NCBI RefSeq assembly: GCF_004365915.1
Contig: NZ_SODI01000001.1
Coordinates: forward strand, 3,162,001-3,226,000
Source: Cryobacterium psychrophilum
Lineage (GTDB): Bacteria > Actinomycetota > Actinomycetes > Actinomycetales > Microbacteriaceae
Direction of reading: 5' to 3'
Length of the DNA: 64,000 nucleotides
Shown: positions 1 through 64,000 of the stretch, in pieces
How the letters are laid out: every line of letters starts with the position of its first letter
Position numbering within the stretch: position 1 is the first letter of the stretch
Notes under the pieces: generated by a model
Told to the model about the DNA's origin: nothing
Database searches by the model: none
What the model saw: only the letters and a program-made list of their open reading frames with translations
Translations under genes and position numbers: made by a program

Positions 1-1
1 C

Positions 2-784
2 GCGTCGAACCCGGCGGATGTTGCCCTGGTCACGGTGATCGCGGCCAACAACGAAGTCGGCACGATCCAGCCGCTCACCGAGATAGCGGCGCTCGCCGCC
101 GCCCACGACATTCCCATGCACGTTGACGCCGTCTCGGCCTACGGCTACCTGCCCATCGATTTCGCGGCCCTCAGCCGGGCCGGGGTGAGCGCGGTGAGTC
201 TCTCGGCACATAAGATCGGTGGCCCGGTGGGCATCGGGGCATTGATTCTCGGCCGCCGTACCGCCGTCGTGCCGCTCCTGCACGGGGGCGGGCAGCAGCG
301 CAAGGTGCGCAGCGGCACCCAGGATGTGGCGGCGGCCGTCTCGTTCGCGGTCGCGGCATCCGCCTTCGGCGCCGGTCAGCCGGCCGAGCATGCCCGACTC
401 TCGGTCCTGCGGGACCGGGTGATTGACGGCGTTCGCCTGATCGCCCCCGCCGCCATCCTGAACGGCGACCCCGACCCGGCCGGGCGCCTGCCCGGGAACG
501 CCCACTTCAGTTTTCCCGGGTGCGAGGGGGATTCCCTGCTCTTTCTGCTCGACGTTGCCGGCGTCTCCGTGTCGACGGGTTCGGCCTGCCAGGCGGGCGT
601 TCCGGAACCGTCCCACGTTCTGCGGGCCATGGGACGCTCCGAAAGCGAGTCCCGCGGTGCGTTGCGCATCACGCTCGGTCACTCGAGCAGCGACGCCGAC
701 GTTGATGCCCTGCTCGATGCCCTGCCCGCCGCCCATGCCCAGGCCGTGCGGGCCGGAATGTCCGATCGGGTGACGAGGGCCTAG
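2..784 (+). CDS. Cysteine desulfurase, C-terminal part (gene cut by window start)
   Basis: This is the last 260 residues of a PLP-dependent cysteine desulfurase (NifS/IscS class), which takes sulfur from L-cysteine and passes it to acceptors for tRNA thiolation or Fe-S assembly. The reading frame is open from base 2, so the true start lies upstream. Visible family signatures are the [11 protein letters not shown] segment, the PLP-lysine motif [16 protein letters not shown] and the active-site cysteine loop STGSACQAG near the end. It is followed 35 bases later by mnmA, whose product uses persulfide sulfur from such an enzyme, so the pair probably forms a tRNA 2-thiouridine sulfur relay. That pairing is inferred from context; whether it also serves Fe-S assembly cannot be decided here. 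Confidence 0.93.
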
Positions 785-819
785 TCAGCCCCGCCGCCGC
801 GAGCGACTACACTAGTCCG

Positions 820-1986
820 GTGAAGGTTTTAGCAGCAATGAGTGGCGGTGTTGATTCCGCCGTGGCCGCAGCCCGCGCGGTCGAGGCGGGACACGAGGTC
901 GTCGGCGTGCACCTGGCGCTCAGTCGAATGCCGGGAACGCTGCGCACCGGCAGCCGTGGCTGCTGCACGGTCGAGGATTCGATGGACGCCCAGCGCGCCG
1001 CCAACATCATCGGTATCCCGTACTACGTGTGGGACTTCTCGGCACGCTTCAAGGTTGATGTCGTCGATGATTTCGTTGCCGAGTACGCGGCCGGCCGCAC
1101 CCCGAACCCGTGCATGCGCTGCAACGAGAAGATCAAGTTCGCGGCTCTGCTCGAAAAGGCCATCGACCTCGGCTTCGATGCCGTGGTGACGGGCCACTAC
1201 GCCAGCATCGCGACGGATGCCGAAGGCAACAAAGAACTGCATCGCGCCGCCGACTGGGCCAAGGACCAGTCCTACGTGCTCGGCGTGCTCACCGCCGACC
1301 AGATCAATCACTCCATGTTCCCGCTCGGTGCGACGCCGTCCAAGGCCGAGGTTCGCGCGGAAGCCGCCGAACGTGGCTTCTCCGTGGCCAACAAGCCGGA
1401 TTCCTACGACATCTGCTTCATCCCGGACGGTGACACTCGGGGCTGGCTGGGGGAGCGTGTCGCCCCCGAAGCGGGAGACATCCTCGACCGCGAAGGCAAC
1501 AAGCTCGGCGAGCACGCGGGAGCAGTGGCCTTCACTGTTGGACAGCGCAAGGGACTCTCGATCGGCACCCCGGCCTCCGACGGCAAGCCGCGGTTCGTGC
1601 TCGAGGTGCGGCCGATCTCTAACACCGTCGTCGTCGGGCCCAAGGAGGCGCTCGCCGTCAAGGAAATCGCCGGCGATTTCTATACCTGGGCCGGGCTCGC
1701 CCCCACCACACCGGAGGTCGCCTTCGACTGCCACGTGCAGATTCGAGCTCACGCCGACCCGGTGCCGGCCATCGCGCAGGTTGTGCGCGACGCAGACCGC
1801 GTCGAACTGAAAATCATCCCCGCGGAGCCCCTGACCGGCGTTGCCCCCGGCCAGACCGCAGTGGTCTACCTGGGAACCCGAGTGCTCGGCCAGTGCACGA
1901 TCGACCGCACCGTCAGCGCTGTTCCGGTCAGTGCCGTTCCGGATGGTGCTGTTGCCAGCGAGGCAACTCCCGGCAGCGGTGCCTGA
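820..1986 (+). CDS. mnmA: tRNA-specific 2-thiouridylase MnmA
   Basis: MnmA makes the 2-thio group of uridine 34 in tRNA-Lys, tRNA-Glu and tRNA-Gln, using ATP and persulfide sulfur. The 388-residue length is normal. The PP-loop SGGVDS is at residues 8-13. The catalytic cysteine pair is visible as NPC98-x2-C and C199 in YDICFIPD. The GTG start at 820 is chosen because the conserved N-terminal strand [11 protein letters not shown] follows directly. The last 25 or so residues are an Ala/Val/Pro-rich tail (repeating VSAVPV-like units) beyond the usual C-terminal barrel. It lies directly downstream of a cysteine desulfurase, the probable sulfur donor. Confidence 0.96.
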
Positions 1987-2014
1987 CGCGTGAGTCGAAC
2001 CGTGGCGCACGTGA

Positions 2015-4267
<2,253 letters not shown>

Positions 4268-4418
4268 CTTCCGTGCATTTTCGGGGCAGACCCCACAAAT
4301 AGGGCTCATTAGTCTTCTTTTTTGCCCCGTGCCGCCGATATGCTGATATCGATATGCATATGTGTGCTGCGGGCGCACGAGGCAGCGGCACAGGCGAGGG
4401 GATGTAGCGCTGTACGAC

Positions 4419-5786
4419 ATGGTAGCGGTGGTCATTTCGCTGGCCCTGGGGGGCACGCGTGACTCGTCCGTCGCGCCCGAACTCGTGCAGGTCACGCCGA
4501 TGGACAACGCCACCACCCTGCTGCCCGCGCAAACACTCGCCTCTGACCTGTGGGTTGGTCCCCGATCAGAGCCACTGTGGCTTCAGCTTCCGTCGCCTTC
4601 AGGCACCTCGGTCGACATCGACGGCACCGCGCGCGCCAGCCGCAGCACGAGCGGCATGGCCGTGCTCGAGGGACTCGCGCGGCTCACCCCCGCCGAACTG
4701 AGCGCGTTCGCCGCCAGCAACCCCACCGCCGTCGATACCATTCTCGCGGCGCCTCCGGCCGCGAGCGCGGTGACCCGCTGGTGGACGGGGCTCGATGACG
4801 CGGCACGTCACGACCTCCAGGGCGACCTTCCCCAGCTCGTGGGCAACCTTGACGGCATCCCGCTCGTCGCCCGCGGGCAGGCCAACGCGCGGTACCTCGG
4901 CGAGGCGGTGAAGACGGCGACCGCACGGCTCACCGGCCAGTCTGGCCGTTCCCTCTCCGCGTCGCTGAACCGTGAACTGTCCGTCATGGCACAGGTCCAG
5001 CAGGCATTGCTGCCGCCGTGCGGCTCTCCGCCGCGCACCCTCGTGCTTCTGGACCTCACGAAGGGTGGCAGGGCCGCGATTGCGCTGGGAAACCCGGACA
5101 CCGCCGACTTCGTGAGCTACCTGGTGCCCGGCATGAACTACGGCGTGAAGGAACAGCTCGTCAACTGGTCCAACACGGCCGACGATCTCTACGCTGAACA
5201 GGTCAGCGTGCTCCGGGAACGAGCCATCAGCACACACACGGCGACGCCCAGCGTTGCCACGATCGCATGGATCGGGTATGAGACGCCGAGCGTGTTCAAT
5301 GTTGGTGGCCTCGACCGGGCCGAGGCCGGCGCCGACTTCCTGGTGGACTCGTGGCAGGGCATCCGCTCCACGCGAGCCGGGCAGGAGCCGTTCCTGTCCG
5401 TGTTCGCTCACTCCTACGGCAGTCTGGTGTCGCTCGAAGCGCTCGCCCGCGGCTCGGTACAGGTCGACGCCCTCGTCCTGGTGGGTTCGCCGGGTAGCGC
5501 CATCCAATCGATCGACCGGCTCAACGTGGCCAACGGCAACGTCTACGTGGGGGAGGCGGACTGGGACCCGGCCGTGAACAGTGGATTCTTCGGCAGCGAC
5601 CCCGGAAGCGCCTCATACGGCGCCCACACGCTCGACGTGGACGGCGGTGTCGACCGGCAGAACGGCCGAACGCTGAACAAATCGTGGGGTCATAACGACT
5701 ATTTCACCCGGGGAAGCGAATCCCTGCACAACATGGCAGTGATCGGAACAGACCAGGCGGCACGCGCCACCAACGCCTCCGAATAG
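4419..5786 (+). CDS. DUF1023-type alpha/beta hydrolase
   Basis: This 455-residue protein resembles the actinobacterial DUF1023 alpha/beta hydrolase family. The C-terminal half carries the nucleophile elbow FAHSYGS with the likely catalytic serine at residue 332, followed by LVLVGSPG and a late histidine in SWGHNDYFT that could complete the triad. The N-terminal half is Ala-rich and helical, as is usual for the family. The substrate is unknown. The start is uncertain: the frame is open to GTG 4362, and ATG 4419 is chosen because it begins the hydrophobic segment MVAVVISLALGG. The purine-rich stretch GAGGGGA lies at 4396-4402, rather far from this ATG. An AT-rich palindromic stretch precedes the gene at 4337-4366. 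Confidence 0.75.
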   Translation: MVAVVISLALGGTRDSSVAPELVQVTPMDNATTLLPAQTLASDLWVGPRSEPLWLQLPSPSGTSVDIDGTARASRSTSGMAVLEGLARLTPAELSAFAASNPTAVDTILAAPPAASAVTRWWTGLDDAARHDLQGDLPQLVGNLDGIPLVARGQANARYLGEAVKTATARLTGQSGRSLSASLNRELSVMAQVQQALLPPCGSPPRTLVLLDLTKGGRAAIALGNPDTADFVSYLVPGMNYGVKEQLVNWSNTADDLYAEQVSVLRERAISTHTATPSVATIAWIGYETPSVFNVGGLDRAEAGADFLVDSWQGIRSTRAGQEPFLSVFAHSYGSLVSLEALARGSVQVDALVLVGSPGSAIQSIDRLNVANGNVYVGEADWDPAVNSGFFGSDPGSASYGAHTLDVDGGVDRQNGRTLNKSWGHNDYFTRGSESLHNMAVIGTDQAARATNASE

Positions 5787-5822
5787 AATTAGGCATCCAC
5801 GTCTATAAAAAATCGGAGTTCC

Positions 5823-6119
5823 ATGTCTGAAATCACGGCCGAGCAGGTTGCCCACTTGGCAAGCCTTGCCCGGATCGACCTCAGCCCCGAGGAGATCACG
5901 AGTCTCACCCACGACCTGGGCCAGATCGTCGACTCGGTCGCGAAGGTGTCACAGGTCGCTACGGCTGAGATGCCCGCCACGAGTCACCCCCTCCCGCTGA
6001 CCAACGTTTTCCGCCCCGATGTCGTCGTTCCCTCCCTCACGGTGGAGCAGGCCCTGTCCGGCGCCCCCGACCGTGACGGCGACAAGTTCCGCGTGCCCGC
6101 AATCCTGGACGGAGAATAA
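5823..6119 (+). CDS. gatC: Asp-tRNA(Asn)/Glu-tRNA(Gln) amidotransferase subunit C
   Basis: GatC is the small, 98-residue scaffold subunit of the GatCAB amidotransferase, which converts misacylated Glu-tRNA(Gln) and Asp-tRNA(Asn) to the amidated forms. The N-terminal [19 protein letters not shown] signature and the C-terminal LRPD-like belt (NVFRPDVV) are present. The start is preceded by a purine-rich ribosome site (atcGGAGttcc). It is the first gene of a compact gatC-gatA-gatB unit, with gatA 2 bases downstream. Confidence 0.96.
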
Positions 6120-6121
6120 CC

Positions 6122-7660
6122 ATGACAGATCTGACCAGGCTCTCGGCCGACACCCTCAGCACCCTGCTGCGCGACGGCACGGTCAGCGCCGTTGAAGCCA
6201 CCCGCGCCCACCTTGATCGCATCAGCGAGGTCGACACCGACCTGCACGCGTTCCTGCACGTATCGGGGCCGGCTGCCCTCGCCACCGCCGCCCGCATCGA
6301 CGCGCAGCGCGCGGCAGGGGAGGAGCTCGGCCCACTCGCCGGCGTCCCGATCGCCATCAAGGACGTTCTCGCCACGCGCGACATGCCGACGACCGCCGGG
6401 TCGAAGATCCTCGAGGGCTGGGTGCCGCCCTATGACGCCACCGTGGTGGCGCGACTGCGTGCCGCCGGCCTCGTTCCCCTCGGCAAGACCAACATGGACG
6501 AATTCGCGATGGGCTCGTCCACGGAACATTCCGCGTACGGCCCGACCCGCAACCCCTGGGACCGTGACCGCATCCCCGGCGGTTCCGGTGGTGGCTCTGC
6601 CGCCGCGGTGAGCGCCTTCGAAGCGCCACTCGCGCTCGGAAGCGACACCGGAGGGTCGATCCGCCAACCCGCCGCCGTCACCGGGTCCGTGGGGGTCAAG
6701 CCCACCTACGGCGGCGTGTCGCGTTACGGCGCCATCGCGCTCGCATCCTCGCTCGACCAGGTCGGCCCCGTCTCACGCACGGTCTATGACGCGGCACTGC
6801 TGCACGACGTGATTGGCGGCCACGACCCGCTCGATTCAACCTCGCTCACCGACGCGTGGCCGTCCATGGCCGCCGCCGCGCGCGCGGGCCTCGCCGACGG
6901 TGCCCTCAAGGGCCTGCGCGTTGGCGTCATCAAGGAGCTCTCGGGTTCCGGCTTTCAGGCCGGAGTCACGCAGCGTTTCGCGGAGACGCTCGCGCTCCTC
7001 ACGGCTGCCGGGGCGGAAGTCGTGGAGGTGTCCGCTCCGAACTTTGAGTACGCCGTCGCCGCGTACTACCTGATCCTGCCCGCCGAGGCCTCCAGCAACC
7101 TCGCGCGCTTTGACTCCGTGCGTTTCGGGATCCGGGTGAACCCGAACGAGGGATCGCTCACGAGCGAACGCGTGATGGCGGCGACCCGCGAGGCCGGCTT
7201 CGGACCCGAGGTCAAGCGCCGCATCATCCTGGGCACCTACGCGCTCAGCACCGGCTACTACGACGCCTACTACGGCAGCGCCCAGAAGGTGCGAACCCTC
7301 ATCCAACGGGACTTCGATGCCGCCTTTGCGCAGGTCGACGTGCTCGTCTCACCGAGCGCCCCGACCACGGCATTCAAATTCGGCGAGAAGCTCGACGACC
7401 CCATGGCCATGTACCTCAACGACGTGACGACGATTCCGGCAAACCTCGCGGGCGTGCCCGGAATGAGCGTGCCCATCGGCCTCGCACCGGAAGACGGCCT
7501 GCCCGTCGGGCTGCAGATCATGGCCCCCGCGAAAGCGGATGCCCGTCTCTACACCGTTGGTGCGGCCATCGAGCAGCTGCTTGAAGCCGGCTGGGGCCAC
7601 ACCATGCTCGATCAGGCACCGGAGCTCACGCTCGCCAACAGCACCAAGGGAGCTCTCTAA
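6122..7660 (+). CDS. gatA: Asp-tRNA(Asn)/Glu-tRNA(Gln) amidotransferase subunit A
   Basis: GatA is the glutaminase/amidase subunit that frees ammonia from glutamine or asparagine for transfer by GatB. The 512-residue length is typical. The amidase-signature triad is in place: K80 in [11 protein letters not shown]155 in [12 protein letters not shown] and S179 in [12 protein letters not shown]. The glycine-serine-rich signature lies in the expected region. The gene starts 2 bases after gatC, and its stop overlaps the gatB start (TAATG), so translational coupling of the three subunits is likely. Confidence 0.97.
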
Positions 7661-9180
7661 TGGCGAAAGCCGAATTGATGGACTACGACAAGGCCCTTGA
7701 GCTGTTCGAGCCGGTGCTCGGCTTCGAGGTGCACGTGGAACTCAACACCAAAACCAAGATGTTCTGTGGCTGCGCGAACGAATTCGGGTCCGGTGCCAAC
7801 ACGAACACCTGCCCCACGTGCCTCGGACTGCCGGGAGGCCTGCCGCAGGTCAACCAGAAGGCGATTGAGTCCAGCATCCGTCTGGGCCTCGCCCTCGGGT
7901 GTGAGATTGCCGAGCACTCGCGCTTCGCGCGCAAGAACTACTTCTACCCCGACACGGCGAAGAACTTCCAGACGAGCCAATACGACGACCCGATCTGCCA
8001 CGACGGTTCGATCACGATCGAACTCGAAAACGGACGACTCGTCACCGTGGATATCGAACGCGCCCACATGGAAGACGACGCCGGCAAGCTCACCCACAAG
8101 GGTGGCTCGACCGGCCGCATCCAGGGCGCCGACTACTCCCTGGTCGACTACAACCGCGGCGGCGTTCCACTCGTGGAGATCGTCACGCAGATGATCGAGG
8201 GCGCCGAGCACGACGCCCCCGAAATTGGCAAAACCTACGTGGCCGCCATCAGGGAAATCGTCAAGGCCCTCGGCGTCTCGAACGCCCGCATGGAAGAGGG
8301 CAACGTGCGCTGCGACGCGAACGTCTCCCTCCGCCCGCGCGGTTCCGACGTGCTCGGCACCCGCACCGAGACGAAGAACGTGAACTCCCTCCGCTCGGTC
8401 GAACGCGCCGTGCGCTACGAGATCCAGCGTCAGGCCGCGGTGCTGCACGCCGGCGGGACCATCACGCAGGAAACCCGTCACTGGCATGAAGACACCGGTA
8501 TGACCTCGGCCGGCCGCCCCAAGAGCGACGCCGATGACTACCGCTACTTTCCGGAACCAGACCTCGTGCCCATGGCGCCGTCACGTGAATGGGTCGAAGA
8601 GTTGCGCCTGACCCTTCCCGAACCCCCGGCGGCTCGGCGCAAGCGGCTGCAGGCCACCTGGGCCTTGACCAACCTTGAATTCCAGGACGTCGTCAACTCC
8701 GACCTGCTCGACGCCGTTGAAGCCACCGTGGCGGCCGGGGCATCCGCCCAGGCGGCACGCAAATGGTGGACCGGCGAGGTTGCACGCCTCGCGAACGTCG
8801 CAGGCGTGGCCGCCGATTCGCTCGTGCGGCCGGGGCAGCTCGCGGCCCTCATCACGCTCGTAGAAGCGGGAACGCTCACCGATCGCCTGGCCCGCCAGGT
8901 GCTCGAGGGCATGATCGCCGGCGAGGGAACGCCGGAGGAGGTCGTCGCCGCGAGAAGACTCGCCGTGGTCTCCGACGATGGCGCGCTCATCGCCGCCATC
9001 GACGCCGCACTCCTGGGGCAGCCGGACGTGCTCGCCAAGATTCGCGACGGCAAGGTGCAGGCGGCCGGCGCCGTCATCGGTGCGGTCATGAAGGCCATGC
9101 GCGGCCAGGCCGACGCCGCCCGTGTGCGTGAACTCGTGCTTGAACGCGCCGCGACCGTTGAGCCGGGCGCAGCCGAATAG
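7660..9180 (+). CDS. gatB: Asp-tRNA(Asn)/Glu-tRNA(Gln) amidotransferase subunit B
   Basis: GatB phosphorylates the misacylated aminoacyl group and completes amidation with ammonia from GatA. The 506-residue protein has the GatB/E catalytic cradle, with the signature [18 protein letters not shown] near residue 20, the [13 protein letters not shown] segment, the conserved motif with [14 protein letters not shown], and a C-terminal GatB/Yqey tail. The Cys pair in CGCANEF and CPTC may bind zinc. It overlaps gatA by one base. A small uncharacterised gene follows 9 bases downstream. Confidence 0.97.
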
Positions 9181-9189
9181 GACTAACAG

Positions 9190-9480
9190 ATGTGGAAGAA
9201 ACAAGGCCCAGACGCTAGCGGTGGGAAATTCGGTGTCGGAGTGCAGGTCATCGTGCGCCTCGATCGCGCCCAATTTCCCGACTCCCTCGCCGACGACCCG
9301 ATCGGCGTCATCGTCGCCCCGGGGGCGCTGACCGGGTCGTCGTTCTATGTGCCGACGACCGTGCGCGAAACGGTGTGGCTGGTGGCGTTCGAGGAGCCGT
9401 TCTACGGACTGGACGGCTCCGGGCCGCATGAGTCGGCGAAGGTTCCGGAAAGCCGCCTGCAAACGACACCCGAAGTATGA
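9190..9480 (+). CDS. Small conserved hypothetical protein
   Basis: I do not recognise a family for this 96-residue protein. It begins MWKKQGPDASGGKF and has a beta-rich centre (VGVQVIVRLDRAQFPDSLAD, then GVIVAPGALTGSSFYVPTT) that could be a small barrel or an RNA-binding fold. No signal peptide, cysteines or membrane segment are seen. It starts 9 bases after gatB and overlaps the next gene by 4 bases (ATGA), so it is almost certainly translated from the same message. Codon use matches its neighbours, which supports a real gene. Confidence 0.7.
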   Translation: MWKKQGPDASGGKFGVGVQVIVRLDRAQFPDSLADDPIGVIVAPGALTGSSFYVPTTVRETVWLVAFEEPFYGLDGSGPHESAKVPESRLQTTPEV

Positions 9481-10598
9481 GCGACGGACCCCTCCGCGAC
9501 GTGCCAAAGCCGAGCACACCGACGTCCGCGGACATTCGTCGCTGGCGTCGATACCTGGCCGATGAACTTGCGGAAGCCGCGGTCTACCGCGACCTCGCGG
9601 CACGTCGAACCGGGGAGGAACGCGCGATCCTGCTGAGCCTCGCCGGGGCGGAGGGGCGGCACGAGGCGCACTGGCGCCGGCTCCTCGGCGACCAGGTGGG
9701 GCCGAGGAGGCGCGGCGCCCCGCGCACGCGACTGCTCGGCTTTCTGGCGCGCCGATTCGGTTCCGTTTTCGTGCTCGCCCTCGCCCAGCGTGCCGAGTCA
9801 CGCTCCCCATACGACAAGGATCACGACGCCACGAGCGCCATGGCCGCCGATGAGAGGATCCACGAGGAGGTCGTTCGCGGGCTCGCCGCTCGCGGCCGCA
9901 AACGCCTGTCCGGCAGCTTCCGCGCCGCGGTCTTCGGCGTGAACGACGGCTTGGTGAGCAATCTCGCGCTCGTTCTCGGCATCGGCGCAACGGGCGTTCC
10001 CGCCGCGACGATTCTGTTCACGGGTCTCGCCGGGCTGCTGGCCGGAGCGCTGTCGATGGGCGCGGGCGAATACGTCTCCGTGCGGTCCCAACGAGAGTTG
10101 CTGGAGGCCTCGAGCCCCACGCTGACGACCAAAAGCGTCCTGACGCACCTCGATGCCGCCGCGAACGAGCTGACCCTGGTCTACCGGGCGAGGGGGATGT
10201 CGCCCGACAAGGCGGAATTGCACGCGCGGCAGGTGCTGCGCACCGCCGAGGTCGCGACGAATCCTGCGGAAGCCGCAGACACGCGCGCCATGATGCCGAC
10301 CGTCGACGAACACGAGACCATCGGGACGAGCCTCGGAGCCGCGGCATCAAGTTTCTCCTTCTTCGCCTCCGGTGCGCTGCTGCCGGTGCTTCCGTATCTG
10401 TTCGGAATGGCCGGCCTGCCGGCCGTGCTCGTGGCAATCGTGCTCGTGGGAGCGGCGCTGCTCGCGACCGGCGCGGTCGTGGGGCTGCTCTCGGGCGGCC
10501 CGCCCCTGCGCCGTGCGCTGCGTCAGCTCATCATCGGGCTCGCGGCCGCAGGAATCACCTATCTGCTCGGCCTGGCGTTCGGCACGACACTTGTCTAA
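9477..10598 (+). CDS. VIT1/CCC1-family iron/manganese transporter with rubrerythrin-like N-terminal domain
   Basis: The 373-residue protein joins two modules. Residues about 20-125 look like a ferritin/rubrerythrin-type helical domain with repeated Glu and His residues suited to metal binding (RYLADELAEAAVYRDLAARR, then GAEGRHEAHWRRLL). Residues about 140-373 are a VIT1/CCC1 transporter domain, with the signature FRAAVFGVNDGLVSNLALVLGIG and ALSMGAGEYVSVRSQRE followed by hydrophobic segments to the C-terminus. Family members move Fe2+ or Mn2+ across membranes, and the N-terminal domain presumably senses or delivers the metal. It overlaps the upstream small gene by 4 bases. The metal preference cannot be read from the sequence. 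Confidence 0.87.
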   Translation: MSDGPLRDVPKPSTPTSADIRRWRRYLADELAEAAVYRDLAARRTGEERAILLSLAGAEGRHEAHWRRLLGDQVGPRRRGAPRTRLLGFLARRFGSVFVLALAQRAESRSPYDKDHDATSAMAADERIHEEVVRGLAARGRKRLSGSFRAAVFGVNDGLVSNLALVLGIGATGVPAATILFTGLAGLLAGALSMGAGEYVSVRSQRELLEASSPTLTTKSVLTHLDAAANELTLVYRARGMSPDKAELHARQVLRTAEVATNPAEAADTRAMMPTVDEHETIGTSLGAAASSFSFFASGALLPVLPYLFGMAGLPAVLVAIVLVGAALLATGAVVGLLSGGPPLRRALRQLIIGLAAAGITYLLGLAFGTTLV

Positions 10599-10599
10599 C

Positions 10600-11103
10600 G
10601 TGCTGACGCTCGTGTGGGCACAGAGCCGCAACGGCATCATCGGCCGCGACGGCACGTTGCCGTGGCACCTGCCCGAAGACCTCGCGCACTTTGCGCGTCT
10701 CACGCGGGGAGGGATCGTTCTGATGGGGCGCCGCACGTGGGATTCGTTGCCGCCGCGGTTTCGGCCCCTGCCTGATCGGCGAAACATTGTGCTCACCCGC
10801 CAGCCCGGCTGGCACGCGGTGGGCGCATCCGTCGCCCACGCGATGGAGGAGGCCGCGACCCTGACATCGGGCCGTGACCTGTGGGTCATCGGAGGGCGCG
10901 GGGTCTTCGACCTGTTTCTTGAGCGCGCCGACCGGCTCGAGGTCACCGAGATCAATGCGGACGTTGCGGGTGACACCCACGCGCCCCCCCTCGACGCGCG
11001 CTGGAGAATCGAGAGCGCGGATCCGACCGCCGGGTGGCACGAATCGAGCACCGGACTCGAGTACCGCTTCCTGCGCTACGTTCCGGTTGCGCTCGCGAGT
11101 TAG
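10600..11103 (+). CDS. folA: Dihydrofolate reductase
   Basis: This enzyme reduces dihydrofolate to tetrahydrofolate with NADPH. The 167-residue protein shows the DHFR landmarks VWAQSRNGIIGRDGTLPWHLPEDL at the N-terminus (including the active-site acidic residue in LPED), GGIVLMGRRTWDSLP with the NADPH-binding arginine/threonine loop, and WVIGGRGVFDLFL. Two starts are possible: GTG at 10600, which gives MLTLVWAQ and lies 1 base after the previous stop, and TTG at 10591, which would add MSN. The shorter form is preferred on family length. No thyA is seen nearby, so it stands apart from its usual partner. Confidence 0.93.
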   Translation: MLTLVWAQSRNGIIGRDGTLPWHLPEDLAHFARLTRGGIVLMGRRTWDSLPPRFRPLPDRRNIVLTRQPGWHAVGASVAHAMEEAATLTSGRDLWVIGGRGVFDLFLERADRLEVTEINADVAGDTHAPPLDARWRIESADPTAGWHESSTGLEYRFLRYVPVALAS

Positions 11104-11112
11104 AGTTTTTGC

Positions 11113-12345
11113 ATGGGCAAGCAGGATGGGAGCGAACGGCAGGTCACGACCGCGCCCGTCGACGATTCCACGGCCACCATCCTGCACGTTGACCTCGACG
11201 CATTCTTCGTCTCCGTCGAGCTGCTCGACCGCCCGGAGCTCGCCGACCAGCCCGTGATCGTGGGGAACCGTTCCGGTCGCTCCGTCGTGACCGCGGCCAA
11301 CTACATCGCCCGGCGCTTCGGCGTGAACTCGGCCATGCCCATGGCCCTCGCGCTACGCAAATGCCCGCAGGCCGTGGTGCTTGAGCCGCACATGAGCGCC
11401 TACAAGCACTACTCCGACCGGGTCATGAGCATCTTCGATGACGTCACGCCGCTCGTGGAACGCGTCGGCATCGACGAGGCGTTCCTCGACGTGGCCGGTG
11501 CGCGTCGGCTGCACGGATCGCCGGCCGTGATCGGTGAGCTGATCCGCACCCGGGTGTTCGCCGAGACCGGCCTGGTGTGTTCGGTCGGTGCGGCGCCCAC
11601 CAAATTCATCGCCAAGCTCGCGTCCGGCCTGGCCAAGCCCAACGGTCTGCTGGTGGTGCCGGCAGAAGCGACACTCGACTTTCTGCATCCCCTGCCCGTG
11701 AACGCGATGTGGGGCGTGGGGGCCACGACCGAGGAGGCCCTCGTACGGCTCGGGCTGCGCACGATCGGCGACATCGCCCACACGCCCCTGCACCTACTTC
11801 AGCGCTCGCTCGGGGAAGCATCGGGGAACAAACTGCACGAGCTGTCCTGGGGGAGGGACTCGCGCGCGGTCACGATTGAGCGCGAGGAGAAGAGCGTCGG
11901 CCACGAGCAGACATTTGAGTACGACGTGACGGATACCGCGGTGCTCCGCAGCGAACTGCTGCGGCTTGCCGACGCGGTCGCGGTGCGTCTGCGGCGGGGC
12001 GGGCTGGTCGGACGGCGCGTTGTGCTCAAGCTCCGCTACCGGGATTTCAGCACCGTCACGAGGTCGCGTACGCTCGCCGAGCCGAGCAACGTGGGACGGC
12101 GCATCTATGAAGAGGCCGTGGCAGCCTTCGAGGTGCTCGCGGCGTCCGGCATCCGGGTGCGTTTGATCGGCGTGCGGATGGAGCAGCTCTCGCCGGCGGA
12201 CAGCCAGGGCCTCGCCCTGTGGGATCCCGACGAGGATTGGCGGGGCGCGGAGCTTGCGGTGGACACCGTCACGGCACGGTTTGGGCGGGGCATGGTTCGG
12301 CCGGCGTCGCATATTGTGCCCAGCAGAGAACCGAACGAGGGGTAA
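11113..12345 (+). CDS. dinB: DNA polymerase IV (Y family)
   Basis: A 410-residue translesion polymerase. The palm motif HVDLDAFFVSVE near residue 28 and GIDEAFLDVAG near residue 120 supply the metal-binding carboxylates, SVGAAPTKFIAKLASGLAKP is the family signature, and a little-finger domain fills the C-terminal third. The first 20 residues (MGKQDGSERQ...) are an extension ahead of the catalytic core; ATG 11113 is the only close upstream start. No beta-clamp peptide is obvious at the extreme C-terminus. It follows folA by 9 bases. Confidence 0.95.
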   Translation: MGKQDGSERQVTTAPVDDSTATILHVDLDAFFVSVELLDRPELADQPVIVGNRSGRSVVTAANYIARRFGVNSAMPMALALRKCPQAVVLEPHMSAYKHYSDRVMSIFDDVTPLVERVGIDEAFLDVAGARRLHGSPAVIGELIRTRVFAETGLVCSVGAAPTKFIAKLASGLAKPNGLLVVPAEATLDFLHPLPVNAMWGVGATTEEALVRLGLRTIGDIAHTPLHLLQRSLGEASGNKLHELSWGRDSRAVTIEREEKSVGHEQTFEYDVTDTAVLRSELLRLADAVAVRLRRGGLVGRRVVLKLRYRDFSTVTRSRTLAEPSNVGRRIYEEAVAAFEVLAASGIRVRLIGVRMEQLSPADSQGLALWDPDEDWRGAELAVDTVTARFGRGMVRPASHIVPSREPNEG

Positions 12346-12354
12346 CCTGTTGGC

Positions 12355-12675
12355 ATGACTAGCCTTCCGGAAAAGCTTGCAGAGATATCCCGTTCCGCCG
12401 GTGTGAAGTCCGCCTATGGCGAACCGATCCAGATTGACGGCGTCACGCTCGTACCCGTGGCGATCGTGCAGTACGGCTTCGGCGGCGGCGACGCGGGCGA
12501 CCAGGGCTCTGGCGGCGGTGGCGGTGGCGGTGCGCTGCCGATCGGTGCCTACGTGAAATCGGCCGGAACGGTGCGGTTCGAGCCGAACGTCATTGCGCTG
12601 CTCGGGGTGGCCATTCCGTTCATCTGCGTCACGGGCCACGTACTCACCCGCATTATTCGAGCCCTCAAGAAGTAG
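12355..12675 (+). CDS. GerW/YtfJ-family protein
   Basis: The 106-residue protein resembles the GerW (YtfJ) family, named from Bacillus spore germination but also found in many non-sporulating actinobacteria. Visible features are an N-terminal helix (LPEKLAEISRSAGVKSAYGEPI), the strand DGVTLVPVAIVQYGFGGG, a glycine-rich loop (GDQGSGGGGGGGAL) and a C-terminal hydrophobic helix (VIALLGVAIPFICVTGHVL) ending in basic residues. The helix could anchor it to the membrane. The role in this organism is unknown; nothing nearby points to sporulation. Confidence 0.72.
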   Translation: MTSLPEKLAEISRSAGVKSAYGEPIQIDGVTLVPVAIVQYGFGGGDAGDQGSGGGGGGGALPIGAYVKSAGTVRFEPNVIALLGVAIPFICVTGHVLTRIIRALKK

Positions 12676-12820
12676 CGCGGCCCCCACGGCGGCGCTGGCG
12701 TGGCCAGTGCCAGGTGCCGTGCACCGGAAGACCGCGCATGATGCGGCGTCGCCGAATGAGCGACGCACGCAGCAGCACGAGCATGAGCATGGCTGCGGCG
12801 AGCACGACAAGCATGCTCAT
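12665..12820 (-). CDS. Possible small membrane protein
   Basis: A 51-residue reading frame facing the GerW-like gene. It starts MSMLVVLAAAMLMLVLLRASL, a single membrane-spanning helix, followed by a strongly basic tail (IRRRRIMRG ... RQRRRGGR), the layout of a small single-pass inner-membrane protein. Its end overlaps the convergent gene by 11 bases. The frame is open further upstream to 12874 but that would run into the TPP riboswitch. No ribosome site is convincing, so this call is tentative. Confidence 0.4.
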   Translation of the reverse strand: MSMLVVLAAAMLMLVLLRASLIRRRRIMRGLPVHGTWHWPRQRRRGGRATS

Positions 12821-12870
12821 GAACAAGACCCCATTCCGTGAGTCTACGCGGGCGGCTAGACTGATCAGGA

Positions 12871-12957
12871 ACACGGGAGTCCGGTTAACCGGGCTGAGAG
12901 GAAGCTGTAGAGCTTCGACCGTCGAACCTGATCCGGATCATGCCGGCGCAGGGAGAC
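12871..12957 (+). promoter_or_regulatory. TPP riboswitch (THI element)
   Basis: The conserved thiamine-pyrophosphate aptamer elements are visible in order: ACGGGAGTCCGG, the GGCTGAGAGGAAG core, the ACCGTCGAACCTGATCCGGA segment, and TGCCGGCGCAGGGA closing the helix. It lies about 65 bases ahead of the ykoE start. In actinobacteria such elements usually hide the ribosome site or terminate transcription when TPP is bound, so the downstream transporter should be repressed by thiamine. Confidence 0.95.
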
Positions 12958-13020
12958 TTCTCGTACCCGTGCCCCACCTGAGTCATCCACCGATGATTCA
13001 TCCACGGAAAGGGCACGACA

Positions 13021-13674
13021 ATGCACGCAACATCTAAAACCTTCGGCACGACCTCATCGACGGCGACCAGGGGTCGTAACTATCGCTGGCGCGTCGTGGA
13101 CATCGTCGTCGCGAGCGTCATCGGCGTCGCGAGCGGCGTCATCTTCTGGGCGTGGGGCCTGGCCTGGTCGCCGCTCAGCAGCCTTCTGGCATTCGCCCCC
13201 GGCCTCGGCGGGCTGCTCGCCGGCGGTTGGCTTTTTGCCGGGGTTCTCGGCGGGCTGATCATCCGCAAACCCGGGGCTGCCCTGTACACCGAGGTCATCG
13301 CAGCGGTCGTGTCGATGCTCATCGGTACCCAGTGGGGCTTCGCCACGCTGATCTGGGGTGTACTGCAGGGCCTCGGCGCGGAGATCGTCCTTGCCCTGTT
13401 CTTTTATGCCAACTTTCGCCTGGGTGTCGCACTGCTCGCCGGTGCTGGCGCCGGTCTCGCCGTCGCACTCCTCGACACGGCCATCAGCTATGCGGCGCTC
13501 GACCTCGGCTTCAAGACCGTGTACTTCGTGACGGCCATCCTGTCCGGCACGGTGCTCGCCGGCCTGCTCTCCTGGCTGGCCGTGCGCGGCCTTGCCCGAA
13601 CCGGAGCATTGAGTCGTTTCGCCAGTGGGCGCGAGGCCATGCGTCCCGCGCGCGCGCCGCAAGCCGTTCGGTAA
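13021..13674 (+). CDS. ykoE: ECF transporter S component, YkoE family (thiamine/HMP binding)
   Basis: A 217-residue integral membrane protein matching the YkoE substrate-binding subunit of the YkoEDC thiamine or hydroxymethylpyrimidine transporter. About six hydrophobic segments follow a polar N-terminus; features include WRVVDIVVASVIGVASGVIF and IIRKPGAALYTEVIAAVVS, and the GTQWGFATLIWGVLQGLGAE loop characteristic of YkoE. The TPP riboswitch directly upstream and the ykoD and ykoC genes downstream (3-base gap, then a 4-base overlap) support the assignment. Thiamine versus HMP specificity cannot be decided from sequence. Confidence 0.92.
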   Translation: MHATSKTFGTTSSTATRGRNYRWRVVDIVVASVIGVASGVIFWAWGLAWSPLSSLLAFAPGLGGLLAGGWLFAGVLGGLIIRKPGAALYTEVIAAVVSMLIGTQWGFATLIWGVLQGLGAEIVLALFFYANFRLGVALLAGAGAGLAVALLDTAISYAALDLGFKTVYFVTAILSGTVLAGLLSWLAVRGLARTGALSRFASGREAMRPARAPQAVR

Positions 13675-13677
13675 CGA

Positions 13678-15201
13678 ATGTCGGCCAACGCCCAGAGCTC
13701 CACCCCGGTCAAACCCGCCCGAATCACGGCCCGCGGCTGGGGCTGGCGTCATGCCGGCCGCGCCCGCCCGGCGGTGTCGGCCCTCGACCTTGACATTGCA
13801 CCGGGGGAGCGCGTGCTCCTGCTAGGGTCGAGCGGTGCGGGCAAGAGCACACTCGTGCACGCCCTGGCCGGCGTGCTCGGAGACGAAGAAGACGGCGATT
13901 CCACCGGTGACCTCCTCGTCGATGGTCGCCGGGCAGCGGACGCCCGCGGCCGGGTCGGTCTGGTGCTGCAGGATCCCGATTCGCAGGTGGTCCTCGCCCG
14001 AATCGGGGATGATGTGGCCTTCGGCTGTGAGAACCTCGCCGTTCCGCGCGCAGAAATCTGGCCGCGCGTGCGAGCCGCCCTCGCGGCCGTGGGACTCGAC
14101 CTACCCCTCGACCACCCGACCTCCGCGCTCAGCGGCGGCCAGAAGCAACGCCTGGCCCTCGCCGGGGTGCTCGCCATGGCACCGGGTCTCCTGCTGCTCG
14201 ACGAGCCCACCGCCAACCTCGACCCGAACGGCGTGATCGACGTCCGGGACGCGGTGGTGCGCGGACTGGATCGCTCCGGAGCAACCCTGATCGTGATCGA
14301 GCATCGCGTGGCCGTGTGGCAGCACGTCGTCGACCGCGTCATTGTTCTCGATCCGGCCGGCGGTGTCATGGCCGACGGTCCCACCGCTGATGTGCTCGCA
14401 CGCGAGGGTGAACGGCTGTCAAAAGCCGGTGTCTGGGTGCCTCAGGTCGCGCTTCGTGCTCCGGTTCGACGGCTCAGATCCCCGGTGGCGCCGGAGCTCC
14501 TGTTGCGGGCCGATGCGCTCTCAGTGGGCCGGGTCCCCTTCGCTCGTCGCACCGCGGAGGTCGTGGCACGAGACGTCGGCCTGGACATTCGCGCGGGCCT
14601 CGCGACGGCCGTCACCGGCCCGAACGGCGCGGGCAAGTCCACGCTCGCGCTCACGCTCTCCGGGCTCCTCGCGCCAGCCGGAGGTACGCTCACAGCCGGG
14701 CCGGCGCTCGCGAACGGCATCGGGGACCAGCCTGTGCGGTGGCGCTCCCGTGAGCTGCTGACCCGCATCGGCACCGTCTTTCAAGACCCGGAGCATCAGT
14801 TTCTGGCGGCGACGGTACGAGACGACCTCATGATCGGGCCCCGTGCGCTGCGGTTGAGCGCCTCGGAGCAGACCGCTCGCGTCGACGAACTCCTGCAGCG
14901 CCTGCGTCTCGACCACCTGGCCGACGCGAATCCGTTCACCCTGTCGGGCGGAGAGAAGCGTCGCCTCTCCGTTGCCACCGTGCTGGCCACCCGGCCGCGC
15001 CTGCTCGTGCTGGACGAGCCGACGTTCGGCCAGGATTCCCGCACGTGGCACGAACTTGTGCTTCTGCTGGCCGAACTGCTCGACGACGGCACCGCCCTCG
15101 TCGCCGTTACCCACGACGAACAGTTCGTTGACACCCTGGCCGACGCGACTGTTGTACTGCCCGGGTCGCTTGCGGCCGGGTCGATGGTCGACGCCTCATG
15201 A
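13678..15201 (+). CDS. ykoD: ECF transporter duplicated ATP-binding protein, YkoD type
   Basis: A 507-residue protein with two ABC ATPase domains in tandem that energises the ECF transporter. Domain one has Walker A GSSGAGKST near residue 52, signature LSGGQKQRLALAGVL and Walker B LLLLDEPTANLDP. Domain two has Walker A GPNGAGKSTLALTLSG near residue 316, signature LSGGEKRRLSVATVL and Walker B LLVLDEPTFGQD. Both Q-loops (LQDPDSQVV, FQDPEHQF) are intact, so both sites should be active. It starts 3 bases after ykoE and overlaps ykoC by 4 bases. Confidence 0.93.
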   Translation: MSANAQSSTPVKPARITARGWGWRHAGRARPAVSALDLDIAPGERVLLLGSSGAGKSTLVHALAGVLGDEEDGDSTGDLLVDGRRAADARGRVGLVLQDPDSQVVLARIGDDVAFGCENLAVPRAEIWPRVRAALAAVGLDLPLDHPTSALSGGQKQRLALAGVLAMAPGLLLLDEPTANLDPNGVIDVRDAVVRGLDRSGATLIVIEHRVAVWQHVVDRVIVLDPAGGVMADGPTADVLAREGERLSKAGVWVPQVALRAPVRRLRSPVAPELLLRADALSVGRVPFARRTAEVVARDVGLDIRAGLATAVTGPNGAGKSTLALTLSGLLAPAGGTLTAGPALANGIGDQPVRWRSRELLTRIGTVFQDPEHQFLAATVRDDLMIGPRALRLSASEQTARVDELLQRLRLDHLADANPFTLSGGEKRRLSVATVLATRPRLLVLDEPTFGQDSRTWHELVLLLAELLDDGTALVAVTHDEQFVDTLADATVVLPGSLAAGSMVDAS

Positions 15202-15992
15202 GCCTCCTGACGCCCACCATCCGACCGAGCGTCGTCGCCCGGCTGAACCCGGTGGCGAAGCTTGCGGTCGCCCTGATCGTGAGTTGTTCGCTTCTGCTGT
15301 CGATCGACTGGATCTCGGCGGGGGTGGCGCTGCTGCTCGAAGGCGTGCTGCTGCTCTGGTGCGGGCTCAGCCCGCGGCAATTCTGGCTGCGCACGGCACC
15401 GGTCTGGATGGCCGCGCCCCTCGCGGCCATCACAACGGTGATGTACGGCCAGGACTCCGGTGCCACGCTCTGGCAGCTCGGCTTCGTCAGCGTCACCGAG
15501 GGGTCACTGTCGTTGGGGCTGGCAATCGGACTCCGCGTGCTGGCGATCGGCCTGCCCGGTGTGGTGCTTCTCGCCACGACGGATCCGACAGACCTTGCCG
15601 ACGGGCTGGCGCAGGTGCTCCGACTTCCCGCCCGCTTCGTGCTCGGAGGCCTCGCCGGGTTGCGGCTCGTGGGAATGTTCATTGACGACTGGCATTCGCT
15701 CACCCTCGCGCGCCGAGCGCGTGGTGTGGGAGACGGCGGCGGACTGGGCGGCGCCGTTCGACGTTTCGTGGGGCCGGCCTTCGCCCTGCTGGTGATTTCC
15801 GTGCGCCGCGGCAGTAAACTCGCCACCGCCATGGAAGCTCGCGGATTCGGGTCGGATGAGCCCCGAACCTGGGCCAGGCTGTCGGTCTTCGGTGTGCGCG
15901 ACGCGGTTCTGGTGGGTGCGGGCTGCGCCATCGCGGCCATCGCCATCGGCGTTGCCGTGTGGGCGGGAACGTGGACCTTTGTCCTCGCCTGA
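15198..15992 (+). CDS. ykoC: ECF transporter transmembrane T component, YkoC type
   Basis: A 264-residue CbiQ/EcfT-family protein with about five hydrophobic segments. The coupling-helix motifs expected for EcfT are present in the cytoplasmic part (LARRARGVGDGG and ATAMEARGFGSD, each with the A-R-G core that docks on the ATPases). The start codon overlaps the ykoD stop (ATGA). Together with YkoE and YkoD it completes a TPP-controlled thiamine or HMP importer. Confidence 0.92.
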   Translation: MSLLTPTIRPSVVARLNPVAKLAVALIVSCSLLLSIDWISAGVALLLEGVLLLWCGLSPRQFWLRTAPVWMAAPLAAITTVMYGQDSGATLWQLGFVSVTEGSLSLGLAIGLRVLAIGLPGVVLLATTDPTDLADGLAQVLRLPARFVLGGLAGLRLVGMFIDDWHSLTLARRARGVGDGGGLGGAVRRFVGPAFALLVISVRRGSKLATAMEARGFGSDEPRTWARLSVFGVRDAVLVGAGCAIAAIAIGVAVWAGTWTFVLA

Positions 15993-16011
15993 ATCGGAGG
16001 CGCGCGCCGTT

Positions 16012-16542
16012 GTGGCGCCGGTGCTCAACGCGCTGCGGGGCGCTCCCGTCAACGCGGTCGTGCTGATCGACGGTCCAAGCGGTGCCGGCAAGAGCACCCT
16101 GGCGGATGCCCTGCGGCTCGCGTGGCCCGGTGACCGGGTGCCGACCCTCGTACGACTCGACGACATCTATCCCGGGTGGGGCGGCCTCGACGCTGCCAGT
16201 GCGCTCCTCGGCGACCACGTGCTGCGGCCCCGCCACAAGCGACGCCTCGCCGCGTGGCAGCGCTACGACTGGGTTCGTGAGCAACCGGCGGGGTGGACAC
16301 CCGTTCCTGCCGACCTCCCCCTCATCGTGGAGGGCTGCGGCACGCTTGCGGCGGCCCATGAGCCGTTGAGCGACATTCGAGTGTGGATCGGAGCGGACGA
16401 CGCACTGCGCAAGGAGCGCGCCCTCGGACGGGACGGCGACGTATTCCGGGAACACTGGGACCAGTGGCAGCAGCAGTGGGAGGCGTACTGCGCCAGGGAG
16501 TCCCCTGAACGCTCCGCGAGCATCCGCCTGACGGCCCGGTAG
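16012..16542 (+). CDS. P-loop kinase-like protein
   Basis: A 176-residue protein with Walker A at residues 21-29 (DGPSGAGKSTL), an acidic residue pair in RLDDIYPGWGG that resembles the substrate/Mg site of nucleoside and pantothenate-type kinases, and PLIVEGCGTL as a probable second strand. It looks like the uridine-kinase-like family, but the substrate is unknown. The start is set at GTG 16012, which has GGAGG at 15996-16000; TTG 15979 would overlap ykoC. It lies 19 bases after ykoC in the thiamine-transporter unit, so phosphorylation of an imported precursor is possible, but this is only suggested by position. Confidence 0.7.
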   Translation: MAPVLNALRGAPVNAVVLIDGPSGAGKSTLADALRLAWPGDRVPTLVRLDDIYPGWGGLDAASALLGDHVLRPRHKRRLAAWQRYDWVREQPAGWTPVPADLPLIVEGCGTLAAAHEPLSDIRVWIGADDALRKERALGRDGDVFREHWDQWQQQWEAYCARESPERSASIRLTAR

Positions 16543-16564
16543 CTCGGCCATGCAACGGCGGGGC

Positions 16565-16602
16565 GTCGGAAGCGCTCGGTGTCGGAGGCGCTCGGTGTCG
16601 GA
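16565..16602. repeat. 16-base tandem repeat, about 2.4 copies
   Basis: Two consecutive copies of GTCGGARGCGCTCGGT (16565-16580 and 16581-16596, one difference) are followed by a partial third copy. The repeat sits between the convergent ends of the P-loop kinase-like gene and the DacA-like gene. No function is evident. Confidence 0.6.
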
Positions 16603-16620
16603 CAAGCAGGTGCGGGAACG

Positions 16621-17898
16621 TTACCCGCGGGAATCGAGCAGTGCGTTGATCAGGGGAACGGGGTGCAGCAGGCGCCAGCCCGGGCCCGGATCGGGGATGG
16701 TGCGGTCGAGCTTGAGCGTTGACGACGCCTCGCCCGCCGTGCCGTCAACGGTGACGTGGCCGACGACCGTGCCCGCCCGGCCCGTCGTCACCGGGTCGAG
16801 GTCAATGGACGGCTTCACGGGCGCCGAGGCCTGCCACGCGTAGGTGTTCCTCGAGTAACCGACGGTTCCCGACGAGGTCGCGCCCCACGTCGTGTTGAAC
16901 CGGACGTAGGCGTCGCCCTGCTTCAGGAGGGGCAGTTCCGTCACACCGTCCGTGGCGCTCGTCATGAGCGCGGCCAGGTCGGCGTCGAGGGTGTTGTAGT
17001 CGGGTTCGCCCACAATGGCGCCGGCGAAGGCAAAGGTCTTGTCGCCGTCCACAATCCTGGCGGTGAACAGAAAACAGACCCCGGCAGCGTCGGTGTAGCT
17101 GCGTGAGATGCCGGTGATGCCGAGCTCCGGCAGGTACGCCGTCGTGTTGTCGATGCCTCGACGGTCGGCGAGAGCGGATGCCGGGCTGGCCAGGATCTCA
17201 GCGATCACCGGGTTCCCGGCGGCGAGACCGGCAAGAGCGGCGAGGTCTGTTCCGGTGCCGGCGCTCGCGTCATGCAGGCCGGTGGCATCGACCACACTGG
17301 TGTGGTCGAAGCCCTGCTTCGTGAGCCAGGCGTTGGCCGCCTCGACATAGGCATCGACGGATCCGAAGGCCCAGCGCGCAATGGTGTCGGCGTGGTTATT
17401 GCTCGAGCCGAGCAGCATGGCCTGTAAGAGTTCCTGCTCGCTCCAGACCTCACCCTGGAAGACCGTCACGGCGCGTGACCCTCGTGCGGTGTAGTCGAGG
17501 TAGCTCTGGTAGTCGGCCGCAGTGAGGGTCACGGCGGGTCCGGTTTCCCCCACCGTGAGCGGTTTGGCGTCAAAAGCGACGAGGGCCGTGATGACCTTCG
17601 CGATGGCCGCGAGGGGGAGTGGTGTCGTGCTGCCGGCTGCGGCAATGGGGGCGGCGGGGATGGTGGGCGCAACAATGCTTCCGGATTCGTCAACCCTCAG
17701 GGCAGTCACGGCGCTCGTACCGGCGGTCGGTAGGGCTGGCGGGCTCACGATTGCGGCCGGCGCCGGGGGAGGGAGCAGCGTGGCGGTGGCGGAGGGCAGG
17801 GGGCCCAGCAGGGTGAGGGGGCCGTAGACACCGACCGCGAGAATGGCCACGGTTCCGACCAACACGCCGATAAACCGACCGGGACGAAATCTGCTCAT
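16621..17898 (-). CDS. D-alanyl-D-alanine carboxypeptidase-like protein with degenerate active site
   Basis: A 425-residue secreted or anchored protein with an N-terminal hydrophobic segment (about residues 10-33), a Pro/Ala-rich linker, and a peptidase S11 (DacA/PBP5-like) fold from about residue 65. The SxN motif is kept (SSN at 165-167, in MLLGSSNNHAD). The nucleophile motif SxxK, expected where PLAAIAKVITALV lies, reads A98-I-A-K101, so the serine is missing. The KTG motif aligned with GITGISRSYTDAAG reads S265-R-S267. Both were checked on the DNA. The protein therefore looks catalytically dead as a penicillin-binding enzyme and may have a structural or binding role. It ends convergently with the upstream gene. 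Confidence 0.82.
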   Translation of the reverse strand: MSRFRPGRFIGVLVGTVAILAVGVYGPLTLLGPLPSATATLLPPPAPAAIVSPPALPTAGTSAVTALRVDESGSIVAPTIPAAPIAAAGSTTPLPLAAIAKVITALVAFDAKPLTVGETGPAVTLTAADYQSYLDYTARGSRAVTVFQGEVWSEQELLQAMLLGSSNNHADTIARWAFGSVDAYVEAANAWLTKQGFDHTSVVDATGLHDASAGTGTDLAALAGLAAGNPVIAEILASPASALADRRGIDNTTAYLPELGITGISRSYTDAAGVCFLFTARIVDGDKTFAFAGAIVGEPDYNTLDADLAALMTSATDGVTELPLLKQGDAYVRFNTTWGATSSGTVGYSRNTYAWQASAPVKPSIDLDPVTTGRAGTVVGHVTVDGTAGEASSTLKLDRTIPDPGPGWRLLHPVPLINALLDSRG

Positions 17899-17922
17899 GC
17901 ATCAAGGCTAGCGCGCGAGTGG

Positions 17923-18273
17923 CTACGCCCAGCCGAGCTCGTGCAGCCTGTCGTCGTCAATCCCGTAGAAGTGGGCGATCTCGTGAACGAGGGTGATATG
18001 TATCTGGTCGCGCAGTTCGTCCTGATCGGCGCAGATCGCCAGGAGCGGTTCGCGGTAGAGCACAATACGGTCGGGCATCTCGCCGAATCCATATTGGCCG
18101 CGCTCGGTGAGGGCGACCCCATCGTAGAGTCCGAGCAAATCGAGCGTGCCGTCTTCGGGTCGGTTCTCGACGACAAAAATGATGTTCTCGAGGCCCTCGA
18201 CCATGTCGTCGGGCAGCAGATCGAGCTCGTCCACGACGAGGCGTTCGAATTCGGACTCGTCAAGGTTCAGCAT
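17923..18273 (-). CDS. Metallopeptidase family protein (minimal zincin, DUF1025 type)
   Basis: A 116-residue protein with the zinc-binding motif HEIAHFYGIDD near the C-terminus (TLVHEIAHFYG), the pattern of the small actinobacterial zincin-like family. The N-terminal part is acidic (LDESEFERLVVDELDLLPDD). The start is placed at MLNLDESEF (18273); the frame is open further but would run into tRNA-His. The substrate is unknown. It ends 25 bases before the DacA-like start on the same strand and could be read together with it. Confidence 0.85.
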   Translation of the reverse strand: MLNLDESEFERLVVDELDLLPDDMVEGLENIIFVVENRPEDGTLDLLGLYDGVALTERGQYGFGEMPDRIVLYREPLLAICADQDELRDQIHITLVHEIAHFYGIDDDRLHELGWA

Positions 18274-18309
18274 CCGCGGGAAACACCGGTCACGAGGACC
18301 GGAACTACA

Positions 18310-18386
18310 TGGGGTGAGTAACGGGGATTGAACCCGCGACCTCCTAGACCACAACCAGGCGCTCTGCCAACTGAGCTATACCCACC
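18310..18386 (-). tRNA. tRNA-His (anticodon GTG)
   Basis: Read on the minus strand, the sequence GGTGGGTATAGCTCAG opens a full cloverleaf with the anticodon loop TTGTGGT on a five-pair stem (CCTGG with CTAGG), a T-arm containing GGTTCAATCC, and an acceptor arm ending in CCCCA. The extra 5' G typical of tRNA-His (G-1) and an encoded CCA are both present. Confidence 0.96.
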
Positions 18387-18427
18387 ATGAGTCCTACGCT
18401 CTGACGAGCAAGGGCAACTCATGAAGT

Positions 18428-19051
18428 CTATAACACCGCGGGACCGAAGTTCGACACGACGTCCTCAGATTGTGTTTTTGCCTCGTCGCTCGAGGGTCCG
18501 GGGTCGGCCACGAACACGGTCTGGCGGTAGTACGCGAGTTCCCGAATCGATTCGAGAATGTCGGCGAGGGCGCGGTGGCCGCCGTCTTTGGTCGGCGCGT
18601 TGAAGTACACGCGCGGGTACCAGCGGCGGGCGAGCTCCTTGATTGAGGAGACGTCCACATTGCGGTAGTGCAGGTGCGAGTCGAGGCGCGGCATGTAGCG
18701 GGTGAGGAAGGCGCGGTCGGTGCCGATGGAGTTTCCGGCGAGGGGAGCCTTCTGTTCTTCGGGAATGAACTTGAGAATGTACTCAATCACCTGAAACTCG
18801 GCCTCGGCGGCGCTGACGCCATTGGGAATCTCGGTGAGAAGCCCGGAGGAGGTGTGCATGTTGCGCACGAAGTCGCCCATATTCTCCAGCGCAGATGCAT
18901 CGGGCTTGATGATGATGTCGAGTCCCGGGTCGATCACGTTGAGGTCGTAGTCGGTGATGACCACCGCGATCTCCACTAGTTCGTCTTTGTCCAGGTCGAG
19001 ACCGGTCATTTCACAGTCGATCCAGACGAGCCGGTCCTTGCTTTTTATCAT
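18428..19051 (-). CDS. orn: Oligoribonuclease
   Basis: Orn degrades two- to five-base RNA fragments, including pGpG, to mononucleotides. The 207-residue protein is a DEDDh exonuclease: Exo[17 protein letters not shown] (D and E ligands), Exo[17 protein letters not shown] and Exo[17 protein letters not shown], with the catalytic histidine in [10 protein letters not shown] short acidic C-terminal tail ([11 protein letters not shown]) follows. It is transcribed towards tRNA-His and lies back to back with the thioredoxin-like gene. Confidence 0.96.
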
Positions 19052-19157
19052 GGTGCAAGTCTATCTGTGACCGGTTCCGAGCTCGGGGCCGCTCAGCTGC
19101 CCGGCAGACTTGACCGGTAAACTGAAGCGGATGATTTCCGCTCATGAAAGAGACTCG

Positions 19158-19418
19158 ATGCAATTCACGCTGTATTCCGCCGCATTCTGCGAGCCCTGCG
19201 CACAGACCAGGGTTGTACTGAAGGAAGCGCAGCGCCTCATTCCGCGTGCGACCCTCGTGGAACTGGATGTTGCCGCGCACGGCGAGGAGGCGGAGGCCAA
19301 CTTCATTCGTAATACCCCCACGGTGATTATCGCGAAAGAAGACGGCACCGAGGTCTACCGGGCCCACGGCGTGCCGACCCTCGATCAGGTCCTGGTGGCC
19401 GCCGCGAAGGCCCTGTGA
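19158..19418 (+). CDS. Thioredoxin/glutaredoxin-like protein with CEPC motif
   Basis: An 86-residue thioredoxin-fold protein. After the first strand (MQFTLYSAAF) comes the redox motif CEPC, then helix AQTRVVLKEAQRLIP, strand TLVELDV, and the cis-proline segment NTPTVIIAKEDG, all in the expected order. The start at ATG 19158 is chosen because it directly begins the first strand and has GAAAGAG upstream; the frame is open to 19110. It probably acts in cytoplasmic thiol exchange. It is divergent from orn and convergent with the Ter cluster. Confidence 0.85.
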   Translation: MQFTLYSAAFCEPCAQTRVVLKEAQRLIPRATLVELDVAAHGEEAEANFIRNTPTVIIAKEDGTEVYRAHGVPTLDQVLVAAAKAL

Positions 19419-19495
19419 CGGGCACCCAACAGCCTTCCCGCCCGTAACGGACCATCTCGCCTGCAGGGTCCGGCCGACGACCGCCGAGGGGCCGC

Positions 19496-20101
19496 TTACC
19501 GTCCGGCCGGGGCGATCGAAAACTCGAGCCCCACATCCACAGCCGGTTCGATTCGGGCTTCGATGACCTGGCCGATGACGGCGAGGTGCAGGACCATCGT
19601 TCCACCGGCCGTATCCACGAGGATCTGCGCCCCGCCGTGGGCAGTGAGGGTGATTATGCCGCCTTCCCCGGCGAATATGACCCGGCGGAGTTCTGCGACG
19701 TGTCGGAGGCCGACAACCACGTCATCACCCACGAATTCGATGAGCGGTCGTTTGGCGAAGGCAGGCATCCGTGGTTCGGTCCGTCCACGGCGAACACCGC
19801 CCGATGCGCGGCCCCGGGTCTCCCACGCGAAGTAGTTGACCCCGGTCACGGTCAACGACCCGATGGCTGACTGCCGCGCGGTCAGGCGGATGACGGGGAG
19901 CGCGGTGGTGAGGGTGACGGCTCCGGTGAGAACCGGTTTTGCGGGTACCGGCTGATGCTTCTCCGCTGCTTCCTCAGGGGTCGTGCTGAGGTCCAGGAAA
20001 TCGATCGTGGCGGGGGCCGGCGTCGTGTCGATCTCCCCCTGGCGGAGGCGTCGGCGCAGGAAGACGATGTCCGGCCGTGGGCTGAGCAGGTCGAGGCTCA
20101 C
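19496..20101 (-). CDS. TerA-like protein, probably with two compensating frameshifts
   Basis: A 201-residue product at the distal end of the leftward Ter arm. The second half resembles TerA/TerD-associated proteins: RLTARQSAIGSLTVTGVNYF, IEFVGDDVVVGLRHVAELRR and ITLTAHGGAQILVD are in a plausible order. Between them, over about 24 codons (19740-19812), the annotated frame reads an Arg-rich string (GRASGGVRRGRTEPRMP), whereas the frame one base away reads a much more protein-like AVFAVDGPNHGCLPSP with a higher G/C share at third positions. This suggests one shift and a second restoring shift. Its start overlaps the preceding terD-like gene by 4 bases. Function is inferred only from the cluster. 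Confidence 0.6.
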   Translation of the reverse strand: MSLDLLSPRPDIVFLRRRLRQGEIDTTPAPATIDFLDLSTTPEEAAEKHQPVPAKPVLTGAVTLTTALPVIRLTARQSAIGSLTVTGVNYFAWETRGRASGGVRRGRTEPRMPAFAKRPLIEFVGDDVVVGLRHVAELRRVIFAGEGGIITLTAHGGAQILVDTAGGTMVLHLAVIGQVIEARIEPAVDVGLEFSIAPAGR

Positions 20102-20649
20102 AGGGCCAGTCCGAAGCTGCGGGCAACACCGTCGATCCCGGTGGTGAACCCGTCACCCAGGGCCCGGAACTTCCACTCGCTCTTGTATCGGTACAGCTCG
20201 CCGAAGATCATGGCGGTGACAGTGGCGTCCGTACGCTCCAAATCGAACCGGAGGAGATCCTTGTCGTCACGGCCGGCGACACGGATGTAAGCGTTTCGGA
20301 CCGTGCTGAAACTCCCGGGTTTGCGGATGTCCGGGTCGACATAGACGACGAAGACTATCTTGCTGACGGTGTCGGGGACCAGGCTCAGGTTGACTTCGAT
20401 TTGTTCCTGGTCGCCTTTGGTGGTGTACCGGACGGCATCATCCGGGGTGGAGAGCTGGTTGAAGAACACCATGGAGTCGGGGGAGACGGCGTTGCCCGCA
20501 CTGTCACACAGGATGGCGGAGGGGACGAGTTCAGCGTCCGGGGCGCCTGAGGCGATGGTGGTCCAGCCGAACCCGATCAGGAGTTCGATGAGCAGCGGGT
20601 TCTCCGCGGTCAGCGGTGCGTTGCCGCCGGCTTGCATGTGAATACTCAT
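20098..20649 (-). CDS. TerD-family protein, divergent paralogue
   Basis: A 183-residue TerD-fold protein. Conserved structural segments are IELLIGFGWTT, PSAILCDSAGN, DSMVFFNQLSTPDDAVRY, the SLVPDTVSKIVFVVYVD strand and the ending ALGDGFTTGIDGVARSFGL. The calcium-binding DxDLDASAIL of standard TerD is replaced by APDAELVPSAIL, and the acidic GDGDDE loop is reduced to GDQEQI, so metal binding may be weakened or lost. It is co-directional with the other ter genes and overlaps the TerA-like gene. Its role is probably as part of the Ter membrane-associated complex. Confidence 0.85.
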   Translation of the reverse strand: MSIHMQAGGNAPLTAENPLLIELLIGFGWTTIASGAPDAELVPSAILCDSAGNAVSPDSMVFFNQLSTPDDAVRYTTKGDQEQIEVNLSLVPDTVSKIVFVVYVDPDIRKPGSFSTVRNAYIRVAGRDDKDLLRFDLERTDATVTAMIFGELYRYKSEWKFRALGDGFTTGIDGVARSFGLAL

Positions 20650-20676
20650 GGTGTTGAAGCCCGTCGTTGACGGCGG

Positions 20677-21147
20677 TCAGCCGTTGAACTTGTTCTGAAG
20701 GAAAATGGCATGGGTTTCGAGGGCCGACGCGGCGGTCACGATGATGGTCGCGCTCAGCCGCCGGGCGCTTGTCTCCAACGCGGTGAACTGCTCGTGGAGG
20801 AGGAGATCCGCCGGGTCGCCCGCCGTTTGATCTTCGGGGGGGAGGAGCAGAAACAGGCGAAGGGATGTCGGCACGTAGTCGGAGACGAGCGACTCGATGG
20901 CGATCTGGTCGGTGATGGGGACTGGATTGCCCGCGATGTACGCGAGCAGCGGCCGGATGACGTCATCGATGCTGCGGAGCTGGGAGAAAGCGGTTGTCGA
21001 GATCACGGCACCGGCGAGACGCGCGTCGGCGGCCAGAGTGTTGAGAGAGGCGGTGACTCGCTCGGTGAACGCAAGTTCCGGTTCCACCGGTGTCTCTACA
21101 CCGGTGTTCCCCTCGTGATTGCCGAACATCGTGGATAGCCAGCTCAC
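20677..21147 (-). CDS. Ter-cluster protein of unknown function, next to TelA
   Basis: I do not recognise a named domain in this 156-residue, mainly helical protein. It begins at GTG 21147 (MSWLSTMFGNHEG) with GGGGGAGG just upstream; the frame is open to 21252 but that would overlap telA. It contains an amphipathic middle (TAFSQLRSIDDVIRPLLAYI), LRLFLLLPPEDQ and a C-terminal helix ending in FLQNKFNG. It lies 28 bases after telA on the same strand. In Bacillus a TelA homologue is paired with the helical protein XpaC, so a TelA partner role is a fair guess, without shown homology. Confidence 0.7.
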   Translation of the reverse strand: MSWLSTMFGNHEGNTGVETPVEPELAFTERVTASLNTLAADARLAGAVISTTAFSQLRSIDDVIRPLLAYIAGNPVPITDQIAIESLVSDYVPTSLRLFLLLPPEDQTAGDPADLLLHEQFTALETSARRLSATIIVTAASALETHAIFLQNKFNG

Positions 21148-21175
21148 AGCCTCCCCCTTCGCGTCTTTGTTGGTC

Positions 21176-22393
21176 TCAGGAGCCCTGGACGTCTCCGGTG
21201 GTGGTCCCCTCAAGGCTGCGCGCGCGTTCCAGCTGCGGTTTTGCACGTTCAACCTGAGTGGTGATCTGGCCGATGCTTGTCGCCATCGAATCGTTCGCCT
21301 TCATGCGGAACGCATCAACCTCGTCCAGGGTGGAGAAGATGTCGTCGAAGGCCTTCGTCAGGACCTCCACAGAGATCGCCGGCGAGGACGCCTGCTCGTG
21401 AACGCGTGCCGTCTGCTGGTTCAACAGCGCGGACGTCGCGAGGATGGTGGCTTCGGTCGTTGATTTCATCGCGTCCAGCTGGTCAAGGACCAGGCGCTGG
21501 TTGTCGAGAGCGGCGGCAACAGTGATCGCCGTCTGCAGCGCGGTGAACGTGGTGGTGCGGGCACGTTCGACGCCCTTGATGAGCTCGACGTTGTTCTTTC
21601 GCACCAGTTCCATGGCCATATAAGCCTGAATCGAGACCGCGAGCTGGGTGAGCAGGTCCTGGTGGCGCTGACGAACGGTGAACAGCATGTCCGTTTCCAT
21701 CACGGACGCAGCCTGGACGTTGCCGGCCTGCTTCAACGTGGCGATCTGGGCGACCAGTTCGTTGTCGATGCCCTGGGCGAGGCTGATGTACTGGTTCAGC
21801 TGCCCCATCACATTCCACTGACTCTGCTTCTCCTGCTGCAAGGTGGCGTTGTCCTTGCCGAGCTCGTCCTGACCGGCTACCAACGATTTCATGATCGCGT
21901 TCAGCTGAGTCTGAGCGGATTCGTACTTCTGGAAGTAGTTGCGAATCTTCTTCCCGCCGAAGAGGTTCATGAATTTTTGCGGCGCTGTGAGATCCGCCGC
22001 GTTCGGTGTCAGGTCGCCGACAGTGGTCCGCAGCTGTGCGAGGGACGTGACGACCTTCTGGGTCGCGTCGCCCCCGCTCTTCTTTGCCCCGGAGACGCTG
22101 GTCACGGAACGCTCGAGGATGCGGTTGGTGCCGGCACCGGACGCGGTCACCTCGCTCTGACCGAGCGTCTGGACCTCCTGTAGTTTCGAGGCGAATTCAG
22201 GCGAGTTCGGGTTGACGGTGGTGAGGTCGGAGACGAAGCCTTTGGCTTGGTTGCCGATGACCAGAAGACGCTCGTTGGGGATGGGGGCGAGCATTTGCTG
22301 GGCGGCGGAGGGAGCGACCTCGGCAACGGGTTCAGGGGCAACGAGAACCGGCGCTGCGCCTGGTTCGTCTTCGGGGGCAAGCAACATAGCCAT
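21176..22393 (-). CDS. telA: TelA-family toxic anion resistance protein
   Basis: A 405-residue, almost entirely helical protein of the TelA family, which is linked to tellurite and other toxic-anion or envelope-stress resistance. After a Pro/Ala/Glu-rich N-terminus, long helices with coiled-coil character cover residues about 60-395, including FGGKKIRNYFQKYESAQTQLNAIM, the LVRKNNVELIKGVERARTTTFTALQTAITVA signature region and TLDEVDAFRMKANDSM. No membrane segment is seen, so it is probably cytoplasmic or membrane-peripheral. It sits in the middle of the leftward ter arm between terD and the unknown protein. Confidence 0.92.
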   Translation of the reverse strand: MAMLLAPEDEPGAAPVLVAPEPVAEVAPSAAQQMLAPIPNERLLVIGNQAKGFVSDLTTVNPNSPEFASKLQEVQTLGQSEVTASGAGTNRILERSVTSVSGAKKSGGDATQKVVTSLAQLRTTVGDLTPNAADLTAPQKFMNLFGGKKIRNYFQKYESAQTQLNAIMKSLVAGQDELGKDNATLQQEKQSQWNVMGQLNQYISLAQGIDNELVAQIATLKQAGNVQAASVMETDMLFTVRQRHQDLLTQLAVSIQAYMAMELVRKNNVELIKGVERARTTTFTALQTAITVAAALDNQRLVLDQLDAMKSTTEATILATSALLNQQTARVHEQASSPAISVEVLTKAFDDIFSTLDEVDAFRMKANDSMATSIGQITTQVERAKPQLERARSLEGTTTGDVQGS

Positions 22394-22428
22394 GAGGGTC
22401 CTTCGGTTGAGGGGTGGTGCGAGTTGTG

Positions 22429-22452
22429 CGGGGCCGGCTCGCGCCGACCCCG
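22429..22452 (-). other. Hairpin between terD and telA
   Basis: The arms CGGGGCCGGC and GCCGACCCCG pair over ten positions with one mismatch around a four-base loop. The hairpin lies in the 71-base spacer ahead of telA and has no T-run, so it is more likely an mRNA processing or stability element than a terminator. Confidence 0.4.
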
Positions 22453-22464
22453 TAGCGCGCGTGC

Positions 22465-23040
22465 TTAGAGGTTGACTCCGAAGTCGCGGGCGATGCCGCC
22501 AAGCCCATCGGTGTAGCCCTGGCCGACGGCCTTGAACTTCCAGTCGCCGTTGTGGCGGTAGACCTCAGCGAAGACGACGGCGTTCTCCGTGGCAACTTCC
22601 TCACCGAGCTCGTACTTCGCGATGTCAACCTGGGTGACGTCGTTGAGGATACGAACATAGGAGTTGCGGACCTGGCCGAAGTTCTGGTTACGCTCGGCCG
22701 CCGCGTCGATCGACACGACGATGACGACCTTGGCGATGTCGGCCGGAACCTTCGTCAGGTCCACGGTGATCTGCTCGTCGTCACCATCGCCGGCTCCGGT
22801 GCGGTTGTCACCCTGGTGGATAACACTGCCGGCCTCGTCGGACTTCTGGTTGTAGAAGATGAAGTCGGCGTCGGAGCGGACCTTGCCGTCGGCGGTGATG
22901 AGGATGGCGGAGGCGTCGAGGTCGAAGTCCGCGCCGTTGGTGGAACGGACGTCCCAGCCGAGGCCAACGCGTGCCTGGGTCAGGCCGGGGTCGGTCTTGG
23001 TGAGTGAGAGGTTGGCGCCTTTATCGAGGGTGAGAGTCAT
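22465..23040 (-). CDS. terD: TerD-family calcium-binding stress protein
   Basis: A canonical 191-residue TerD. It opens MTLTLDKGANLSLTKTDPG, has the calcium-binding segment GADFDLDASAILI and the acidic loop GAGDGDDEQITVDLTKVP, and ends in the conserved WKFKAVGQGYTDGLGGIARDFG. Family members bind Ca2+ and are thought to sense metal or membrane stress with TerC-like partners. The start is ATG 23040, matching the other paralogues; the frame is open to 23118. It is the full-length counterpart of the shortened paralogue just upstream. Confidence 0.95.
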   Translation of the reverse strand: MTLTLDKGANLSLTKTDPGLTQARVGLGWDVRSTNGADFDLDASAILITADGKVRSDADFIFYNQKSDEAGSVIHQGDNRTGAGDGDDEQITVDLTKVPADIAKVVIVVSIDAAAERNQNFGQVRNSYVRILNDVTQVDIAKYELGEEVATENAVVFAEVYRHNGDWKFKAVGQGYTDGLGGIARDFGVNL

Positions 23041-23063
23041 TGTGTCTTTCGTCGTGGTTGGTT

Positions 23064-23079
23064 GCCCCGAGTTCGGGGC
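23064..23079 (-). other. Hairpin between mini-terD and terD
   Basis: A perfect six-pair GC stem (GCCCCG with CGGGGC) with a four-base loop lies in the 117-base spacer ahead of terD. There is no T-run after it in the direction of transcription. It is similar in placement to the hairpin ahead of telA. Confidence 0.35.
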
Positions 23080-23157
23080 CTGATCGCTACATGCGCGGCA
23101 CCTGGTGCTTCTCTGCATTGAGCGTGCCTGGCGGGCATCCGCGGTCGAGCGGTGGAA

Positions 23158-23373
23158 CTAAATGTGGATTCCGTGGTCTCGGGCGATGCCGCCGAGTCCA
23201 TCGGTGTAGCCCTGGCCGTTGGCCCGGAACTTCCATTCTCCGCTGTGCTTGTAGATTTCGGCGAAGAGAACGGATTTCTCCACGGCGATTTCCTCACCGA
23301 CGCGGGCGTGGAGAAGCCCCGGGTCGCTCGTGGCCGGCGAGAGATTCCCGCCTTTTTCGAGGGTGAGGGTCAT
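23158..23373 (-). CDS. Internally deleted TerD paralogue (mini-TerD, 71 residues)
   Basis: This short frame matches the first 26 residues of TerD (MTLTLEKGGNLSPATSDPGL...ARVG) joined directly to its last 45 or so (EEIAVEKSVLFAEIYKHSGEWKFRANGQGYTDGLGGIARDHG). Compared with the intact terD downstream, exactly 120 codons are missing, removing the whole calcium-binding core, and the frame is kept. It has a good ribosome site (GAAGGAG) before two adjacent ATGs. It may be a non-functional remnant that still makes a peptide, or a small regulator that mimics TerD ends. The clean in-frame join is seen directly; the role is unknown. Confidence 0.8.
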   Translation of the reverse strand: MTLTLEKGGNLSPATSDPGLLHARVGEEIAVEKSVLFAEIYKHSGEWKFRANGQGYTDGLGGIARDHGIHI

Positions 23374-23410
23374 CATTCTCCTTCGTGAGGCTGACCTGTG
23401 GCGCGGTGGG

Positions 23411-24007
23411 TTACGCGGCGGCCTGAGCTTCGCCGATCAGGTCCGGCGCTTTCCGGCCGGTGGCCGAGTTGCCGAGGGCGGTAAACGTCCAGCCGGCGCC
23501 CGAGCGGGTGAGCTTGGCGATGACCGAGGCGGTCTTCTTGCCGGCGTCGGCGAGGTTGTAACGGACGACCTCGCTTTCGCGGCCAGTGGAATTGTCGACG
23601 ACGCGGGCGAAAACGTTGCGGACCTTGTCGAAGGTCTGACCCTGGAAGCTGGTCACCACCAGGACGATCGAGGTGACGTTGGAGCTGACCGCGGCCAGAT
23701 CGATGTTGATGCGCTCATCGTCGCCGTCGCCGTCCCCGGTCAGGTTGTCCCCGGAGTGGCGGATCGAGGCGTCCTTCGACTGCAACTGCTGGAACCAGAC
23801 GGTGTCCACCAGTTTGTTGTTGCTGTCGAGGAGGATGGCCGAGGCATCCAGGTCGATGTCGTCGCCGCCGCCGCCACCAAGCAGGGCTGCGAACAGGCCC
23901 TTCTTCGGTGCTGCGTCCCAGCCGAGGCCGAGGACGACCGCGGTCAGCGGGGTGGAGTCGGACTTGACGAGCGAGAGAGACTCGTGTTTGGACAGGCTAA
24001 GAGCCAT
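23411..24007 (-). CDS. TerD/TerZ-family protein
   Basis: A 198-residue TerD-fold protein, closer to TerZ-type paralogues than to the terD gene next to it. It opens MALSLSKHESLSLVKSD, carries a Gly-rich insertion (LLGGGGGDD) directly before the calcium-binding DIDLDASAILL, and has a strongly acidic loop DGDGDDERINIDLAAV. The end (WTFTALGNSATGRKAPDLIG) differs from the YTDGLGG tail of the others. Both acidic metal sites look intact. It is the second gene of the leftward arm, 55 bases after the DUF475 gene. Confidence 0.92.
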   Translation of the reverse strand: MALSLSKHESLSLVKSDSTPLTAVVLGLGWDAAPKKGLFAALLGGGGGDDIDLDASAILLDSNNKLVDTVWFQQLQSKDASIRHSGDNLTGDGDGDDERINIDLAAVSSNVTSIVLVVTSFQGQTFDKVRNVFARVVDNSTGRESEVVRYNLADAGKKTASVIAKLTRSGAGWTFTALGNSATGRKAPDLIGEAQAAA

Positions 24008-24062
24008 TGAGGGTTCCTTCTTCTTGGTTGGGGGTGCCGGACGCGGTTGCGCCAGCGAGGAG

Positions 24063-25217
24063 TTAGGGGGAGGTGATGAGGTCAGGCTCGGGTTCTTGAG
24101 CTGCAGCGAGTGCTTCCGCTGCGGCCGTCCTCTTGTTGGTGACGACCGACGAGATGAATGCGGCGCCGATCAGGAAGATGCCGATGAGGCCGGTGACGAG
24201 CTCAGGGACCTCGACGCCAATGCTGACGATGAGGATCGTGGCGAGAGCGCCAATGGCCCAATGGGCACCGTGGTCAAGATAGATGTAGTCGTTGAGCGTT
24301 CCCTGGCGGACGAGGAAGATCGTCAGCGATCGAACGAACATCGCACCGATGAGGCCAAGGCCCAGCAGGATGATGATCGGGTCCGAGGTGATCGCGAACG
24401 CACCGATGACACCGTCGAAAGAGAACGATGCATCGAGGACTTCGAGGTAGAGGAACGAGAAGAACGCTGCCTTCCCGACGAGGAGCGGCAGCCCGGCGGG
24501 GCCTCCACTCTTCTTGTCCAATTCCTCGGAGATGTCCTCTGAGGAACCGTGGATGCCGACGCTTTCGTCGCCATGCTCGCCGCCTTCGAACAGGGAGCCG
24601 AGGCCGTTGACGAGGATATAGGTGATGAGCCCGAGCACACCGGCGATCAGGACGACAGCCGGGCTCTCAGCGACCGAAGCGCTGGCGAGGAGGGTGCCGA
24701 GCGCGACGACGTAGGAGAGGGAGTCAAGCTGACCGACCTTGGCCAGCGGCTTCTCCAACCATGTCAGCCATTTGATGTCACGGTCTTCGAAAATGAAGTC
24801 CAGGAACAGCATCAGCAGGAACATGCCGCCGAAGGCCGCGATCTGCGGGTGCGCATCCTCGAGGTAATGGCCGTACGTTCCGACTGTTTCCGGGTCGCCC
24901 TTCTCGAGCGCCAGCGTGATGACTTCGTTGAAGTTCAGGCCAGTGGTGACGGAAACGAGGACGAGGGGCATGAGCAGGCGCATGCCGACGACGGCGATGA
25001 GGATGCCAACGGTGAGGAAGATCTTCTGCCAGAAGGCGGACATCTTCTCCAGTACGCGGGCGTTGACGACCGCGTTGTCGAAGGAGAGCGAGATCTCCAT
25101 CAGGCCGAGGATCACGACGAGGGCGAGGGCAGCCCAGCCGTTGTAAGCGAAGGCGACGACGAACGCTGCCAACGAAACGATGAGCGACCATTTGAAGGTG
25201 TCAAGGAAGGTTTTCAT
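24063..25217 (-). CDS. DUF475/TerC-like integral membrane protein
   Basis: A 384-residue membrane protein of the DUF475 family, a relative of TerC. About eight or nine hydrophobic segments are visible. Two copies of an acidic membrane motif mark the TerC relationship: GLMEISLSFDNAVVNARVL near residue 40 and FLYLEVLDASFSFDGVIGAF near residue 255, with Glu and Asp inside the bilayer suited to metal passage. A charged loop (GGEHGDESVGIHGSSED) and a Glu-rich tail lie on the surface. It is the first gene of the leftward ter arm and probably provides the membrane anchor for TerD-type proteins. Confidence 0.93.
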   Translation of the reverse strand: MKTFLDTFKWSLIVSLAAFVVAFAYNGWAALALVVILGLMEISLSFDNAVVNARVLEKMSAFWQKIFLTVGILIAVVGMRLLMPLVLVSVTTGLNFNEVITLALEKGDPETVGTYGHYLEDAHPQIAAFGGMFLLMLFLDFIFEDRDIKWLTWLEKPLAKVGQLDSLSYVVALGTLLASASVAESPAVVLIAGVLGLITYILVNGLGSLFEGGEHGDESVGIHGSSEDISEELDKKSGGPAGLPLLVGKAAFFSFLYLEVLDASFSFDGVIGAFAITSDPIIILLGLGLIGAMFVRSLTIFLVRQGTLNDYIYLDHGAHWAIGALATILIVSIGVEVPELVTGLIGIFLIGAAFISSVVTNKRTAAAEALAAAQEPEPDLITSP

Positions 25218-25446
25218 GTGGGGGTGCGAACTGTGCGGCTGAGCCGATCGGTCCGCGTCCTTTCTGATTGGGGAGTGAGCAGCGGGGTGCCAGCCGTGTG
25301 CACCTGCGCGACGCTCTGTGTTACGTATCGGACGCGATCCGCTAGGTCATCATTACCGGAAGCCCCTGCGCGGCACATCCGCCTTCGGTCGAGGGCCGTT
25401 GAATCGTGAAGCGCCGTTCGGTCCGTATGCCGCGCATTGCTATCCT
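25218..25446. promoter_or_regulatory. Divergent intergenic region of the Ter cluster
   Basis: This 229-base stretch separates the leftward ter arm from the rightward phosphoribosyltransferase-HAD arm, so it should hold both promoters. No operator palindrome or clear promoter boxes could be picked out by eye. The rightward frame is open through part of it (from 25318), but a start there would add about 43 low-quality residues. Confidence 0.5.
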
Positions 25447-28005
25447 ATGAAGGCCATGACTTCTGCCACTCCCGAACCCACCGAGCTGGCGAATCCGGTG
25501 TTCGGTGACCATTTTCGATCAACTTCGGCGCCGGCCACCCACGAACTCGGAGCCGGCCTTGTGCTGGAAACTATCGGGATGAGCATTGCCGCTTCTGAGG
25601 GGACGCTGAACTTCGGCATCATCTATGGTATCGCGTTGCGACGGAACCCAAGACGAGCGCATCTGCTGGTCTCGAAGGTGCTGGGTAAGCACTACCCACA
25701 GTCACCAGCGATCATCGAGGCGGCCGCGCGGGTTCTTGCGCTGCGCGTGCACGCTGAGCTCTCCTCCGGTGCGACACCCGACGTCAGGGAACTGCTCACC
25801 CGAGAGCTCGTCGAGGCGCTACGGGCACCGTTAATGCGCCACAAACTGTCTCACATCGATCTGCGTGACGTCGGGACGGGTGCCGTGGTTGTCGGATTCG
25901 CAGAAGCGGCGACGGCTCTTGGCGCGTGTGTCGCATCTGCTCTCGGGGCCTACTATGTCAGCTCAACGCGATACCCGGGTCCGACCAGCCCCAGCTACGG
26001 CGCTTTCGAGGAGGAACACTCGCATGCATCCGCGCATCATTTGACCCCCAGGGATCGGCAAACCCTTGATGACACCTCCGCAACTGTCATCCTCGTCGAT
26101 GACGAACTGACGACGGGTAAGACCATCATTAACACCATTCGCATGCTTCACGCGACCGCTACCCATGCCGCATATATCGTCGCGACGTTGGCGGATCTTC
26201 GTGACGCCGGGTCGCGAACGGCGCTGGACGAGGTCGCCAGTGAGCTCGGAGTAACGATCCGCGTCGTTGCGCTGTTCGACGGGGAGCTCACGGTCCCCGA
26301 TTCCGCCGTCGCCAGTGCCCAGCCCTTACTCACCCGTCTTCTCCGCACCGAACGGGAGGTATCCGGCGGTGACGCCGCCGTCACTGTGATCAGTTACCCA
26401 CACGCGGCGCCACACCCCCGTGATGGGATTCGGACATTCGACGAGCTCAACGTGATCGCCGAGACTCTGACCGGCCAGCTCGCCGGGATTGGCACCGGAA
26501 ACACTCTCGTACTCGGAGTCGAGGAGGACATGTTCCTGCCCCTTCGTGTTGCGTCCCTCCTCGAAGAACGCAGCGTTGACCCGGTGGTCTTCGGCGCCAC
26601 CACACGCTCACCAGCATTCGCCCATGATCATCCTGACTACGGCATCCTCGACCGACTCGATTACACCGTCCCTGAGGTCCCCGGCGATACTGCACGTCGC
26701 TTCGCATACAACCTGGGGCACACCTACGACAGTGTGGTCATCATTACGGCCAGCGCCGCTGACACGGGCAAACTGGCCGCCACCGCAACCAGTCTGCTTG
26801 ACGCTCTGTCTCAGCGAACGAAAAACATCGTCATTATGGAAGCCGCCGCACCCGTCAAACGGCTCGGCGAACCCCTGACCGGTCCCGTCTTCGGATCCTA
26901 CAAACCGGAAGATGTCTCCTGGCTCCTCAAAGACCTCTCCGACGTGGTGCTGGAGACAAACCTGGAGGATCGGGAGGTAGCGGTCCAAAACGGTTCCCAT
27001 TACGCGGAATCACTTCCTCTGGAATACCAGCCCTCCGCGGAATACCAGTCTCTTTTCGACGAGTCGCTGAACGCCACCAGGGATGCGCTGGCATTTCACG
27101 TGGCGGTTGTCGCCGAGCAGATCTACCACCTCCGTGAAGGCAACCCTGTACTTCTGTCCCTGGCCAGGGCCGGCACCCCCATCGGCGTGCTCATCCGTCG
27201 GTATCTGCACGCCGCTTATGGGATCGACACCCCGCACTACGCTCTTTCCATCGTCCGCGGCCGCGGCATCGATGCCAACGCCCTCACGTACGTCAGTGAG
27301 CACCACGACCCTCGCCTCGTCATGTTCGTGGACGGGTGGACCGGCAAGGGGGCCATCGTCCGTGAGCTCACGGATGCCCTCAAAGACTACGAGAACGCCA
27401 CGGGCGTTCGCTTCCGCCCTGAACTCGCCGTCCTCGCCGACCCCGGTTCGTGCGTGAGCGTCTACGGCACGCGGGAGGACTACCTCATCCCCTCGGCCGG
27501 ACTCAACTCGACAGTCTCGGGTCTTGTCTCGCGGACAGTGCTCAATGAGCATCTCATCGGCCCTGATGACTTCCACGGGGCGAAATTCTACCGAGAGTTC
27601 ACCGACGTGGACGTCTCCAACTTCTTCGTCGACACCGTGTCCACTCTCTTCACCGCGGAGCTCATCGCCCGCGCCCGTTTCGCCAACAGTCGTCGACACG
27701 GGGAAGAGCCGAACTGGTCGGGGTGGAAGGCCGTCGAACGCATCAGCACCGAATACGGAATCAACAACGTGAACCTGGTGAAACCCGGGGTTGGCGAAAC
27801 CACTCGTGTTCTCCTGCGGCGGGTGCCCTGGAAGATCCTGGTTCGCCCCGACGCCGGGGCGAGCATTGCACACATCCGCCTCCTCGCAGCTGGCCGGGGG
27901 GTCCCCATCGAACCTGTCGACGGGCTCCCTTTCATGGCGGTTGGCCTCATTCACCCGCAGCTCAGTCCCGGCGCCACCGGGTTCGACGGACGCAAAGCCT
28001 CATGA
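25447..28005 (+). CDS. Fused double phosphoribosyltransferase of the Ter pathway (PRTase-TRSP-like plus PRTase-PELOTA-like)
   Basis: An 852-residue protein with two phosphoribosyltransferase (PRTase) modules. The first has the PRPP loop VILVDDELTTGKTIINTI (residues about 214-231) and is followed by a domain (about 300-450) resembling the TRSP domain of Ter-linked PRTases (TLVLGVEEDMFLPLRVASLLEE). The second (about 480-760) has LLSLARAGTPIGVLIRRYLH and a variant PRPP loop MFVDGWTGKGAIVREL (626-641), as in the StiP-like group. The C-terminus (about 785-840) resembles a PELOTA-type RNA-binding domain (VLLRRVPWKILVRPDAG). The two modules are usually separate genes. ATG 25447 is chosen; ATG 25456 is an alternative. 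It overlaps the HAD gene by 4 bases. Confidence 0.85.
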   Translation: MKAMTSATPEPTELANPVFGDHFRSTSAPATHELGAGLVLETIGMSIAASEGTLNFGIIYGIALRRNPRRAHLLVSKVLGKHYPQSPAIIEAAARVLALRVHAELSSGATPDVRELLTRELVEALRAPLMRHKLSHIDLRDVGTGAVVVGFAEAATALGACVASALGAYYVSSTRYPGPTSPSYGAFEEEHSHASAHHLTPRDRQTLDDTSATVILVDDELTTGKTIINTIRMLHATATHAAYIVATLADLRDAGSRTALDEVASELGVTIRVVALFDGELTVPDSAVASAQPLLTRLLRTEREVSGGDAAVTVISYPHAAPHPRDGIRTFDELNVIAETLTGQLAGIGTGNTLVLGVEEDMFLPLRVASLLEERSVDPVVFGATTRSPAFAHDHPDYGILDRLDYTVPEVPGDTARRFAYNLGHTYDSVVIITASAADTGKLAATATSLLDALSQRTKNIVIMEAAAPVKRLGEPLTGPVFGSYKPEDVSWLLKDLSDVVLETNLEDREVAVQNGSHYAESLPLEYQPSAEYQSLFDESLNATRDALAFHVAVVAEQIYHLREGNPVLLSLARAGTPIGVLIRRYLHAAYGIDTPHYALSIVRGRGIDANALTYVSEHHDPRLVMFVDGWTGKGAIVRELTDALKDYENATGVRFRPELAVLADPGSCVSVYGTREDYLIPSAGLNSTVSGLVSRTVLNEHLIGPDDFHGAKFYREFTDVDVSNFFVDTVSTLFTAELIARARFANSRRHGEEPNWSGWKAVERISTEYGINNVNLVKPGVGETTRVLLRRVPWKILVRPDAGASIAHIRLLAAGRGVPIEPVDGLPFMAVGLIHPQLSPGATGFDGRKAS

Positions 28006-28826
28006 GCGCACTTCCGGCCATTTTCTTCGCCGATCTGGACGCGACCACGATCTACTCCAAACGCCATCTCAGCGCCGACCCGGACCGGTACACCGGCATG
28101 ACGTGCGTGGAAACGTTCCGGGAAGAGCCGCAGTCATTCATGACCTACCGTGCGGTCCGTCAGCTTGGTGCGCTGAGCCGAGAACTAACTTTTGTCCCCA
28201 CAACCACACGGGATGTCACCCAGTTCAATCGGATCCGCCTTCCCGGTGTCAAGACCACGTACGCGATCGTCGCGAATGGGGGGCGAATTCTGGTGGACGG
28301 TATAGAGGATCCCGCCTGGACCCGGGTGGTTCAGGAGCGCCTGGCCGCGGTCGCACCCCTGAACACCATCCTCGAAGAAATCACGCGGAAGCTTCAGCAT
28401 GAGACCTGGGTGAAGACGATCAGCCGACCGGCGGACCTCTTCGCCTGCGTCAACGCGCACGCTGAAACGCCGGCATGGTTCGTTGAGTGGGCCGACAGCC
28501 GGGCAGCGCGGTGGCGGTGTCGCATCTCGTCCCAGGGTCGCAAGACCTTCATCGTTCCGTTCGGAATCTCCAAGGAGAGCGCTGCGGCGGAGGTGGTCCG
28601 ACGTACAGGCGCGGACGTCACTTTTGCGTCGGGCGATTCGACACTCGATGAAGGACTGATGAAGTTCGCGGATTATGCCATCCACCCGAGACACGGGGCG
28701 CTTAACGTTCGGGCTCCCTATTTTGATGAAACAGTCCGATCCGGCATCACGGCGGGGGAGGAGATTCTCACCTATGTTTCCTCGCGCCTTGAGCGGATCG
28801 TGAAGGACCGGCCTCGGGCCGTTTGA
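28002..28826 (+). CDS. HAD-family phosphatase of the Ter pathway
   Basis: A 274-residue HAD hydrolase. Motif I is FFADLDATTIY (D-x-D-x-T), motif II is in LTFVPTTTRD, the motif III lysine is probably in GISKESAAAEVV, and motif IV is FASGDSTLDEGLM. The layout is that of Cof/sucrose-phosphatase-like enzymes. In the published Ter pathway model, a HAD enzyme of this kind removes phosphate from a phosphoribosylated product. The start overlaps the stop of the double PRTase gene (ATGA), so the two are translationally coupled. Confidence 0.9.
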   Translation: MSALPAIFFADLDATTIYSKRHLSADPDRYTGMTCVETFREEPQSFMTYRAVRQLGALSRELTFVPTTTRDVTQFNRIRLPGVKTTYAIVANGGRILVDGIEDPAWTRVVQERLAAVAPLNTILEEITRKLQHETWVKTISRPADLFACVNAHAETPAWFVEWADSRAARWRCRISSQGRKTFIVPFGISKESAAAEVVRRTGADVTFASGDSTLDEGLMKFADYAIHPRHGALNVRAPYFDETVRSGITAGEEILTYVSSRLERIVKDRPRAV

Positions 28827-28989
28827 CGGGGATGAGCGCGGTTGAGGGCGAGGGCGGTGTTGTCTTCACCCGTCAACTCTCACCCACCGGCCGACTCCTG
28901 GTTGACTGAGCACGTCGGGCTCAGCTCCCGTCGGAACCGCGCGGAATTCGAGCCTCCCTGCACGTGCGGTAACCTTGAGACGTACGTCC

Positions 28990-29062
28990 GCCCCCGTAGC
29001 TCAGTGGATAGAGCAGCGGCCTTCTAATCCGCTTGTCGTTGGTTCGATTCCAACCGGGGGCA
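28990..29062 (+). tRNA. tRNA-Arg (anticodon TCT)
   Basis: The sequence opens GCCCCCGTAGCTCAGTGGATAG and forms a full cloverleaf with anticodon loop CTTCTAA on a GC-rich stem, T-arm GGTTCGATTCC and acceptor arm closing with CGGGGGC. The discriminator base is A and no CCA is encoded. It lies directly downstream of the Ter cluster, a common position for integration events, though no integrase is present. Confidence 0.96.
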
Positions 29063-29076
29063 CCCTATGCACGCGG

Positions 29077-29286
29077 CTACTGCCGCGAGTTGAGCAGGTG
29101 CACGACGAATCCGACCACGAGCTGAAAGCCGACTCCGGTCAGCAGGCGTGACTTCGCCTTGTTTCCCGTCTTCCCCGCCGGGTTCACCGGACCGGCCACC
29201 TTGCCGAACATACGCTTCAGCCAGCGCGGAGCCTCGGGCATCGTGTATCGATCCATGCCGGGCGGGTCATCGTCGCGGTCGTTCAT
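29077..29286 (-). CDS. Small hypothetical protein with C-terminal hydrophobic helix
   Basis: A 69-residue protein not recognised by family. It begins with an acidic segment (MNDRDDDPPGMDRY), continues with a basic middle (PRWLKRMFGKVAG, TGNKAKSRLL) and ends in a hydrophobic helix (GVGFQLVVGFVVHLL), consistent with a small tail-anchored membrane protein. It faces tRNA-Arg and is divergent from mmsA. Composition is plausible for a real gene. Confidence 0.6.
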   Translation of the reverse strand: MNDRDDDPPGMDRYTMPEAPRWLKRMFGKVAGPVNPAGKTGNKAKSRLLTGVGFQLVVGFVVHLLNSRQ

Positions 29287-29387
29287 GCGTGGGCATCCGT
29301 TCTGTCGAGAAGGCCTACCTCGACGGTACCGCGTGCGGCGTCGCGGGGGAAGCTGGCATGTGTCGACGGTGCGGCAAGAACATGCAA

Positions 29388-29417
29388 GTCATAGTAATTA
29401 GTTGCACTTCCTAGTAC
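29388..29417. promoter_or_regulatory. Candidate MarR operator upstream of mmsA
   Basis: The 26 bases at 29392-29417 match a stretch upstream of etfB (34139-34164) at 25 of 26 positions. Both contain TTCCTAGTA and the preceding TAGTAATTAG. The site ends about 50 bases before the mmsA start. Confidence 0.65.
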
Positions 29418-29466
29418 ATTGGCCTCATGCGCTCACCAGGGTGGTGGCATGAAGGGTAGTGACTCA

Positions 29467-30969
29467 ATGGTTCGCGAATTGACGCATTTCATCGGTGGCC
29501 AACATGTAGCCGGATCATCGGGGCGGTTCAGCGACGTTTTCGATCCGAATACCGGACTCGTGCAGGCCAGGGTGCCGCTCGCGAGCACCGCGGAGATCGA
29601 GGCGGCCATCGCCAACGCCGAGGAGGCCCAGGTCGTCTGGGGCTCATGGAACCCGCAGCGTCGCGCCCGCGTTCTGTTGAAGTTCCTCGACCTGATCGCC
29701 AAAGACATGGATTCCCTCGCCCGACTGCTCTCCTCCGAGCACGGCAAGACCGTTGCCGATGCCAGGGGCGACATCCAGCGCGGCGTCGAGGTGATTGAAT
29801 TCGCTGTCGGAGCACCGCACTTGCTCAAGGGCGAGTACACCGAGGGGGCCGGCACCGGAATCGACGTCTACTCGATGCGCCAGCCGCTCGGTGTGGTCGC
29901 AGGCATCACCCCCTTCAACTTTCCGGCGATGATCCCACTGTGGAAAATGGGCCCGGCGCTCGCCGCAGGCAACTCCTTCATCCTCAAGCCCTCCGAACGT
30001 GATCCCTCCGTTCCGTTACGCATCGCCGAACTATTCCTCGAGGCGGGACTGCCCGCCGGCGTGCTCAACGTGCTCAACGGCGACAAAGAGGCAGTGGATG
30101 CCCTGCTCACCGACGAGCGGGTCAAGGCCATCGGCTTCGTGGGCTCAACCCCCATCGCCCAATACATCTACCAGACAGCCGCGGCCGAGGGAAAACGAGC
30201 CCAGTGCTTCGGCGGTGCCAAGAACCACATGATCGTGATGCCCGACGCCGACCTCGACCAGGTCGCCGACGCCCTCATCGGTGCGGGCTACGGCTCGGCG
30301 GGGGAGCGCTGCATGGCGATCTCCGTCGCGGTTCCCGTGGGCAAGGAGACCGGTGACGCACTCGCAGCCAAACTGACCGAACGGGTGAAGGCGCTGACCA
30401 TCGGCCACTCGCTCGACGAATCGGCCGATTACGGACCACTGATCAACCGCGAGGCCGTGACCCGGGTATCTGCGGCCATCCACGCCGGTATCAACGCGGG
30501 GGCCGAGCTGATCGCCGACGGTCGAGGCCATGCGGTTGCCGGGTATGAATCGGGCTTCTTCCTCGGACCGACCCTGTTCGATCACGTCACCACCGACATG
30601 GAGCTTTATCAGGAAGAGGTTTTCGGCCCGGTGCTCATCATCACCCGTGCCGATACGTATGAGGATGCCCTGGCCCTGGCCTCCGACCACAAATACGGCA
30701 ACGGGGTGTCGATCTTCACGCGGGACGGCGACACGGCCCGCGACTTCAGCGCCCGGGTGCAAGTGGGGATGGTGGGCGTCAACGTGCCCATTCCCGTGCC
30801 GATCGCGTACCACACCTTCGGCGGCTGGAAGAAGTCAGGATTCGGTGACCTCAACCAGCATGGCCCCGATGCCTTCCGGTTCTACACCAAGACCAAGACG
30901 GTCACGTCCCGCTGGCCCTCCGGTATCAAAGAGGGTGCGAGCTTCGTCATGCCGCTGATGCACGAGTGA
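29467..30969 (+). CDS. mmsA: CoA-acylating methylmalonate-semialdehyde dehydrogenase
   Basis: This enzyme oxidises methylmalonate semialdehyde (or malonate semialdehyde) to propionyl-CoA (or acetyl-CoA) with NAD+ in valine breakdown. The 500-residue protein has THFIGGQHVAGSSGR at the start, GITPFNFPAMIPLWKMGPAL, the NAD fold signature GFVGSTPIAQYIY and the catalytic cysteine C282 in GSAGERCMAIS. Start ATG 29467 (MVRELTHF) is preferred over ATG 29449. It is the first gene of a four-gene valine-degradation unit and lies downstream of a candidate MarR site. Confidence 0.95.
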   Translation: MVRELTHFIGGQHVAGSSGRFSDVFDPNTGLVQARVPLASTAEIEAAIANAEEAQVVWGSWNPQRRARVLLKFLDLIAKDMDSLARLLSSEHGKTVADARGDIQRGVEVIEFAVGAPHLLKGEYTEGAGTGIDVYSMRQPLGVVAGITPFNFPAMIPLWKMGPALAAGNSFILKPSERDPSVPLRIAELFLEAGLPAGVLNVLNGDKEAVDALLTDERVKAIGFVGSTPIAQYIYQTAAAEGKRAQCFGGAKNHMIVMPDADLDQVADALIGAGYGSAGERCMAISVAVPVGKETGDALAAKLTERVKALTIGHSLDESADYGPLINREAVTRVSAAIHAGINAGAELIADGRGHAVAGYESGFFLGPTLFDHVTTDMELYQEEVFGPVLIITRADTYEDALALASDHKYGNGVSIFTRDGDTARDFSARVQVGMVGVNVPIPVPIAYHTFGGWKKSGFGDLNQHGPDAFRFYTKTKTVTSRWPSGIKEGASFVMPLMHE

Positions 30970-32111
30970 TGACAGCCCTCACGGAAGACCAACAGGCCAT
31001 TGTCGAGGCGGTTCGCGACTTCTCCCAGTCGGCACTGGCTCCGCACGCGGTCGAATGGGACCAGGCCAAACACTTCCCGGTTGACGTGCTGCGCCAGGCC
31101 GGTGAAATCGGGCTCGGCGGGATCTACGCCACCGACGACGTGGGCGGCTCGGGGCTCAGCCGTAGCGATGCCGTGCTCATCTTCGAGGAACTCGCCAAGG
31201 GCGACACGACGATCGCCGCGTACATCTCCATCCACAACATGGTGGTTTGGATGATCGACAGCTTCGGCACCGAAGCGCAGCGGCACCAGTGGGTGCCCCG
31301 GCTGACCACGATGGAGCACCTGGGAAGTTATTGCCTCACGGAGCCCGACGCGGGTTCCGATGCGGCCGCGCTCAAGACATCCGCTGTGCGAGACGGCGAC
31401 GAGTTCGTGCTCAACGGGGTGAAGCAATTCATCTCGGGTGCCGGTACGTCGGCCGTCTACGTGGTCATGGCCCGTACCGGTGGAGCCGGGCCGAAAGGTA
31501 TCAGCGCGATCATTGTGCCGGCCGATGCCGCGGGCCTCTCGTTCGGACCCAACGAGAAGAAGATGGGCTGGAACGCCCAGCCCACGCGCCAGGTGATCTT
31601 CGACAACGTGCGCGTGCCGGCACTGAACCTGCTCGGCGAGGACGGCGGCGGATTCACGATCGCCATGAAGAGTCTCAACGGCGGTCGGGTGAACATGGGC
31701 GCCTGCTCGCTCGGCGGCGCCCAATGGGCACTCGACCAGACCGTGCGCTACGTCAAAGAGCGCACGGCCTTCGGCAAACCACTTGCCGAGCAGCAGTCCC
31801 TCGTGTTCACCCTGGCCGACATGGAGACCGAACTGCAGGCCGCCCGTGGCCTGCTGCACCGGGCAGCGCTCGCCATCGACAACGACGACCCGGATGCCGC
31901 GTCACTGTGTGCCATGGCGAAACGCTTCGCGACGGATGTCTCCTTCACGGCAGCCAACTCGGCGCTGCAGCTGCACGGCGGCTATGGGTATCTCGCCGAC
32001 TACGGCATCGAGAAGGTGGTGCGTGACCTGCGCGTGCACCAGATCCTCGAAGGAACCAACGAAATCATGCGCCTCATCGTGGGGCGCGCACTCCTGGAGG
32101 GTCCCGCATGA
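30969..32111 (+). CDS. Acyl-CoA dehydrogenase (probable isobutyryl-CoA dehydrogenase)
   Basis: A 380-residue FAD flavoprotein. Signatures are CLTEPDAGSDAAALKTSA (family signature 1), the FAD-binding region, and GGYGYLADYGIEKVVRDLRVHQILEGTNEIMR, with the catalytic base E in LEGTNEI. Its place between mmsA and the hydroxyisobutyryl-CoA genes points to isobutyryl-CoA as substrate, giving methacrylyl-CoA. It hands electrons to ETF, which is encoded about 2 kb downstream. The start overlaps the mmsA stop (TGATG). Confidence 0.92.
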   Translation: MTALTEDQQAIVEAVRDFSQSALAPHAVEWDQAKHFPVDVLRQAGEIGLGGIYATDDVGGSGLSRSDAVLIFEELAKGDTTIAAYISIHNMVVWMIDSFGTEAQRHQWVPRLTTMEHLGSYCLTEPDAGSDAAALKTSAVRDGDEFVLNGVKQFISGAGTSAVYVVMARTGGAGPKGISAIIVPADAAGLSFGPNEKKMGWNAQPTRQVIFDNVRVPALNLLGEDGGGFTIAMKSLNGGRVNMGACSLGGAQWALDQTVRYVKERTAFGKPLAEQQSLVFTLADMETELQAARGLLHRAALAIDNDDPDAASLCAMAKRFATDVSFTAANSALQLHGGYGYLADYGIEKVVRDLRVHQILEGTNEIMRLIVGRALLEGPA

Positions 32112-33196
32112 GCGAACACGTTACGCCAGAGTCCGAGGTTCTCTGTACCCGCGACGGGCGGGTGGGGCACCTGAGCCTGAACCGACCGAGAGCGATCAAC
32201 GCGCTCACCCACACCATGGTGAACCTGCTGCAGTCTGCCCTCGACGAGTGGGCCGACGACGACTCGGTGCAGACGATCCTGCTCACCGGGAGCGGCGAAC
32301 GCGGCCTGTGCGCCGGGGGCGACATCGTGTCGCTGTATCAGGACGCGCTCTCCGGAGACGGGCGGGAAGCCGCCCGGTTCTGGGCCGATGAGTACCGGCT
32401 CAATGCCGCGATCAACAGCTACCCCAAGCCGTACGTCGCCCTGATGGACGGCGTCGTGCTCGGCGGAGGCGTTGGTGTGTCCGCCCACGCCTCCCATCGG
32501 ATCGTGACGGAGAGATCGAAGATCGGCATGCCGGAGACCGCGATCGGGTTCGTTCCCGACGTCGGCGGTACTTGGCTGCTCTCGCACACCCCGGGGGAAC
32601 TCGGCACGTACCTCGCCCTGACCGCAGGGATGGTGGGCGCCGGGGACGCGATTGCCCTCGGTCTCGCCGACACGTTCGTGCCGTCGAGCCGCATCCCGGA
32701 GCTGATCGCACTGCTCGCCACGACAACGGCTGACGAGGCCATTGCCGCCGTGTGCGCGCTGGCCCCTGAGGCACCGTTGCTGGCCGAGCGGGACTGGATC
32801 GACGCGGCCTTCGCCGGCGACAGCATGGCGCAGATTCTCGACCGTCTGAAGAACTCACCGCTGGGTGCGGCCCGGGACACGTTCGAACGCATCGCATCGA
32901 AATCACCGACGGCGCTCGCCGCGACGCTCGACTCACTGCGCCGGGTCGTTCACCTGGATTCCCTGGAGGCCGCACTGCGCCAGGAATATCGGGTGACGCT
33001 CCGCGCCTTCCTGACCCCGGACTTCGCCGAGGGCGTGCGGGCCCAGGTGATCGACAAGGATCGCACTCCGCACTGGATTCCGGCGACCCTAGACGAGGTC
33101 GACCCGGCCGCCGTCACGGCATTCTTTGAACCGCTCGACGATGCCGAGCTTGACCTCCCCGACCGCTCACCTCGAGCTGCCGCTACAACGTCGTAG
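32108..33196 (+). CDS. 3-hydroxyisobutyryl-CoA hydrolase (enoyl-CoA hydratase superfamily)
   Basis: A 362-residue crotonase-fold protein of the length typical of 3-hydroxyisobutyryl-CoA hydrolase rather than of a simple hydratase. It has LNRPRAINALTHTMV, the oxyanion segment GERGLCAGGDIVSLY, and GGGVGVSAHASHRIVTE followed by METAIGFVPDVGGTWLL-like residues (PETAIGFVPDVGG) with the family's acidic catalytic residues. It overlaps the acyl-CoA dehydrogenase gene by 4 bases and precedes mmsB, which uses its product. A role as enoyl-CoA hydratase cannot be fully excluded. Confidence 0.88.
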   Translation: MSEHVTPESEVLCTRDGRVGHLSLNRPRAINALTHTMVNLLQSALDEWADDDSVQTILLTGSGERGLCAGGDIVSLYQDALSGDGREAARFWADEYRLNAAINSYPKPYVALMDGVVLGGGVGVSAHASHRIVTERSKIGMPETAIGFVPDVGGTWLLSHTPGELGTYLALTAGMVGAGDAIALGLADTFVPSSRIPELIALLATTTADEAIAAVCALAPEAPLLAERDWIDAAFAGDSMAQILDRLKNSPLGAARDTFERIASKSPTALAATLDSLRRVVHLDSLEAALRQEYRVTLRAFLTPDFAEGVRAQVIDKDRTPHWIPATLDEVDPAAVTAFFEPLDDAELDLPDRSPRAAATTS

Positions 33197-33209
33197 AAAA
33201 GAGACGCAC

Positions 33210-34124
33210 ATGACCACCTCGATAGCATTCCTCGGACTGGGGCACATGGGCGGTCCCATGGCTGCCAACCTCGTCGCGGCCGGGTACGCGGTAACGGGCT
33301 TCGACCTCATGCCCGCTGCCGTGAGCTCGGCACGCGAGGCGGGCATCACGGTGGCCGAGAGCGCAGCGGCTGCCGTGGCATCCGCCGACATCGTCATCAC
33401 CATGCTGCCCGCCGGTCGCCATGTGATTTCTGCCTACACGGGCACGGCCGAGGAGCCGGGGCTGCTTGCCGTCGCGCGCCCCGGCACCCTGTTCATCGAC
33501 TCCTCCACCATTGCCGTCGACGACGCACGAGCGGCGCATGACCTCGCGGTCGCCGCGGGCCATCACGGCATGGATGCGCCGGTGTCCGGCGGCGTCGTCG
33601 GCGCAGAGGCCGGCACGCTCGCCTTCATGGTGGGCGGCTCAGACGCGGACTTCGCCACGGCGCTGCCGGTGCTGGAGGCACTGGGCAAGCGCATCGTGCA
33701 CTGCGGGGGCTCCGGGCTGGGTCAGGCCGCCAAGGTGTGCAACAACATGATCCTGGGCATCTCGATGATCGCGGTGAGCGAAGCCTTCGTGCTCGGTGAG
33801 AAACTCGGTCTCAGCCACCAGTCACTCTTCGATGTGGCGTCGAATGCCTCAGGTCAATGCTGGGCGCTCACGACGAACTGCCCGGTGCCCGGCCCGGTTG
33901 CGGCGAGTCCCGCCAATCGTGACTACACGCCCGGCTTCACCGGAGCCCTGATGGCCAAGGATCTGGGACTCGCTGAGGAGGCGCTCGCGTCCACGGGTGT
34001 GACGGCCCGGATGGGTTCACTGGCGAGCGAGATGTACCGACGCTTCGCTGACGGCGAGGGTGCAACGACCGACTTCTCGGGAATCATCAACGACATTCGC
34101 GAACGCAGCGCGGACCCCACCTGA
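33210..34124 (+). CDS. mmsB: 3-hydroxyisobutyrate dehydrogenase
   Basis: The enzyme oxidises 3-hydroxyisobutyrate to methylmalonate semialdehyde, the substrate of MmsA. The 304-residue protein has the NAD-binding signature IAFLGLGHMGGPMAANLVAAGY, substrate loop DAPVSGGVVGAEAGTL, and the catalytic lysine region GLGQAAKVCNNMILG. The ATG at 33210 follows GAAAAGAGA and is chosen because it opens directly at the first strand. It is the last gene of the valine unit; a second candidate MarR site follows it. Confidence 0.94.
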   Translation: MTTSIAFLGLGHMGGPMAANLVAAGYAVTGFDLMPAAVSSAREAGITVAESAAAAVASADIVITMLPAGRHVISAYTGTAEEPGLLAVARPGTLFIDSSTIAVDDARAAHDLAVAAGHHGMDAPVSGGVVGAEAGTLAFMVGGSDADFATALPVLEALGKRIVHCGGSGLGQAAKVCNNMILGISMIAVSEAFVLGEKLGLSHQSLFDVASNASGQCWALTTNCPVPGPVAASPANRDYTPGFTGALMAKDLGLAEEALASTGVTARMGSLASEMYRRFADGEGATTDFSGIINDIRERSADPT

Positions 34125-34134
34125 GTTATCGCGG

Positions 34135-34164
34135 TTCCTAGTAATTAGTAGCACTTCCTAGTAC
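34135..34164. promoter_or_regulatory. Candidate MarR operator upstream of etfB
   Basis: TTCCTAGTA occurs twice here as a direct repeat (34135-34143 and 34155-34163, 20 bases apart, about two helix turns), and 34139-34164 is nearly identical to the site ahead of mmsA. It ends about 33 bases before the etfB start. Confidence 0.65.
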
Positions 34165-34196
34165 GTTTGGCAGGGTTGAGACTCGAGGAGCATCGC

Positions 34197-34979
34197 ATGA
34201 AAATCGTTGTACTGGTGAAACAGGTCCCCGACACGTGGGGCGAGCGCAAGCTGAACCCCGAGAGCGGCCGCGTGGATCGCGACGCGACGGATCGCGTCAT
34301 CGATGAGATCGGGGAACGCGCCATCGAAGTGGCCCTGACCTATCGTGACGCGCACAAAGGCACTGAGGTCGTCGTGCTCTCGATGGGACCGGCCTCCGTC
34401 ACGGCGGCCCTGCGCAAGGCACTCTCCATGGGCGCCGATTCCGCCATCCATGTGCTTGACGATGCACTCGTCGGCGCCGATGTCGGCTGGACCTCCCGGG
34501 CTCTGGCCGCGGCCATCACCCGCTCGGGCTGCGATCTTGTCGTTGGCGGAAACGAATCCACCGACGGCCGCGGAGGTGTCGTTCCCGCCATGATTGCCGA
34601 GCACCTTGGCCGCCCGCACCTGGGCTTCCTCAACACCGTGGAACTGACCGACGCGCAGGTGGCCGGAGAACGCTCCACGGAGTCGGGTCTGCTCCGGGCA
34701 CACTGTCCCCTGCCCGCCGTCATCTCGGTCACCGAATCCCTCCCAGAGGCGAGGTTTCCGAACTTCAAGGGCATCCTCACGGCCAAGAAGAAGCCGCTTG
34801 AGGTGCTCTCCCTGCGCGACCTCGGCCTCGACCCGGCCTCATCCTTCGACGGCATGGCGCGCTCCCGCGTCGTGACCACGAGCGCCAGGCCGGCGCGCAG
34901 CGCGGGAACCATCACGGTCGATTCGGGCAACGCCGCCGTCGAACTGGCCGACTTTCTTGCCGCCGAACGTCTGATCTAG
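34197..34979 (+). CDS. etfB: Electron transfer flavoprotein beta subunit
   Basis: EtfB, with EtfA, accepts electrons from acyl-CoA dehydrogenases. The 260-residue protein shows the N-terminal strand KIVVLVKQVPDTWGERKL, an AMP-site region (GADVGWTSRALAAAI, VVGGNESTDGRGGVVPAM) and the C-terminal SVTESLPEARFPNFKGILTAKKKPLE typical of EtfB. ATG 34197 is used, with CGAGGAG upstream. It is adjacent to etfA (15-base gap). Confidence 0.95.
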   Translation: MKIVVLVKQVPDTWGERKLNPESGRVDRDATDRVIDEIGERAIEVALTYRDAHKGTEVVVLSMGPASVTAALRKALSMGADSAIHVLDDALVGADVGWTSRALAAAITRSGCDLVVGGNESTDGRGGVVPAMIAEHLGRPHLGFLNTVELTDAQVAGERSTESGLLRAHCPLPAVISVTESLPEARFPNFKGILTAKKKPLEVLSLRDLGLDPASSFDGMARSRVVTTSARPARSAGTITVDSGNAAVELADFLAAERLI

Positions 34980-34994
34980 TCGAAGGAACCGCAC

Positions 34995-35966
34995 ATGACG
35001 AATATCCTGACTCTCATCGACCTCTCGGCCACGGGCGAAATCGAGAACACGGCTGCCGGCCTTCTCGCGGCGGCGGGCCGGCTCGGCACCCCGGTGGCCG
35101 TGGTCACCGTCACCCCAGGGGACGGCGACGACCTGGCCTCACGTCTTGGCCGCCTCGGCGCCGAAGCGGTCTATCTCGCCGAAAGCGATGAGCGAACCAC
35201 TCTGTTCCTCGGGCCGGAGACCGAAGCCCTCGCTGCCGCCGCGGCCGTGTACTCGCCCGCAGCCGTTCTCCTCTCGGGAACGGCAGGCGGCCGGGAGATT
35301 GCCGGCCGTGTGGCCGTGCGACTTCGCGCGGGCCTCATCGTCGACGCGGTCGGCCTCCGCACGGACGACGGGGCGATTTATGCGGAGCATTCCGTCTTCG
35401 GCGGTGCCTACACGGTCGAGTCCACCGTGGACGGAGGACTGGCCGTGGTCACGGTTCGCCCCGGCGCGAGTGATGATCCAGCCGCGCCATCCACTCCCGC
35501 GGTGACCCGTGCCACCGTTTCCGTGGATGCGTCCCGCTACGCGACCATTGATGAGATCGAGCACAAGCGCGCAGAATCCACCCGGCCCGAACTCCGCGGC
35601 GCGACAACGGTCGTGTCCGGCGGTCGCGGCCTCGGCTCCAAGGAAAATTTCGCCCTCGTCGAGCAGCTCGCCGATGCGCTCGGGGCGGCTGTCGGAGCGT
35701 CCCGAGCGGCCGTGGATGCGGGCTACGTCGTGCAATCAGCTCAGGTCGGCCAGACCGGTGTCACCGTCTCACCCCAGCTCTATATCGCCCTCGGCATCTC
35801 GGGTGCGATCCAGCATCGAGCGGGCATGCAAACGGCAAAGACGATTGTGGCCATCAACAAGGACGCGGATGCGCCCATCTTCGACGTGGCAGACTTTGGC
35901 ATTGTCGGCGACGTCTTCACCGTCGTCCCGCAACTCATTGATGTCCTGCGGGACCGCGCTCAGTAG
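34995..35966 (+). CDS. etfA: Electron transfer flavoprotein alpha subunit
   Basis: The 323-residue FAD-binding subunit of ETF. The C-terminal FAD domain has [61 protein letters not shown] residues and the signature [21 protein letters not shown]. It is preceded by a purine-rich ribosome site (GAAGGAA). A membrane cytochrome gene follows it 61 bases downstream. Confidence 0.95.
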
Positions 35967-36027
35967 CGAGGTCTGCTGGTCCGCTGCGACCGAACCTTGA
36001 ACGACTATTTCGAAAGGCCCTGGTCTC

Positions 36028-36975
36028 GTGACCCGCTCACCCGCATCCGTTGTGACCCGCACTCAGTGGTTCAAACACCGGTGGTTCAAGCTTCTGTGGA
36101 TCGTTCCCGCCGCCGTCGCGGCACTGGTGTTCGTCGTGCTCGCGGCCCAGTGGGTGCGGGACCTCGCCCCCGTGCGCGCCTTTCTGGAGCAGTATCCGGG
36201 GGAGTCCGAGCTTCCCGCTGACGCGCCAGTGGGCTTTCCCGCGTGGCTCGCGTGGCAACACTTTCTCAGCTCGTTCTTTTTGCTGTTGATCATCCGAACA
36301 GGGTGGACGGTGCGCACCAACAAGCGGCCGGCGGCGCACTGGACGCGCCAGAACTCCGGGGTTCTCCGCACCAGGAACCCGCCGACGCGAATCAGCCTCG
36401 ATCTCTGGCTTCATCTCAGCCTCGACGCGCTCTGGGTGCTCAACGGAATCGTGTTCTACGTGCTTATTTTCGCCACGGGCCAGTGGCTGCGCCTCGTGCC
36501 GATTCACTGGGACGTCTTTCCCAACGCCCTGTCGGCGGCGCTGCAATACGCATCCCTGAACTGGCCCACCGAGGACGGTTGGGTCAACTACAACAGCCTG
36601 CAGCTGCTGGCCTACTTCACGGTCGTGTTCATCGCCTCTCCGTTGGCCATTGTGAGCGGCCTGCGCATGTCGGGGGCGTGGCCGCGCGCTGCCGCGCGTC
36701 TGAACGCGATCTACCCCATTCGGCTGGCCCGGGCCGTGCACCTGCCCGTCATGATCTTTTTCGTGGGCTTCATCGTCGTGCATGTCACCCTGGTTCTGGC
36801 CACCGGTGCCCTGCGCAACCTCAATCACATGTATGCGGCGCGCAGCGAGGACTCGTGGGTCGGCTTCTGGTTCTTCGCCGCCTCCCTCGTGGTCATGGCC
36901 GTCGCCTGGGTGGGGCTCCGGCCAGTGGTACTTCGCCCGATTGCGGCGCTGACCGGGTCCGTCACCCGGCGCTAG
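36028..36975 (+). CDS. Membrane b-type cytochrome (cytochrome b561/hydrogenase cytochrome b-like)
   Basis: A 315-residue integral membrane protein with about five hydrophobic segments. Histidines that could ligate haem b lie within or next to them: WLAWQHFLSSFFLLL, DLWLHLSLDALWVLNG, RAVHLPVMIFF and GFIVVHVTLVLATG. This matches the cytochrome b subunits of hydrogenase- or thiosulfate-reductase-type complexes, but no dehydrogenase partner is adjacent. It follows etfBA in the same direction, so passing electrons from ETF or an ETF partner to quinone is possible. That is inferred from position. Confidence 0.72.
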   Translation: MTRSPASVVTRTQWFKHRWFKLLWIVPAAVAALVFVVLAAQWVRDLAPVRAFLEQYPGESELPADAPVGFPAWLAWQHFLSSFFLLLIIRTGWTVRTNKRPAAHWTRQNSGVLRTRNPPTRISLDLWLHLSLDALWVLNGIVFYVLIFATGQWLRLVPIHWDVFPNALSAALQYASLNWPTEDGWVNYNSLQLLAYFTVVFIASPLAIVSGLRMSGAWPRAAARLNAIYPIRLARAVHLPVMIFFVGFIVVHVTLVLATGALRNLNHMYAARSEDSWVGFWFFAASLVVMAVAWVGLRPVVLRPIAALTGSVTRR

Positions 36976-37018
36976 CCGTGAGGCAGGGTAGCGTTTAACA
37001 AAAGTGGAAGGACTGCTG

Positions 37019-37552
37019 GTGACATCTCTACCGATGGATCCCATCGCGGAGGCCCGGCGTCAGTGGCTTGCGCACGGTTGGGACGAAGCCGCCGACGGCA
37101 TGGCCGCCGTCACGAGCATCATGCGTGCGCAGCAGCTGATGCTCGCGCGGGTGCAGTCAACCCTGAAGCCCTTTGGGCTTTCCTTCGCGCGCTTTGAGAT
37201 GCTCGCCCTGCTGGGCTTCACCCGGGGCGGGGCGCTCCCCATGGCGAGTGCGAGTGTGAGGTTGCAGGTGCACCCCACCAGCGTCACGAATACCGTCGAT
37301 CGGCTTGAGCGTGACGGCCTGGTGCGCCGCGAACCGCACCCCACCGACGGGCGTGCAACGCTCGTGGTGATCACGGATGCCGGCCGGGCTCTGTCTGCGG
37401 AGACATCGGCTCGGCTGAACTCCGAGGTGTTTTCGCAGCCCGGCCTGTCGTCCGACGACGTCACCGGTCTCGTGCGCATCCTGGCGAGGCTGCGACGAGA
37501 CGCGGGGGATTTCAGCGATCCGACGCCGACGCCCGCACCGCTCTCCGACTGA
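37019..37552 (+). CDS. MarR-family transcriptional regulator
   Basis: A 177-residue winged-helix regulator. The DNA-binding part is visible in SFARFEMLALLGFTRGG, the recognition helix region VRLQVHPTSVTNTVDRLERDGLVRREP and the wing HPTDGRATLVVITDAGRAL. The GTG at 37019 has GGAAGG seven bases upstream; GTG 37004 would lack this. It stands between the etf unit and the acyl-CoA ligase, and three copies of a TTCCTAGTA-containing site surround these genes. It is probably a repressor relieved by an acyl-CoA intermediate; the ligand is unknown. Confidence 0.92.
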   Translation: MTSLPMDPIAEARRQWLAHGWDEAADGMAAVTSIMRAQQLMLARVQSTLKPFGLSFARFEMLALLGFTRGGALPMASASVRLQVHPTSVTNTVDRLERDGLVRREPHPTDGRATLVVITDAGRALSAETSARLNSEVFSQPGLSSDDVTGLVRILARLRRDAGDFSDPTPTPAPLSD

Positions 37553-37560
37553 CACGGAAA

Positions 37561-37582
37561 ATACTAGGAAGCCCTAGTTATT
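37561..37582. promoter_or_regulatory. Candidate MarR operator upstream of acyl-CoA ligase
   Basis: ACTAGG and CCTAGT form a perfect inverted repeat around the four bases AAGC. The reverse complement contains GCTTCCTAGTA, shared with the sites ahead of mmsA and etfB. It lies about 80 bases before the ligase start and just after the marR stop. Confidence 0.65.
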
Positions 37583-37663
37583 TCCGGCCCCGGCCCGCTA
37601 GATTGGGCACTGCGGCAATGCTGCCGCGGAATTCTGCATGTGTTTCCCAGGAGATGAAAACGG

Positions 37664-39406
37664 ATGACCCACCTCACGACTCGCACGTCCATGACCAGCA
37701 CGGCAAACTATCGAGCGGCGAGGGACCAGCTCATCGGGTTGCGCGAAGAGCACGGTCGGGCGGCGACGGAGTTCGTGTGGCCGGATGTCGGCCAGGCATT
37801 CAACTGGGCGACGGACTGGTTTGACGTCATCGCGGAGGGCAACGACAAGATTGCTTTGTGGATCATTGAGGAAGACGGCACCGAACAGAAGGTCAGCTTT
37901 GCCGACATGGCCCGGCGTTCGGACCGGGTCGCCACCTGGATGAAGCACCGGGGCGTCACACACGGCGACCACGTGATGCTGATGCTCGGCAACCAGGTGG
38001 AGTTGTGGGAGGCCATGCTCGCGATCATGAAGCTGGGGGCGGTCATCCTGCCCACGTCCACCGTTCTCGGCACGGCCGACCTGGCCGACCGCGTCGCCCG
38101 GGCGAAGGTGCACCATGTGCTGGCGAATGTCGGCGACACCGAGAAATTTGCAGAGATCCCAGGCGACTACTCGCGCTTCTGTATCGGCGGTGAGGCGGCC
38201 GGATGGTCCCGGTATTCCGATGCCTACTCGGTGCCTGCGGAGAAACTACCGCCGGTGGTGAGTTCGGGCGACCCTTCGCTCATCTACTTCACGTCGGGAA
38301 CCACGAATAAGCCCAAAATGGTGTTGCACACCCAGACGTCCTACCCGGTGGGGCACCTCACGACCATGTACTGGCTCGGTCTGCGCCCCGACGATGTGCA
38401 CCTGGCGATCAGTTCTCCCGGCTGGGGCAAGCATGCGTGGAGCAGCTTCTTCTCGCCATGGATCGCCGAGGCCACGGTCTTCGTCTACAACTACGTGAAG
38501 TTCGATCCGAAGGCGCTCCTGGCGCAACTCGACCGCGCCCAGGCCACCTCGTTCTGCGCCCCGCCGACGGTGTGGCGCATGCTGATCCAGTCCGACCTGG
38601 GGGCGAGGCCGCAGAGCCTTCGTGAACTCCTGTCGGCCGGAGAGCCCCTCAACCCAGAGGTTATCAAGCAGGTGCAGCTCTCCTGGGGTCTCACCATTCG
38701 CGACGGCTACGGGCAGACAGAGACCACGGCCATCGTGGGGCACGGCCCGGGCTCCACCATGAAGCACGGTTCGATGGGACTTCCCCTGCCCGGTGTTGTG
38801 ATTGCCCTGATCGATCCGATTACCGGCGCGGTCACCGACGAGGGCGAGATCTGCCTGGACCTGGCACACACCCCGGTGAACCTCATGGCGAGATACCACG
38901 ACGATATCGAACGCAGCGCCGACGCGATTCGTGATGGCTTCTTCCACACGGGCGATGTTGCCCGACGGGACACCGACGGCTGCCTGACGTTCATTGGACG
39001 CACGGATGACGTCTTCAAGTCCTCCGACTTCAAGGTCTCGCCGTTTGAGGTCGAGAGCGTGCTCCTGGAGCATCCTGCGGTGGCCGAAGCCGCGGTCGTG
39101 CCGGCACCAGACGCGACTCGCCTCAACATTCCCAAGGCCTATATCGCCCTTGCCGCCGGGTGGGAGGACAACGCCGACACCGCGCTTGCCGTGTTGCGGC
39201 ACGCGCGCCTGAGCCTGCCGCCCTATATGCGGGTGCGCCGATTGGAATTTCGGGAGCTGCCCAAGACCAGCTCGGGAAAGATTCGTCGGGTGGAATTGCG
39301 CCTCCGGGAAGAAGCCGCAGCAGCGGCGGGCACAAAGCTCGCCGCGGAATGGTGTGACGATGAGTTTCCCGAGCTGAAAGGCCACGACAGGCCAGACGCT
39401 CGCTGA
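37664..39406 (+). CDS. AMP-forming acyl-CoA synthetase
   Basis: A 580-residue adenylate-forming ligase that activates a carboxylic acid to its CoA thioester. Key motifs are SLIYFTSGTTNKPKMVLHT (P-loop), the aromatic gate region SPGWGKHAWSSFFSPW, RDGYGQTETT, the hinge aspartate in FIGRTDDVFKSSDFKVSPFEVE and the C-terminal catalytic lysine in PKTSSGKIRRVELR. It is most like acetate/medium-chain synthetases; exact chain length is unknown. It is preceded by AGGAG at 37649-37653 and a candidate MarR operator, so it probably belongs to the same regulon as the valine and etf genes. Confidence 0.9.
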   Translation: MTHLTTRTSMTSTANYRAARDQLIGLREEHGRAATEFVWPDVGQAFNWATDWFDVIAEGNDKIALWIIEEDGTEQKVSFADMARRSDRVATWMKHRGVTHGDHVMLMLGNQVELWEAMLAIMKLGAVILPTSTVLGTADLADRVARAKVHHVLANVGDTEKFAEIPGDYSRFCIGGEAAGWSRYSDAYSVPAEKLPPVVSSGDPSLIYFTSGTTNKPKMVLHTQTSYPVGHLTTMYWLGLRPDDVHLAISSPGWGKHAWSSFFSPWIAEATVFVYNYVKFDPKALLAQLDRAQATSFCAPPTVWRMLIQSDLGARPQSLRELLSAGEPLNPEVIKQVQLSWGLTIRDGYGQTETTAIVGHGPGSTMKHGSMGLPLPGVVIALIDPITGAVTDEGEICLDLAHTPVNLMARYHDDIERSADAIRDGFFHTGDVARRDTDGCLTFIGRTDDVFKSSDFKVSPFEVESVLLEHPAVAEAAVVPAPDATRLNIPKAYIALAAGWEDNADTALAVLRHARLSLPPYMRVRRLEFRELPKTSSGKIRRVELRLREEAAAAAGTKLAAEWCDDEFPELKGHDRPDAR

Positions 39407-39441
39407 GTTCGAAGAGTCGGCGGCCGTTGGTAGATTGAAAC

Positions 39442-40263
39442 ATGCGAGAACTTCAGGCGCGAATCATCGCGGACCTCAACGTTTCATCCACCATCGACCC
39501 GGCCGCCGAAGTGCGGCGGCGTGTCACCTTTCTCAAGGACTACCTGCGCAGCAGCGGAGCGACCGGATTCGTGCTGGGTATCAGCGGGGGGCAGGACTCG
39601 TCTCTTGCCGGCCGGTTGTGCTCCCTGGCCGTCGCTGAGCTTGCGGCCGAGGGACGGGACGCCACGTTCCTGGCCGTGCGCCTGCCCTACGCGGTGCAGC
39701 GCGATGAGGAGGATGCCCAGCTCGCGCTCGACTTCATCACGCCGAGCGAGCTCGTCACCTTCAACATCGAGCAGCCGGTCGTGGGTTTCGAAGAGCAGTA
39801 TGCACAGAGCACCGGAACGGCGATGTCCGACTTCACCAAGGGCAACGTCAAAGCCAGGGCCCGCATGATCGCCCAGTTCGCCCTGGCCGGTCAGCGTGGT
39901 TTTCTCGTGGTCGGCACCGACCATGCGGCGGAGGCCATCACGGGATTCTTCACCAAGTTCGGCGACGGGGGCACCGACGTGCTACCCCTCACCGGACTCA
40001 CCAAGCGCCAGGGACGCGCCCTTCTCGTGGAACTCGGCGCGCCGGAGCAGCTCTACCTCAAGCTGCCGACGGCGGATCTGCTCGATCACAATCCCGGTCA
40101 GACCGACGAGGCGAACCTCGGCCTGACCTACGAGAACATCGACGACTACCTTGAAGGCAAGCCCGTGGCCGTCGAGGTCGCCGACGCCCTGGAGCTGCGG
40201 TATCGGTCCACCGAGCACAAGCGGCGTGTTCCGCCGTCGCTCTTCGAGGACTGGTGGCGCTAG
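39442..40263 (+). CDS. nadE: NH3-dependent NAD+ synthetase
   Basis: NadE makes NAD+ from nicotinic acid adenine dinucleotide, ATP and ammonia. At 273 residues it is the short, ammonia-using form without a glutaminase domain. The PP-loop is [15 protein letters not shown], and [22 protein letters not shown] and [17 protein letters not shown] are diagnostic. It is followed by a strong hairpin terminator. Confidence 0.96.
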
Positions 40264-40333
40264 GTGTACTGAGGCGGCAGGGCGTTGACCTGCCGCCAGA
40301 GCCCAGCCAATAACGGAGCGGTCAAGAGAAAAT

Positions 40334-40365
40334 GCCCGGTCGCTGGCGTTAACCAGCGATCGGGC
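40334..40365. terminator. Transcription terminator after nadE
   Basis: A 13-pair stem (GCCCGGTCGCTGG with CCAGCGATCGGGC, one G-T pair) around the loop CGTTAA, followed by a short T-containing tail and preceded on the other strand by an A-rich tract (AAGAGAAAAT). It lies between convergent genes and probably serves both. Confidence 0.85.
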
Positions 40366-40388
40366 CTTGCTCTGATCAGGCGGCGGTA

Positions 40389-41207
40389 TTAGGCCTGTGG
40401 TGCCTGCGATGACGGGGATGTGGCGGAGCGGTTGAGCGCGTCGGGGGAGCGCACGGCCAGGGCATCGACATCGTCGAGCAGGCGCTGCGTCTCGATCGAG
40501 GCGGGCGTAGGGGCGTAGGGCGCGGTCGCGTCGATCGCCGAGCCGTTGTACAGCGGGGCCGGGGTGATCGGCTCGTAGCCGACGGCCCCCGAGGTGCGGG
40601 CGTTGCTGTTGGCGGCGTTGTTGGTGCCGCCCTGGTACTGGTTGTGGTGCTGCTCGGCCACCCACGCATCCTGCTCGGCAAGCAGGCTCTTGTCGGATTG
40701 GGAGTTCTGCAGCACCCAGCGGTCCAGATCGCCCTGGAAGATTTTGCGAGCCCGCGCCGGACGCTTCTGCCAGTCAATCAGGCGGTCACGAAACTCAAGC
40801 AGAGCCGGCTCGAGCTGGTACCCAAAGGTGGCGGACGTGCGCTTGAGCTCGGCGAGCTGGTGTGCCGACCAGTTGGCGGCGACGCCGGAGCCCTTCATCG
40901 GCAGCAGTCGAACCTGAATGTCGGCCTGCCCCACGGCCCGGTCACTCATGACCTGTTCCTGCGGGGTCAGCGAATTCCAGACGGATGCCTCGGTAGCGGC
41001 ATCCACCAGGGTCGCGATGGCGGCGGTGCGGATCTCCCGATCGCGCTGATCAATCATGCGGCGAATCGTCGCGCGGAAGATCAGGGCGGTGATCACGCTC
41101 GCGATGACAATCGCGATAACGAACAGCACCGCGCTGAAAACGACGGGCTCGGTGCTGGCGGCCGTAAGCCAAGATACGAAGTTATTCCACAGGTCCATGA
41201 GCCGCAC
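40389..41207 (-). CDS. Hypothetical membrane-anchored protein
   Basis: A 272-residue protein of no recognised family, with one clear N-terminal membrane helix (VVFSAVLFVIAIVIASVITALIF) followed by a basic patch (RATIRRMIDQRDREIR). The middle is helical and charged, and the last 90 or so residues are an Asn/Ala/Thr/Pro-rich low-complexity tail (QYQGGTNNAANSNARTSG). The usual start is GTG 41207, with ATG 41198 also possible. It ends at the terminator shared with nadE. I expect it to be conserved among Microbacteriaceae but cannot confirm that. Confidence 0.75.
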   Translation of the reverse strand: MRLMDLWNNFVSWLTAASTEPVVFSAVLFVIAIVIASVITALIFRATIRRMIDQRDREIRTAAIATLVDAATEASVWNSLTPQEQVMSDRAVGQADIQVRLLPMKGSGVAANWSAHQLAELKRTSATFGYQLEPALLEFRDRLIDWQKRPARARKIFQGDLDRWVLQNSQSDKSLLAEQDAWVAEQHHNQYQGGTNNAANSNARTSGAVGYEPITPAPLYNGSAIDATAPYAPTPASIETQRLLDDVDALAVRSPDALNRSATSPSSQAPQA

Positions 41208-41269
41208 TTTACCGGTGCGAAACGACGAATCTGCGTAACCGTGCGGCGTGCCTGCACGATTCGGTTAAA

Positions 41270-41494
41270 TCATCGAAAACAGTCCGTCGCGTCGTCGAGA
41301 CGGCAGAACAAACCCAGCGGGACCGTCCGGGAGGCGAAGACGAGGCGACGGGCGGAAAATCGGTCGCCGTCGGCATCCGTTTGCCGTTCAATGTGACCGA
41401 GAACGGCTCCGGAGCGGTTCACGACCCGCCAAAGACCGGCGCGTACCGGAACCAGGGACAGGGTGCTGGTGCGGGGAGAACTCTGTTCGATCAT
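41270..41494 (-). CDS. Small conserved hypothetical protein
   Basis: A 74-residue cytoplasmic protein beginning MIEQSSPRTSTLSLVP. The core LWRVVNRSGAVLGHIERQ and DRFSARRLVFASR suggests a small beta-rich fold found as a short family in Microbacteriaceae; function is unknown. The start at 41494 is set by a strong GGAGG five bases upstream (minus strand, 41500-41504), although the frame is open for 139 more codons. Confidence 0.7.
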   Translation of the reverse strand: MIEQSSPRTSTLSLVPVRAGLWRVVNRSGAVLGHIERQTDADGDRFSARRLVFASRTVPLGLFCRLDDATDCFR

Positions 41495-41700
41495 GTCTAC
41501 CTCCGAGATGTCGGCCGTGGGTGTTTCTTCGATAGTAGAAAGGGGCACCGACATTGGCTTGACGACGTGAAGTCCTCCACACCCCTCAGCCATCCCGGGG
41601 TGGCCACGAGAACGGATGCCGACGGGGCCCGTTCCGCTTCGCGCAGCCGGCCACTCTAGACTCGGGGTGCGCCCACAAACGTGGCCGTGGAAGGACGCGC

Positions 41701-42207
41701 ATGCGCATCGCACGACACGCACACCGCCCCCGGCTCTTGGTGGGAACGGTGCTTGTTCTTCTGGCCCTGCCTCTCGCGGGGTGCGCCGCGCTTTCCCCGA
41801 ATCCGAATCCGAGTCCGGCTCCGAGCTCGCCGTCGACCACGTCCACGGCCGCCGCCTCCGCGACTCCGACCGCGACGCCGACGCTGGCGCCGGAGCAGAG
41901 CGCGGAAGCAAACCTCGCCTACTTTGACTCCATCGCCAGTGCCGTGGCAGAGACGAACCCCGTCGATGGCCGTGCCTATGTGGACGCGCTTGTGGCTGGC
42001 GGCTTCGACAAGGGGGCGATGCAGCTGAGCTTTGACCGCACGCATGTGGACCTCGCGGCCGATTCCGTCGAATTCTCCGTTCTCTTCAACGATGAGTGCC
42101 TGATCGGGCAGCGCGGGCCGGCCACCGGGGGATATCACAGCATGGCTGCGGCGGTTCTCGGCTCTGGAACGTGTCTTCTCGGGGTCACTCGCCCACTAGA
42201 CGGGTAA
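41701..42207 (+). CDS. Secreted lipoprotein of unknown function
   Basis: A 168-residue lipoprotein precursor. The signal peptide has a basic start (MRIARHAHRPR), a hydrophobic core (LLVGTVLVLLALP) and lipobox LAGC, so the mature protein would be lipidated on the cysteine at about residue 27. A Pro/Ser/Thr/Ala linker follows, then a compact domain of about 100 residues with two cysteines (NDECLIG and GSGTCLLG) that may form a disulfide. It resembles small secreted proteins common in Microbacteriaceae, possibly the DUF6993 group. Confidence 0.82.
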   Translation: MRIARHAHRPRLLVGTVLVLLALPLAGCAALSPNPNPSPAPSSPSTTSTAAASATPTATPTLAPEQSAEANLAYFDSIASAVAETNPVDGRAYVDALVAGGFDKGAMQLSFDRTHVDLAADSVEFSVLFNDECLIGQRGPATGGYHSMAAAVLGSGTCLLGVTRPLDG

Positions 42208-42439
42208 ACACTGTGACCGAATTCATCCGGCCACACGTAGTACAGGTCTGATTCTCGGAAATCCCCGGATCCACGCCGCGAAGACTGGGGCGAGGAACGA
42301 CGGGCGGCGGCCCGGAGCAACAGAAAAGCCCGCCGGGCGGGCAGGGCAAGGGTCCCAACCGATACGGCCGGCGACGTGAATATCGCTGTGCGGGGAAGTC
42401 TTCGCTGCGGCGCGGTGATCCGTCCGTCAGTATGGTGCC

Positions 42440-43900
42440 ATGAGTCCAGAGAATCGTCGGTCCGACGAACTTCGATCAAGCACACGGGCGTTGCTCGCGG
42501 CAGGTGAGCAGCCGCACATCGAGTTCAAGAGCATTGTGGTCAAAAGTGCCATTGCGAAGCAAGTTGCATCCGGGGCGAACTACGTCGCTTTTCAGCCTGC
42601 CGCCGAAGTCCACACAATTATCTTTGGAGTGGCGGAAGAGGATAACGCGGCTACCGGGGTCACGGTTGGGTCAATCGTCGGACTGTTCTCGGAGGCCGGT
42701 GGCCCCGCTGACCTTGACTCGCTCCAGCTTCAGATTGAACAGACGATCCACTCCAACGTGCGGCCTCAGCCAAAAATTGCGATCTACCAGGAGAACGTAT
42801 CGACCGCACCGATTCTGGTTCTGGAAGTACGGCCCACGTCGGCGCCGCATGTCGTCGATGAGCGGTGGCTCATGCGGGGCGTGGGCGGAGTGCGCGCCAT
42901 GAGCCAGGCCGAGGCGCTTCAGATATTCAAGCGCCAACGATTATCTGCATGGATTGATGAATTCGGGGACAGCGACCCACTCAAGCGGGCGCTCGCCGGA
43001 ATCCAACACTCGATCGACGATCTCCGGTTGGCGCAATTCCCGACGGAGCCGTCGGATGCTGTCGGCGGTCTCGTGAACGCATCCGTTGACACCGTCAGCG
43101 ACTCCCTGCAATCGATTGATTTCAAGGTCGGTGAAGTGATGGATGCCCTCGTGGAAGTGAACCAGAGAGTGCTGGAGCCCACCGGAACCGCTCGCGACGT
43201 CACGGCCGAACAGGCGTGGGCGACGGTGACGGATTCCAGGCAGCTGCGGATGCACACCATCTATCTCTGCGCCTCGAGCCTGGGTGCACAGCGGGTCGCC
43301 CTGCTGGATGGACTCTTCTGCGAATTTCTTGGCGCGACTGCCGAATATTCCGCGTTCGCTCAGAATCTCGCGGAATCGGCCGTCTATCGGATGATTCGTC
43401 GCGCCGGAGAAGGCCTCTCGAAGGAGCTGAACGCTGCCGCCGACCTCATATCTGCCGCGCTGTGGAGGCGCAATGGGATGCCGCCACAGTTCGGATTTGA
43501 TTGGCTCGACGAGGTGCGCCGTACCGAAGACCTGCTCTCGGAAGCACAGGGATTGCGTTCGCCACTTTTCGGTGACGACCGGGTTGGTGGCGTTGATGCC
43601 GAGTCCGGAGTGTTGGAGCTGCCCGGCGTTTCGGTTGAAATGGTTCTCAGAGCGCTGGACGGTGCTCTGAGCCTGAACCAGAAGCTTATGAGCGTTCGCA
43701 CGCCGACGGGCGTGTATTGGTGGGCTGTGCCTGAGTCGTGTTCCATTTGGCCCGTGGTCTTTGCGCCGGGCGTGCGAATCGATGTGGACGCTGTAGCTGA
43801 GATGCCCACGGTATCCGCGGCGATCTCGACGCTTGTTTCCCGCAGCGGAGGTTCGAGCTGGTGCGTCGAAGGACCGGGTGTGGCGATTCCGACGTCGTAG
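42440..43900 (+). CDS. AlbA_2/Schlafen-like protein of unknown function
   Basis: A 486-residue protein. The N-terminal domain (about residues 15-165) resembles the AlbA_2 (Schlafen-type) nucleic-acid or nucleotide-binding module: HIEFKSIVVKS, ANYVAF, HTIIFGVAEED and VGSIVGLFSE are in the expected order, and VRAMSQAEALQIFKR closes it. The C-terminal 320 residues are helical with no recognised domain. Third-position G/C is lower than in neighbours and no operon partner is present, so it may be acquired. AlbA_2 proteins occur in regulation and phage defence; which applies here is unknown. Confidence 0.65.
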   Translation: MSPENRRSDELRSSTRALLAAGEQPHIEFKSIVVKSAIAKQVASGANYVAFQPAAEVHTIIFGVAEEDNAATGVTVGSIVGLFSEAGGPADLDSLQLQIEQTIHSNVRPQPKIAIYQENVSTAPILVLEVRPTSAPHVVDERWLMRGVGGVRAMSQAEALQIFKRQRLSAWIDEFGDSDPLKRALAGIQHSIDDLRLAQFPTEPSDAVGGLVNASVDTVSDSLQSIDFKVGEVMDALVEVNQRVLEPTGTARDVTAEQAWATVTDSRQLRMHTIYLCASSLGAQRVALLDGLFCEFLGATAEYSAFAQNLAESAVYRMIRRAGEGLSKELNAAADLISAALWRRNGMPPQFGFDWLDEVRRTEDLLSEAQGLRSPLFGDDRVGGVDAESGVLELPGVSVEMVLRALDGALSLNQKLMSVRTPTGVYWWAVPESCSIWPVVFAPGVRIDVDAVAEMPTVSAAISTLVSRSGGSSWCVEGPGVAIPTS

Positions 43901-44030
43901 CGCCGGCTCAGAGCCCGGGCATCGGTATGGTCGACGACGAAGCGGCGGCCCGGGGGTTGTCCCGCTGCTTGCCGCCGGACTTTCCGTTATCCTCGATAGG
44001 TAGCCACTATTTGCCGCCCCTCCCGCTTGC

Positions 44031-44090
44031 GAGCGCGTAGAGGTCGGCGTTCTGCCCGGCGATAGGCGTAGAGACGGCGCTCTCCCGCGA
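44031..44090 (+). promoter_or_regulatory. Structured leader with imperfect direct repeat ahead of ettA
   Basis: GCGTAGAGGTCGGCGTTCTGCCCGGCGA-type sequence at 44035-44062 is repeated with a few changes at 44066-44090. GAGCGC at 44031 and GCGCTC at 44078 can also pair. The 250-base region from 43901 to 44151 has no gene. ABC-F genes are often controlled by leader attenuation, so a regulatory role is possible. Confidence 0.35.
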
Positions 44091-44151
44091 GAGGCGCACC
44101 TACACGACTGCCCTCAATTTTGATCTCATCCACACAACTTTAGGAGTAAGA

Positions 44152-45834
44152 GTGGCCGAATTTATTTACTCAATGGTCCGCGCTCGCAAGGCGATCGGCG
44201 AGAAGCTTATTCTCGACGACGTCACCATGTCGTTCTACCCCGGCGCCAAGATTGGCGTTGTGGGTCCGAACGGGGCCGGAAAATCCACCATCCTCAAGAT
44301 CATGGCGGGTCTCGACACCCCCAGCAACGGAGAGGCTCGACTCTCTCCCGGGTACAGCGTGGGTATCCTCATGCAGGAACCCCGCCTCGACGAGTCGAAG
44401 ACTGTACTCGAGAACGTGCAGGAGGGTGTTGGCCCGATCAAGCAGAAGGTCGACCGCTTCAACGAGATCAGCCTCGCCCTCGGTGAGCCCGACGCCGACT
44501 TCGACAGCCTGCTGGAAGAGATGGGCCACCTGCAGGAGGCCATCGACGCGGCCGATGCGTGGGATCTCGACTCCCAGCTGGAGCAGGCGATGGACGCCCT
44601 CCGCACTCCGCCGGGCGAGGCATCCGTTGTCAACCTCTCCGGAGGTGAGAAGCGCCGCGTGGCGCTGTGCAAGCTTTTGTTGCAGAAGCCGGACCTTCTG
44701 CTCCTCGACGAACCGACTAACCACCTCGACGCCGAAAGCGTGCTGTGGCTTGAGCAGCACCTCGCCAAGTACCCCGGCGCTGTGCTTGCCGTCACTCACG
44801 ACCGGTACTTCCTCGACCATGTGGCCGAGTGGATCGCCGAAATCGACCGCGGACACCTGTACCCCTATGAGGGCAACTACTCCACGTACCTCGAGAAGAA
44901 GCAGGAGCGTCTGCTCGTGCAGGGCAAGAAGGACGCCAAGCAGTCGCGTCGCCTCGCCGACGAGCTCGAGTGGGTGCGTTCCAATGCCAAGGGCCGCCAG
45001 GTCAAGTCGAAGGCCCGCCTGGCCCGCTACGAAGAGATGGCTGCCGCGGCCGAAAGCACGCGCAAGCTTGACTTCGAAGAGATCCAGATCCCCGTGGGAC
45101 CGCGCCTCGGCGCCCAGGTGATCGACGCCAGGAAGCTCCAGAAGGGCTTCGACGGCCGCCTGCTCATCGACAACCTGAGCTTCACGCTGCCGCGAAACGG
45201 CATCGTCGGCATCATCGGCCCCAACGGTGTCGGTAAGACCACCCTGTTCAAGACGATCGTGGGCAAGGAACCGCTTGATGGCGGTGAACTGAAGATCGGT
45301 GAAACGGTCAATATCTCCTACGTTGACCAGGACCGCGGCGGCATCGACCCGAACAAGACGCTGTGGGAGGTCGTCTCTGACGGCCAGGACTACATTCAGG
45401 TCGGCAAGACCGAGATTCCTTCCCGCGCCTACGTCTCCACCTTCGGCTTCAAGGGTCCCGACCAGCAGAAGAAGGCCGGTGTGCTCTCCGGTGGTGAGCG
45501 TAACCGCCTGAACCTCGCCCTCACGCTCAAGCAGGGCGGCAACCTGCTCCTCCTCGACGAGCCCACTAACGACCTCGACGTCGAAACCCTGGGATCGCTC
45601 GAAAATGCCTTGCTGGAGTTCCCGGGTTGCGCTGTGGTCATCACACACGACCGGTGGTTCCTCGACCGCGTGGCAACCCACATCCTCTCCTATGAGGGGA
45701 CCGAGGAGGACCCGGCCAACTGGTACTGGTTCGAGGGAAACTTCGAGTCCTATGAGCAGAACAAGATCGAGCGTCTCGGAGCGGACGCGGCCAAGCCGCA
45801 CCGTTCCGCCTACCGCAAGCTGACCCGCGACTAG
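44152..45834 (+). CDS. ettA: Energy-dependent translational throttle protein EttA (ABC-F)
   Basis: EttA binds the ribosomal E site and links translation to cellular energy. The 560-residue protein has two ABC ATPase domains: Walker A GPNGAGKST, signature LSGGEKRRVAL, Walker B LLLLDEPTNHLD; and Walker A GPNGVGKTT, signature LSGGERNRLNL, Walker B LLLLDEPTNDLD. The linker between them contains the basic, helical P-site interaction motif region. The C-terminus is that of EttA (FEGNFESYEQNKIERLG). The start is GTG 44152 with TAGGAG upstream. Confidence 0.95.
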   Translation: MAEFIYSMVRARKAIGEKLILDDVTMSFYPGAKIGVVGPNGAGKSTILKIMAGLDTPSNGEARLSPGYSVGILMQEPRLDESKTVLENVQEGVGPIKQKVDRFNEISLALGEPDADFDSLLEEMGHLQEAIDAADAWDLDSQLEQAMDALRTPPGEASVVNLSGGEKRRVALCKLLLQKPDLLLLDEPTNHLDAESVLWLEQHLAKYPGAVLAVTHDRYFLDHVAEWIAEIDRGHLYPYEGNYSTYLEKKQERLLVQGKKDAKQSRRLADELEWVRSNAKGRQVKSKARLARYEEMAAAAESTRKLDFEEIQIPVGPRLGAQVIDARKLQKGFDGRLLIDNLSFTLPRNGIVGIIGPNGVGKTTLFKTIVGKEPLDGGELKIGETVNISYVDQDRGGIDPNKTLWEVVSDGQDYIQVGKTEIPSRAYVSTFGFKGPDQQKKAGVLSGGERNRLNLALTLKQGGNLLLLDEPTNDLDVETLGSLENALLEFPGCAVVITHDRWFLDRVATHILSYEGTEEDPANWYWFEGNFESYEQNKIERLGADAAKPHRSAYRKLTRD

Positions 45835-45842
45835 GTCCTGCG

Positions 45843-46313
45843 ATGAAGCTGCACGTACCGATCAGCCTGCGTTGGTCAGACCTCGATGCCTACGGGCACG
45901 TCAATAACGCCGAGATGCTGCGCCTCCTGGAGGAGGCGCGCATCCAGGCGTTCTGGGTGACGGATGACGCGGCCCAGGTCGGTGCGAGCACTGCCGTGCT
46001 CGACGGCCGCCCCGGTGCGGCGACGCTCACGCTCATTGCGCGGCAGGAGATCGAGTATCTCCTGCCGGTGCCGTACCTGCGACAGCCCGTCGACGTGCGC
46101 CTGTGGCTCGGTAAGCTCGGAGGCGCGAGCCTCGACGTGTGTTACGAGGTGTGGGGCCCCGAAACGGAGGATGCGCCGGTTCTCTACGCCAGGGCGAACA
46201 CCACGATCGTGCTCGTCGACGCGGTGAGCGATCGGCCACGCAGGATCAACGCGATTGAGCGTGCCGCGTGGACGCCGTACCTCTACGACCCGATCGTCTT
46301 CGCCCGCCGCTGA
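45843..46313 (+). CDS. Acyl-CoA thioesterase, 4HBT hot-dog family
   Basis: A 156-residue single hot-dog domain of the YbgC/4-hydroxybenzoyl-CoA thioesterase type. The signature is ISLRWSDLDAYGHVNNAEMLRLLEEARIQAF, with the catalytic aspartate in SDLDAYGHVNN. The substrate is unknown but is likely a short or aromatic acyl-CoA. It lies 8 bases after ettA and is probably read with it. Confidence 0.9.
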   Translation: MKLHVPISLRWSDLDAYGHVNNAEMLRLLEEARIQAFWVTDDAAQVGASTAVLDGRPGAATLTLIARQEIEYLLPVPYLRQPVDVRLWLGKLGGASLDVCYEVWGPETEDAPVLYARANTTIVLVDAVSDRPRRINAIERAAWTPYLYDPIVFARR

Positions 46314-46367
46314 GCACCGGCCGGCACGTAACTCCTCAGTCGAACTCGTTCTCGGGAGCGCGGGGCG

Positions 46368-46835
46368 CTAGGACGACATGACGGATGTGCCGTTCACGGT
46401 AACCGCGACGGGTGGCAGAGCGCGGGTGGCGGGTCCCTCGAGCACATCGCCGGTTGAGGCATCGAAACGCGACCCGTGGCAGGGGCACGCGAGTTCCTTC
46501 TCCCGGGGGGCCACGATGCAGCCCTGGTGTGTGCAGACCGCGCTGAACGCCTTCACCGTGCCGGATTCGGGCTGTGAGAGCACTATCTTTTTGCCGTTCA
46601 GCTCGACGACGATCGAACCGCCCACGGGAATTTCGGTCAACGAGGCGATTTCGTTGGACGTGTCATTCGGTGCGGTGCCGGTGCTGGTGCCGGTGCTGGT
46701 GCTGGTGCTGGTGCCGCTGCCGGTGCTGCAACCGACCAGGCCCACAGCCGCGGCCGCCGCGGCGCCTGCACCGCCCCAGACGATCACGGAACGACGGCTC
46801 AGGCCATGCTGGTTGAGGTTCGTTGCAGGGGTCAT
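46368..46835 (-). CDS. TAT-exported Rieske [2Fe-2S] lipoprotein
   Basis: A 155-residue protein with a twin-arginine signal (LSRRSVIVWGG) followed by a hydrophobic stretch and lipobox LVGC. A short Ser/Thr/Gly repeat linker (TSTSTSTGTSTGT) leads to a Rieske domain with cluster ligands CTHQGC and CPCHGSRFD. This is the layout of small membrane-attached Rieske proteins that pass electrons outside the membrane. The linker is encoded by a run of GGTGCT/GGTGCC-type hexamers (about 46672-46725), which could slip during replication. No cytochrome or oxygenase partner is adjacent. Confidence 0.9.
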   Translation of the reverse strand: MTPATNLNQHGLSRRSVIVWGGAGAAAAAAVGLVGCSTGSGTSTSTSTGTSTGTAPNDTSNEIASLTEIPVGGSIVVELNGKKIVLSQPESGTVKAFSAVCTHQGCIVAPREKELACPCHGSRFDASTGDVLEGPATRALPPVAVTVNGTSVMSS

Positions 46836-46844
46836 GATGAATTG

Positions 46845-47720
46845 TTACTCCTCGTTCCGGGGAACCCGAATCATACCCTCCTGGGCCACCGTGGCCAGGA
46901 GTACTCCGTCGCGGCTGAAGATGCTGCCGGTGGAGAGTCCTCGTCCACCCTGGGCCGAGGGGGAGTCCTGCACGTAGAGCAGCCACTCGTCGACCCGGCC
47001 AAACCGGTGCCACCACATTGCATGGTCGAGGCTGGCCACCTTGAGCCCGGGCGTCGACCACGGGGTGCCGTGGCGGCGCAGCACCGGCTCCATGATGGAG
47101 TAGTCACTCGCATACGCGAGGGCGGCGCGGTGCAGGTCGGGGTCATCGGGCAGGCGCCCCAGGGACTTCATCCACACCGCCTGCTTTGCGGTGTGTTGCC
47201 CGTCCACCGCGAGGTAGATGGGCGACGGCACGTGGCGCATGTCGAAGGGGCGCTCGCTTGCCCAGTACCGGGCCACGGAATGATCGACCTCCGCCAGGCT
47301 TTCCGCCGCGGTCGGAAGCGATTCGGGGTCCGGCAGGTCCGCCGGCATCTCGATGTGGTGCTCCAGGCCATCATCGTCGTCCTGGAACGACGCGATCATC
47401 GACAGGATCGGCAGGCCATTCTGATAGCACTGGGTGCGGCGGGTCGAGAAGGATCGCCCGTCGTGAACGCGTTCCACCGAGAACGTGATGGGATGATTCA
47501 CGTCGCCGGGACGCAGAAAATACCCGTGCATGGAGTGCACGTGCCGGTCATCGGGAACGGTGCGCATGGCCGCCACGAGTGACTGGGCCAGAACTTGGCC
47601 ACCGAATACGCGGCCGAGGGGCATCCACTGTGACGGTCCGGTGAAGATGTCTTCGTTGGTGCGGGCGCCGGTGTCCGTGAGGTCGAGGGCGGCCAGCAGG
47701 CCTTCCATGGGCTGTTGCAA
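46845..47720 (-). CDS. tesB: Acyl-CoA thioesterase II (TesB)
   Basis: A 291-residue double hot-dog thioesterase that hydrolyses medium- and long-chain acyl-CoA. Landmarks are the N-terminal FTGPSQWMPLGRVFGGQVLAQSLVAAMRTV, HSMHGYFLRPGDVNHPITFSVERVHDGRSFSTRRT and the C-terminal LDHAMWWHRFGRVDEWLLYVQDSP, with the Asp/Thr/Gln catalytic set of the family in the expected places. It lies 9 bases upstream of the Rieske gene on the same strand. Confidence 0.94.
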   Translation of the reverse strand: MQQPMEGLLAALDLTDTGARTNEDIFTGPSQWMPLGRVFGGQVLAQSLVAAMRTVPDDRHVHSMHGYFLRPGDVNHPITFSVERVHDGRSFSTRRTQCYQNGLPILSMIASFQDDDDGLEHHIEMPADLPDPESLPTAAESLAEVDHSVARYWASERPFDMRHVPSPIYLAVDGQHTAKQAVWMKSLGRLPDDPDLHRAALAYASDYSIMEPVLRRHGTPWSTPGLKVASLDHAMWWHRFGRVDEWLLYVQDSPSAQGGRGLSTGSIFSRDGVLLATVAQEGMIRVPRNEE

Positions 47721-47789
47721 GGGGGCCTCCTCAGGCGAACGCCGCGAGGCGGTAGGAAAGGAATGGGGACCTTGGTAGTTTAGAAGCAG

Positions 47790-48449
47790 ATGAGCCAGTC
47801 ATTTTCTCTTACAGATTCCCTTTCCCTCGGTGACCTCCAGGTCTACCTCGCGCGTGCCGCTCGTGTTCAGGGCGGCAGCGTGCGCGTCATCGCGTCCGGC
47901 AGTGTGCTTGCCGTGTACACCGGCATCCTCTACCCGCGGGGTTTGCTGGACACGAGCTCCACCGTGCTCGGGCTGCGCACCTACGCGCTGACGACGCCCG
48001 GCGACTTCGACCTTGTCGTACCGGTGCGGGGCCTGCTCGAACGCATCGCGCGCCTGCAGACCGAAAACCCCGCGTCGGAGACACCCGTGGTGGTTCCGCT
48101 GCCGATCGAGGCCGGCACCGCGACCTGGGCCGGCATCTCACCGCCCACGAGCGGCTGGGCTGCGATGGGCGAAGTGGATGCCGCGGTGCTGCGGAGTGCC
48201 GCCAGCACCGGAATCGACGAGGTCGCGGCGGCCCTTCCCACGGGCATCGGCGAGCAGATCGTTGAGCGGGTGCGAGCCGAGATCTGGGGTCGCCCGGTCG
48301 ACGGCGTCGACACGGTTCCGGCGGGAGCGGCCTTCGCAGCGGTCAGCCTCGGCTTCCTCGGCGACGAACCGGTTCGACTCCTGGAGGCGGGTCCGTGGAT
48401 CCGCCTCACCACCAGCCGCGGCCATGTGCTCGTGCGCCGCAAACGCTGA
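47790..48449 (+). CDS. Conserved hypothetical protein
   Basis: A 219-residue protein without signal or membrane segments, rich in beta strands and small helices. It begins SLGDLQVYLARAARVQGGSVRVIASGSVLAVY and later has GIDEVAAALPTGIGEQIVERVRAEIWGRPV. I do not recognise its family, but the composition, codon use and length fit a real actinobacterial gene. It is divergent from tesB and convergent with pucR. Confidence 0.8.
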   Translation: MSQSFSLTDSLSLGDLQVYLARAARVQGGSVRVIASGSVLAVYTGILYPRGLLDTSSTVLGLRTYALTTPGDFDLVVPVRGLLERIARLQTENPASETPVVVPLPIEAGTATWAGISPPTSGWAAMGEVDAAVLRSAASTGIDEVAAALPTGIGEQIVERVRAEIWGRPVDGVDTVPAGAAFAAVSLGFLGDEPVRLLEAGPWIRLTTSRGHVLVRRKR

Positions 48450-48473
48450 GACCGGGCCGCCGCAGGCGACGAG

Positions 48474-50057
48474 CTACGAGGCCGGCATGCCCTGGGTGGT
48501 CAGCAGGGCGGCCCACATGTCCGCACGCTCGTGGAAGCTGCCGAGATCGCGGCCGAGCAGCGCTTCGGCCTGGCCGATCCGGTTGCGCACGGTGTGCCGG
48601 TGTACCCCGAGCGCCATCGCGGCGGGACCGAATTGACCGTTGCATTCGAGCCACGTTCGCAGGGTCACCAGGAGCGCCGTGCCGTGCTCTGCGTCGTGCG
48701 CGGACAGCGGTTGCAGGGCCGCCCGGCCCACCTCGGCAGCGTTCGTGGTCGCGAGGAACGCGAGCACGCCCTGACGAGAGATCACGTCGAAGGCGGTGAT
48801 CCCCGGTTCGCCCTGGTGTGAGCGGTCCAGGGCCTGGCGGGCCTGCTCGAGTGCCCGGGGCAATGCTCGGCACTCAACCGGGTCGGAGAGGCCCACATGC
48901 AAGCCGAACCCGACCAGCTCGTCGAGCAGGGGGCCGGTGGTGGAGTCGACGAGCGCGACGACACTGTTGCCCAGCCGCGCGTAGAAGAGATACCCGCCGC
49001 CTTCCTCCGCCCGAAGCTCGAGAAACTCGGTGATGGTGTCCAGGCGTTCCGGGGGAGGATTCGTCACGGCGACCCGCACCGGCTCCAGGGGGAATGCTCC
49101 CCAGAGGTCGGTTGAGATCGCACGTACCAGTTCGACCTGCCCGCCGAGCAGAGCCTGCAGGAGTCCGGACCGGAGGCGGTTGCGGGCGCGACCGAGGGCG
49201 GTGTTCTGCTCCAGGGAGAGGCCGGCGAGCGCGATCACGCTCGTCACGACCTCCTGGCTGGCCGGGTCGAGCTCGGTCCGACCGCCGAGCGCGAGCACGC
49301 CGCGCAACTGATCACGGCGTCCGAGGGTCTGCAGGTTGAGCGTCTCGCCTCCGTCATTAACGGTGAGGCTGGCGCGCTGGCCGCGGCGGAGCATCCGCTC
49401 GGCCTCGTTCCGGGCGCGGTCAAGGGAATCTCGGGAGGCGGAGGCACCGCTGAACGCGTCTCGGGGGAAGACCCGGTCGAGTTCCCCGCGTGGGTCGAAC
49501 AGGGCGACCCAGTGGCCGAGCTGGCGGGACAGCTCGCTCAGGGTGGCGCTGAGGCCGTCGGGCCGGAGCGCAGCGAGAGAGATGGCCCGTTGGGCGGCCA
49601 GCGTCCAGGTGTCCCTGGCGAAGCGGAGCTCGGCGATGAGCTCTCCGGCGGCGCGGGCCACGGCAATGAATGGGGTGCCGTACGGGACCTCGACCAGAGG
49701 GATGCCCCTGGCCAGGCAGGCGGCGACGAGCGCATCCGGCGTGCCGTCGCGGACGATCTCGGTGCCGAAGCCGAGGCAGGCGATGCCACGGGAGGCCAGC
49801 CGGGCCACGTATTCCGGGTACAGGGCATCCGCAGCCGTGTCGACGGCGAATTGGCGGCCGGTGGTGAGCAGCATCTGACCGGCGGAGAGGAACGGGGTGG
49901 GGTCGGGCAGGTCGGAGCTGTGCACCCAGTCGACGGGCTGGTCAAGCGCCCCGGCGGGGAGGTCGCTCTCCACGGTCAGGAGTCGCAGGTGCAGGCTGGG
50001 GTCGGCGAGCAGCCGGCGCAGCGGGGGCAGCAGCTGCGGGGCCACGGATGAGGACAT
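48474..50057 (-). CDS. PucR-family transcriptional regulator
   Basis: A 527-residue regulator. The N-terminal PucR domain (about residues 10-135) has DWVHSSDLPDPTPFLSAGQMLLTTGRQF, the middle is a GGDEF-like/CdaR sensory region, and the C-terminal HTH_30 helix-turn-helix is LLVTLRTWLECNGQFGPAAMALGVHRHTVRNRIGQAEALL. The ATG at 50057 is chosen; the frame is open to 50114. It is divergent from gabT, and in actinobacteria PucR proteins often control GABA or purine use, so gabT is its likely target. A palindromic site lies between them. Confidence 0.93.
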   Translation of the reverse strand: MSSSVAPQLLPPLRRLLADPSLHLRLLTVESDLPAGALDQPVDWVHSSDLPDPTPFLSAGQMLLTTGRQFAVDTAADALYPEYVARLASRGIACLGFGTEIVRDGTPDALVAACLARGIPLVEVPYGTPFIAVARAAGELIAELRFARDTWTLAAQRAISLAALRPDGLSATLSELSRQLGHWVALFDPRGELDRVFPRDAFSGASASRDSLDRARNEAERMLRRGQRASLTVNDGGETLNLQTLGRRDQLRGVLALGGRTELDPASQEVVTSVIALAGLSLEQNTALGRARNRLRSGLLQALLGGQVELVRAISTDLWGAFPLEPVRVAVTNPPPERLDTITEFLELRAEEGGGYLFYARLGNSVVALVDSTTGPLLDELVGFGLHVGLSDPVECRALPRALEQARQALDRSHQGEPGITAFDVISRQGVLAFLATTNAAEVGRAALQPLSAHDAEHGTALLVTLRTWLECNGQFGPAAMALGVHRHTVRNRIGQAEALLGRDLGSFHERADMWAALLTTQGMPAS

Positions 50058-50087
50058 CCACCGAGTGTACAGGGCGGCGAAACGCTG

Positions 50088-50103
50088 GTGTAATGGTATA
50101 CAC
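50088..50103. promoter_or_regulatory. Candidate PucR operator between pucR and gabT
   Basis: GTGTA and TACAC form a perfect inverted repeat around ATGGTA. It lies about 30 bases from the pucR start and 100 bases from the gabT start. A related GTGTAC is seen at 50065. Confidence 0.45.
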
Positions 50104-50202
50104 ACTGGCAGCACCGGGTGGGGGGTTCACTGCTTAGCATTACGCAATTGGCATCGTCGACTAAGCGCGGCGATGCACCTGTGTCGCAGAACTGGAGCCG
50201 CC

Positions 50203-51573
50203 ATGACCCTCGTCGAAACCCCCACCACGTCCACCGTGCCGCTCGGCGGCCCGAGCCTTCCACAGGAGCGTCGCCTGGTAACGAGCATCCCGGGCCCGAA
50301 GTCGCAGGCCCTGCACGCACGCAAGGCGCAGGCGGTCTCTGCCGGGGTGGGGGTCACTCTTCCGGTCTATGTCGTGGCGGCCGGCGGCGGCGTGCTCGTC
50401 GACGCTGACGACAACTCGCTCATCGACCTCGGCTCTGGCATCGCGGTCACAGGGGTGGGCAACAGCGCCCCCCGCGTCGTTGAGGCCGTCGCCGCCCAGC
50501 TCGGCCAGTTCACCCACACCTGCTTCACCGTCGCTCCCTACGACTCCTACATTGAGGTCGCCGAGGCACTGAACCGGCTCACCCCCGGTGATCACGAGAA
50601 GCGCACCGCGCTGTTCAACTCCGGGGCCGAAGCCGTGGAGAACGCGATCAAGATCGCCAGGCATTTCACGCGCAAACAGGCCGTCGTCGCCTTTGACCAC
50701 GCGTATCACGGCCGCACCAACCTCACCATGGGGATGACGGCCAAGAACCAGCCGTACAAGAACGGATTCGGGCCCTTCGCGCCCGAGGTCTACCGCGCCC
50801 CCATGTCCTACCCCCTGCGTGACGGCGGCCTGGACGGCGTCGTGGCCGCACGCCGAGCCATCCTGCAGATCGAGAAGCAGATCGGCGCCGAGAACATTGC
50901 CGCCGTCATCATCGAGCCCATCCAGGGTGAGGGCGGATTCATCGTGCCGGCGCCCGGGTACCTGGCGACCCTGGTCGAGTGGTGCCGGGCCAACAACGTC
51001 GTGTTCATCGCCGACGAGATTCAGACCGGGTTCGCCCGTACCGGTCACATGTTCGCGAGTGAGCACGAGGGCATCGTGCCCGACCTGATCTGCACCGCCA
51101 AGGGTATCGCCGGCGGACTGCCGCTCTCGGCGGTCACCGGCCGGGCCGACATCATGGATTCCCCGCACGCCGGCGGCCTCGGCGGCACCTACGGAGGCAA
51201 CCCGCTCGCGTGCGCCGCGGCGCTCGCCACCATCGAAACGTACGAAGCTGACCACCTGGTGGAACGGGCCGCAGCTATCGGCCGCCTCATGGGTGATCAC
51301 CTGGGCGCTCTCGCCGCCGCCGACCCGCGCATCGCGGAGGTACGCGGACGCGGCGCCATGATGGCGATCGAGCTCGTCGACGCGGCCACCAACGAACCGG
51401 ATGCCGCCCTCACCGGCCGGGTGATCGCCGCCGCGCACGCGGCGGGCGTGATCCTGCTCGGCTGCGGAACCTACGGCAACGTGATCCGTTTCCTGCCGCC
51501 GCTGAGCATTCCCGACGAGCTGCTGATCGAGGGCCTGCAGGTCATCGGAGACGTGCTGGCCCGCGAGAGCTGA
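50203..51573 (+). CDS. gabT: 4-aminobutyrate aminotransferase
   Basis: A 456-residue class III PLP aminotransferase that converts GABA and 2-oxoglutarate to succinate semialdehyde and glutamate. It shows NSGAEAVENAIKIARHFTRKQAVVAFDHAYHGRTN, the PLP-contacting segment VFIADEIQTGFARTG and the Schiff-base lysine in ICTAKGIAGGLPLSAV. The ATG at 50203 is preceded by TGGAG. No succinate-semialdehyde dehydrogenase gene is adjacent. It is probably controlled by the divergent PucR protein. Confidence 0.92.
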   Translation: MTLVETPTTSTVPLGGPSLPQERRLVTSIPGPKSQALHARKAQAVSAGVGVTLPVYVVAAGGGVLVDADDNSLIDLGSGIAVTGVGNSAPRVVEAVAAQLGQFTHTCFTVAPYDSYIEVAEALNRLTPGDHEKRTALFNSGAEAVENAIKIARHFTRKQAVVAFDHAYHGRTNLTMGMTAKNQPYKNGFGPFAPEVYRAPMSYPLRDGGLDGVVAARRAILQIEKQIGAENIAAVIIEPIQGEGGFIVPAPGYLATLVEWCRANNVVFIADEIQTGFARTGHMFASEHEGIVPDLICTAKGIAGGLPLSAVTGRADIMDSPHAGGLGGTYGGNPLACAAALATIETYEADHLVERAAAIGRLMGDHLGALAAADPRIAEVRGRGAMMAIELVDAATNEPDAALTGRVIAAAHAAGVILLGCGTYGNVIRFLPPLSIPDELLIEGLQVIGDVLARES

Positions 51574-51584
51574 ACCGCGGCATC

Positions 51585-51634
51585 CACGACAACCGGCTCA
51601 TCGTCCCCGCGGGGATGATGAGCCGGTTGTCGTG
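51585..51634. terminator. Bidirectional terminator between gabT and glbO
   Basis: An 18-pair perfect stem (CACGACAACCGGCTCATC with GATGAGCCGGTTGTCGTG), extended inside by CCCC/GGGG, separates the two convergent genes. It is an exceptionally long hairpin for an intrinsic terminator. Confidence 0.85.
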
Positions 51635-51654
51635 CGGGACCTGTGCGGCAGGAC

Positions 51655-52089
51655 CTACTCGTCGAAGGTGTTGACCATGGCGTGCGCGGCCCGGTCGAGG
51701 TAATCCCAGAGGGTTTCGCGCTGCAGAGGCGGAAGATCGCACGAGTCAACGGCGACCTTCATATGACCGAGCCACCGGTCACGGGCATCCGGATTGACCT
51801 TGAAGCCGTGATGGCGCTGGCGCAGCCGCGGGTGTCCACGCTGCTCACTGTACGTACCGGGGCCGCCCCAGAACTGCTCGAGAAACATGACGAGGCGCTC
51901 TTCGGCGGGCCCCAGGTCTTCTTCGGGGTACATCGGCTTCAGTACCGGGTCCGTGGCGACTCCGCGATAGAACTCGTGAACGAGCTTCTCGAAGAAGGCA
52001 CGTCCGCCGACCTCGTCGTAGAAGGTGGGTATCACGGCAGCACCGTTTTCGCCGTTACGAAGGTGTACGCCGGCTGGTTCATTCGTCAT
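51655..52089 (-). CDS. glbO: Group II truncated haemoglobin (trHbO type)
   Basis: A 144-residue 2-on-2 globin. Features are the start of helix B with FYDEVGGRAFFEKLVHEFY (TyrB10 region), MYPEEDLGPAEERLVMFLEQFWGGP, the proximal-His segment HPRLRQRHHGFKVNPDARDRWL with the conserved TrpG8, and LWDYLDRAAHAM. Group II members bind oxygen tightly and are linked to oxygen chemistry or NO protection. Its start overlaps the end of the upstream mscS gene by 11 bases. Confidence 0.93.
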   Translation of the reverse strand: MTNEPAGVHLRNGENGAAVIPTFYDEVGGRAFFEKLVHEFYRGVATDPVLKPMYPEEDLGPAEERLVMFLEQFWGGPGTYSEQRGHPRLRQRHHGFKVNPDARDRWLGHMKVAVDSCDLPPLQRETLWDYLDRAAHAMVNTFDE

Positions 52090-53266
52090 CGCGGATCTCC
52101 GGGTCTGGTGCGGTGTGAGTTGTGGGACTGGGCTTGTCTGGCGCCTTCACGGGCGCAGTGACGGCCGGCGTCACCGGGCCGGCCGTTGGGGCTTCTGTCG
52201 CCTTGGGTTTCGGTTTGCGCGGCACGCGGGGCGCGCGCTTCACGGGGACGGGTGACGTGCGTGCGTCGGCGACGGCATCGGGAACGGCAGCGGCTGCTTC
52301 CTCGGCGGCGTCGACCGTCGATGCCTCGAGCATATCGGTGCCTCCGAGAGTGCCGTCCGGTCCGGTCATGACCACGCTGTTCAGCGGGGTGAGCGACACG
52401 CCAACACCGTCAAGGGCCTTCTTCAGGTGCAGGCGCAGGTCGCGGGCGAAGTCCCACTTGACCGCGACCCGGGTCTTCACCGCAAGCCTGGTCACCAGGG
52501 CCTCGGCGGTGATGGATTCAAGGCCCCAGATCTCCGGCTTCTCCAGAATGAAGGCACGCCACTTGCGGCTTGACGCGAGTGCGGTGGCCACGCGCAGGAG
52601 TTCGGCCTGCACGGCCTCCACGTCGGAGGTGTACGGAATGGCGAGGTCGATGATGACCCGGGCCCAGCCCTGTGACATGTTGCCCACTCGGAGGATCTCA
52701 CCGTTGCGCACGAACCACAGCGTGCCGTCGATGTCGCGAACCTGGGTGATGCGAATTCCGACGTTCTCGACCACGCCGGAGGCGAACCCCACGTCAACGA
52801 TGTCGCCCACGCCGATCTGGTCCTCCACGACCATGAACAGGCCGTTCAAAATGTCCTTGACGATGTTCTGCGCGCCGAAACCCAGGCCGGCACCGATCGC
52901 GGCGGTGAGCAGGGCGAAGGATCCGAGAATGTTCTCGTTCAGGGTCTGCACGATCATCAGGGTTGCTGTGATCAGAATGAACACGTTGACGATGTTGGCG
53001 AGCACGGACCCCAAGGTGCGGGAGCGCTGCACGACCCGCACGGCGGCGAGCGGGGAGACGCTGAGGGCCTGGGTGTCATCAACCTTCTGTGTCTTCTTCA
53101 CGCCGGAGACGATCTGCTGAACGACACGACGGATCACGAACTGGAGAACCCAGCGCACGGCGAAGGCGACGACGATGATGGCCAGGATCTGCAACAGGTT
53201 GTGCCAGGTGTTGGTCCAGATCTCACTGGCAAGGAAATTGGCCACACTGGCCCAGAATTTATCCAT
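52079..53266 (-). CDS. MscS-family mechanosensitive ion channel
   Basis: A 395-residue small-conductance mechanosensitive channel. After an N-terminal helix and two more hydrophobic segments, the pore-lining TM3 with its Gly/Ala pattern is SFALLTAAIGAGLGFGAQNIVKDILNGLF, followed by the conserved VEDQIGVGDIVDVG beta domain. Residues about 310-395 form a disordered Ala/Pro/Lys-rich tail (RKPKPKATEAPTAGPVTPA). It precedes and overlaps glbO, so the two are probably co-transcribed. Confidence 0.93.
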   Translation of the reverse strand: MDKFWASVANFLASEIWTNTWHNLLQILAIIVVAFAVRWVLQFVIRRVVQQIVSGVKKTQKVDDTQALSVSPLAAVRVVQRSRTLGSVLANIVNVFILITATLMIVQTLNENILGSFALLTAAIGAGLGFGAQNIVKDILNGLFMVVEDQIGVGDIVDVGFASGVVENVGIRITQVRDIDGTLWFVRNGEILRVGNMSQGWARVIIDLAIPYTSDVEAVQAELLRVATALASSRKWRAFILEKPEIWGLESITAEALVTRLAVKTRVAVKWDFARDLRLHLKKALDGVGVSLTPLNSVVMTGPDGTLGGTDMLEASTVDAAEEAAAAVPDAVADARTSPVPVKRAPRVPRKPKPKATEAPTAGPVTPAVTAPVKAPDKPSPTTHTAPDPEIRDDE

Positions 53267-53415
53267 ATTGATTTCAGTCTACGCAGCCGGCCGGAGCCAA
53301 CCCTGAGTGCCGTGCAGCCTCAGCCGATTGCCCGTCCACGACATAACGACGCAGACTGGCGGTTAAACAGCTCCGCCCCGGCGTGAACCACGACGGAGCT
53401 GGTGGTGTGGCGGCG

Positions 53416-55962
53416 CTACTGGGCGTCGCGAGCCTGTACGGCGAGCGAACGCTCCACACCGGCGAGGTTCTCCACGACGAGGCGTCGCAGAGCCGCCGGT
53501 TCGGCATTCGCGTCAAGCCAGGTGCGCGTCGCATCGGCGAGAGCCTGGTTGTTGAGCGGCGAGGGGTAGAGACCGATCACGAGTTTCTCCCCGATCGAGA
53601 AGCTGCGTGCCGCCCACACCGACTGCAGCATGTCGAAGTACTTCGCCGCGAACGGCGCCAGCAGCGCCGGGTCGTTCACGCGGAGGAATCCGGCGGCCGT
53701 CGTGCGCACGATCGTTGTCGCGGCAGTGTCCACGTCGATCAGCGATGACCAGGCCGCGAGCTTGGCTTCCGCGGTGGGAATCGCTGCCCGGGCGAGAGCG
53801 GCGGACTGGGCACCCGTCGCCGTGTTGTCGTTCGCGAGGGCCGCATCAATGTCTGCGGCAGCAGCCTGGCCACCGGCCACGAGCGCGATGAGGAGCTCCC
53901 AGGACAGGTCGGTGTCAATCGTGAGTTCGGGCAGTGTTTCGGTGCCCGAACGCAGGCCGGCGATGTGCGCGAGTTGCTGATCGGTTTTGGCGACGGACGC
54001 AAAGAACTTCACGAACTGGAACTGGGCGTCGCTTCCGGCCGCGGCGCCCTCCGCGAGAGCCCACAGGGAATCGGAGACCTCGGTCACCACGGCGGTGCGG
54101 TGCGCTTTCGCCACGTAGGAGGAGGCGGTGAGCACAAGCTGGCCCACAACGGTGCGCAGGGTTGTCGACTCGGTTTCGGTCGCGACGTTGCCCAGCACGA
54201 GGCGCACGAAGTCGTGTGCGCTGGTCTCGGCGTCGCGGGTGGAGTCCCAGACCGAGCCCCACACGATGGCCCGAGCCAGCGGGCTCTCGATGGCGGCGAG
54301 GTGTTCAAGCGCCACAACCTGGGAAGCCTCGTCGAGGCGCACCTTGGCGTAGGTCAGGTCGTCGTCGTTGAGCAGAACGAGGTCGGGGCGAGCCCTCCCA
54401 ACGAGCTCGGCAACATCCGTTCGCGTACCGTCGACGTCGAGTTCGAAACGGTCGGTGCGCACGAGCCTGGACGAGGCATCGAGGTTGTAGAAGCCGATCG
54501 CGAGCCGGTGCGGTCGAATCGTCGGGTAGTCGGCCGCTGCGGTCTGCAGCACGGCGAAGCTCGTGATCGTTCCCTCGGCGTCGACGGCGATCTCGGGGCG
54601 CAGGGTGTTGACCCCCGCGGTCTCCAGCCACAACTGTGCCCACTCGGTGAGGTCGCGGCCGCTCGAGGCCTCAAGCTCGACGAGCAGGTCGCGCAGCTCG
54701 GTGTTGCCCCACTGGTGCTTCTGGAAGTACGAGCCGACGCCGGCAAAGAAAGCGTCAATGCCCACCCAGGCGGCGAGCTGTTTGAGCACGGAGCCGCCCT
54801 TGGCGTAGGTGATGCCGTCGAAGTTCACCTGGACGTCATCGAGGTCGCGGATCGTGGCAACCACGGGGTGCGTCGAGGGGAGCTGGTCCTGCTTGTAGGC
54901 CCAGCTCTTTTCCATGACGGCAAAAGTGGTCCAGGCCTCGTGCCACTCGGTCGCCTCGGCGGTGGCGATTGTCGATGCCCACTCGGCGAAGCTCTCGTTG
55001 AGCCACAGGTCGTTCCACCACGTCATGGTGACGAGGTCGCCGAACCACATGTGGGCAAGCTCGTGCAGGATCGTGACGACGCGACGTTCCTTGATGGCGT
55101 CGGTGACCTTGGAGCGGAAGATGTACGTCTCGGTGAACGTGACAGCGCCGGCGTTCTCCATGGCACCGGCGTTGAACTCCGGCACGAACAGCTGGTCGTA
55201 CTTGTCGAAGGGGTACGGGAAACCGAATTTTTCCTCGAAGTACGCGAAGCCCTGCGTGGTCTTCTCAACGATGTAATCGGCATCCAGGTACTCGGAGAGG
55301 CTCCTGCGGCTGAAGATGCCGAGCGGGATGATGCGACCGTCGCTTGAGGTGAGTTCGCTGCGCACCACGGCGTACGGGCCGGCAACAAGGGCCGTGATGT
55401 AGCTCGAAATGGTGTGCGTGGGCGCGAAGGCCCAGGTGGCGTTGCCGTTTCCGGCGTCCGTGGGTTCCGGGGTGGTGGAGTTGGAGACCACCTGCCATGC
55501 GCTGGGTGCGGTGACGGTGAACGCGAAGGTGGCCTTGAGGTTCGGCTGCTCAAAGACGGCGAACATGCGACGGGAGTCGGGGACCTCGAACTGGCTGTAG
55601 AGGTAGACCTCGTTGTCAACCGGGTCGACGAAGCGGTGCAGGCCCTCACCGGTGTTCGTGTAGACGGCGTCGGCGACAACCGTGAGCTCGTTCTCGGCGG
55701 CGAGATCGCCCAGCTGAATGCGGATGCCGTCGCTCACGACGGCCGGGTCAAGGGCCACGCCGTTGAGCGTGACACTGTGCACCGTGCGCGTGATGGCGTC
55801 AATGAAGGTGGATGCTCCCGCTGCGGCCGCGAACCGGACCGTGGTGGTGCTGGCAAAAAGTTCCGGGCCGGTCGTGAGGTCGAGGGTCACGTCGTAACGG
55901 TGAACACTGACCAGCGCGGCGCGCTCCTGGGCTTCGACGCGGGTGAGGTTTTCTCCAGGCAA
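53416..55962 (-). CDS. pepN: Aminopeptidase N
   Basis: A zinc aminopeptidase of the M1 family, about 848 residues. The exopeptidase motif is FNAGAMENAGAVTF and the zinc site is TILHELAHMWFGDLVTMTWWNDLWLNESFAEW (HExxH plus the distal Glu). The C-terminal ERAP1-like helical domain is complete. The likely start is TTG 55962 (MPGENLTRVEAQERAAL), which has GGAGAAG just upstream and matches the usual actinobacterial N-terminus; ATG 55998 would add 12 residues. Confidence 0.93.
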   Translation of the reverse strand: MPGENLTRVEAQERAALVSVHRYDVTLDLTTGPELFASTTTVRFAAAAGASTFIDAITRTVHSVTLNGVALDPAVVSDGIRIQLGDLAAENELTVVADAVYTNTGEGLHRFVDPVDNEVYLYSQFEVPDSRRMFAVFEQPNLKATFAFTVTAPSAWQVVSNSTTPEPTDAGNGNATWAFAPTHTISSYITALVAGPYAVVRSELTSSDGRIIPLGIFSRRSLSEYLDADYIVEKTTQGFAYFEEKFGFPYPFDKYDQLFVPEFNAGAMENAGAVTFTETYIFRSKVTDAIKERRVVTILHELAHMWFGDLVTMTWWNDLWLNESFAEWASTIATAEATEWHEAWTTFAVMEKSWAYKQDQLPSTHPVVATIRDLDDVQVNFDGITYAKGGSVLKQLAAWVGIDAFFAGVGSYFQKHQWGNTELRDLLVELEASSGRDLTEWAQLWLETAGVNTLRPEIAVDAEGTITSFAVLQTAAADYPTIRPHRLAIGFYNLDASSRLVRTDRFELDVDGTRTDVAELVGRARPDLVLLNDDDLTYAKVRLDEASQVVALEHLAAIESPLARAIVWGSVWDSTRDAETSAHDFVRLVLGNVATETESTTLRTVVGQLVLTASSYVAKAHRTAVVTEVSDSLWALAEGAAAGSDAQFQFVKFFASVAKTDQQLAHIAGLRSGTETLPELTIDTDLSWELLIALVAGGQAAAADIDAALANDNTATGAQSAALARAAIPTAEAKLAAWSSLIDVDTAATTIVRTTAAGFLRVNDPALLAPFAAKYFDMLQSVWAARSFSIGEKLVIGLYPSPLNNQALADATRTWLDANAEPAALRRLVVENLAGVERSLAVQARDAQ

Positions 55963-56061
55963 CAGCTTCTCCAATTCGGTTTCACGACCAGTGAGCATGT
56001 GGCAGCGCTTCTGGTGCCAGTGCACATGAATATCCACACTATCCGTCATTACGCTGGTGGC

Positions 56062-57057
56062 ATGAGAAGGAGCACCGATCGCCGGGCGTCCACGCCCGAT
56101 CGTTACCGCGAGTTCGCCGAGAGTGAGGCGAGGGGCCTCAGCGCTTGCTACGAGGAGTGGGCCAGCGGCATCGCCCACGATCCCGCGATGGTGGCGCTGA
56201 TCGACCGGCTTCCCGCGGTGAAGCGGCAGCCGAACCTGGTCTTCAGCGCGGCCCGGTTCTGCGGCGCGACGGCCGGCCCCTACGTCGACTTTGCACGGTG
56301 GCTGCCCGCGCACTGGCCGGAGGTGGAGGCCGTCTGCCGCACGCACTCCACGCAGACCAACGAGGCCGGGCGCTGCGCGACGCTGCTGCCGGCTCTCGCA
56401 TCCCTCCGCGGGCCGCTGGCGCTCATCGAGGTGGGGGCATCCGCCGGTCTCTGCCTGCACCCCGATCGCTACAGCTACCGGTATGTCACCGACGACGGGC
56501 ACGAACGGATACTGCACCCCGCCACGGGGCCGAGCCCCGTCCTACTGGACTGTGCCGTCTCCGGCCCCGCGCCGATTCCCGAGCAGATGCCGGAGGTGGT
56601 GTGGCGCGCGGGCATCGACCTCAATCCGCTCGACGTGAACTCGGCCTCCGACATGAACTGGCTCGAGGCCCTGATCTGGCCGGAGCACGATGACCGCCGG
56701 GCACGCCTGCGGGCGGCCATCGCTGTGGCGCGCCAGCCGGCGGTGGAGATCGTACGCGGCGACCTCAACGAGCAGCTCGCCGCCCTCGTGGCGCGAGCGC
56801 CGGAGGGAGCCACGATCGTCGTGTTCCACACCGCGGTGCTTCTCTACCTCGATGGTCAGGCACGAGGTCGGCTGAAGAATCAACTGGCCACTCTGCCCGT
56901 CCGCTGGCTTGCCAACGAGGGCCGCGGTGTGGTCCCCGGGGTGCTCGAGCGCCTCTCGGCGACGCCCACCGCGTCATCCGATTTTGTACTCGCCCTCGAC
57001 GGCACGCCGATCGCGTTCACCCAGCCGCACGGGCGCTCCCTGCACTGGCTCGGATAA
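56062..57057 (+). CDS. DUF2332 family protein
   Basis: A 331-residue cytoplasmic protein resembling the actinobacterial DUF2332 family. Conserved blocks are RYREFAESEARGLSACYEEWASGIA at the start, LASLRGPLALIEVGASAGLCLHPDRYSYRY in the middle (an SAM-methyltransferase-like glycine motif, EVGASAGL), and a late TIVVFHTAVLLYLDGQARGR. The function of the family is unknown; the methyltransferase-like motif is suggestive. It is divergent from pepN, and ATG 56062 is chosen because it is the first good start after the pepN start region. Confidence 0.85.
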   Translation: MRRSTDRRASTPDRYREFAESEARGLSACYEEWASGIAHDPAMVALIDRLPAVKRQPNLVFSAARFCGATAGPYVDFARWLPAHWPEVEAVCRTHSTQTNEAGRCATLLPALASLRGPLALIEVGASAGLCLHPDRYSYRYVTDDGHERILHPATGPSPVLLDCAVSGPAPIPEQMPEVVWRAGIDLNPLDVNSASDMNWLEALIWPEHDDRRARLRAAIAVARQPAVEIVRGDLNEQLAALVARAPEGATIVVFHTAVLLYLDGQARGRLKNQLATLPVRWLANEGRGVVPGVLERLSATPTASSDFVLALDGTPIAFTQPHGRSLHWLG

Positions 57058-57085
57058 TGCAGCCGAGGCTGACCGGCCCCCGAAG

Positions 57086-58606
57086 TTACCAGGCGCCGGG
57101 CTTGTAGTCCTTGAGGAAGACGCCGCACAGGTCTTCGCCGGCCTCGCCGCGCACGATGGGGTCGTAGACCCGGGCGGCGCCATCCACGAGATCGAGCGGA
57201 GCGTGGAAGCCCTCTTCGGCGAGACGAATCTTGGTGGGGTGCGGTCGTTCGTCGGTGATCCACCCGGTGTCAACGCTCGTCATGAGAATGCCGTCGTCAA
57301 GCATCTCCTTCGCACTCGTGCGGGTGAGCATATTGAGCGCGGCCTTGGCCATGTTCGTGTGCGGGTGTCCCGGCCCCTTGTACCCGCGGCCGAACACGCC
57401 CTCCATGGCCGACACGTTCACGATGTAGGTGCGCCGGGCCGCGGATGCCGCGAGTGAGGTGCGCAGGCGGCTCACGAGCAGGAACGGTGCCGTCGTATTG
57501 CACAGTTGCACCTCGAGCATCTCGAGCGGGTCGACGTCCTGCACATTCGCGGTCCAACTGTTACGCGAGTGCAGGTCGGGAACCAGCCCGCCGGCGTCGA
57601 TGGCCGTGCCGGCTGCGAGGCGCTCCAGCGATGAGGAACCGGGTGTCAGGGCGAGCCGGGTGAGGTCCTCCGCGGTGAGTGCACCGGACCCCGCGGTCGG
57701 GGCGAGGAGCGGATGGCCGGAGACCGATGCCGCGAGCGCGAGCGGGTGGGCATCGTTCGTGTGCCCGAAGGAGACGATTTCCGGTAGGGGACCGTCGGGC
57801 AGGGGCGAATCCTCGGCGTCAACAAGTGGGGAGTAGGAGCCCGTGGAGCGGCGCACGGTCTGCGCGGCGTTGTTGATCAGGATGTCGAGGGGCCCGGCGG
57901 CAGCCACCGAGTCGGCGAGCGCGATCACCTGCGCCGGGTCGCGCAGGTCGATGCCCACGATCCGCAGGCGGTGCAACCAGTCGTTCGAATCCGGCATGGC
58001 CGCGAAACGACGCACGGCGTCGCGCGGAAAACGCGTGGTCACCGTCGTGTGGGCGCCGTCACGCAGCAGGCGCAAGGCGATGTACATGCCGATCTTGGCG
58101 CGGCCGCCGGTGAGCAGGGCGCGCTTGCCGGTGAGGTCGGTGCGGGCATCGCGTTTGGCATGGCTCATCAGCGCGCAGCTCGGGCACAGCTGGTGGTAGA
58201 AGGCGTCGACGAGGGTGTACTTCTGCTTGCAGATATAGCAGGCGCGCGGCACGAGCAGTTCGCCGGCCGAGGTGGCGGCCGTGCCGAGGGACAGCTGAGC
58301 GCCGCGAGTCTCGTCATCAATGCGGGTGGGTGCGCCCGTGGCGGTCGCCGCGATCACCTCACGGTCGGCGTCTTTGATGGCGGCGCGCTTCTCGCCGCGC
58401 CGGGCCATTTTCACCGACTTGAACATTTTTGCGGTGGCCTGGCGAACGGTGACGAAGTCGGGATCCTCCGGGTCGATGTCGCTCAGCGACGCGAGCACAC
58501 GCAGCGTTGTGGCCATTTCGACCGGGTCGATGCCGGCAGGCTCGAACTCGGGGGAGTCTGCGGGCGCAGTCATGGTGTCTGCGGCGGGTTCAGGCTCGGT
58601 GATCAT
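57086..58606 (-). CDS. SDR-family protein with N-terminal zinc ribbon
   Basis: A 506-residue protein. The first 160 residues are acidic and helical and then carry a zinc-ribbon-like pair of knuckles (RACYICKQKYTLVDAFYHQLCPSCALMSH). The rest is a short-chain dehydrogenase/reductase domain with the cofactor motif LTGGRAKIGMYIALRLL and NNAAQT. The catalytic serine is present in IVNVSAMEG, but the Tyr-x-x-x-Lys site reads T-N-M-A-K (PHTNMAKAALNML), so the usual catalytic tyrosine is absent. It may bind a substrate or nucleotide without normal SDR chemistry, or use another residue. A family of this length is common in actinobacteria. Confidence 0.82.
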   Translation of the reverse strand: MITEPEPAADTMTAPADSPEFEPAGIDPVEMATTLRVLASLSDIDPEDPDFVTVRQATAKMFKSVKMARRGEKRAAIKDADREVIAATATGAPTRIDDETRGAQLSLGTAATSAGELLVPRACYICKQKYTLVDAFYHQLCPSCALMSHAKRDARTDLTGKRALLTGGRAKIGMYIALRLLRDGAHTTVTTRFPRDAVRRFAAMPDSNDWLHRLRIVGIDLRDPAQVIALADSVAAAGPLDILINNAAQTVRRSTGSYSPLVDAEDSPLPDGPLPEIVSFGHTNDAHPLALAASVSGHPLLAPTAGSGALTAEDLTRLALTPGSSSLERLAAGTAIDAGGLVPDLHSRNSWTANVQDVDPLEMLEVQLCNTTAPFLLVSRLRTSLAASAARRTYIVNVSAMEGVFGRGYKGPGHPHTNMAKAALNMLTRTSAKEMLDDGILMTSVDTGWITDERPHPTKIRLAEEGFHAPLDLVDGAARVYDPIVRGEAGEDLCGVFLKDYKPGAW

Positions 58607-58734
58607 CAGACAATTCTATGTCGGCGTGTGTCAGACCCGCGCAGACAACGGATGCGGCGCACCCGGGGGCACACGGCATCCGCAGTCAGGCGTATTCAGG
58701 GGGAGCGCCGGGCCGGTGAATATAAGCTGAAGGC

Positions 58735-59367
58735 ATGACTGATTCCCTGAAGTTCTGGTTTGATCCCGCGTGTCCCTGGGCCTGGATGACATCCCGGTGG
58801 GTCGATGAGGTGGCCAGGTCGCGAGACTTCGACGTCGAATGGCGGGTCATGAGCCTCGCCGTACTGAACGAGGACCAGGACCTCAGCGAGGAATACCGCG
58901 CGTTCCTGCCCCGCGCCCTCAAGTACACCCGACTGGTGCAGGCGGCCGAGGAACGTCACGGGCAGGTGATGGTGAAGGCACTGTATGACGCGCTCGGAGC
59001 CGAAATTCATATTGGCGCGAACAATGACGCCGACGAGGTCATAGCCCTCGCGCTCGCCGCGGTCGGCCTGCCCGCAAGTTTCTCGGCTTACGCCGACAGC
59101 GACGAGTACGACACCCAGATGCGTGCGAGTCACTTCGACGCCATCAACCGCGTGGGCATGGACGTTGGAACGCCCGTGATTGCCATCAATGATGTTGCCT
59201 TCTTCGGCCCGGTCGTCTCGCCGGCGCCCATGGGCGACCAGGCCCTCGCACTCTGGGACGGGGTGGTTGCCGCCGCAAGCTATGACGGCTTCTTCGAACT
59301 CAAGCGCAGCCGCACGAGAGACCCCAACTTCGACGTATCGCACTCCGCGGCCTCCGCGGCTAAATAG
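58735..59367 (+). CDS. Mycothiol-dependent reductase-like protein (Rv2466c family), CPWA variant
   Basis: A 210-residue DsbA-fold protein close to the mycothiol-dependent nitroreductase Rv2466c of Mycobacterium tuberculosis. The match is clear over the N-terminus (FWFDPACPWAWMTSRWVDEV), VMSLAVLNED and the C-terminal DVGTPVIAINDVAFFGPV. In Rv2466c the active site is CPWC; here it is CPWA, so the resolving cysteine is missing and only the first cysteine (about residue 14) remains. Monothiol chemistry with mycothiol is possible. It precedes rpiB by 9 bases. Confidence 0.9.
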   Translation: MTDSLKFWFDPACPWAWMTSRWVDEVARSRDFDVEWRVMSLAVLNEDQDLSEEYRAFLPRALKYTRLVQAAEERHGQVMVKALYDALGAEIHIGANNDADEVIALALAAVGLPASFSAYADSDEYDTQMRASHFDAINRVGMDVGTPVIAINDVAFFGPVVSPAPMGDQALALWDGVVAAASYDGFFELKRSRTRDPNFDVSHSAASAAK

Positions 59368-59376
59368 ACTGCTCAT

Positions 59377-59865
59377 ATGCGCATTCATATCGCCACTGAC
59401 CACGCCGGTCTCGACCTCAGTCATCACCTGATCAAGCACCTGCGAGGCCTCGGCCATGAGGTGGTCGACCACGGTCCAACCGCTTATGATCCCCTCGACG
59501 ACTACCCCGCGTTCTGCATCAATGCGACGCAAGCCGTCGTCAACGATCGCGAGCAGGGAATCGACGCCCTCGGGCTGGTCTTCGGTGGTTCGGGCAATGG
59601 CGAGCAGATGGCCGCAAACAAGGTCACCGGTGCCCGCGCCGCGCTCGTGTGGAACCTCAGCACGGCGAGGCTTGCCCGCGAGCACAACGATGCCAACGTC
59701 ATCTCGATCGGCGCGCGGGAGCACACCATCGAGGAAGCCACCGCATTCATCGACGCGTTCATCGCCGAGCCGTACTCCGACGAGGAACGTCACGCGCGAC
59801 GTATCCGGCAGCTGGCCGAATATGAGACCACGGGCACCATCGCTGGCAAGGGCATCGTTCAGTAG
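59377..59865 (+). CDS. rpiB: Ribose-5-phosphate isomerase B
   Basis: RpiB interconverts ribose 5-phosphate and ribulose 5-phosphate. The 162-residue protein has RIHIATDHAGLDLSHHLIKHL, DYPAFCINATQAV, the anion-hole loop GLVFGGSGNGEQMAANKVTGARAAL and NDANVISIGAREH. In this group the E. coli catalytic cysteine is replaced, as in actinobacterial RpiB that uses a Glu; the GGSGNGEQ loop with E fits that. It is flanked by the reductase and Nei-like genes in a tight run. Confidence 0.95.
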   Translation: MRIHIATDHAGLDLSHHLIKHLRGLGHEVVDHGPTAYDPLDDYPAFCINATQAVVNDREQGIDALGLVFGGSGNGEQMAANKVTGARAALVWNLSTARLAREHNDANVISIGAREHTIEEATAFIDAFIAEPYSDEERHARRIRQLAEYETTGTIAGKGIVQ

Positions 59866-59867
59866 CC

Positions 59868-60869
59868 GTGCCCGAGGGTCATTCCGTTCACCGCATCACG
59901 CGGCAGTTCCAACGCAACTTTCTCGGGCACCCCGTGCGCTTCTCGTCGCCGCAGGGGCGCTTCGTCGAAGGCGCCGCGGTGCTCGATGGGCGCACCATGA
60001 CCGACGCCCGTGCCGTGGGCAAGCAGATGTTCCTCGAATTCGATCACGAGCTGTGGTTGCGTATCCACCTTGGCCTGTACGGGGCGTGGGATTTCTCGGG
60101 TGACCTGCTCCTCGATGCCACGATCGCGTCGGCAAACGGGCGGATGGGTCAGACGAACCAGCGGGGCACCGACCTCAATGCGGTTCCCGATGCTTCCATC
60201 CTGGATACGGCCGGGGAGAATTCCCTGCACAGCATCGGTGCGCCCCGCCGTACCCGCGTGCGCATGTCGGAGCAGGAGAAGGAACTCAACCAGCTGGAGG
60301 TGTTCCCGCCGGAACCCATCGGTCAGGTGCGGGTTCGCCTGCTCACGGAAACAGTCTGTGCCGACCTGCGGGGCCCGACCGCGTGCGAAGTGCTCGACCC
60401 GGCCCAGGTAATGGTGTCCATGGCCAGGCTCGGCCCCGACCCGGAGCTCGACAACAGCCCGGAGGCCGAGGAGCGCTTCACGAGCGTGATTCGCCGCAAA
60501 CCCACGAGCATCGGCAAGCTGCTGATGGACCAGTCCGTGGTGAGCGGAATCGGAAACGTCTACCGGGCCGAACTCCTGTTCCGGGCGGGCATCAACCCGC
60601 ACGCGCCCGGTAAATCGCTCAGCGACGAAACCGTGCGAGCGCTCTGGCAGGACTGGGCGCACCTGCTGCACATTGGTGTGGAAACCGGCCAGATGATGAC
60701 CATGGACGACCTCGACCGAGCTGATTTTCATCTCGCCATGCGCAACCGTGCCGACCGGCACTGGGTCTACAAGCGCGAGGGTCTGCCCTGCCGGGTGTGT
60801 GGCACCCACATCGTCATTGAAGAGATGGCCGCACGAAAGCTCTACTGGTGCCCGCGGTGCCAGGCATGA
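59868..60869 (+). CDS. Fpg/Nei-family DNA glycosylase (Nei2-like)
   Basis: A 333-residue base-excision glycosylase/lyase for oxidised bases. The catalytic N-terminus is PEGHSVHRI (Pro and Glu immediately after the initiator), as in Nei-type enzymes. A helix-two-turns-helix region with DQSVVSGIGNVYRAELLFRAGINPH and a C-terminal zinc finger (CRVCGTHIVIEEMAARKLYWCPRCQ) are intact. The GTG start at 59868 is two bases after the rpiB stop, which places the proline at position 2 as the chemistry needs. Confidence 0.94.
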   Translation: MPEGHSVHRITRQFQRNFLGHPVRFSSPQGRFVEGAAVLDGRTMTDARAVGKQMFLEFDHELWLRIHLGLYGAWDFSGDLLLDATIASANGRMGQTNQRGTDLNAVPDASILDTAGENSLHSIGAPRRTRVRMSEQEKELNQLEVFPPEPIGQVRVRLLTETVCADLRGPTACEVLDPAQVMVSMARLGPDPELDNSPEAEERFTSVIRRKPTSIGKLLMDQSVVSGIGNVYRAELLFRAGINPHAPGKSLSDETVRALWQDWAHLLHIGVETGQMMTMDDLDRADFHLAMRNRADRHWVYKREGLPCRVCGTHIVIEEMAARKLYWCPRCQA

Positions 60870-62347
60870 CCCTGCTGCTGCGCAATGCCGGGCTTCCGGG
60901 CAGTGACGACGTCGTGGATGTCGAGATCGCCGACGGCAGCATCCGTCGTATCGGCCCCCGGCAGGCACACCCCATGGCGGACCGGGCGATCGACCTCGGT
61001 GAGCGGTGGCTGATTCCCGGGCTGTGGGACAATCACGTGCACTTCAGTCAATGGGCGCAGACCGCCCGCCGCCTTGACGTGTCCGCGGCCGACAGCGCGG
61101 CAGCGGTCGCGATCCTCGTGGCGGCCAGGGCCGGTCAGATGCGGCCGGGCGAGACCCTCATCGGATTCGGTTTTCGCGACGCCCTGTGGCCGGACATGCC
61201 CACCCTCGGTGTGCTCGACGCGGTCTCTCGGGGAATCTCCGTGGTGCTGGTCAGCGGTGACCTGCACAGCTGTTGGCTGAATTCGGCGGCACTGGCCGAG
61301 CACGGCCTGGATGGTCACCCCACCGGTCTGCTGCGGGAAGCGGATGCCTTCGCCGTCGAGGGTGCGATCGACACGGTCCAGGACGGCGTGCTCGACGCCT
61401 GGGCGCTCGACGCAGCCCGGCAGGCGGCGAGCCGGGGCGTCGTGGGTATCGTCGACCTGGAGATGGCGTGGAACCTCGACGTCTGGCAGCGCCGCATGGG
61501 GGCCGGGGCCGACCTGCTCCGCGTGGAATTCGGCCTGTATAGCGAGCACCTGGGCCGTGCGCTGGCACAGGGGCTGCGCTCCGGCGCGGTGATCCCCGGA
61601 ACACAGGGACTCCTCACCGTCGGCCCGTTCAAAGTGATCACGGATGGGTCCCTCAATACCCGTACTGCCCTGTGCTTTGCGGAATACCCCGGCATGGAAA
61701 GCGGGCCGCACTCCCGCGGAGTGCTCAACGTTCCGGCCGATGAGCTGCTGGCGCGTATGCGTCAGGCCGCGGCAGCGGGTATCCGCCCGGCCGTGCATGC
61801 GATCGGTGACCACGCCAATCGCCTCGCGCTCGACGCGTTCGAACAGCTGGCGGCAGAGGGAACGCCCACCCACGGAAGCATCGAGCACGCGCAACTGCTC
61901 ACTCCCACCGACGTGCACCGATTCGCGACGCTCGGTGTGGTCGCGAGCGTGCAACCGGAGCATGCCCTCGACGATCGCGACGTGGCGGACCGTTTTTGGG
62001 CGGGCCGTACCGAGCGGGCCTTCGTGCTCGGCGACCTGCTCGCCGCGGGTGCGACGCTCGCCTTCGGGTCGGACGCGCCCGTCGCCCCCCTCGACCCCTG
62101 GGTGAGCATGGCGGCCGCGGTCGGGCGCACCAAGCACGGTCGGGCACCATGGAACCCCGAGCAGGCCGTGTCCCGGCAGGCCGCGCTCGCCGCATCCGCT
62201 CGCGGGCGACACCGTATCAAGGTTGGGGACGTCGCCGACCTCGCCGTGTGCGAGATTGACCCGCTGGTCGCGTCCGTTTCCGACCTCCGACGGATGCCGG
62301 TGGCCGCGACGCTGCTCGCCGGCCGGTTCACCCACAACACCCTGTAA
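60866..62347 (+). CDS. Amidohydrolase family protein (YtcJ-like)
   Basis: A 493-residue metal-dependent hydrolase. The metal motif HxH is in GLWDNHVHFSQWAQ, a further histidine stands in AVHAIGDHANRLALDAFEQL, the catalytic aspartate is in LAFGSDAPVAPLDPW, and the usual C-terminal AARGRHRIKVGDVADLAV strand follows. This is the amidohydrolase_3 pattern. The substrate is unknown. The start overlaps the glycosylase stop (ATGA). Confidence 0.88.
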   Translation: MTLLLRNAGLPGSDDVVDVEIADGSIRRIGPRQAHPMADRAIDLGERWLIPGLWDNHVHFSQWAQTARRLDVSAADSAAAVAILVAARAGQMRPGETLIGFGFRDALWPDMPTLGVLDAVSRGISVVLVSGDLHSCWLNSAALAEHGLDGHPTGLLREADAFAVEGAIDTVQDGVLDAWALDAARQAASRGVVGIVDLEMAWNLDVWQRRMGAGADLLRVEFGLYSEHLGRALAQGLRSGAVIPGTQGLLTVGPFKVITDGSLNTRTALCFAEYPGMESGPHSRGVLNVPADELLARMRQAAAAGIRPAVHAIGDHANRLALDAFEQLAAEGTPTHGSIEHAQLLTPTDVHRFATLGVVASVQPEHALDDRDVADRFWAGRTERAFVLGDLLAAGATLAFGSDAPVAPLDPWVSMAAAVGRTKHGRAPWNPEQAVSRQAALAASARGRHRIKVGDVADLAVCEIDPLVASVSDLRRMPVAATLLAGRFTHNTL

Positions 62348-62385
62348 GCCACCCAGCTCACCGAGACCAGAACGCCCGTGACTAT

Positions 62386-63897
62386 ATGAACGTGCTCACC
62401 TCCACCCCGCAGCGCTCATCAGGTGCCCGCCACCCCCTCGCCACCCGCCTCACGGTGGCCCTTGCTGCGCTCGCGGCACTCACCATCGCGCTCGCCGGGT
62501 GCTCCGGCGATCGGGGTGCGGGGGTCATCAACACGGTGGGGACGGTGGACTTCTCGAATCCGCTCCTCATTCCGCCGCTGGCCCCGTCCACCGTGGCAGC
62601 AGACGGTACGAGGTCGTTCGACCTCACGGCCCAGGCCGACACGACCCAGTTCACACCCGGTGTCGACACCGAAACCTGGGGCTACGACCAAGGCTTCCTG
62701 GGGCCCACCCTCGTGATGGACCGCGGCGAGCATGTTCAGATGAACGTCACGAATACGCTGGCCGAAGCCACCACCGTGCACTGGCACGGCATGCGATTGC
62801 CGGCCCGCATGGACGGCGGCCCGCACCAGCTCCTGGCGCCCGATGCGAGCTGGCACCCGGACTGGACCATCGACCAACCCGCCTCGACGCTCTGGTACCA
62901 CCCGCACGTGAGCGGGCAGACCGAGCACCAGGTGGAGATGGGGCTCGCGGGAATGATCATCCTGCACGACGATGCGGAGCGGGCGCTCGACCTGCCCAGC
63001 ACGTATGGGGTAGATGACATCCCCGTCATGGTGCAGGACCGCCGTTTCGACGAGAACGGGCAGATGGTCACCGACGTGCGCGGCTTCATCGGCCCCCTCG
63101 GCGACCAGATGCTCGTGAACGGAACCGTTGATCCCTTCCTCGACGTGACAACGGATGTCGTGCGCTTGCGCCTGCTGAACGCCTCGGCGTCCCGGGTGTA
63201 CAACTTCGCGTTCAACGACGAGCGTTCCTTTGACCTCATCGGCACCGATGGGGGACTGTTGCGGTCCCCTGCACCGATGACCGGTATCCGCTTGTCACCG
63301 GGTGAACGGGCAGAAGTGCTGGTCAGGATGGTTCCGGGGGAGACCGTGACGCTGCGTTCCACGCCGCCGGACCTCGGGCTGAAGCCCACAGTCAGCGAGC
63401 AGAACGCGGGCGCGGACACCCTCGATGTGCTCGAGCTGCGGGCCGCGGGCACCCTCACGGCGGAGGCCGTCACGCCGTCGTCCCTGGTACCGATGCAGAA
63501 ACTTTCAGCGAGCGACGCGAGCCAGAAACGCTCCTTCGTGCTCAACGGCTACAACATTAATAACAAGCTCATGGACATGGGACGCATCGACGAAACCGTC
63601 GAGGCCAATTCCACCGAGGTGTGGACCGTGGAGAACACGATGCCCATGCCGCACAACTTTCACGTTCATGCCGTGCAATTCCAGGTGTTGCGAGTGGGAA
63701 GCGCGCCGCCGCCACCGGAGCTCGCGGGCTGGAAAGACACCATTTATCTCGAACCGGGGGTGCGGTACGAGCTCATCATGCAGTTCGGACCGTATACCGA
63801 CCCGAACTCTCCCTACATGTACCACTGCCACCTCCTCGCCCATGAAGACGCGGGCATGATGGGGCAGTTCGTCGTGGTGAAGCCGGAAACACAATAG
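62386..63897 (+). CDS. Multicopper oxidase lipoprotein
   Basis: A 503-residue exported oxidase. The signal peptide ends in lipobox LAGC (about residue 38). Three cupredoxin domains are marked by copper ligands TTVHWHGMRLP, LWYHPHVSGQTEHQV, NFHVHAVQFQVL and YMYHCHLLAHEDAGMMGQF, giving type 1, 2 and 3 centres with a methionine axial ligand. It is most like CueO/bilirubin-oxidase-type enzymes that protect against copper or oxidise metals or phenols. Its stop codon lies inside the following terminator stem. Confidence 0.93.
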   Translation: MNVLTSTPQRSSGARHPLATRLTVALAALAALTIALAGCSGDRGAGVINTVGTVDFSNPLLIPPLAPSTVAADGTRSFDLTAQADTTQFTPGVDTETWGYDQGFLGPTLVMDRGEHVQMNVTNTLAEATTVHWHGMRLPARMDGGPHQLLAPDASWHPDWTIDQPASTLWYHPHVSGQTEHQVEMGLAGMIILHDDAERALDLPSTYGVDDIPVMVQDRRFDENGQMVTDVRGFIGPLGDQMLVNGTVDPFLDVTTDVVRLRLLNASASRVYNFAFNDERSFDLIGTDGGLLRSPAPMTGIRLSPGERAEVLVRMVPGETVTLRSTPPDLGLKPTVSEQNAGADTLDVLELRAAGTLTAEAVTPSSLVPMQKLSASDASQKRSFVLNGYNINNKLMDMGRIDETVEANSTEVWTVENTMPMPHNFHVHAVQFQVLRVGSAPPPPELAGWKDTIYLEPGVRYELIMQFGPYTDPNSPYMYHCHLLAHEDAGMMGQFVVVKPETQ

Positions 63898-63926
63898 GAC
63901 CGCAGCCAGTGGGCTGCGGTCCTATT
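63893..63926. terminator. Terminator overlapping the multicopper oxidase stop codon
   Basis: A perfect 15-pair stem (AATAGGACCGCAGCC with GGCTGCGGTCCTATT) with loop AGTG, followed by GTTCC. The TAG stop at 63895-63897 is within the 5' arm. It also stands at the 3' end of the tRNA-Gly gene on the other strand and could end both transcripts. Confidence 0.9.
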
Positions 63927-63933
63927 GTTCCAA

Positions 63934-64000
63934 TGGAGGGGATGACGGGAATCGAACCCGCGCCATCAGTTTGGAAAACTGAGGCTCTACCATTGAGCTA
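63934..64000 (-). tRNA. tRNA-Gly (anticodon TCC), partial
   Basis: On the minus strand the D-arm TAGCTCAATGGTAGAGC, anticodon stem-loop CAGTTTTCCAAACTG, T-arm GGGTTCGATTCCCG and a 3' end with encoded CCA are visible. The 5' acceptor strand lies beyond the window end. Confidence 0.93.

Follow-up and report, generated by a model that had tools for sequence, protein, structure and literature searches.

The bacterial Ter pathway of tellurite and stress response is predicted in two papers to make a product resembling a nucleotide (available portions of PMC7824862 and PMC5512222). In the parts of the literature within our search, no enzyme of this pathway with a measured activity was found and no paper on the fusion discussed below was recognised; since the founding 2012 Ter paper was outside that search, we make no claim of a first report. 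On an E. coli plasmid, the Ter operon runs in the order ATP-grasp, PRTase_2-TRSP, HAD, StiP-PELOTA and C-C lyase. On a Pseudomonas plasmid, the order differs from this by one extra gene between the first two (its genes are assigned mostly by annotation). Acinetobacter phage vB_AbaM_ME3 carries TerD, PRTase_2, HAD and StiP-PELOTA; within the stretch examined, neither an ATP-grasp nor a lyase was matched. In these three records, which are those examined for fusion outside actinobacteria, the PRTase_2 and StiP modules are separate genes, just as an earlier note on the present DNA had said of Ter systems. Actinobacterial loci follow another order, namely lyase, PRTase_2-TRSP, StiP-PELOTA and HAD, which places the two modules side by side so that they can fuse.

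The locus considered here lies in a stretch of 64,000 nucleotides from Cryobacterium psychrophilum (‘the window’). Its features are as follows, with positions counted from the first letter of the window.

19496..20101, minus strand: Ter-neighbour gene without a Pfam family, beside CitE in genus mates (tblastn matches in 5/5 genus-mate loci)
20098..20649, minus strand: TerD-domain gene (Pfam PF02342, E 1.7e-48)
20677..21252, minus strand: Ter-neighbour gene without a Pfam family (tblastn matches in 5/5 genus-mate loci)
21176..22393, minus strand: TelA gene (Pfam PF05816, E 9.3e-73)
22465..23118, minus strand: TerD-domain gene (Pfam PF02342, E 1.6e-79)
23411..24007, minus strand: TerD-domain gene (Pfam PF02342, E 2.9e-45)
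24063..25217, minus strand: TerC/DUF475 membrane protein gene (Pfam PF04332, E 5.6e-120; PF03741, E 1e-14)
25218..25446, no strand: divergent gap of 229 bp separating terC from the fusion; relatives have a CitE-like lyase gene ahead of PRTase_2
25447..28005, plus strand: fused gene, 852 aa, PRTase_2-TRSP-StiP-PELOTA (stop-free frame; four Pfam domains above cut-off)
25627..26286, plus strand: PRTase_2 domain (PF15609), residues 61-280 (E 3.7e-56; 190.1 bits against a cut-off of 28.8)
26095..26124, plus strand: canonical PRPP loop VDDELTTGKT, residues 217-226, from the translated frame
26452..26802, plus strand: TRSP domain (PF12500), residues 336-452 (E 8.6e-20; 71.3 bits against 25)
26809..26874, plus strand: fusion junction or short linker, about residues 455-476 (halves in the same frame, no stop)
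26893..27639, plus strand: StiP domain (PF11202), residues 483-731, predicted type I phosphoribosyltransferase fold (E 1.4e-102; 342.6 bits against 28.7)
27328..27351, plus strand: StiP loop VDGWTGKG, residues 628-635 (DGW in 47/47 aligned StiP rows)
27715..27954, plus strand: PELOTA_1 domain (PF15608), L7Ae-like RNA-binding, residues 757-836 (E 5.2e-32; 109.9 bits against 25)
28002..28826, plus strand: HAD-type phosphatase gene, 274 aa; its start ATG and the TGA that ends the fusion share 4 bp

Positions 25447-28005 translate on the plus strand as a single 852-residue open frame with zero internal stops (the parent-genome contig lists an open frame of 908 aa). The profile searches that the earlier note had proposed matched PRTase_2, TRSP, StiP (which we take to be the family formerly named PRTase_1) and PELOTA_1; all four domains score above the curated Pfam cut-offs against which they were judged, so these are not chance matches. 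The note's description thus holds in its main lines: both halves are in one protein, the loop segments VDDELTTGKT (217-226) and MFVDGWTGKG (626-635) are where it placed them, and a TRSP region lies between them with a PELOTA tail behind. The acidic PRPP loop (DD...TG) of the PRTase_2 domain is intact, with D218, D219, E220, T223, G224 and T226 each present in 99% of 99 aligned rows, and the TTRSP motif (residues 385-389) is C-terminal to PRTase_2. A frameshift or a bad assembly join is unlikely, because at 29 other loci both halves likewise occupy one stop-free frame. Other searches add little: an anti-phage profile library gave zero matches to the protein, NCBIfam gave one match below its cut-off, and a sequence search of solved structures with the whole protein gave weak matches only, APRT from E 0.063. 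Profile alignment of TRSP (26452-26802) with PRTase_2 gave E 0.077 at a probability <1%, not significant with these low-diversity alignments; at most this hints that TRSP is perhaps a degenerate repeat of PRTase_2.

Structure prediction assigns a type I phosphoribosyltransferase fold to both modules, with the PRTase_2-TRSP module APRT-like. The AlphaFold model of the StiP half (residues 471-852) has pLDDT 87.2 and pTM 0.89, and a Foldseek search with it returns PyrR/HGPRT-type phosphoribosyltransferases, the best match being PyrR. The earlier description of ‘two Ter phosphoribosyltransferases’ stands as far as predicted fold is concerned, but needs one correction: the Pfam entry for the second module, StiP, is named ‘Tellurite-like stress resistance cysteine protease’ and not after a phosphoribosyltransferase. 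By sequence, the StiP profile finds neither PyrR nor a purine phosphoribosyltransferase in the PDB; its 7 matches to E 10 are six L7Ae-type proteins and one aminotransferase. The StiP-PELOTA profile matches solved L7Ae proteins weakly, from E 0.035. Nothing significant came from aligning the PRTase_2 and StiP profiles (E 0.24, low-diversity alignments), so the kinship of the two halves is read from the predicted fold alone.

PyrR and the purine phosphoribosyltransferases have a D-D loop, whereas StiP has D-G-W at this position and adds a PELOTA domain. The vicinal DD of a type I PRPP loop is accordingly absent from the StiP half, and the earlier note had taken this second loop to be altered in the present protein. 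D-G-W is, however, found in 47/47 aligned StiP rows (from actinobacteria, the E. coli plasmid, the Pseudomonas plasmid, phage ME3 and a gut phage scaffold), which makes it a family trait and rules out a change specific to the window's protein. On this unannotated gut phage scaffold (MT836648.1), StiP-PELOTA (L132:7104-8126) is 44% identical to the window's; a lyase-like match adjoins it on the opposite strand, and there is a TerD match too.

How common is the fusion? We compared 101 loci: from 85 loci, the 80 most similar to the window's protein, together with 20 more and the window itself; 100 hold both halves (L087 has the second half only). Among these actinobacterial pairs, 30/100 are fused, window included, and 70/100 separate, shares that do not represent a random sample because 80 loci were chosen by similarity to the window's protein. 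Fused loci include Arthrobacter, Sinomonas, Nocardioides, Tomitella, Geodermatophilaceae, Pseudonocardiales and one Actinomadura, and in one large-genome genus (g91) 9/9 loci examined are fused (9 of its 11 matches were taken). StiP matches occur in 20/396 genomes of the phylum and 93/394 of the class. In the organism's own family (Microbacteriaceae), the protein is found in 26/398 genomes, and a single match spans both halves in 4/26, the window's included; in its own genus, StiP occurs in 6/57 genomes, with separate genes in the other 5. Two side observations may be added: at one Actinomadura locus (L084) the PRTase_2-TRSP half is spread over two frames, and in three genomes of one distant family in the phylum (L025-L027) the StiP matches are limited to roughly positions 42-202 of a profile with 245.

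In a tree made by a quick method from 67 rows of the StiP half, the label ‘fused’ has to change 10 times, and well-supported branches force at least 7 of these changes; this tree does not separate gain from loss of the fusion, and the window's protein sits on a long branch of unsure placement. The earlier note had raised the question of whether the fusion is unique to its lineage, an idea that on its own terms would fall if the same fusion were common across actinobacteria, and 30/100 fused pairs together with the repeated label changes rule it out. Because the same fusion recurs in many actinobacteria, it is an ordinary variant and not a new system: a known gene pair in a form that is common in this group. 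The other actinobacterial fused enzymes have the same domains in the same order and in frame (two were checked with Pfam), and 27 of them share 41-50% identity with the window's copy.

The separate pairs suggest how one state could turn into the other. The second gene is in the same relative frame in 69/70 of them, and in 67/70 a start codon for StiP is placed precisely so as to overlap the upstream stop by 4 bp, being the sole start codon within 60 nt in 60/70 (these counts rest on start codons in the sequence, and true starts may differ). Since the upstream stop is TGA in 69/70, a start codon at the overlap is likely once the frame fits. A short indel at such an overlap could join the genes or part them again. 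The fixed stoichiometry or channelling that the earlier note proposed is conjecture at the level of sequence. Most of the unfused pairs look translationally coupled already, and for that reason the fusion may add little over the separate pair; most likely, the two genes are closely coupled and can pass back and forth between a fused and a separate state. At one locus, a Geodermatophilaceae MAG (L031:2475-5771), HAD is also in frame, giving PRTase_2-TRSP-StiP-PELOTA-HAD of 1099 residues as read.

Compared with the two plasmids, the window shares PRTase_2, TRSP, StiP, PELOTA_1, HAD and TerD/TerC neighbours. On the plasmids, the modules are separate with HAD between them, whereas in the window they are fused and followed by HAD, and no Ter-type ATP-grasp or lyase was found in the genome. 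Phage ME3 resembles the window in gene content and in lacking ATP-grasp and lyase matches (in the stretch examined), but has three separate genes and a PRTase_2 protein without a TRSP match. The HAD gene of the window (28002-28826) has no Pfam match of its own; BLAST relates it to HAD genes in the Ter clusters of E. coli (E 7e-9) and Pseudomonas (E 4e-9), and it stands beside the two PRTase-fold modules as in a Ter biosynthetic operon. With the window's own gene as query, HAD is matched at 97/100 loci, the three without a match being Nocardioides. In those Nocardioides fused loci, a PfkB-family kinase gene comes directly after the fusion (L040:8271-9131, L041:8277-9134 and L042:8325-9164), with no HAD or lyase match.

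As in a Ter operon, TerC, TerD and TelA genes are neighbours of the fusion, and the two genes without a Pfam family (19496-20101 and 20677-21252) recur beside TelA/TerD in 5/5 genus-mate clusters. The Ter block (19496-25446) is on the strand opposite to the fusion here, whereas in the five genus mates TelA and TerD are on the same strand as the pair. A C-C lyase gene is found within the examined stretch of 92/100 loci, and in 25/30 fused loci; the eight without it are L037, L056, L098 (almost no upstream sequence), the window, the three Nocardioides and L077. A search with a relative's protein found no CitE-like lyase in the window or the genome; the genome search had no positive control of its own, and a query set including the same protein is what matched the 92/100 loci, two of its four queries coming from those loci. 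The one partial PF15617 match in the genome (32.7 bits against a cut-off of 28.4) is far from the cluster and has no similarity to the relatives' lyase (best E 0.010). A candidate lyase remnant in the window, on the opposite strand inside the fused gene, has a best E of 0.010 and is put down to chance. For ATPgrasp_Ter, the best match in the genome is elsewhere and falls below the cut-off (24.9 against 29.1 bits), and the two plasmid ATP-grasp proteins have no match in the actinobacterial loci at E 1e-6. An inversion together with loss of the lyase gene would yield the window's arrangement.

With moderate confidence, we read the fusion as the core of the nucleotide pathway predicted for Ter systems, with the overlapping gene for a HAD phosphatase as its partner. 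Observed are the domains, the frame, the predicted folds, the gene order and the repeated change between fused and separate; for the substrates, the order of steps, the product and the link to TerD/TerC we infer what is most likely. PRTase_2-TRSP, with its APRT-like fold and intact DD-TG loop, would join a base-like acceptor to phosphoribose from PRPP. StiP, with a predicted PRTase fold, a shortened single-acid loop and a C-terminal PELOTA domain, would perform or control a second, non-canonical phosphoribosyl step, and the overlapping HAD phosphatase would then take off the 5'-phosphate. PRTase_2, StiP and HAD are kept together by fusion, by gene overlap and by the absence of other partners, and phage ME3 has these three with no lyase or ATP-grasp match in its examined stretch; only the three Nocardioides, which have no HAD match, depart from this. 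Transfer, second step or control, and dephosphorylation is the simplest reading.

A described enzyme pair offers a parallel. As far as the available part of PMC10299916 goes, the Bcs3 capsule polymerase combines CriT, a PRPP-dependent ribofuranosyltransferase of PRTase fold, with CrpP, a HAD phosphatase that removes a 5-phosphate. Among the structural matches ranked by Foldseek, the highest structural Z for the StiP model is to this protein (8a0c_B, 12.1). The same source has the CriT acids split between loops 1 and 3, whereas loop 1 of StiP (SLARAG) has no acid, the loops being equated by sequence position and not by superposition. Nor did the StiP profile match CriT/Bcs3 among its PDB hits to E 10. 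We thus regard this as a likeness of logic and not as membership.

It is possible, though doubtful, that StiP is a dead phosphoribosyltransferase serving as a PyrR-like regulator or RNA-binding scaffold, with only PRTase_2 and HAD catalytic. The best Foldseek match, PyrR, is titled both RNA-binding attenuation protein and phosphoribosyltransferase (as far as its record was available), a PELOTA/L7Ae-like domain comes after StiP, and D-G replaces the DD pair in 47/47 rows; with the second acid missing, StiP may not use PRPP. Ten polar residues (S571, H597, S601, D609, D629, D665, D678, S691, S695 and R696) are nevertheless invariant over actinobacteria, two plasmid and two phage proteins, which suggests that an active site has been kept. 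We think it unlikely that StiP is instead a PRPP-dependent ribosyltransferase on a non-base acceptor, which might be what the first module makes or an RNA bound by PELOTA; HAD would then trim the 5'-phosphate, in two steps that follow the logic of the capsule ribosyltransferases. The Ter signal would in that case be either a ribosylated RNA or a nucleoside that has been ribosylated twice and dephosphorylated, and PRTase_2-StiP-HAD would be a minimal core without lyase or ATP-grasp.

A further alternative concerns the window's copy alone, which could be a decaying or specialised remnant, with its lyase lost, its Ter block reversed, a long branch and near-invariant residues replaced. The lyase gene present at 92/100 loci was not found here, the block is oriented unlike that of the five genus mates, and the protein departs at 37/280 columns where at least 90% of other rows agree; these departures and the long branch are why it may be specialised or weakening. 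The cluster (19496-28826) has a G+C of 62.8%, compared with 66.4% for the remainder of the window, and third-position G+C is 72.5% in the fused gene against 80-83% in six other window genes; the low G+C is also compatible with foreign origin. Both frames are open, however, HAD still overlaps the fusion, the four domain scores are well clear of their cut-offs and phage ME3 likewise has no lyase match in the stretch examined, and we judge a remnant to be rather improbable. Very unlikely is a cysteine protease in the StiP half, which would make the fusion one of phosphoribosyltransferase and protease: the family name of PF11202 and NCBI product names say so, and C669 is Cys in 40/47 rows, but no Cys column is invariant (C669 and C685, the best in the StiP domain, reach 40/47 and 41/47, and C831 reaches 43/47), the window's protein has no Cys at the C685 and C831 columns, one Nocardioides row has zero Cys across the whole StiP domain, the predicted fold is that of a phosphoribosyltransferase, and our literature search, within the text available to it, gave no stated basis for the name, one paper merely listing it.

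The ‘cysteine protease’ label for StiP, which appears as product name on 36 of the 40 listed plasmid records (out of 2567 that matched), is thus not backed by residue conservation or by predicted fold. The fusion is ordinary in itself, and the unusual part of the window is its context, namely a reversed Ter block and a lyase gene that was not found. On the reading favoured here, the fused core of a predicted nucleotide pathway, a single protein with an overlapping phosphatase in a genome where no Ter-type lyase or ATP-grasp was found offers a compact object for finding the product of the Ter pathway.
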